From a virus: 24,019 nucleotides of DNA. Below the pieces are notes generated by a model. It ran no database searches. It was not told where the DNA came from and saw only the letters and a program-made list of their open reading frames with translations. Positions 1 through 24,019 of the stretch are shown piece after piece (within the stretch, counting starts at the first letter, position 1; each line of letters begins with the position of its first letter). Where the stretch lies: the IMG/VR virus record IMGVR_UViG_3300048838_000564, positions 1 through 24,019 of that record; one strand, given 5' to 3'. The position numbers were made by a program, and so were the translations under genes.

Positions 1-40
1 TGGCGTGGAGCAGTCGGTCCATCACCGTGCCTATTGACAT
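1..40 (-). CDS. Possible N-terminus of a divergent repressor (partial, runs off the left edge)
   Basis: On the minus strand an ATG at 40-38 opens a frame to the window edge, reading MSIGTVMDRLLHA. A second in-frame ATG sits at 22-20. The start lies against the palindromic operator and the early + promoter, which is where a CI-type repressor gene would begin. Only 13 codons are visible, so no domain can be recognised. No clear Shine-Dalgarno is seen before the first ATG, and a leaderless message is possible. The identity is inferred from position alone. Confidence 0.3.
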   Translation of the reverse strand, partial: MSIGTVMDRLLHA

Positions 41-62
41 ACTACTACCGGAGTAGTAATAT
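34..62 (+). promoter_or_regulatory. Early promoter, near-consensus sigma70 type
   Basis: TTGACA at 34-39 is a perfect -35 box. After a 17-bp spacer comes TAATAT at 57-62 as the -10. Transcription would start near 69, ahead of the first + strand gene at 114. The palindromic operator fills the spacer. This is probably the main early promoter feeding the long co-oriented run that follows. It is the only promoter of this quality I noticed in the window. Confidence 0.75.
40..58. promoter_or_regulatory. Palindromic operator inside the early promoter
   Basis: TACTACT at 40-46 and AGTAGTA at 52-58 are perfect 7-bp inverted arms around ACCGG. The site lies wholly between the -35 and overlapping the -10, so a bound dimer would block RNA polymerase. 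This fits a lysogeny repressor or Cro-like protein. It also abuts the possible divergent start at 40. Only one full copy is present in the window, and any others would be to the left. Confidence 0.7.
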
Positions 63-113
63 CGCTGTGGTGGTAGGTTGTCTTCACCTGAAAATCTAGC
101 ATGGAGAACAGTC

Positions 114-320
114 ATGGTGGCACCAGATCCTTCGGATGACCTCCCCGCAGGGACGGTGCTGTCCCGAAAGCTCAACGCAGAGCAGCGCGCGGCTCTTGAG
201 TACTTGCGGGCGCTCTTCCCGGAGAAGTACGGCGGACTCAGCACTGTCCTCGACGACTACTCGGTGAATCAGGCCGTGGCGACCTATCGGCGTGCACAAG
301 AACTGGCGGCGGCATCATGA
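114..320 (+). CDS. Small early protein of unknown function
   Basis: This encodes 68 residues from an ATG with GGAGA at 103-107, six bases upstream. An in-frame TTG at 78 would give 80 residues but has no good ribosome site. It is the first gene after the early promoter. The middle (KLNAEQRAALEYLRALFPE) looks helical and acidic/amphipathic, with no motif I recognise. It overlaps the next gene by 4 nt (ATGA). In temperate phages this position often holds a Cro-like or early regulatory protein, but no helix-turn-helix is evident here. Confidence 0.6.
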   Translation: MVAPDPSDDLPAGTVLSRKLNAEQRAALEYLRALFPEKYGGLSTVLDDYSVNQAVATYRRAQELAAAS

Positions 321-778
321 CCATGCGAACCAGTCTCGGGCAAAAGCCCGACGCCGTCCAGTGCGCCCCCCCTCCTCGCGCACGGGACCCCAAGGTCGGC
401 CCGCTCGCCCACCGGCTCCGGGACCTCGGCTATTCCACCACTCCCGGTGGCGCGCACGCGAAGCTCCTCCGGCTCCGGCTCGAGTTGCGGCAGGTCGTCG
501 CTGTCGCCGTCACGGATGGCTACGACCTCGAGTTCGATCAGTACATGCTGGAGGTCGATGAGCTCCGGACGGCTGGCCTTCACCTGGAGCTCGGGACTGA
601 CGGGATGCTCACGATCGAGCGCGCCGACGCGGAGGACAACCATCCTCGCGTCCGGTACTACCTCGAGCCCACGCTCGACAACGCCCGTGCCGCGAAGTAC
701 TCGGCCAAACGGGCAGTGGTCGCACTCTTCGAGTTTCTCCGCGGGCTCCGGACCGCGCATCCGGACCTGACCTCGTGA
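317..778 (+). CDS. Hypothetical early protein
   Basis: This encodes 153 residues and starts in an ATGA overlap with the gene before. A second ATG two codons in (323) is an alternative start. The first 30 residues are Pro/Arg-rich and probably disordered. The rest alternates charged helices and strands, ending in a helical part (AKYSAKRAVVALFEFLRGL). No family is recognised. It sits in the early block before the replication genes and is coupled to the next small gene by a GTGA overlap. Confidence 0.6.
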   Translation: MTMRTSLGQKPDAVQCAPPPRARDPKVGPLAHRLRDLGYSTTPGGAHAKLLRLRLELRQVVAVAVTDGYDLEFDQYMLEVDELRTAGLHLELGTDGMLTIERADAEDNHPRVRYYLEPTLDNARAAKYSAKRAVVALFEFLRGLRTAHPDLTS

Positions 779-864
779 CCGCCGCCAGCTGGGTTGTCAT
801 GCTCGCCGGTCTCGTGGGGATCGTCGGATGCGTACTGGGTGAGCGCACTCGGAGGCGGGGATGA
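775..864 (+). CDS. 29-residue single-pass membrane peptide
   Basis: GTG at 775 overlaps the previous stop (GTGA), and TGA at 862-864 overlaps the next ATG at 861. The product begins MTAASWVVMLAGLVGIV, then GCVLGERTRRRG. One hydrophobic helix of about 18 residues is followed by a short Arg-rich tail, the usual N-out/C-in layout. Coupling on both sides supports it being translated despite its size. No homologous family is recognised. It lies next to another single-TM protein and the two may act together. Confidence 0.5.
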   Translation: MTAASWVVMLAGLVGIVGCVLGERTRRRG

Positions 865-1052
865 TCGCGATCGCGCCCGAAGTCATCGAACAGGTGCTCT
901 TCCTCGCCGGAATTGCGATCGGCGTGCTGGCGGTGGTCAGCGTTGTCCTGCTGGTGACTGGCGTCAAAGCGCTGTTGGCCCGACGACGGTGGGACCGCGT
1001 GCACCGCGAGCAGGAGCGCGCACTCCGTCGTCGTCGCTACCACCTCTCCTAA
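861..1052 (+). CDS. Small single-pass membrane protein
   Basis: This encodes 63 residues. A strongly hydrophobic segment spans about residues 12-35, followed by a basic, probably helical tail (ARRRWDRVHREQERALRRRR). It overlaps the preceding 29-residue membrane peptide by 4 nt. The shape, one TM plus a charged cytoplasmic helix, recalls superinfection-exclusion or inner-membrane spanin-like proteins, but no specific motif supports either. Its early-operon position argues against a lysis role. Confidence 0.55.
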   Translation: MIAIAPEVIEQVLFLAGIAIGVLAVVSVVLLVTGVKALLARRRWDRVHREQERALRRRRYHLS

Positions 1053-1066
1053 CCCTCGAGGTTCAT

Positions 1067-1378
1067 ATGCAGAGCACGTTCAAAGAGCGCGTCGCGTGGC
1101 GGCTCATCCGGTGGCTGCGCCTCAATCTCGGGGTGGATCCGGTCGAGCACGATCTCGTGCGCGAGCAGCGCGACACCCTGGAGCTTGATCTCATGCGCAT
1201 GCGCCGCGACTACGACCGCACCTTCGCTGCCCTGGTGCGGTCACGGCTGGACATCGTTGGCCTTCGGGCGCGCCTCGACGCGCGCGAGGTTCGGTTGCGG
1301 CACTACGAGCGCCAGCTCGCCGGGAAGAAGCAGGGCCGGCGCGGACCGGTACCGACCCCGAAGGTGCCCGTCACGTGA
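1067..1378 (+). CDS. Arg-rich coiled-coil hypothetical protein
   Basis: This encodes 103 residues. The ATG at 1067 is preceded by GAGG at 1058-1061, five bases away. One of the few real gaps in the array (14 nt) precedes it. The sequence is highly charged with long helical heptad-like stretches (REQRDTLELDLMRMRRDYDR, then LRARLDAREVRLRHYERQLA), so a coiled coil is likely. The tail is basic. No function is recognised. It overlaps the next gene by GTGA. Confidence 0.6.
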   Translation: MQSTFKERVAWRLIRWLRLNLGVDPVEHDLVREQRDTLELDLMRMRRDYDRTFAALVRSRLDIVGLRARLDAREVRLRHYERQLAGKKQGRRGPVPTPKVPVT

Positions 1379-1641
1379 GCGCCCTCTCCTCCACCGAGCT
1401 CCTGAGCCTCCAGGCGCTCGGCGACAACGGCGCCGATGTGTACGGCTACATCGAGGCCCAGTGCTACCGGACGCTCGAGGACCTCGGCCTCGTGGCCACC
1501 GGTGCGCCCACGAGCACCGATCCAGTGACTTCCCGGCGCGCCTACTTCAGCTGCACCCTCACCGCGGCGGGCCGACGTGCCCTCTCGGAGCATTCATCCC
1601 GCACGATGCGCCAGGCGGCGCAGAAGGGGTCTGCAGCATGA
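1375..1641 (+). CDS. Small winged-helix-like protein
   Basis: This encodes 88 residues from a GTG in a GTGA overlap. The pattern of a helix pair, RTLEDLGLVATG, then a strand pair ending in CTLTAAGRRAL resembles the recognition helix and wing of winged-helix regulators, where LT.aGr.aL is common. This is a motif impression and not a firm family assignment. A DNA-binding early regulator is plausible. It is coupled to the next gene by ATGA. Confidence 0.55.
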   Translation: MSALSSTELLSLQALGDNGADVYGYIEAQCYRTLEDLGLVATGAPTSTDPVTSRRAYFSCTLTAAGRRALSEHSSRTMRQAAQKGSAA

Positions 1642-2060
1642 CGAAGGTGACCTTGTCGGGTGGTGGGCTGAGTACGACCCTGCTCTCCATCGACGTCCCG
1701 GATCGACCGCTGTGCTCCGTGGGGCTCTCGCTTCTGGAGGGCGCGCTGAAGCGCGCCGAGAAGGCGCTGCGCAACGTCAACCTTAGCACGGCGGAGGTGA
1801 CGCAGCGCGAGCAGGAGCGCGAGGCACTGGCGAAGATGTTCAGTCAGGGCGGCACCCTCCTCGATCTGGGAGTGCCGCTGCACCTGATCCCCACGCTCCG
1901 CTGCGCGCTTGCCCTCCACTACCACTCAGCCGTCTCGGTGCAGGAGGAGCAACAGGATCTGGCGATGGACACGGAGGAGACTGATGCACGGGTGGCCCAG
2001 CTGGGTCGCCTGCTCTCCCGCATCGACGTCGAGGGACTCGGCAAGGAGACCACGGAATGA
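1638..2060 (+). CDS. Hypothetical protein upstream of the replication module
   Basis: This encodes 140 residues from an ATG in an ATGA overlap. A short beta-rich N-terminus (VTLSGGGLSTTLLSIDVP) is followed by helices with a Glu/Arg-rich middle. No catalytic motif is recognised. It overlaps the ParB-like gene by 4 nt, so it is probably made with the replication and recombination proteins and may be an accessory factor. Confidence 0.6.
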   Translation: MTKVTLSGGGLSTTLLSIDVPDRPLCSVGLSLLEGALKRAEKALRNVNLSTAEVTQREQEREALAKMFSQGGTLLDLGVPLHLIPTLRCALALHYHSAVSVQEEQQDLAMDTEETDARVAQLGRLLSRIDVEGLGKETTE

Positions 2061-3694
2061 CCACCCCACCGCAGGACATGACAGCGGCGCTCTTGGAGAT
2101 CCCGCTCGCGTTGCTGCGCGAGTCGCCGCTCAACTACCGCGAGCTGATTGACGCGAAGGACGACGCCGAGCTTGAGGCCTCGCTCGCGAGTCAGGGCCAG
2201 CTCACGCCCCTGCTCGCGCGGCCACACTACGACGCCAAGGGTGGCATCCTCTACTACGAGGTGGCCGCCGGCGCGTCGCGGCTGCGCTGTGCGACCCGCC
2301 TGCAGTGGACCACGCTGCTCGTCGTGGTGCGCGAGATGGATGACCGCGCCTTCCTGGAGGCGATGGTCACCGAGAACCTGCAACGCCACGATCCGCATCC
2401 TGTGGATGAGGCCATGGCCTACGCGCGCCTCGAGGCCCTGGGCTACTCGCATGCCGACCTCGGGGCACGATTCGGTAAGCCCGCCAGCTACGTGGCACGG
2501 CGCGCGAAGCTGGTCGACCTGATTCCGGAGGTCCGCAAGGCCTTCCTGAAGGGCAGCCTGTTCATCGGGCACGCCGAGCTGTTGGCACGGTGCACGCCGG
2601 CCCAGCAGGAGAAGGGCCTCAAGCTCGCGATGCGCTGGGACGGCAACCCGGTCCCGATCAAGGACCTCGAGCACGCCATCGAGCGCGAGTTCCACCTGCC
2701 GCTCGGGAAGGCACCCTTCAAGACGGATGACGCCACGCTCCTGCCGGCCGCCGGTGCATGCCTCACGTGCCCGAAGCGGAGCGGCTCGATGCCGGATCTC
2801 TTCGCCGACATCAAGGGCGAGAACGTCTGCACCGATGGTGCCTGCTACAAGGCCAAGGTGCGGGCACTGATCACGCATCGCATGCAGGAGACGCGCGCCG
2901 ACGGCACCCCGCTGGTGCGCTTGAGCGAGCAGTACCGCTACGGCAACGACCGATCCGTGAAGGAGGGCGCGCCGATCCCGTCCAACTACTGGACCGTGGC
3001 GAAGAAGAGCACGCCCGGCGCCGTGGAGGGGATCTTCGTGAGTGGCGAGAAGGTCGGTCGCACGGCCTGGGTGACGCTGTCACTCCCGAAGCCCACGAAG
3101 GAAGGGGCCAAGCCCAAGAGCACCGCCACGAAGAGCGACAACCACCAGGCGCAGCAGGATCACTTCAAGGCGGTTGAGGAGCCGGCACGGGAGCAGGCAC
3201 TCCTCGCCCTTCTGCTCGCGGTCCGTGAAGCTGCCGAGGAGCACGGCACGGATCAGGTCCTGCGCACCGTGCTCTGCGAGGGGCTGGCATGCGCATGGTC
3301 TGAGGGCGGCAACCCGGAGCTCTTCCTCCCGGACGCGAAGTCGACATGCAGCGCACTGGGGCTCCCAGCGCCGGCGCGGCCGCGCGACGCAGGCCTTGAA
3401 CTGGGACACCTCGCGGGTCGGCCTGAGTTCTGGGTGCTGTCGTTCACCGATGACGAGGTGCATCGCACATGGCTCGGGGACGAGTGCCGAATGCTCACGC
3501 GGCTCTGCCAGCTCTTCAAGGTGGACCTCGCCGCCATCCGCGCCCAACTCGAGGGCGCGTACCAGACCGCGCAGCAGGCGGCCAAGGATGCTGCGAAGGC
3601 GAAGGTCACGACCAAGCCCGCAAAGGCCAAGAAGGCCGCGAAGAAGCGTGCCGGCGACGTGAAGCGCGCGAAGGCCAAGGGCGCTGCGTCGTGA
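2057..3694 (+). CDS. ParB/RepB-family DNA-binding protein
   Basis: This encodes 545 residues. The N-terminal ParB/Srx nucleotide-binding fold is recognisable: IPLALLRESPLNYR early, GASRLRCA (72-79) at the box-II position and ENLQRHDPHPVDEA (106-119), the most conserved ParB box. A helix-turn-helix follows at about 128-152. Four cysteines (235, 238, 258, 263) form a C-x2-C ... C-x4-C motif found in many phage ParB-like proteins. The last 35 residues are an Ala/Lys-rich, histone-H1-like tail. No ParA partner is in the window. It sits directly before the Rad52-like gene (GTGA overlap), so a role in replication or recombination is as likely as plasmid-type partition. Confidence 0.85.
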   Translation: MTTPPQDMTAALLEIPLALLRESPLNYRELIDAKDDAELEASLASQGQLTPLLARPHYDAKGGILYYEVAAGASRLRCATRLQWTTLLVVVREMDDRAFLEAMVTENLQRHDPHPVDEAMAYARLEALGYSHADLGARFGKPASYVARRAKLVDLIPEVRKAFLKGSLFIGHAELLARCTPAQQEKGLKLAMRWDGNPVPIKDLEHAIEREFHLPLGKAPFKTDDATLLPAAGACLTCPKRSGSMPDLFADIKGENVCTDGACYKAKVRALITHRMQETRADGTPLVRLSEQYRYGNDRSVKEGAPIPSNYWTVAKKSTPGAVEGIFVSGEKVGRTAWVTLSLPKPTKEGAKPKSTATKSDNHQAQQDHFKAVEEPAREQALLALLLAVREAAEEHGTDQVLRTVLCEGLACAWSEGGNPELFLPDAKSTCSALGLPAPARPRDAGLELGHLAGRPEFWVLSFTDDEVHRTWLGDECRMLTRLCQLFKVDLAAIRAQLEGAYQTAQQAAKDAAKAKVTTKPAKAKKAAKKRAGDVKRAKAKGAAS

Positions 3695-4293
3695 TCCACG
3701 TTCCCTCGCTCGAGGTGCGCACCCTCACGGCCCCGTTCCACCCCGACCAGGTGCACTGGATGGTGGCGCAGACGGGCATCGGTGATGGCGGACTCATCTG
3801 GGCGCGCATCGTGCCCTATGTCACGGCCGACACGCTGCGTGAGCGCCTCGACGTGGCGCTCGGCATCGACGGCTGGACCAGTCACCTCGAGGAGGTCACG
3901 CTCGGCACGCAGGTGGGCTTCAAGTGCCGTCTGCGCGTGCGACTGCACGGCAGGTGGATCTACCGCGAGGACGTGGCACCGCTCACCGAGGAAGACGCCT
4001 TGAAGGGTGGTGCAAGCTCCGCGTTCAAGCGTGCGTGCTTGGCGCTCGGCGTCGGCTCGAACCTCCGTCGGCGGACCGCGGTCTTCGCCGAGATCGTGAC
4101 CAAAGGGGAGCACACCGGCGTGCACATCAACAAGAATGGCACGGAGAAGACGTTCCGCTGGCGCGTGCCGTCGGATGAGCTCCGTGACATGCTCGAGGAC
4201 TACGTGACGGTCAAGGACCAGATCGCCGCGCTGCAGCGTCATCAGAAAGAGCAGTCCGTAATCGACTCTGCTCTCATACCGGTGGGGCTATGA
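3691..4293 (+). CDS. Rad52-type single-strand annealing protein
   Basis: This encodes 200 residues from a GTG overlapping the ParB stop. It carries the hallmarks of the phage Rad52/22 family: PYVTADTLRERLDVALGIDG followed by W (residues 42-62), and KGGASSAFKRACLALGVG (105-122), the variant of the conserved K-G-x-S-D-A-x-K-R-A-x-x-x-x-G-I-G core. Such proteins anneal complementary single strands during phage recombination and DNA repair. They are often paired with an exonuclease, and none is recognised here. It lies between the ParB-like and initiator genes, coupled at both ends. Confidence 0.85.
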   Translation: MIHVPSLEVRTLTAPFHPDQVHWMVAQTGIGDGGLIWARIVPYVTADTLRERLDVALGIDGWTSHLEEVTLGTQVGFKCRLRVRLHGRWIYREDVAPLTEEDALKGGASSAFKRACLALGVGSNLRRRTAVFAEIVTKGEHTGVHINKNGTEKTFRWRVPSDELRDMLEDYVTVKDQIAALQRHQKEQSVIDSALIPVGL

Positions 4294-5204
4294 AGGGACT
4301 CAGTTACGTGGCAGTGGATCCCGCGATCGCGGCGGATGTGCGCATCTTCCGCATGGCGGAGGCCCTGGGCGTGGACCGGTTCTGGTTGGTCGGGCACCTC
4401 CCCCAGTTCTTCGGAGCGCTGGCCGCCAATCAACCCGACGGCGACATTGCAGCGATCCCTGATGCCGTCCTCGATCACTGGGCGGGGGATGTTCCGGGCT
4501 TCGGTGTCCAGGTGCGCGAGCACCTCTGTGACGCCGGGAGCACGCAGCTCCGGAGTTGGGCGAAGTACAACGGCAAAGCGCTGGCCTCCTTGGAGCGTGA
4601 TCGCACGCGGAAGCGCGAGGCCCGTGAGGCTCGCGAGCGTCTCGCGCGTGAGCAGCGGGCCACCGCGAAGGGAAGTTCCACGGAAGATCCGGGGAACGTC
4701 CGTGGAACTTCCGAGGACGCTCCGTCGAAAGAGGGTGGAACGTCACCGGAAGATCCGGGGACAGTCCCCGCCCGTTCCGCGGTCATAACCGGAACCGGAA
4801 CCGATACCGGAACCAAACTACAAACAGCGACGCACTCCGCAGGTGTGCGCGAGCGCGCATCAGCGATCCAGGCGGTACTGCCGACACGCTGCCATGACGC
4901 CCTGCGACGCCTCCTGGTCAACGCCCATGCTGGCGCCGCCGGCGTGCTCGACCAGATCGAGGGATTGCTCGCGCTCAATCCGAAAGTGAACCCGACGGGA
5001 CCGGGCCAGAAGCCCGTGTCACCTGAGCACGTTGCCGAGGTCGTCATCCGCCTCTCCTCGACCACGAGGGCGCAGTGGCACCAGGGGATGGCGATCACGA
5101 TCGTCGGGGAGCTGCAGCGCGGACGCCCCGCGCCTCGGACCTCGCGCAACGGGCATGAACCCGCTGCCCGCCCACTCTCACGCACGAAGGTGCCGATCCT
5201 GTGA
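4290..5204 (+). CDS. Replication initiator-like protein (lambda O analogue by position)
   Basis: This encodes 304 residues. The N-terminal 100 residues (DVRIFRMAEALGVDRFWLVG ... LRSWAKYNGKALASLERDR) resemble the N-terminal DNA-binding domain of phage replisome-organiser proteins. A charged helix leads to a low-complexity Ser/Thr/Gly/Pro linker (about 128-176). A C-terminal helical domain (about 185-280) follows. The gene precedes a DnaC-like loader, the same order as lambda O-P. Its linker DNA is packed with palindromes and repeats, as in lambda, where ori lies in O. The initiator role is inferred from architecture and neighbours, since no unambiguous motif is present. Confidence 0.65.
   Translation: MKGLSYVAVDPAIAADVRIFRMAEALGVDRFWLVGHLPQFFGALAANQPDGDIAAIPDAVLDHWAGDVPGFGVQVREHLCDAGSTQLRSWAKYNGKALASLERDRTRKREAREARERLAREQRATAKGSSTEDPGNVRGTSEDAPSKEGGTSPEDPGTVPARSAVITGTGTDTGTKLQTATHSAGVRERASAIQAVLPTRCHDALRRLLVNAHAGAAGVLDQIEGLLALNPKVNPTGPGQKPVSPEHVAEVVIRLSSTTRAQWHQGMAITIVGELQRGRPAPRTSRNGHEPAARPLSRTKVPIL
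4671..4830. other. Candidate replication origin inside the initiator gene
   Basis: A 13-bp perfect inverted repeat occupies 4671-4683 and 4700-4712. A 15-bp perfect direct repeat lies at 4681-4695 and 4747-4761. Hyphenated palindromes CCGGA-AGA-TCCGG (4746-4758) and GGGGAC-A-GTCCCC (4757-4769) overlap. Five tandem hexamers of the AACCGG type fill 4787-4816, followed by a short A-rich stretch. The cluster falls in the disordered linker of the initiator. Lambda and relatives place initiator-binding iterons exactly there. The origin function is inferred. Confidence 0.55.
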
Positions 5205-6058
5205 CCGAGCCCACGCCCACCAGCGCGATCCAGCTCATGCCGGATCAGCCGCACGCCACCTGCCGGCGCTGCCAGAGCGCCTTCCCGCTCTCGACGGTGA
5301 AGAGCACCTTCACGGGCAACCCGCTCCCCGTCACGCGCACGTTCTGCGACGCGTGCGAGGCCTCGATGCGGATGGAGGAAGCCCGGCAGCAGGAGGCGGC
5401 CCAGCGCGAAGCTGCATCGCGGCGCATTCAGCGCGCCCTCGCCGACCTCGCTGCCCCCGCGGCGTATGCCGGGCTCGCGTTGCAGGACGTCGGGTTCTGG
5501 GGGTCCCCCGCACAACAGGAGCGGACGGGCCGCGCCCTCCAGGTGGCGCGTCGTATCGTGGGGGAGCTGCAGTCAGGCTTGCGGCCACCGCCGTTCGTGG
5601 CGTTCATCGGCCGCCCGGGCAACGGCAAGACGATGCTCTGCTGGGCGATCGCGACCGAGCTCGCCACCAAGGGTGGGCACAGCTGCCGGGTGGTCCGACT
5701 CTCGGCGCTCATTCGCGACTTGCGCGCGAACTGGGGCAGCACGAAGAAGTCCGGCCCCAGTGATGAGCAGCGACTGAAGCGCTACATCGAGCTGGACTAC
5801 CTCGCGATCGACGAGGTGAGTCGCGATGCGTTCTACGGGACGCTCCGGCAGCACCTCCTCGACGTCATCAACGCCCGCATCGATGAGCGCCGGCCGACGG
5901 TGATCACGAGCAACGAGTCGCTGGAGGACCTGGAGGCGTTGCTCGGTCCGGCACTGATGTCGCGGCTCTCGCTCGGCGGGGTGGTGCACTTCGGGGACGA
6001 TGAAGACTTCCGGCAGCTCAGCAGTGACGATCGCCAGGGGCCAGCCGCATGCGCGTGA
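5201..6058 (+). CDS. DnaC/IstB-type AAA+ helicase loader
   Basis: This encodes 285 residues from a GTG in a GTGA overlap. An N-terminal four-cysteine zinc site (C21-x2-C24 and C49-x2-C52) precedes a helical linker. The AAA+ domain has Walker A GRPGNGKT (137-144), Walker B LDYLAIDEV (198-206) and a sensor-I-like ITSNES. IstB/DnaC proteins load the replicative helicase at an origin. The position directly after the initiator-like gene matches lambda P and similar modules. IstB of IS21 elements is excluded because no transposase is adjacent. Confidence 0.88.
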   Translation: MTEPTPTSAIQLMPDQPHATCRRCQSAFPLSTVKSTFTGNPLPVTRTFCDACEASMRMEEARQQEAAQREAASRRIQRALADLAAPAAYAGLALQDVGFWGSPAQQERTGRALQVARRIVGELQSGLRPPPFVAFIGRPGNGKTMLCWAIATELATKGGHSCRVVRLSALIRDLRANWGSTKKSGPSDEQRLKRYIELDYLAIDEVSRDAFYGTLRQHLLDVINARIDERRPTVITSNESLEDLEALLGPALMSRLSLGGVVHFGDDEDFRQLSSDDRQGPAACA

Positions 6059-6681
6059 TCCCCGTGGACCTCATCCAGTTCGACGACGCCACCTGGTGGC
6101 TCCGCCACGGCAGTCGGATGATGCGGGTCGATGAGACCGACTGGTTGACGGCAGGTGAGGCGCCGGCGGCGCATGAGGGCGACGCGACGTTGCATGGGCG
6201 CGCGAGGAAGGACAGGCCTTCTGCCTGGGCCATCGAGAGCCGCAAGCTCGAGCGGGAGACCGCAGGAGCACCACCGATACCGGTGCCGGTCGAGTCTCCG
6301 AAGGGCGGGAAGACCCCCCGTACCCCCACGCCGGCGAAGGTGGCGGCGAAGCTCCGTCGCGAGGCCGGACTGCCGGGAAAGAAGAAGCGGGTCAAGCCCG
6401 ACGAGGCGAAGGTCGCCCGGGCTCGCAAGTTGGTCGAGCATCAGGGGTACACCCTGAAGCGGGCGGCCGCTGCCGTCGAGATGAACTACGCGACCCTCTA
6501 CGGGCGCGCGACGCGGGAGGGATGGGATGTCCCGAAGCGCGGTACCGCATCGGTACCCGAACCGAAGCTGCCCACCGAGAAGTCGCCTCGCCAGGCGGTG
6601 AGGTGCCCGAACTGCAAGCGCAAGACGGAGACGTCGCCCTGCCGCCACTGTTTCGAAAAGGTCCCGGAGCTCACCGCATGA
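6049..6681 (+). CDS. HTH plus C-terminal zinc-ribbon protein
   Basis: This encodes 210 residues and overlaps the loader by 10 nt. A Pro/Lys-rich linker leads to a homeodomain-like helix-turn-helix at about 121-160 (ARKLVEHQGYTLKRAAAAVE then NYATLYGRATREGW), of the resolvase/transposase-HTH type. It ends in a zinc ribbon with C186-x2-C189-x8-C198-x2-C201. No catalytic domain is visible, so it is most likely a DNA-binding regulator. The same zinc ribbon spacing closes the gene at 15973-16506. Similar HTH proteins act as late or antitermination-type regulators in other phages, but that is not shown here. Confidence 0.65.
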   Translation: MRVIPVDLIQFDDATWWLRHGSRMMRVDETDWLTAGEAPAAHEGDATLHGRARKDRPSAWAIESRKLERETAGAPPIPVPVESPKGGKTPRTPTPAKVAAKLRREAGLPGKKKRVKPDEAKVARARKLVEHQGYTLKRAAAAVEMNYATLYGRATREGWDVPKRGTASVPEPKLPTEKSPRQAVRCPNCKRKTETSPCRHCFEKVPELTA

Positions 6682-6944
6682 TTGATCTGCAGAAGTATGC
6701 CGACACCACGATCCTGACGACCTCCGAGGTGGCGCGGTGGATCAATGCGCGGAGCCCGAAGGCGGCGTGCCGGATGCTGTATGCCAAGGGCGTGAAGCCC
6801 GTCGGGCGTGCAACGCAGTACCATTTCCTCGCACGTGATGTGAAGCGTGCCCTGCTCGGAGTTAGCCAAGAGCCAGAAGAGGAGGTCCCGGTGCCGAGCA
6901 GCGCCGCGATCGTCAGCCTGGTCCACCGCCGGAGACCCGCGTGA
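6678..6944 (+). CDS. Small excisionase-like HTH protein
   Basis: This encodes 88 residues from an ATG in an ATGA overlap. The N-terminal 55 residues (ILTTSEVARWINARSPKAAC ... FLARDVKRALLG) fit a MerR/excisionase-type winged helix: a helix-turn-helix, a basic wing and a helix starting with the typical D-V-K-x-x-L. Directly preceding the integrase gene, it is a natural candidate for the recombination directionality factor. A second such protein lies across the att site at 8292-8501. The evidence is motif plus position. Confidence 0.6.
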   Translation: MIDLQKYADTTILTTSEVARWINARSPKAACRMLYAKGVKPVGRATQYHFLARDVKRALLGVSQEPEEEVPVPSSAAIVSLVHRRRPA

Positions 6945-8017
6945 TGACGCCCCATAAGGCCACCAACGGTCGCGGCACCTTGCTGCTCGATCGCATCTTC
7001 GCCGGAGTCGGTCGGATTCGTCGCGCCAGTGGGACCAACAAGGTCCGCGAACGCGATGCCATCAACGCCATGCTGACCGAGCTGTATGAGCAGGGCAAGG
7101 ATCGCCCGGCCTATCACCGGGTGCTCGAGCTGATCGCGAGCGGTGAGCTGAAGCCGTTCGAGGTGTGGAAGGCGTATCGTGCCGGCAGCCTGGATCAGCT
7201 GCGCGACGTCAAGACCTCGGGTGACCTTGAGACGGCGTGGACCTCGTGGCAGGACGGCACCACGAATCGGCAGACCCGTCAGCAGCGAGCGGCCTCCTGG
7301 AAGCGCCTGCTTACCGTGCTACCTGCGCACCCTACCATCGGGGCGCTGCCCGAGGCCTTGCTCGCGATGCGGGAGACGTTCGCCGGGCAGCCGCCGGCGT
7401 TCAACCGGACCAAGGCCGCGGTACAGGCCTTCTGCCGGGATCGCCTTACGAAGCTGCACCCGATCTACCTGGCGTGCCGTGCGGTCGAACCGTTGCCGGA
7501 ATTCCCGGCGGAACGCGAGGCTCCGACCATCCGGCGTGCCATGCTCGCGCGCGCGACGCTCGCGGCCCTCTCCCCGAAGGCGGCCGACATCTGGTGGAGC
7601 ATGTACCTCCTCGGCACCAATCCTGACGAGTTCGACCTCGCCTGGGTGGTGCGGCCGCAGGAGGTCTTCGTCCCTGGGACCAAGCGGCGGGGACGTCGGC
7701 GTCGCGTGCCGCTCCTCGGCACGCTGCATCGTCGTGGCATGGGGTGGACGCAGTACCGTGCGGTGCTCAAGGAAGCCGACCTCGGCCTGCAGCCGAATGA
7801 TGCCCGTCGCGGCTATGAGCACCTCCTCGAGGAGAGTGCGATCCCTGCGACCCGGATCAAGCTGTACATGGGACATCGACTGAACGTCACGGAGCGGTAC
7901 GGCCGTGCGGAGCTCGATGCGTTTCTGGTGGCGGATGCGGACCGGATTCGCGCCCGACTGGCCCAGGAAGAGGCCGCGTTGGTTGCGGAGGCGCGGGGAG
8001 AGATGCGGTTGGCGTAG
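6941..8017 (+). CDS. int: Divergent tyrosine recombinase (phage integrase)
   Basis: This encodes 358 residues from GTG 6941; ATG 6944 is equally possible. The N-terminal half is helical and basic, as arm/core-binding domains are. The C-terminal catalytic domain is recognisable: GTNPDEF (225-231) at box I, GTKRRGRRRRVPL with the active-site Lys at 248, NDARR (286-290) at box II, YMGH (309-312) and the nucleophile Tyr320 in TERYG. The canonical box I Arg appears replaced by Asn227, and the HxxR His by Asn286. Arg289 or Arg290, His312 and Tyr320 remain. The candidate attP follows directly, which supports integrase function. Confidence 0.85.
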   Translation: MMTPHKATNGRGTLLLDRIFAGVGRIRRASGTNKVRERDAINAMLTELYEQGKDRPAYHRVLELIASGELKPFEVWKAYRAGSLDQLRDVKTSGDLETAWTSWQDGTTNRQTRQQRAASWKRLLTVLPAHPTIGALPEALLAMRETFAGQPPAFNRTKAAVQAFCRDRLTKLHPIYLACRAVEPLPEFPAEREAPTIRRAMLARATLAALSPKAADIWWSMYLLGTNPDEFDLAWVVRPQEVFVPGTKRRGRRRRVPLLGTLHRRGMGWTQYRAVLKEADLGLQPNDARRGYEHLLEESAIPATRIKLYMGHRLNVTERYGRAELDAFLVADADRIRARLAQEEAALVAEARGEMRLA

Positions 8018-8037
8018 GGAGCATGCTCGGGAAAAAA

Positions 8038-8060
8038 GTCCCCGAACATGTCCCCGAACA
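8038..8060 (+). repeat. Left pair of att direct repeats
   Basis: GTCCCCGAACA occurs at 8038-8048 and again at 8050-8060, a 12-bp spacing. The same pair recurs at 8245-8267 in the same orientation, about 40-80 bp outside the inverted repeat on each side. A degenerate inverted copy (CATGCTCGGGA, 8022-8032) lies just left and could pair with the first repeat. Paired 10-11 bp repeats flanking a core are typical of integrase arm-type or Xis sites. Binding is inferred. Confidence 0.7.
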
Positions 8061-8075
8061 TTGCTGTAGCGACCC

Positions 8076-8218
8076 GGGTGGAGATCCCGCATTGTCGCGT
8101 CGTACCTAGTGCCCCGAGAAGGACTCGAACCTTCAACCTAGTGATTAAGAGTCACCCGTAGGGGTGGCACTCAGGGCGCACCTCAGGTACAGCGCGGCAT
8201 TGCAGGGCATCTCCACCC
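8076..8218. repeat. Large imperfect inverted repeat around the att core
   Basis: The arm 8076-8107 is matched in inverse orientation by 8185-8218. GGGTGGAGAT (8076-8085) pairs perfectly with 8209-8218 and GTACCT (8102-8107) with 8185-8190. By hand alignment about 28 of 35 columns match. Inside this, the tRNA acceptor strand at 8111-8117 can pair with 8171-8177 (one G-T wobble). All pairs share a centre near 8145, the anticodon loop. The DNA could form a cruciform, or the arms may be inverted protein-binding sites. Confidence 0.65.
8110..8156 (-). other. tRNA-Lys(CTT) 3' half: att core identity segment
   Basis: Read on the minus strand, the segment gives the anticodon arm with loop CTCTTAA (anticodon CTT), a 5-nt variable loop, a T arm GAAGG-TTCGAGT-CCTTC, the 3' acceptor strand TCGGGGC and A73. 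No encoded CCA follows; the next bases read CTA. There is no normal D arm on the 5' side. Phage integrases of this class recombine in tRNA genes and carry the 3' half so that the gene is restored after integration. Confidence 0.8.
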
Positions 8219-8244
8219 ACGCAGGGACCCGGAATACCTCCGAA

Positions 8245-8267
8245 GTCCCCGAACAAGTCCCCGAACA
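8245..8267 (+). repeat. Right pair of att direct repeats
   Basis: GTCCCCGAACA occurs at 8245-8255 and 8257-8267, with the same 12-bp period as the left pair. Both pairs are followed by TTG. The repeat ends 25 bp before the ATG of the small HTH gene at 8292, so a protein bound here could also affect its expression. Confidence 0.7.
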
Positions 8268-8291
8268 TTGGGGCACACCGTGGGGGTGAAG

Positions 8292-8501
8292 ATGGCCAGT
8301 ACGACCACCGAACGCGCAGGCGGGATTCTCAACCTGAGCCCGCGTCAAGTGCGCCGCTATATCGCGGACGGGACCATCACGGTCCTCCGACGAGCCAACG
8401 AGAAGGACCGCAAGCGGCTCGGCTGTCCCGCGAACACCTGGATCCTCGACGGGGACTCGGTCCTCAAGTTGAAGCGCGCGCGGCGCAAGGCGGGCCTGTG
8501 A
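8292..8501 (+). CDS. Small excisionase/MerR-like HTH protein
   Basis: This encodes 69 residues from ATG 8292, with GGGGGTGA just upstream; TTG 8268 and GTG 8280 are weaker in-frame starts. ILNLSPRQVRRYIADGTITV followed by LRR is a MerR/Xis-type helix-turn-helix with wing, and DGDSVLKLKRARR closes it. It is the first gene beyond attP. Together with the HTH gene before int, att is bracketed by two candidate directionality or regulatory factors. It could instead be a control protein for the small-gene array that it heads. Confidence 0.6.
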   Translation: MASTTTERAGGILNLSPRQVRRYIADGTITVLRRANEKDRKRLGCPANTWILDGDSVLKLKRARRKAGL

Positions 8502-8785
8502 GCGCCGCCGAGAAGGACCGCGCCGACCGCGCGGCGATCGAGAACGTCGGGGTGGCCATCGCACGACTCAACGATGCCCTCCGCGACGCGATGGCGCTGA
8601 AGATCCGCGTCGAGTTCGGGGTGGTCTACCCTGACGCCAGCCGTCAGAAGGTCGCCCAGGAATGGCGCCAGCTGTGGTCTGAGGACGGGCTGGCGGCTCG
8701 CTTCACCCGCGAAGAGATCTTCACCGCGCCTGCGCCCACACCTCCGCCGGTCGATGGGGCCCCGAACATCGGGGGTGGCGCGTGA
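8498..8785 (+). CDS. Hypothetical protein
   Basis: This encodes 95 residues from a GTG in a GTGA overlap. The first 70 residues are mixed charged helices (ADRAAIENVGVAIARLNDAL). The tail is Pro/Gly-rich (APAPTPPPVDGAPN) and probably disordered. No family is recognised. It is coupled to both neighbours in the small-gene array. Confidence 0.55.
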   Translation: MSAAEKDRADRAAIENVGVAIARLNDALRDAMALKIRVEFGVVYPDASRQKVAQEWRQLWSEDGLAARFTREEIFTAPAPTPPPVDGAPNIGGGA

Positions 8786-9030
8786 ACCCGAACCCCGAAC
8801 CCTTGAAGGACCTCCTCGGCCTCCGCGCTCCTCGTGCCATGAAGCCGTGGCAGCGGCCCTCGGACCACACCCCTCGCCGGCGCCCGATCGCTGGGTGGAT
8901 GAAGGAGCCGGGGCAGACCAACAAGGCGGCCTGCAAGGTCCATCGCACCGGGGCGAAGCGACTCCGCCGGAAGGCCGACGGCCGCAACTACAAGGTGACG
9001 GTCTGCCCCCGCTGTGAGCGTGCGGCATGA
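8782..9030 (+). CDS. Small basic protein with a Cys/His zinc-type motif
   Basis: This encodes 82 residues from a GTG in a GTGA overlap. It is Lys/Arg/Pro-rich, with CKVH (about 52-55) and a C-terminal CPRC (about 76-79), a C-x2-H ... C-x2-C arrangement that could hold zinc. No family is recognised. A nucleic-acid-binding role is possible from the basic charge but is not shown. Confidence 0.55.
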   Translation: MNPNPEPLKDLLGLRAPRAMKPWQRPSDHTPRRRPIAGWMKEPGQTNKAACKVHRTGAKRLRRKADGRNYKVTVCPRCERAA

Positions 9031-9194
9031 CGCCCCTCGACCTGATCGCCGTGGTGGCGCTGCTTCTGGTCGCGTTCGTCGTGGTCCTCCTCGGGTTGCT
9101 CTTCCTTGGAGGCGTGCGTTCGTATTGGGCCCGGATGGTCGCGGCTGACCAGACCGACCCTGAGCAGGTGGATCAGGCGGTGCCCCATGAGTGA
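9027..9194 (+). CDS. Small single-pass membrane protein
   Basis: This encodes 55 residues from an ATG in an ATGA overlap. Residues 5-30 are one long hydrophobic helix (LDLIAVVALLLVAFVVVLLG), then a short polar, acidic tail (ADQTDPEQVDQAVPHE). No Lys/Arg precedes the helix. It overlaps the next gene by 8 nt. No function is recognised. Membrane proteins of this size in phages include holins and exclusion proteins, but nothing discriminates between them here. Confidence 0.55.
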   Translation: MTPLDLIAVVALLLVAFVVVLLGLLFLGGVRSYWARMVAADQTDPEQVDQAVPHE

Positions 9195-9495
9195 ATACAA
9201 GGCACTGATGGACCAGGCCGTTGCCGCCCTGCAGGAAGTCATGAGGGTGGATGCGCAGCGAATCGCGGCGAGCATCAACCACGTGCACTCCTTCGGCGCG
9301 ATCCTCGACCCCACCGCCTACCGGAATGGGATGAGCAACCTCGACGATCAGCAGGTGATCGCCCAGGCAATCCTCGCCGCCCAGAAGGTCGTGCTCAAGT
9401 CTGATCGGCTGACGGCCATGCTGTCCCTTGCCGACGCGGTCCAGGGGAAAGATCCATGGCCGTGCATCGGAAGCGGGTTGGAACATGGACGCTGA
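9187..9495 (+). CDS. Hypothetical helical protein
   Basis: This encodes 102 residues from ATG 9187, inside the end of the small membrane-protein gene. It is mostly amphipathic helix (YKALMDQAVAALQEVMRVDA; QQVIAQAILAAQKVVLKSDR). No known domain is recognised. It overlaps the next gene by 11 nt. It is possibly an oligomeric accessory protein. Confidence 0.55.
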   Translation: MSEYKALMDQAVAALQEVMRVDAQRIAASINHVHSFGAILDPTAYRNGMSNLDDQQVIAQAILAAQKVVLKSDRLTAMLSLADAVQGKDPWPCIGSGLEHGR

Positions 9496-9748
9496 AACGA
9501 AGCACCTCCGTGTGGTCTGCCTGGGGCCTGACCCCTTGCCTGAAGTGGAGATGATCGACGGCGCGCGCAGTGTCGGCCGTTGGTGCATCACCGAGGAGGG
9601 GCAGATCCTGACCCGCAACACGGCTGCTGATGGTCCGTCGTGGATCGCAGACACAACCGGGATGCCGGTGCAGGCGATCGAGCTACTGCGGGAGATGCAC
9701 GCGGGGTGCGAGCGGGTGCGCGAGTTCAGTCAGGCGGTGACACGATGA
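9485..9748 (+). CDS. Hypothetical protein
   Basis: This encodes 87 residues from ATG 9485. The N-terminal half is beta-rich, with GRWCITEEGQI forming a strand pair like those of small beta-sandwich proteins. The C-terminal half is a helix (QAIELLREMHAGCERVREFS). No family is recognised. It overlaps the J-domain gene by 4 nt. Confidence 0.55.
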   Translation: MDAETKHLRVVCLGPDPLPEVEMIDGARSVGRWCITEEGQILTRNTAADGPSWIADTTGMPVQAIELLREMHAGCERVREFSQAVTR

Positions 9749-10371
9749 TCTGGACCACCCGGCCAATCGGCACCTATCCCGTGCCGGAGACCAGCCCGCG
9801 GGATAGGCGCTCCAGTCCGTTCCGCACGACCTTCTCGGCGGCGATGGGTCTCCTCGAGCGCGAGCTCGGGAAGATTGGCGCGCGCGCAGCCGTGCTCGAG
9901 ATCGACGTGCAGCCATGGGACCTCCGACAGGATGGGCGGCTGCGAGCGAATGCGAGGCCCCAGGGCCCGCGCGTGGTCGTCTCTGCCGAGACCACCCACG
10001 GCCCGATGCAGTGGCCGTGCGACACGTTCCGCCACTTCGAGGCCAACGTCTACGCGATCGCGCTCACCCTGGAGAAGCTGCGGGCGATTGACCGCTACGG
10101 TGTGACCACGCACGGTGAGCAGTACACCGGATGGATCGCGATTCCTGCCGCGACGGGTGGCACGGACCCGGTGGATGAGGCGTGGGCGCTCCTGGTGACC
10201 ACTGCCGAGTGCGACGGTCCGCTGCCCGTGCATGAGCGGACACGCGAGGCTGCCGTGAAGCTCTTCCTGAAGGCAGTCCGGGTCGCCCACCCTGACGCCG
10301 GCGGCACAGCTGATCAGTTCGACGCGATTGTGCGCGCGCGCGACACCCTCCTGGAGAGGCTGACCACATGA
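9745..10371 (+). CDS. J-domain-like protein
   Basis: This encodes 208 residues from an ATG in an ATGA overlap. The C-terminal 45 residues look like the core of a DnaJ domain: helix II (REAAVKLFLKAVRVA), the HPD signature at 182-184 followed by AGG, and helix III (ADQFDAIVRARDTLLE). HPD stimulates DnaK ATPase in J-proteins. The N-terminal 150 residues are a separate alpha/beta region without a recognised match. C-terminal J-like modules occur in other phage proteins. Recruitment of the host Hsp70 is the expected role, perhaps in replication-complex remodelling or assembly. Confidence 0.65.
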   Translation: MIWTTRPIGTYPVPETSPRDRRSSPFRTTFSAAMGLLERELGKIGARAAVLEIDVQPWDLRQDGRLRANARPQGPRVVVSAETTHGPMQWPCDTFRHFEANVYAIALTLEKLRAIDRYGVTTHGEQYTGWIAIPAATGGTDPVDEAWALLVTTAECDGPLPVHERTREAAVKLFLKAVRVAHPDAGGTADQFDAIVRARDTLLERLTT

Positions 10372-10865
10372 CCCGGACCCGCCGCACCCTGCTGGTGCTC
10401 GCCGGCGTGCTCACCCTCGGCATGGGGTGGTGCACCGCCGATCTCTTCGTGCTCCGCCGAGGGATCACCGTGGCAAAGGGTCCCGACGGCGATCCGTACC
10501 GGATCCGCCCCGGCTCCTGGGTGACCCAGGTCACGGGCACCGACGAGACGACGATCGGTCGCACCGTGCACCTGCGGTTCGAGAAGCGGCCGTCAGCCTA
10601 CCTCTATGCGCACGCCTGGCGTCACCTCGAACAGCGTGAGCAGCTCGGCACCCCGTGGTTCGAGCTCCGCTACCTGGTCGACCGCGACTGGGTGCGCGAG
10701 ATCGAGGCCGATGCCCACCGGTACGGCTGCGCGAACCGGGAGCACCCGCACTTCGCCTACATCGTCCGCGTGATGGCCCGCGTCAGCCTCGATCGCACCG
10801 AGGCGCCGCCGGCGGGCTTGTACGCGGCACCCCAGACCATCAGCTGCGAGGACGTGACGCCATGA
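10368..10865 (+). CDS. Membrane-anchored hypothetical protein
   Basis: This encodes 165 residues from an ATG in an ATGA overlap. A basic N-terminus (TRTRR) and hydrophobic segment (about 7-28) form a signal anchor or signal peptide. A Cys at residue 22 lies within GWCTAD, but no proper lipobox is seen. The rest would be exported, mixed alpha/beta, with two further Cys near the end (about 135 and 160) that could pair. No family is recognised. Confidence 0.55.
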   Translation: MTRTRRTLLVLAGVLTLGMGWCTADLFVLRRGITVAKGPDGDPYRIRPGSWVTQVTGTDETTIGRTVHLRFEKRPSAYLYAHAWRHLEQREQLGTPWFELRYLVDRDWVREIEADAHRYGCANREHPHFAYIVRVMARVSLDRTEAPPAGLYAAPQTISCEDVTP

Positions 10866-11542
10866 CCGAGACGACGCAGGGGCCCGTGGTGGTGCGGTAC
10901 GAAGACGGTAGTGGCGACACGCTCGCGCTCTGGCTCAACAGCTACGGCGACCTGATTGGCGGATGGCAGCGCGACAACGTCGAGGGCTACTGCCCGACGA
11001 GGGGCTCGACGTTCCCCGTCCGCGATTACCCGCAAGCACTCGTAAACATCGGCAAGACCGAGGCGGAGGTCCGCGCCGACTTGGCTCGGGCGCAGGCCGA
11101 GCGGGATGCCAAGGCGTTTGACGGGCACTCGTTCACCTACATCCCTCGGGAGGGCGAACCAACGATGGCGTTCCGCGACTTCGACGGGCTCCGCGAGTAC
11201 GCGGCCGACGCTCGGCTCGGCGCACTCGTGCGGCGGTGGCGCGACCACCCGGAGCGGAAGGCGAATGTGTTTCATATCAGCCTGACCAACGCGGACGAGA
11301 TGGAGGACGAACTGACACACCTCGACAGGAAAGCCGCAGTCCGTGCGGAAGCCGCCGCCCGCGCCGCCGAGGAGGGCGAGGTCGGCCCGGATAATGTCCG
11401 GCGCAGGGTCAAGGATGGGAGGGTGGAGTGGCGAGAAAAGATCAATGGGTCATGGGCCGCCTACTCCGATCTCGTCCTCTCGATCAGCACAGCCATCGCC
11501 TCCCTCGCGGCGCGGGCGCAACAGGCAGGGGGTGAAGGGTGA
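10862..11542 (+). CDS. Hypothetical protein
   Basis: This encodes 226 residues from an ATG in an ATGA overlap. The N-terminus is beta-rich (VVVRYEDGSGDTLALWLNSY). The middle is mixed. An Ala/Glu-rich helical stretch (about 155-180) leads to a C-terminal helix (LVLSISTAIASLAARAQQAG). A direct link to a known domain is not seen. It is coupled to the following two-TM gene by GTGA. Confidence 0.55.
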   Translation: MTETTQGPVVVRYEDGSGDTLALWLNSYGDLIGGWQRDNVEGYCPTRGSTFPVRDYPQALVNIGKTEAEVRADLARAQAERDAKAFDGHSFTYIPREGEPTMAFRDFDGLREYAADARLGALVRRWRDHPERKANVFHISLTNADEMEDELTHLDRKAAVRAEAAARAAEEGEVGPDNVRRRVKDGRVEWREKINGSWAAYSDLVLSISTAIASLAARAQQAGGEG

Positions 11543-11718
11543 GACAGGATGAGGTGCGTCCGTTTCTGCGGTTCATCGCCGCTGCGAGCTTCGGGCTCGG
11601 GGCCGGGATGTTGGTGCTGACGGCGATGGTGGAGGTTGGTGCATGGGCGGGGGTGTTTGCGGCTTTTGTGGTCGCTGCATTCACCACCCTCGCGGCGCGG
11701 GCCAAGGGGGGCGAGTGA
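11539..11718 (+). CDS. Two-TM small membrane protein (holin-like shape)
   Basis: This encodes 59 residues from a GTG in a GTGA overlap, ending in TGATG with the next gene. Two hydrophobic helices lie at about 11-31 and 34-53, separated by a short acidic turn (MVEVGAW). The N-terminus is charged and the tail basic (ARAKGGE). Size and topology match class II holins. No endolysin is recognised nearby, so the lysis role is uncertain. Confidence 0.55.
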   Translation: MRQDEVRPFLRFIAAASFGLGAGMLVLTAMVEVGAWAGVFAAFVVAAFTTLAARAKGGE

Positions 11719-12041
11719 TGGAGACGGCGAAGTGCCCCGGCGAGGACTGCTGGTTTTGCACCGGTGAAGCGTGCGCCCGGTGCGACCCAAGGCCGTGCCC
11801 GTGGAACCCTCCCTGCGAGTGCGACACGGCGGAACGGCACCCACTCGCTCTCCCCCCGACCCGTCTCACGGAGGAGCAGGTGCGCGAGCGGTTGGAGGCA
11901 AAGTGGCCTGCCGACTGCTTTGCCACGCTCGCCGGGGACGTGCTCAGCGCCCCTCAGGACAACGGGCTGCTACTCAGGTCCGTCGCCGTCCGCTGGGTAC
12001 ACGATCACTACGAGGAGGTGGGGGACGATGGCACAGAGTGA
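11718..12041 (+). CDS. Cys-rich N-terminus, probable metal-binding protein
   Basis: This encodes 107 residues from an ATG overlapping the previous stop by 1 nt. Eight cysteines fall in the first 35 residues (6, 11, 14, 19, 22, 27, 33, 35), including CWFC and CEC, enough for two zinc sites or a small cluster. The C-terminal half is an ordinary helical domain (LTEEQVRERLEAKWPADCFA). The arrangement is not one I can assign to a family. Confidence 0.55.
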   Translation: METAKCPGEDCWFCTGEACARCDPRPCPWNPPCECDTAERHPLALPPTRLTEEQVRERLEAKWPADCFATLAGDVLSAPQDNGLLLRSVAVRWVHDHYEEVGDDGTE

Positions 12042-12231
12042 GAAGAAGATTCGGCCTCGCAAGATGTTCTGCCCGGAGGAGAACGGATTTCTGTGGGCCG
12101 AGCACGTCAGCGGTACCGCCAAAGAAGCCCGCCGCGCTTGGGTTGGTTCCTCAGTGCGGACGTGGGCGCAATGGCGCAAGGAACGCCCCGGCCTCCGCAT
12201 CGTGAAAGTCGAGGTGCGCCATGTCCCGTGA
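12028..12231 (+). CDS. Small basic hypothetical protein
   Basis: This encodes 67 residues from ATG 12028, overlapping the previous gene by 14 nt; GAGGAGG at 12012-12018 is a strong ribosome site. It is rich in Lys/Arg/Trp (ARRAWVGSSVRTWAQWRKER). One Cys is present. A nucleic-acid-binding role is possible from charge only. Confidence 0.55.
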   Translation: MAQSEKKIRPRKMFCPEENGFLWAEHVSGTAKEARRAWVGSSVRTWAQWRKERPGLRIVKVEVRHVP

Positions 12232-12559
12232 CACGGACGCGCTGGTGCGGGAGTTGGAGGAGGCGGGTTGGCCCGTCAAGGAACAGGTGAGCGAGGCGGT
12301 GCCGCTTCCGTTCGCTGTGCGTGCCGGGGCGCTTGAGTCGGTGGCGCGGAAACTGGCGGCGGGTTCGTCCGACCTCCTCGCGCCGATCCTCGTGCGTCAC
12401 GCCAGCCCGGAGGTGCGGGCGAAGGTGCTGCGGGAGTTGCTGGAGGAAGCGATAGGACACGGTGTGCAGGTGGTGGCGCAGGGTGCTGGCCCGGTCGTGG
12501 TGTTCAGCGGCGACCTGATCGACGCGATCGCCCCCTCCCCGGAGGCCAGCGATGGGTGA
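12221..12559 (+). CDS. Hypothetical helical protein
   Basis: This encodes 112 residues from ATG 12221, overlapping its neighbour by 11 nt. Repeated helices (DALVRELEEAGWPVKEQV; EVRAKVLRELLEEAIGHG) give way to a beta pair (VQVVAQGAGPVVVFSGD). It ends EASDG, encoded by the recurring junction sequence at 12541-12554. No family is recognised. Confidence 0.55.
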   Translation: MSRDTDALVRELEEAGWPVKEQVSEAVPLPFAVRAGALESVARKLAAGSSDLLAPILVRHASPEVRAKVLRELLEEAIGHGVQVVAQGAGPVVVFSGDLIDAIAPSPEASDG

Positions 12560-12797
12560 AATCAACCTGGAGACCATCGGGGAGTTGAGGGTGTCCCAGC
12601 ACCCAATTCAGGGCACGCGCCGCAGCGTCGTCATCCGAGGCGAGAATCGTTGGGGCTGGCCTGCGGTCCGGCTGGAGTTCGGGCCGTGGTGGCATCGGAT
12701 CTGGCTGGTCATCCGCCACGGCGGCAAGCCGCACGCGGTCATCACCGGGGAGCCGTGCGTGCGCTTTCGAGTGGAGGCCAGCGATGCAGACAAGTGA
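12552..12797 (+). CDS. Small beta-rich hypothetical protein
   Basis: This encodes 81 residues from ATG 12552, with GGAGG at 12541-12545. The sequence alternates strands with many Trp/Arg residues (RWGWPAVRLEFGPWWHRIWL), suggesting a compact beta barrel or sheet. It ends EASDADK, from a second copy of the same junction DNA. No family is recognised. Confidence 0.55.
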   Translation: MGEINLETIGELRVSQHPIQGTRRSVVIRGENRWGWPAVRLEFGPWWHRIWLVIRHGGKPHAVITGEPCVRFRVEASDADK

Positions 12798-13179
12798 GCG
12801 GTGCGTTCACCGAGGGTTTGGCGTCGGGATGCCGAACACGCTGTACCTCGGCCTGTTCGGTGAGTACGTCCTGAACGCCTTTGGCGAGGTGCCGTATCTC
12901 GTCGGCTCGGCGCTCTCGTCGCGGACCCCGCGTGACGTGGACGTGCGGCTGATCCTGTCCGATGAGCAGTACGAGGCGTGGGGGTTCGGTGACCCGCGCC
13001 ACCCTCACCAGAACCCGAAATGGGAAGCGACCGTGCTGGCGTTCTCGGCGCTGGGCACTCGGTTGACGGGGCTGCCCATCGACTTCCAGGTACAGGCCGC
13101 CTCGGTTGCCAATCAGGATGATGGCCCGCGCTCAGCGCTGATTCGGATGTCGAGCATCAAGGAGGCCCCCGATGCATGA
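12784..13179 (+). CDS. Nucleotidyltransferase-fold-like protein
   Basis: This encodes 131 residues from ATG 12784, with GGAGG at 12773-12777. The motif order fits a minimal DNA-polymerase-beta-type nucleotidyltransferase: LVGSALSSRTPRDVDVRLIL (39-58) provides the GS pair and Asp51/Asp53, and LPIDFQVQ (97-104) provides the third Asp (100). Members of this fold add nucleotides to proteins, RNA or small molecules. Target and activity here are unknown. The assignment rests on the motif pattern. Confidence 0.6.
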   Translation: MQTSERCVHRGFGVGMPNTLYLGLFGEYVLNAFGEVPYLVGSALSSRTPRDVDVRLILSDEQYEAWGFGDPRHPHQNPKWEATVLAFSALGTRLTGLPIDFQVQAASVANQDDGPRSALIRMSSIKEAPDA

Positions 13180-13588
13180 GCCGACCAGCGACGGGAGGCC
13201 CCCGATGCCGAGTGAGCGCACGCCCTGCCCCGACTGCGGGCGCACTACCAGTGCCGACACGATCCACACCTGCTCGCCGCAGGGCCGGGAGCCGATTCGC
13301 GTGGAGGTGGAGCCGGTGTGCTTCGCCTGCGGGCTTGATGGGTACCGCAGGTGCCCCTATCAGGAGGGGTGCCCTGACCCCCTCCGCACCCTCTCCCCCG
13401 ACAGCTACTACGACCGGGTGATCCGGCTGGGGCTGGCTGACCTCGCAGTGCGGGAAGCGGCTGACGCCGGTAACGAAGCTCCGAGCGCCAGCGCGGCGGA
13501 CCTCTGGGACCGGAAGGCCACGGAGTACGAGCTCGCGTTGGCGTTGGTGCGGACGCACCCGGACCACAAGGCCGGGGGTGCCCGGTGA
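13172..13588 (+). CDS. Cys-rich zinc-finger-like hypothetical protein
   Basis: This encodes 138 residues from ATG 13172. An equally good start is ATG 13205 (127 residues), because both are preceded by the same GGAGG-CCCCCG-ATG junction. CPDC (19-22 of the long form) is followed by a Cys at 34. CFAC and C-x5-C further on (about 50-67) look like two zinc knuckles. The C-terminus is helical (AADLWDRKATEYELALALV). No family is recognised. Confidence 0.55.
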   Translation: MHEPTSDGRPPMPSERTPCPDCGRTTSADTIHTCSPQGREPIRVEVEPVCFACGLDGYRRCPYQEGCPDPLRTLSPDSYYDRVIRLGLADLAVREAADAGNEAPSASAADLWDRKATEYELALALVRTHPDHKAGGAR

Positions 13589-13860
13589 GCCGCCGTCGAA
13601 TTGCACTCATCGTGTGCGCGGTACTGGGTTACCTCGCTGTCGCGGTGGTCGTGGCGGCCGTGCAAGCGCGGCGCACCTGCCCGCCAGTGGGCAGCCCGCC
13701 GGGCTGGGCGCGGAGTGAAGCGAAGTGGAACCGGGATGGGGTGGTGGCTGCGGCGATTGCTTGGCCCATCAGCGCCCCTTTCATCCTGCTCGCTGAGGTC
13801 CGGGACAGGGCGAACCCGTCACTAGCCGCGTGCCCGGACCACCCGAAGGGAGGGGCGTGA
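13585..13860 (+). CDS. Two-segment membrane protein
   Basis: This encodes 91 residues from a GTG in a GTGA overlap. A basic start (SRRR) precedes a strong TM (about 5-26). A second hydrophobic stretch lies at about 52-70 (VVAAAIAWPISAPFILLAEV). Two cysteines lie in the polar parts. No family is recognised. Confidence 0.5.
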   Translation: MSRRRIALIVCAVLGYLAVAVVVAAVQARRTCPPVGSPPGWARSEAKWNRDGVVAAAIAWPISAPFILLAEVRDRANPSLAACPDHPKGGA

Positions 13861-14066
13861 TGGCACTTCGTGAACTGGACAAGGCGATCTTCGCCGTACT
13901 GGACGCCCTCTCTGCCGAGGTGGTCACGGGGCTGCGAGTCGCGGACGACGCGGTGGCCGCTCGCGGTGCTTACGTGAGCCAGTACCAGAACGCCGCGTCA
14001 ACCCTCCGTGACCGGATGCGGAATCTGGTTGACGCGATGGACGCAGAGGGGGCCCCCGATGCCTGA
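13860..14066 (+). CDS. Small helical protein
   Basis: This encodes 68 residues from ATG 13860 (TGATG overlap), with GGGAGGGG upstream; GTG 13857 would add one residue. It is nearly all helix (LDKAIFAVLDALSAEVVTGL; ASTLRDRMRNLVDAMDAEG). It ends EGAPDA, encoded by the recurring junction sequence. No family is recognised. Confidence 0.5.
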   Translation: MALRELDKAIFAVLDALSAEVVTGLRVADDAVAARGAYVSQYQNAASTLRDRMRNLVDAMDAEGAPDA

Positions 14067-14775
14067 CCGGACCACGGAGCACCCAAAGGAGGAGTGGATT
14101 GCCAGCGAATTGCGCGACCTCGCTCACCACCTGTACGGGCTGGGGCTCAATGCGCCCGGTGAGCAGATCGAGCGCCTGGCAGACGAGACCGACGAAGCCG
14201 CCCGCGAGGTGCTGGCGCTACGGGAGCGCGTGGCACAGGTGGAAGCCGAGCGGGATCATGTCGCAGGCTACTACGCTACCCTCAAGCGCGTACGGACCTG
14301 CTTCCCGCACCAGTTAGATGTTTGCGACGAGGAAAAGGGCGGGTGCCTCGTTTGCGAAAACGATGCTCTCGCCGCCATCGCACGGGAGGCGGTGGCGGAG
14401 ATCGAGAACGTCGGGCGCGGCTGGCACGCCTACGCGGTCGAGGAAGTCCAAGACCCGGAGTGGGGCGAATACGAACCGGGTGGCAACCTCCGCGCCCTCC
14501 GCGCCCGCCTCGACGCACTGGGGGGAGCGACGGGAGCTGCCCCGTTCAGCGCCGCGAGGCTGATGATTCCGAGCATGGCAGGGACGCGCATGGACCAAGC
14601 GTCACGTCGAGCCATGATTGAGACGTGGAAGGGAACTGAGCCCCCGGCCCGGTCGTCACGCGAAGCCGAGCTCCGCAAGCTCGTCGAGCACGCCATCGTG
14701 CAGACCAGCGCCGTGCTACCTGCCACCGCGGTGCTGCTCTCCGAGCGGCTCGATGAGATCGGGAGGGGGGCGTGA
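14059..14775 (+). CDS. Coiled-coil hypothetical protein with a Cys cluster
   Basis: This encodes 238 residues from ATG 14059, in the last of the recurring junctions. Residues 12-75 are a long charged helix or coiled coil (REVLALRERVAQVEAERDHV). Four Cys (CFPHQLDVCDEEKGGCLVC, about 91-109) may bind metal or form disulphides. Two helical regions follow. This layout recalls the ead/Ea22-like early proteins of lambdoid phages only in general shape. Confidence 0.55.
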   Translation: MPDRTTEHPKEEWIASELRDLAHHLYGLGLNAPGEQIERLADETDEAAREVLALRERVAQVEAERDHVAGYYATLKRVRTCFPHQLDVCDEEKGGCLVCENDALAAIAREAVAEIENVGRGWHAYAVEEVQDPEWGEYEPGGNLRALRARLDALGGATGAAPFSAARLMIPSMAGTRMDQASRRAMIETWKGTEPPARSSREAELRKLVEHAIVQTSAVLPATAVLLSERLDEIGRGA

Positions 14776-15131
14776 GCTTCCACGTGAACGCCGCCGGCGT
14801 ACTGGTTGGCGACGCTACCGAGTGGCGGGAATGGACCGGCAAGGGTCGCCAGGCGATCACCATCGGGCTCTGGGAGTGCGCGGACGGCTGGCGTCACTCG
14901 CAGCACCTGCGCTTCCCGAACGGGGGGTACAGCGCCGCAGCACTCATGCGCGACCCGGCCTTCCCCTCGAAGCACGATGCCCTTCGGTTCGCGGTCATCG
15001 AAGCGCGCGGCATGCTCAATGGTTCGCTGAGCTACGAATCGAAAGACCTCGGGTCTGCCGTGGCTTGGTTGGATGGGCTGATCACGGATCCCACGCAGGC
15101 TGACTTGTTCGCGGCGGGAGGTGGACGGTGA
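14772..15131 (+). CDS. Hypothetical protein
   Basis: This encodes 119 residues from a GTG in a GTGA overlap. It is mixed alpha/beta with a conserved-looking core (ITIGLWECADGWRHSQHLRF) and a C-terminal helix (GSAVAWLDGLITDPTQADLF). No motif is recognised. It is coupled to the HNH gene. Confidence 0.55.
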   Translation: MSFHVNAAGVLVGDATEWREWTGKGRQAITIGLWECADGWRHSQHLRFPNGGYSAAALMRDPAFPSKHDALRFAVIEARGMLNGSLSYESKDLGSAVAWLDGLITDPTQADLFAAGGGR

Positions 15132-15478
15132 AGCGGCTCGGCCAGATCAAGCGGAAGAGGCCCCTGCCCCGCTCCTCGGCTGCGCTCAAGCGTCGGAAGC
15201 GCCTCAAGGCAACCAACGCATACCACCGGAAGGAGTGGCGCGCCCTGGTGCGTCAAGTCCGTAAGCGTTCAGGTGGCGTGTGCGAGCTGCGGATCCGCTG
15301 CAATGGCGCACCAGCTCAGGGGGACCCTCATCACCACGGGTATGACGAGCGGTTCGTTGGCTGGCGCCGGCTGATCGTGCCGCTCCACGACCTCTCGGAC
15401 ACGTGCTACGAATGCCACAAGGCAGTGCACTCCGCACCGGGGACGCTACCGCCGATCGAGGAGGACTTCCTGTCATGA
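15128..15478 (+). CDS. HNH endonuclease
   Basis: This encodes 116 residues from a GTG in a GTGA overlap. A very basic N-terminus precedes the HNH core: C52-x5-C58, HHH at 68-70, then HDLSDTCYECHKAVH (87-101) with C93-x2-C96 and the final His. HNH nucleases encoded close to the terminase genes aid DNA packaging at cos sites in several lambda-like and HK97-like phages. Here it lies 1.2 kb before TerS, with three genes between. A homing endonuclease is less likely because it is embedded and coupled in the operon. Confidence 0.75.
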   Translation: MKRLGQIKRKRPLPRSSAALKRRKRLKATNAYHRKEWRALVRQVRKRSGGVCELRIRCNGAPAQGDPHHHGYDERFVGWRRLIVPLHDLSDTCYECHKAVHSAPGTLPPIEEDFLS

Positions 15479-15711
15479 CCGATAAGGAGGCGCGTGCAGC
15501 TGCACGCAACGCGCTCGGCCTGCGAGCCCGAGCCTACCGGAGCGGCGATACCTGTTTCGTGGCCAGGCATGAGGTGCTGGTGGGTGGCACCGGCTATCGG
15601 AAGGTCTACGGCTCGGGGCCGAGCTGGCAGGACGCGCTCTCTCAAGCCGAGCTGTCCTACCAGGCCATGCGCGCGAACCCGAACCGAGGGCTCCGTGATG
15701 AAGACGAATAG
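15475..15711 (+). CDS. Small hypothetical protein
   Basis: This encodes 78 residues from an ATG in an ATGA overlap. A helix (DKEARAAARNALGLRARAYR) is followed by a beta hairpin (FVARHEVLVGGTGYRKVYGS) and a second helix, alpha-beta-beta-alpha as in small dsRBD-like folds. That fold likeness is only an impression. It overlaps the next gene by 14 nt. Confidence 0.5.
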   Translation: MTDKEARAAARNALGLRARAYRSGDTCFVARHEVLVGGTGYRKVYGSGPSWQDALSQAELSYQAMRANPNRGLRDEDE

Positions 15712-15934
15712 GAGCGCCACGTTGCTGGCCGTGCCGGCTGGTACGATCGCAGGTCGCTGTCGCTCCTGCGAGTCGCCGATCTACTGGGTGAAGACAGCCC
15801 TAGGAAGGCGCATGCCTGTCACGATCGACGAGACCAGACCAGGGCACCGCATGCCCACCCTCGCTCTCGAAGGGGCCGGTATCGCGCACTTCGCCACGTG
15901 TCCGAACGCGAACGACTGGCGCAAGCCCCGCTGA
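15698..15934 (+). CDS. Small zinc-type hypothetical protein
   Basis: This encodes 78 residues from ATG 15698. CRSCESPIYWVKTALGRRMP (about 21-40) and a later FATCPNAND form a C-x2-C ... H-x3-C arrangement. Small proteins with C-x-x-C-x-x-x-I-x-W and a following G-x-x-M-P-V occur in actinophages and other high-GC phages. Their function is unknown. A 38-nt gap follows. Confidence 0.55.
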   Translation: MKTNRSATLLAVPAGTIAGRCRSCESPIYWVKTALGRRMPVTIDETRPGHRMPTLALEGAGIAHFATCPNANDWRKPR

Positions 15935-15972
15935 TCGCACGTAGCATCCACCCGCAGTGAGCAGGAGCACCA

Positions 15973-16506
15973 GTGTCGAGCCGAGGGAGCCAGCACCCAA
16001 AGCGAACCGATCGCACCGATCACCACCAGGTCACGCCCCATCAGCTGGTGACGCTGCTCAGGGCAGACCCGGCCCTGCGTCGTGCAGACCGCATCGGCAT
16101 CGGCCTATCGATGCACGCGGACGGATTCTCGACGCGCGACATCGCACGCGTAGCCTCGCTGCGGTGGTCCACGCTCGTCGAGATGCGACGGCTGCTCGGG
16201 CTGCCCCAGCGGCCGCGAGGCGCAGCTACGACCAACGTGCACAAGCCTGACCTCTACCCGCCTCCCCGCTCGCTCGTGCTGGCTGTCGCGGTCCTGGTGA
16301 GGACTGAAGACATCTGGACCGCCTCACGCCGACTCGGCATCGGCGAGATGACCGCGTATGGGATCCGGCGTGCCATCCAGTACGCGCTCGAGCTGCAGGC
16401 GGACCCTCAGGTGCCTCCTCAGTTCCGATGCCCTGAGTGCGAGCAGCGCGGCCCGCGGCACCCCTGCGCACACTGCGGTCACGAGTGGCTGCAGGACGCC
16501 GCGTGA
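15973..16506 (+). CDS. HTH plus C-terminal zinc-ribbon protein ahead of terminase
   Basis: This encodes 177 residues from GTG 15973, with AGGAG at 15963-15967, five bases upstream. One helix-turn-helix lies at about 47-75 (GFSTRDIARVASLRWSTLVE), and a second helical repeat at about 110-135. The C-terminal zinc ribbon is C153-x2-C156-x8-C165-x2-C168. It is likely DNA-binding. Its place before TerS suggests control of late genes or assistance in packaging initiation. It shares its ribbon spacing with the gene at 6049-6681. Confidence 0.6.
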   Translation: MSSRGSQHPKRTDRTDHHQVTPHQLVTLLRADPALRRADRIGIGLSMHADGFSTRDIARVASLRWSTLVEMRRLLGLPQRPRGAATTNVHKPDLYPPPRSLVLAVAVLVRTEDIWTASRRLGIGEMTAYGIRRAIQYALELQADPQVPPQFRCPECEQRGPRHPCAHCGHEWLQDAA

Positions 16507-16733
16507 TGCGCGCCACGAGGCATCCTGGGGGCTCACTGGGGCGCCCAGCGCCAACCGTTCCGGGTTGGAACGTTGTCGCGAAGTGCAACAACGTTGCGGC
16601 CTGCAACGTTCCAGCTTGTAACGGGTCCTCCCAGGCACCCCCACCGGGCGCGGGTAGCGGCGAGGCTCGGGCATTGTCCACACACCAAGTGTTGATAAGT
16701 AGGGGTCCGCTCCCGGTCGGTGTTGCCGTCTAA
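16506..16733 (+). CDS. Doubtful 75-residue ORF across the repeat region
   Basis: ATG 16506 overlaps the previous stop (TGATG), and TAA 16731-16733 overlaps the TerS ATG (TAATG), so it is placed like a real coupled gene. The product is low-complexity (NNVAACNVPACNG) with six Cys or Gly/Pro-rich stretches. Third codon positions look less GC-rich than in neighbours. The reading frame may be an accident of the repeat DNA, which is better read as a binding region. Translation through it could still deliver ribosomes to TerS. Confidence 0.3.
   Translation: MRATRHPGGSLGRPAPTVPGWNVVAKCNNVAACNVPACNGSSQAPPPGAGSGEARALSTHQVLISRGPLPVGVAV
16551..16697. other. Candidate cos/terminase-binding region
   Basis: Several copies of a palindromic AACGTT unit occur: GGAACGTTG (16567-16575), CAACGTTG (16589-16596) and CAACGTTCC (16604-16612). 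An interrupted copy CAACCGTTCC (16552-16561) also forms inverted pairs with the next (CGTTCC 16556-16561 with GGAACG 16567-16572). On the minus strand 16697-16685 reads TATCAACACTTGG, close to an IHF site. Lambda cosB also lies directly before Nu1, with TerS sites and an IHF site. The cos function is inferred. Confidence 0.5.
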
Positions 16734-17227
16734 TGGCTGAGCACATCATCCAGAAAGACCTCGCAACCCGGCTCGGGCTCGATGTTCGGCAGATCCGTCG
16801 CCTCGAGGATGCCGGGATGCCGACTCGCGTCCGCAAGGGTCGGAAGGATTACCCGTGGCCTGGGTCGCTCCACTGGTACCTCGATTGGAAGGTGCAGTCA
16901 GAACTCGCGCGGCGCGCGCCCGGTGAGAAGTCGGACCTCGAGACGCGCGAGCTCGCGGCCAAGGTTCGGCTCGCCGAGATCAAGGTCGCGGAAGCCGAAG
17001 GGAAGACCATTCCGGTGCCGATCGTGAATCGCCGGTTCGAGGTCATCCACCAGCAGACCGCCGGCGCCATCCGGGCTCTGCGGCAGTACGCCGGTGACTT
17101 CGTCGGTTTAACGACGCTCGCGGAAGCCACACTCCGCTGCGAACGCATTGCCAACGAGCTGCTCGCACGAGCGCGCGCGGACGATGAGGACGACGAAGAG
17201 CCACCAGCGGACCCGGCGGCGGCATGA
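16733..17227 (+). CDS. Terminase small subunit, Nu1-like
   Basis: This encodes 164 residues from ATG 16733 (TAATG). An N-terminal winged-helix DNA-binding domain (IIQKDLATRLGLDVRQIRRL ... MPTRVRKGRKDYPWPGSLHW) matches the Nu1 type. A helical part (LETRELAAKVRLAEIKVAEA followed by EGKTIPV) is characteristic of Nu1-family proteins. The tail is acidic (DDEDDEEPPAD). TerS binds cos/pac DNA and starts packaging with TerL. It directly precedes TerL, as in lambda. Confidence 0.85.
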   Translation: MAEHIIQKDLATRLGLDVRQIRRLEDAGMPTRVRKGRKDYPWPGSLHWYLDWKVQSELARRAPGEKSDLETRELAAKVRLAEIKVAEAEGKTIPVPIVNRRFEVIHQQTAGAIRALRQYAGDFVGLTTLAEATLRCERIANELLARARADDEDDEEPPADPAAA

Positions 17228-19152
17228 TCGCGCTCGTGGAGGAGGAAGTCGAGGAAGAGTTCACCGTCGAGGGTGCCGAGGAGCGGTGCCGTGACCTCGA
17301 CAGGGCACTCCGCCGCAAGATCTACCGGACCCAAGACTGGCTCACGACCAGCCAGTGGGCGGAGAAGTATCTCTGGCTCTCCCCGGAAGACACCGGCGAG
17401 TTGCTGAAGTACAAGCTCTCGCTCACGCCCTGGCATCGTGAGCCGATGGACGCGCTCGGCGACCTTCGGGTCCGCCGCGTCGTGCTCAAGTGGGCCAGTC
17501 AGACGGGCAAATCAACGCTCTACAAGGCGGACATGGGGGCACGGACCCACCAGCGACCCAGTCCGATGATCTACGTCTTCCCCCGTGTCGAAGACGCGGA
17601 GCTGTTCTCGAAGGAGCGGCTCGATCCGATGTTTCGCGACACCCCCATCCTCCAGGGGCTGATCAGCGACGCCACTCGCGACAAGCGCAATACGATGCGG
17701 CGGAAGTCGATTCCCGCTGGCTACATCGGCCTCGTGGGTTCGAACTCACCGGCCGCTCTCGCGGCACGGTCCTCACCGGTCGTGCGGGCCGATGAGGTGA
17801 ACCGCATGGCTGAGAGCGCGGGCGACGAGGGCGATCCGCTCGGCATCATCTTCCGCCGCATGGCGCGATTCGAGTTCAGCTCCTTTGCCGCCGCCTCCTC
17901 GCCGACGATCGAGGGCGCGTGCCGGATCACCTCGGAGTACGCCACTACGGACCAGCGTGAATGGTGGGTCCCCTGCCCCCACTGCGACGTGCCCCAGATG
18001 TTGCGCTTCGGTGGTCGCGACACGGAGTGGGGAATCAAATGGGTCTCCGGTCGGCCAGAGACCGCCGTCTACGTCTGTTGCCACTGCTCGAAAAGCATCG
18101 CTGAGCACTACAAGGCGGAGATGAACGCTGGCGCTGAGTGGGTACCGCAGGTTCCCGACATGCTCGACCGAGGGTACTGGCTGAATGCGCTGGTGAGCCC
18201 CTTTGCGGGAGCCAGGTGGCCCCGGCTCGTTGCCGAGTTTCTGGAGAAGAAGGCCGACCCAACGAAGCTGCAGGGCTTCGTCAACACGGTCCTGTGCGAG
18301 ACCTGGCGCGAGGACGGGGTGCAAGCGTCCGAGGAGGAATTGCTTGAGCGCCTGGAGGCCTATGACCCGTCCCTCTCCGATGAGGCGAGGCCCATACCAG
18401 CTGGCGCGGCGATCATCACACGATCTGTGGACGTGCAGGATGACCGTCTCGAGACGGCCGTGTGGGCCTTCGGCGCCGACGACGAGAGCTGGCTCATTGA
18501 CTACGACTACATCCCCGGTGATCCCGGTACCGGTACGCCGTGGCGCGAACTCACCGATATCCGCGCCCGGACCTACCGTCATGCGAGCGGGCATGAGCTG
18601 AAGCCGTTCGCCACCTTCATCGACTCCGGCGGTCACCACACTCAGATGGTCTACCGGTACGCCAAGCGCTACATCCGGGACAACGTCTGGGCGATCAGGG
18701 GCGTCGAGGGTGAGGGTGCGCCCATCCTGGGCAAGCCCAGCCGGAACAACTCGGCGAAGGTCACCGTGTATGCCGTGTCGAGCTTCAGCGGCAAAGAGAC
18801 GTTCCTGAAGCGGTTGATCAAAGTCACCGAACCAGGACCCGCCTTCGTGCATCTCCCCCACTGGCTGGAAGGGGAGCAGCTCCGGCAGTTCGGGAATGAG
18901 CAGCTGGTGCCGCGGTTCGTCAACGGCCGCCTCAAACGCGTCTGGGTCCGCAAGGGCCCCAACGAAATGATCGACCTTGCCGTGTACGCGCTCGCCGCCC
19001 TGCAGCTGCTGGGTGAGAAGAAGCTCGCGGAGCTCGGCGCCGTCGCCCAGTGGATGATGGACAACCCGCCCAATCCGGCCAATGGCTCCACCTCTGAGGT
19101 GGTGCCGAACGTTCCGCGTCGCCGGGTCCGTTCCGCGGGGGTGCAGGTGTAG
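17224..19152 (+). CDS. Terminase large subunit, lambda gpA family
   Basis: This encodes 642 residues, the expected length for gpA. The ATPase carries a Walker-A-type loop ASQTGKS (91-97) and a Walker-B-type PVVRADEV (185-192). A Cys motif (CPHC 251-254 with C285/C286/C288) is common in this family. The C-terminal nuclease has metal-binding Asp in SVDVQDD (Asp403) and FIDSGGHH (Asp467). It cuts concatemers and pumps DNA into the prohead with TerS and the portal. It overlaps TerS by 4 nt. Confidence 0.95.
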   Translation: MIALVEEEVEEEFTVEGAEERCRDLDRALRRKIYRTQDWLTTSQWAEKYLWLSPEDTGELLKYKLSLTPWHREPMDALGDLRVRRVVLKWASQTGKSTLYKADMGARTHQRPSPMIYVFPRVEDAELFSKERLDPMFRDTPILQGLISDATRDKRNTMRRKSIPAGYIGLVGSNSPAALAARSSPVVRADEVNRMAESAGDEGDPLGIIFRRMARFEFSSFAAASSPTIEGACRITSEYATTDQREWWVPCPHCDVPQMLRFGGRDTEWGIKWVSGRPETAVYVCCHCSKSIAEHYKAEMNAGAEWVPQVPDMLDRGYWLNALVSPFAGARWPRLVAEFLEKKADPTKLQGFVNTVLCETWREDGVQASEEELLERLEAYDPSLSDEARPIPAGAAIITRSVDVQDDRLETAVWAFGADDESWLIDYDYIPGDPGTGTPWRELTDIRARTYRHASGHELKPFATFIDSGGHHTQMVYRYAKRYIRDNVWAIRGVEGEGAPILGKPSRNNSAKVTVYAVSSFSGKETFLKRLIKVTEPGPAFVHLPHWLEGEQLRQFGNEQLVPRFVNGRLKRVWVRKGPNEMIDLAVYALAALQLLGEKKLAELGAVAQWMMDNPPNPANGSTSEVVPNVPRRRVRSAGVQV

Positions 19153-19192
19153 GTCTGTTGTTGCCCGATCCCTCGCCCCGCATCGTGGCACC

Positions 19193-19537
19193 ATGTCGAG
19201 CGCCTCGAGCGGACCCATCCTGATCCATCGCCAGCGGCTGGTGAAGCTGCAGCAAGCTGTATCGCTGCTGCTGCAGGACGTCGCGTCTGTGGAATTCGAA
19301 GGGACAGCCTACGGCTCCGCGCAGCTGCCTACGCTCTACGCCCTGAGCGAGCGCCTGCAGGTCAAGGCCGCGATCGAGGCGATCGAGGCGGGCAACCAGT
19401 CCTACGCGATCAACGGGATGACCTACACGCGCGGGGACCTCCGCACGCTGTATGACCGGGATCGCCAGCTCGAGGCGAAGGCCGGTCGCGCTGCCCGTGG
19501 TGGTATTGGGATCCGCTTTGGGGTGCCGGTCCAGTGA
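19193..19537 (+). CDS. Head-tail joining protein in the gpW position
   Basis: This encodes 114 residues from ATG 19193, after a 40-nt gap without an obvious ribosome site. Helices (RQRLVKLQQAVSLLLQDV) and INGMTYTRGDLRTLYDR followed by a helix resemble gpW-like connectors, where a strand pair sits between helices. Position between TerL and portal is exactly that of lambda W. Lambda W is shorter (68 residues), so the N-terminal 50 residues are extra. Called by position more than by sequence. Confidence 0.65.
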   Translation: MSSASSGPILIHRQRLVKLQQAVSLLLQDVASVEFEGTAYGSAQLPTLYALSERLQVKAAIEAIEAGNQSYAINGMTYTRGDLRTLYDRDRQLEAKAGRAARGGIGIRFGVPVQ

Positions 19538-21141
19538 GCGCCGTCACGATCCACCAGAAGGGGCTCGTGCCCGCGGTGTCGAGCACGCTGCTTGACCGTG
19601 CCATCAGCGCGATCTCGCCCGAGACCGGGCTGCGCCGGATGCAGGCGCGTGTGCAGCTCGCCGTGGCGGGCCAGTACCTGGGCGCGCGGCGGGATCGCCG
19701 CGCCACCCAGGAGTGGAACCCGCGCGAGGGCTCGCCGAACGACGATCTGATCGGTGACCTCCCGCAGCTCCGGGCGCGCTCGGCCGACCTCGAGCGCAAC
19801 GAGCCGCTCGCCGCTGGCGCCGTGGCCGGCCAGCTCACCGGTGTGGTGGGCTCTGGGCTGCAGCTGAACCCGCGCATCGATCGCGAGCTGCTCGGTCTCA
19901 CCGACGAAGCCGCCGACGCCTGGGAGCTGCAGGCGTCGCGTCTCTGGATGGCGCATTCGTCGGGCAGCGGGTGGGACTACGCCGGCAAGGCGTCGTTCGC
20001 CGTCCAGACCGAGCAGGTCCTCTGGGGCGCCCTGGTGAAGGGCGACATCCTCGCGGTGCGGCGGTACCAGCCACGTGCCGGGCGGCTCTTCGGTCTCGCG
20101 GTCCAGCTGATCGAGGCCGAACGGATCAGCTCGCCGAACGGGCGGGACACCGACACGATCATCGCCGGCGTCGAGTTCAACAAGGCGACGGGCGAGCCGA
20201 TCGCTTACCACGTCGCCAGCGACTACCCGGGGCGTCGGTTGGGGCGTGGGCTCGTGACCTGGTCACGCATTGCGCGGTTCGATGAGCGCGGGGAACCGCT
20301 GGCGATGCTGATGGGGGACCACCTCCGGCCGGACAGCCTGCGCAGCGCGCCGTGGCTCGCGGCGGTGATCGAACCGCTGAAGCAGCTCGGCACCTACACC
20401 CACGCGGAACTCACCGCCGCCGTGATCTCGGCGTTCTTCACCGTGTTCGTGAAGTCGCCGGCGACCGCTGAGGAAGGTGGCGCCGGTCCCTGGGCGGAGT
20501 CCGCCCTGCAGAGCTCGATCGCCGGGAATCCGCCGTCGTCGAAGAGCGACGTCAAGCTCGGCGCCGGGATGATCGCCGACCTCGTCCCGGGCGAGGACAT
20601 CGAGATCGCCAATCCCGCCCGACCCAACGCGCAGTTCGATCCGTTCTGGATGGCGATGGTGCAGCAGATCGCGGTCGCGCTCAACATGCCGGCCGAAATC
20701 ATCCTGCAGCGCTTCAACGCCAGCTACTCCGCGAGCCGTGGTGCCATGGTGCAGGCGTGGCGCGTGTACCTCAAGCGCCGGGCACGCCTCACCGCCTGGT
20801 GGTGCCAGCCCGCCTACCAGTGGCTCCTCAACGAAGCGGTCGCCCGCGGCTACCTCAACGCGCCCGGCTTCTTCGCCGATCCGCTCCGTCGTGCTGCCTG
20901 GTGCGGTGCGGATTGGACCGGCCCGACGATGCCGCAGCTCGACCCGGTGAAAGAGGCGAACGGCGCGATCCTGCGCATGGGAGCCACCCTCACCAGCCAC
21001 GAGCAGGAGACGGCCGCGATGACCGGTGGGAACTGGGAGCGCCAGCTCGCGCAGGTGAAGAAGGAGCGCCGGATGCTGCAGGAGGCGGGCATTCCCGTCC
21101 CCGGCGCCACACCCGACGACGAGAAAGAAGAGGCCGCATGA
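19534..21141 (+). CDS. Portal protein, lambda gpB family
   Basis: This encodes 535 residues from a GTG in a GTGA overlap. It carries family-typical blocks: ARSADLERNEPLAAGAVAGQ early, VQLIEAERISSP mid-protein, SDYPGRRLGRGLVTW, QQIAVALNMPAEIILQRFNA with SYSASRGAM, and the late Trp-rich WWCQPAYQWLLNEAV. Twelve subunits form the DNA channel at the head vertex that docks terminase and the connector. A disordered acidic tail ends the protein. It overlaps the protease gene by 4 nt. Confidence 0.93.
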   Translation: MSAVTIHQKGLVPAVSSTLLDRAISAISPETGLRRMQARVQLAVAGQYLGARRDRRATQEWNPREGSPNDDLIGDLPQLRARSADLERNEPLAAGAVAGQLTGVVGSGLQLNPRIDRELLGLTDEAADAWELQASRLWMAHSSGSGWDYAGKASFAVQTEQVLWGALVKGDILAVRRYQPRAGRLFGLAVQLIEAERISSPNGRDTDTIIAGVEFNKATGEPIAYHVASDYPGRRLGRGLVTWSRIARFDERGEPLAMLMGDHLRPDSLRSAPWLAAVIEPLKQLGTYTHAELTAAVISAFFTVFVKSPATAEEGGAGPWAESALQSSIAGNPPSSKSDVKLGAGMIADLVPGEDIEIANPARPNAQFDPFWMAMVQQIAVALNMPAEIILQRFNASYSASRGAMVQAWRVYLKRRARLTAWWCQPAYQWLLNEAVARGYLNAPGFFADPLRRAAWCGADWTGPTMPQLDPVKEANGAILRMGATLTSHEQETAAMTGGNWERQLAQVKKERRMLQEAGIPVPGATPDDEKEEAA

Positions 21142-22421
21142 GCCGCCGGATTCCGAAGCGGGTGCTCGCGCACGTGCTCGATGCGCCGTGGGCCATCACC
21201 GAGGACGGGCTCACGACCATCCTCGAAATCGTGCACCGGGAGAACCTCGATCCGGAGGCGGTCGCGGCGCAGTTGGGGCGGCCGCTCGACAACACCCGCG
21301 ACGTCACCGTACGCGATGGCGTCGCCACGATCCCTGTGGTGGGGCCGATGTTCCGCCGCGCGGACTTCTTCACCGAGATCAGCGGTGCGACGACCTACGA
21401 GGAAATCGCGACGGACGTCACCGCTGCCCTCGCTGACCCCAAGGTGCACGCGATCCTGCTGGCGATCGACTCGCCTGGCGGGGAGGTGACTGGGACGTCG
21501 GAGCTCGCGCAGCTGATCCGCGCCGCGCACGCGAAGAAGCCGGTCACCGCCCACGTGGAGGGCTTCGGCGCATCTGCCGCCTACTGGCTCGCGGCAGCGG
21601 CGGGTGAGGTGGTCACAGGAGACACCGGCATCCTCGGCTCAATCGGTGTGCGGACGACGATCACCGATCGCCGCGAGGCCGAAGCCGCCCGGGGCACGAA
21701 GCGCTACGAAATCGTCTCGAGCCAGAGCCCGGCCAAGGCCTCAGACCCGGCGACGGAAGATGGGCGTGCGCGCATTCAGGCGACGCTCGATGCCCTTGCG
21801 GGGGTGTTCATCGCAGAGGTCGCTCGCTATCGCGGTGTCACGGAGGAGACGGTGCTCGCCCAGTTCGGGCAGGGCGATGTCTTCGTCGGCGCCGATGCCG
21901 TCACCGCTGGCCTCGCCGATCGCGTGGCCAGCTACGAAGTCGTGCACGCGCAGCTCGCGGCACGCACCCCTGCCTCGCCCCGCTCCGGGCGCGCGGCCGC
22001 ATCCCACTCTCAGGAGACGGATATGCCTGGCTCTGACGCCACGCTCCTCACCGAGGCGACTGCCGAGCAGATCGTCGCGGCCCACCCGTCGCTCGCAACC
22101 GCGCTGCGCGCGGAAGGCGCCACCGCCGAGCGCGAGCGCATCACCCGCATTCTCGCGGTCCCATCGGCGGGACACGCGGACCTCGTCACCGAGGCGATCG
22201 CCGACGCGAACGCCACCGCCGGCACGGTCGCCGAGAAGATCCTCGCCAGCGAGGCCACGACGCGGCAGGCCGTGCTCGATGCGGCCGCCAAGGCCGAAGC
22301 GGGGATCAAGACCACGGCTGCCCCGTCCGCTGGTGGTGGCGACGACACGCCGACGCCCCGCGCTGCCGGGCGCGCCATGGCTGCCCGCTACCACTCCCTT
22401 TCCACTCCCACCCGGAGCTGA
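21138..22421 (+). CDS. S49-type head maturation protease fused to scaffold
   Basis: This encodes 427 residues. The SppA/S49 fold is clear: LLAIDSPGGEVTG (107-119), nucleophile Ser146 in GASAAYW (144-150), GDTGILGSIGV (161-171), and a candidate general-base Lys200 in SQSPAKASD. This is the lambda gpC type. The C-terminal 130 residues, after an Ala/Ser-rich linker, are a helical, Ala-rich scaffold-like domain. That part also has its own start at 22023. The protein cleaves itself and scaffold during prohead maturation. Confidence 0.9.
   Translation: MSRRIPKRVLAHVLDAPWAITEDGLTTILEIVHRENLDPEAVAAQLGRPLDNTRDVTVRDGVATIPVVGPMFRRADFFTEISGATTYEEIATDVTAALADPKVHAILLAIDSPGGEVTGTSELAQLIRAAHAKKPVTAHVEGFGASAAYWLAAAAGEVVTGDTGILGSIGVRTTITDRREAEAARGTKRYEIVSSQSPAKASDPATEDGRARIQATLDALAGVFIAEVARYRGVTEETVLAQFGQGDVFVGADAVTAGLADRVASYEVVHAQLAARTPASPRSGRAAASHSQETDMPGSDATLLTEATAEQIVAAHPSLATALRAEGATAERERITRILAVPSAGHADLVTEAIADANATAGTVAEKILASEATTRQAVLDAAAKAEAGIKTTAAPSAGGGDDTPTPRAAGRAMAARYHSLSTPTRS
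22023..22421 (+). CDS. Nested in-frame scaffold protein (Nu3-like)
   Basis: ATG 22023 lies in frame inside the protease gene (residue Met296), with AGGAGA at 22012-22017 and five-base spacing, a far better ribosome site than most starts in the window. It would give 132 residues: helical, Ala/Glu/Thr-rich, soluble, typical of scaffolds. Lambda makes Nu3 from an internal start in C in exactly this way. A separate product is inferred from the ribosome site and the parallel. Confidence 0.7.
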   Translation: MPGSDATLLTEATAEQIVAAHPSLATALRAEGATAERERITRILAVPSAGHADLVTEAIADANATAGTVAEKILASEATTRQAVLDAAAKAEAGIKTTAAPSAGGGDDTPTPRAAGRAMAARYHSLSTPTRS

Positions 22422-22424
22422 CGC

Positions 22425-22793
22425 ATGCCCGCCTCCTTTGGCAGCACTTCCTTCTCGCCGGACCGGCTGATCGCGGGGGACACGCCGATCGTGACCCGCG
22501 CGGTCACCCTGGTCTCCGGCCAGAACCTCACCCGCGGGGCGGTGCTCGGAAAGATCACCACCGGCGGGAAGTACACCCTGTCCCTGTCGGCCAGTTCCGA
22601 CGGCTCGCAGACCCCGGACCTGATCCTGGCGGAGGACTGCAACGCCTCCGGCGGCGACAAGGTCGCGCTCGCCTACGTCACCGGTGAGTTCAACCAGAGC
22701 GCGCTCACCATCGGCACGGCGCACACCGCGGACTCGATCCGCGAGGGGCTCCGCGTCAAGGGCATCCACCTCATTCCCGTCACGGGGGCCTAG
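22425..22793 (+). CDS. Head decoration protein, lambda gpD family
   Basis: This encodes 122 residues from ATG 22425, 3 nt after the protease stop. The pattern TRAVTLVSGQNLTRGAVLGK, PDLILAEDCNASGGDKVALA and YVTGEFNQSAL is that of gpD/HDPD decoration proteins: a beta-barrel trimer that clamps the expanded capsid. Length fits the family (about 110-125). Order protease, decoration, capsid is as in lambda C-D-E. Confidence 0.9.
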   Translation: MPASFGSTSFSPDRLIAGDTPIVTRAVTLVSGQNLTRGAVLGKITTGGKYTLSLSASSDGSQTPDLILAEDCNASGGDKVALAYVTGEFNQSALTIGTAHTADSIREGLRVKGIHLIPVTGA

Positions 22794-22796
22794 ACC

Positions 22797-23819
22797 ATGC
22801 CGGACATGTTCAGCACTGACGCGATGCTCGGCGTGGTCGAGGACCTCAAGGTCCCCGGCAACTCGCTGTTGCAGACCTTCTTCCCCGAGCAGGTGGTGGA
22901 GGAGTCGGAAGAGATTCACTTCGACGTCGACGACAAGCGGCGTCGGGTCGCCCCCTTCGTCTCTCCCCTCGTGGGCGGCAAGGTCGTGGCGGGACGCGGC
23001 CAGACCGTGAAGACCTTCACGCCCGCGTACATCAAGGACAAGCGGGTCTACGACCCGAACCGAGCCTTCAAGCGCGCGCTTGGCGAGAGTGTGGGTGGTA
23101 CCCAGCTCAGCGCCTCGCAGCGCATGGAGATGCTCCTGGTGCAGGACCTGGCGGACCAGCTCGACATGGCCCGTCGCCGGATGGAGTTGATGGCCCTCGA
23201 GGCTCTCAGCACCGGCGCCGTCACCGTCTCGGGTGAGCTCTACCCAACGACCGTCGTGAGCTTCGGGCGGCACGCGGACCTCTCACCGACGGCGCTCACC
23301 TCCACGGCCCGCTGGGGCCAGTCGGCGGCCGCGCCGCTGACGAACCTCCGCACGTGGGCGGGGCTCACGCAGCAGAAGAGCGGCGTCTATTGCCGTGACG
23401 TGATCATGGATCCGGAGACGCTGGAAGCATTCTCCAACGACCCGAAGGTCGAGAAGAAGCTCGATCAGCGGCACGTCGACAACGTGGGCCTGAACGTGGA
23501 CCAGTCTGACGATGAGGGCCTGGCCTACATCGGCACGATCAACGGCTTCCGCATCTGGTGCTACTCTGGCTGGTACGTGAACGACGCCGATGCCGAGGTC
23601 ACCATGCTGCCGCAGGGACGGGTGATCCTGACGTCCCGGCGGGTGGACGGCATCCAGGCGCATGGCGCCATCAAGGACCATGACAGCCTCGCGGCGGTGC
23701 CGTACTTCCCGAAGTCGTGGACGGAGAACGACCCGTCCGTGCGCTTCCTCCTGATGCAGTCGGCGCCGCTCGTCGTGCCGACCCGCGTCAACGCCTGCCT
23801 GGGCGTGAACGTCCTCTGA
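22797..23819 (+). CDS. Major capsid protein, lambda gpE family
   Basis: This encodes 340 residues (lambda E is 341) from ATG 22797. It opens with MFSTDAMLGVVEDL and FFPEQVVEESEEIHFDVDD, then RRRVAPFVSPLVGGKVVAGR and FTPAYIKDKRVYDP, all typical of the gpE family, an HK97-fold shell protein. The end (ENDPSVRFLLMQSAPLVVPT) matches the family's C-terminal pattern. It follows the decoration gene with only TAG-ACC between, and overlaps the next gene by 1 nt. Confidence 0.94.
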   Translation: MPDMFSTDAMLGVVEDLKVPGNSLLQTFFPEQVVEESEEIHFDVDDKRRRVAPFVSPLVGGKVVAGRGQTVKTFTPAYIKDKRVYDPNRAFKRALGESVGGTQLSASQRMEMLLVQDLADQLDMARRRMELMALEALSTGAVTVSGELYPTTVVSFGRHADLSPTALTSTARWGQSAAAPLTNLRTWAGLTQQKSGVYCRDVIMDPETLEAFSNDPKVEKKLDQRHVDNVGLNVDQSDDEGLAYIGTINGFRIWCYSGWYVNDADAEVTMLPQGRVILTSRRVDGIQAHGAIKDHDSLAAVPYFPKSWTENDPSVRFLLMQSAPLVVPTRVNACLGVNVL

Positions 23820-24019
23820 TGTTCGCAGCGGACGCGGCGTTCGTGTTCGAGGATCTCTGCCAGCAGGGACTCCTCACGACCGTTCAGGTCGAGCGGACGG
23901 TGGCCACCGGGCGCAATGCCCGGGGTCACCGCACCGGGACACGTGCGCCCGTTGGTCCGCCGGTGGGGGTCTATATCGCCTCCGGCTCGAGCGCGCTGCT
24001 GGCAGCGACGTTCGGCGAG
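23819..24019 (+). CDS. Head-tail connector-like protein (partial, runs off the right edge)
   Basis: ATG 23819 overlaps the capsid stop (TGATG), and the frame stays open to the window end, giving 67 residues. It begins MFAADAAFVFEDL and contains VERTVATGRNARGHRTG. Genes directly after the capsid in lambda-like phages encode head completion or connector proteins, so that is the likely class. No signature is seen in the visible part. Confidence 0.5.
   Translation, partial: MFAADAAFVFEDLCQQGLLTTVQVERTVATGRNARGHRTGTRAPVGPPVGVYIASGSSALLAATFGE

Follow-up and report, generated by a model that had tools for sequence, protein, structure and literature searches.

In phage lambda, the whole of the sib element is located beyond attP, and the original work on it is reportedly that of Schindler and Echols in 1981. 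This downstream element retroregulates lambda int, reducing the int mRNA that comes from the early transcript (PMC5300877). In ICEKp1, int transcription switches with the integration state, and stem-loops attenuate int (PMC13023037). Among tyrosine recombinases, IntCTnDOT and IntDes lack the first catalytic arginine and carry box changes similar to those described below (PMC8138268).

The window analyzed here is a virus contig of 24,019 bases. Positions 8018-8291, the 274 bases between the int stop at 8017 and a small helix-turn-helix (HTH) gene, are, as judged from sequence, the attP of a temperate phage. The locus resembles lambda-type attPs in having the integrase gene beside attP, a tRNA 3'-half core, arm-type repeats on both sides, and adjacent small HTH genes, and lambda Int is the best structural match of its integrase. 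Unlike a lambda-type attP, it has arm sites that form two direct pairs with a 12-bp period in one orientation, a core enclosed within a 43/49-base inverted repeat, and an integrase without the first catalytic arginine. The hairpin predicted from that repeat resembles lambda sib in that it is structured, lies 3' of int in the int-sense orientation, and is parted from int by integration; unlike sib, its arms straddle the crossover, so that recombination itself would split it. ICEKp1 and ICEclc are similar in being tRNA-integrating elements with stem-loops, in which int expression is set by the attP versus att-end context (PMC13023037), but theirs are stem-loops in the int 5' UTR combined with promoter switching, whereas the structure described here lies 3' of int. 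The features of the locus are as follows.

6678-6944, + strand: small HTH protein, candidate excisionase/RDF from its translation, directly upstream of int
6941-8017, + strand: lambda-type tyrosine integrase, divergent and probably starting at ATG 6944, assigned through PHROG_1 matches of its family and AlphaFold, Foldseek, and VIA
8038-8060, + strand: left arm-type pair of GTCCCCGAACA, 12-bp period, with counterparts in relatives L047, L036, L003, L006, and L008
8076-8118, + strand: left arm of the core-spanning inverted repeat, including the tRNA acceptor 3' strand (0/2000 shuffles, 0/3302 positions)
8110-8177, - strand: tRNA-Lys(CTT)-like segment (Rfam tRNA, 38.5 bits), with a host-type 3' half, the 5' acceptor strand kept, and the D-arm shortened
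8119-8155, - strand: core whose 37 bases match bacterial tRNA-Lys(CTT) genes exactly, running from the anticodon stem-loop to the T-arm
8145-8151, no strand assigned: anticodon loop TTAAGAG, putative crossover/overlap region, at the end of tRNA-like identity
8170-8218, + strand: right arm of the core-spanning inverted repeat, alignment score 36 against the left arm
8245-8267, + strand: right arm-type pair of GTCCCCGAACA, 12-bp period
8292-8501, + strand: another small HTH protein, encoded immediately beyond the right arm, with weak HTH_17/MerR and excisionase matches

The integrase and its relatives

The 358-residue window integrase had zero sequence matches in Pfam, PHROG, NCBIfam, and PDB. 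Six of the seven family members in the first set of relatives matched the PHROG_1 integrase, and the AlphaFold model of the window protein (pLDDT 87.5) gave lambda Int 1z1g as its best Foldseek match, with VIA-align Z scores of 13.5 for the SSV1 Int catalytic domain and 12.7 for lambda Int. Four residues are invariant in the family alignment: R289, K248, H312, and Y320, the presumed nucleophile. The window integrase has no box I arginine (GTNPDEF, N227), which leaves the canonical catalytic set incomplete; this arginine is also absent from most relatives (GMGPKEY and similar) in a family that takes in L002-L008, L029, L036, and L047, a likeness to IntCTnDOT and IntDes (PMC8138268), and is retained only in L037 and L038. 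At box II, His is replaced by Tyr in most family members, as in IntDes (PMC8138268), and by Asn in the window.

Relatives were sought in IMG/VR with the back-translated motif DxRRx[YF]...[IV]PxxRxxxYxGH, and the integrases so found align at 25-37% identity. The closest relative, L047, has an integrase 40% identical to that of the window. Exact peptide patterns retrieved no near relatives of the window from IMG/VR; tblastn found no match to the window integrase in phages, nor to those of relatives L006 in phages and L008 in plasmids. An integrase profile likewise had no hits in 396 Acidobacteriota and 392 Planctomycetota genomes, a search that lacked a positive control and is uninformative.

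A small HTH-like ORF lies just 5' of int in L002, L003, L006, L036, L037, L038, and L047 as well. The last of these shares the window's gene order and has orthologs of both window HTH genes at matching positions, that of the 8292-8501 protein (MAGTTTEKAAARLDLSERQVRRL...) included. Farther 5' of int, the window carries an ordinary temperate-phage replication and recombination block, with a ParB-like protein (2057-3694), a Rad52/Erf-like annealing protein (3538-4293), and a DnaC-like helicase loader (5201-6058). A GpA-type terminase gene is found at 17224-19152. A single-strand att site of the integron-attC or CTX type was also weighed and is unlikely, as single-stranded DNA phage genes are absent from the parts examined and the integrase fold is lambda Int-like.

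The tRNA core and the arm-type sites

The Rfam tRNA match at 8110-8177 spans the full model length and exceeds the gathering score, while ARAGORN finds no tRNA gene in the region, which lacks a complete cloverleaf with D-arm. Rather than being a tRNA gene, the segment is a captured tRNA 3' half plus a 5' acceptor strand that is either a remnant or an imitation. Identity over the 37-base core extends to tRNA-Lys(CTT) in 19 genome contigs, mostly from Dehalococcoidia or other Chloroflexi, but also from Planctomycetota, Acidobacteria, and others. The phage acceptor TCGGGGCA occurs in none of these 19 contigs, and a host search for the exact tRNA with the phage acceptor sequence yielded, at best, one Phycisphaeraceae genome with two mismatches.

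In the window and in L003, L006, L008, L036, and L041, the tRNA-like identity ends with the anticodon stem-loop or slightly beyond it, and we infer that strand exchange takes place within the anticodon loop. A tRNA 3' half follows the int stop in L003, L006, and L047 (all Asn) and in L041 (Lys), and also in L008 and L036, where it carries GATCCGAAG and has no assigned isotype. At the provirus edge in L029 (positions 1-300, G014), int is followed directly by a complete host tRNA-Asn, which is direct support for anticodon integration by this integrase family. Junctions (attL/attR) for the window phage itself were not found, and the L029 record covers only the int end.

The window contains exactly four copies of the repeat GTCCCCGAACA, always on the + strand, at 8038-8048, 8050-8060, 8245-8255, and 8257-8267. 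The copies make up two pairs, one on each side of the core, just as the initial annotation had described them. The 28-mers at 8036-8063 and 8243-8270 differ by one base (96% identity). Pairs of CCCC-containing repeats with the same period flank the core on both sides in L047, L036, L003, and L006, and in L008 such a pair is seen left of the core only. Across the core, the pair-to-pair distance is ~190-210 bp, always in int orientation, in the window, L003, L006, L036, and L047. L047 has both exact and near copies of GTCCCCGAACA. A search of IMG/VR for the exact arm-pair pattern had no hits. As the 12-bp-period repeats and the tRNA core are kept among integrase relatives, the repeats are ordinary, conserved arm-type sites, and the attP that had been proposed on their basis is borne out by these relatives and by the intact tRNA-Asn of L029. 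Nor are paired direct arm sites special as such, since an architecture search turned up pairs of C-rich repeats flanking tRNA-like cores in phages that do not belong to this integrase family.

Other features of these regions were also seen. A further near-copy of the arm site, the fifth, is GGCCCCGAACA at 8758-8768, with one mismatch, ~490 bp past the right pair and inside the next genes. C-rich direct-repeat pairs with a 12-bp period surround tRNA-like cores in L048/L050, L051, and L052, all outside this integrase family, and in L048 and L052 a local hairpin lies between these repeats and the core. The IHF core consensus is CAANNNNTTA, and an IHF-like motif, TAAGTCGTTG (reverse complement CAACGACTTA), recurs just outside the tRNA 3' end, left of the core, in L005/L041, L006, L036, and L008. 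It has an inverted copy across the core in L006, is degenerate in L008, and is absent from the window.

An inverted repeat across the putative crossover

For the inverted-repeat test, only the sequence between the arm sites and the core was used, so that the arm repeats were excluded. Positions 8076-8118 and 8170-8218 form an imperfect inverted repeat of 43/49 bases with a local score of 36, a value reached in none of 2000 dinucleotide shuffles and at none of 3302 other window positions. Arms at 8076-8107 and 8185-8218 had been noted before; these are real, but the inner limit drawn for them was too far out, as the repeat continues ~11 bp further inward. It also takes in the GTACCT/AGGTAC pair and the acceptor-strand pair at 8171-8177, for which a common centre had been claimed; the centres of the outer arms (~8147) and of the acceptor pair (~8144) fall on or next to the anticodon loop. 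The arms are separated by a spacer of 51 bases.

Folding of the region on both strands, a check proposed in the initial annotation, gave z-scores of -6.5 for + strand RNA, -4.1 for - strand RNA, and -5.6 for + strand single-stranded DNA. Overall, the int-sense fold ranges from -6.3 to -6.5 and that of the minus strand from -3.3 to -4.1. On the int-sense strand, the hairpin begins 58 nt past the int stop. Substitutions between the two arms show no strand preference. The region has no T-run or intrinsic terminator, and reading the hairpin as an intrinsic terminator was therefore rejected. Among 26 other tRNA-core sites with C-rich repeats, which are candidate att sites, only one fell below 0.05, so that calling the layout not standard was fair.

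We compared the int-sense folds of 170 bases centred on the crossover in seven family attPs. The window has 45 pairs crossing the crossover (z -6.3) and L047 has 52 (z -3.7; 1/200 shuffles, 2/136 other places). The hairpin across the core of L006 is weak by folding, and none was detected in the four others, L003, L008, L036, and L041. Core-crossing inverted-repeat scores are 20 for L047 (28/2000 shuffles), 22 for L006 (17/2000), and 21 for L008 (6/2000), while L003, L036, and L041 are at chance relative to other places in their own loci. L047 is thus modest by alignment alone (28-33/2000), and the L008 alignment signal, which has no folding support, was dropped. Comparison with relatives sharing the integrase therefore upholds the 12-bp-period repeats and the tRNA core as retained features, but not the inverted repeat, which is strong only in L047. 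The repeat is real, but it is confined to the window and the closest relative, with L006 as a possible third case. As four of the seven attPs show no hairpin by folding and that of L006 is weak, this integrase family does not need it.

L047 combines arm sites nearly identical to those of the window with its own core-spanning hairpin, which has a different sequence and is built on a different tRNA. Each arm matches its own partner (0/2000 shuffles as high for the window, 33/2000 for L047), whereas window arms against L047 arms are at chance (1824/2000 and 1993/2000), and comparing like arms between the two phages gives nothing above chance either. Structure is thus kept while sequence is not. 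If conserved proteins acted on conserved sites here, the sequence should have been retained too, which is the case at the arm sites; the pattern therefore speaks for a hairpin and against conserved sites for proteins. The readings that remain after this comparison of sequences are probably a maintained hairpin or two independent accidents.

A possible integration-state switch

We propose, with a probability of roughly 0.4, that the hairpin is a lambda sib-like retroregulator of int that is split by integration. When the phage is free, circular, or replicating, any int transcript that reads through the intact attP would include the entire hairpin. The hairpin would then restrain int from the 3' side, by admitting RNase III or by blocking readthrough, as in the case of lambda sib. 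Integration would send the left arm to attL and the right arm to attR, and with the arms parted, the prophage int transcript would lack the hairpin. Restraint would work only while attP is intact, and integration would lift it. As expected of a sib-type element, the predicted hairpin lies 3' of int in the int-sense orientation and is lost from the int transcript in in-silico joints. In attL-like joints modelled at five host tRNA loci, the structure disappears (z -0.3 to -1.2, versus -6.3 for attP), and attR-like joints give z-scores of 0.4 to -1.9; these models show both the geometry and the loss of the hairpin. Its transcription, its cleavage, and its effect on int are presumed. More tentative still is the full proposal that this attP may be its own integration-state switch, with hairpin halves that flank the crossover, restrain int in the free phage, and are dismantled by int-catalysed recombination, pairing rather than sequence being kept.

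Several observations sit uneasily with retroregulation. The minus strand folds too (z -3.3 to -4.1), most family attPs have no hairpin and that of L047 is modest by alignment, a centre on the crossover fits a role at the level of DNA no less than one at the level of RNA, and the paired acceptor strands are possibly a relic of whole-tRNA-gene capture. Such a relic would be non-functional: a whole tRNA gene would have been captured with an inverted duplication of its 3' flank by template switch, and the D-arm would then have decayed, leaving the acceptor strand and the flank copy. We regard this as possible but doubtful. The full-length, D-arm-poor tRNA matches kept in the window and L047 (38.5 and 26.8 bits) are consistent with it, as are a right arm resembling an inverted copy of the left, tRNA 3' end included, and the dispensability of the hairpin in most relatives. 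However, a relic should decay, and the window and L047, with integrases 40% identical and different tRNAs, both have a hairpin in the same position but made of unrelated sequences, so that either two independent events or maintained pairing must be assumed.

A role at the DNA level, with symmetric sites for accessory proteins (HTH/RDF or an IHF-like bending protein) or a cruciform about the integrase core, is unlikely. The repeat is centred on the crossover in the window and roughly there in L047, small HTH genes lie on both flanks of the region, and the shorter inverted repeat of L006, TAAGTCGTTG/CAACGACTTA, resembles the IHF core; yet the arm sequences of the window and L047 differ though integrase sites and both HTH genes are common to them, and the window arms contain no IHF-like motif. 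The suggestion in the initial annotation that the repeat positions two integrase dimers fares poorly for the same reason, as most relatives have no repeat and in L047 its sequence differs while the arm sites are near-identical. Its alternative, a cruciform, is disfavoured by the large, 51-base spacer, and there is no sign of single-stranded processing. Very improbable, in our view, is a minus-strand tRNA-like RNA that is transcribed and then processed (RNase P/Z) or charged, with leader-trailer pairing lengthening its acceptor stem. The above-gathering Rfam score, the paired acceptor stem, and the 26.8 bits of L047 across the full model would fit such an RNA, but the D-arm is missing, CCA is not encoded, ARAGORN is negative, and a promoter-like site was not found; L006 scores 15.2 bits over a partial match, L041 has no match, and the host-derived 3' half probably gives most of the Rfam score.

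The analysis contributes an integrase family that is little known and lacks the box I arginine, together with a map of its att sites. Should the hairpin control int as a retroregulator, integration would be sensed through the physical splitting of an RNA structure, a switch that works without an extra protein. If true, this would be a second route, beside lambda sib and promoter switching, by which integrase supply is tied to attP versus attL.
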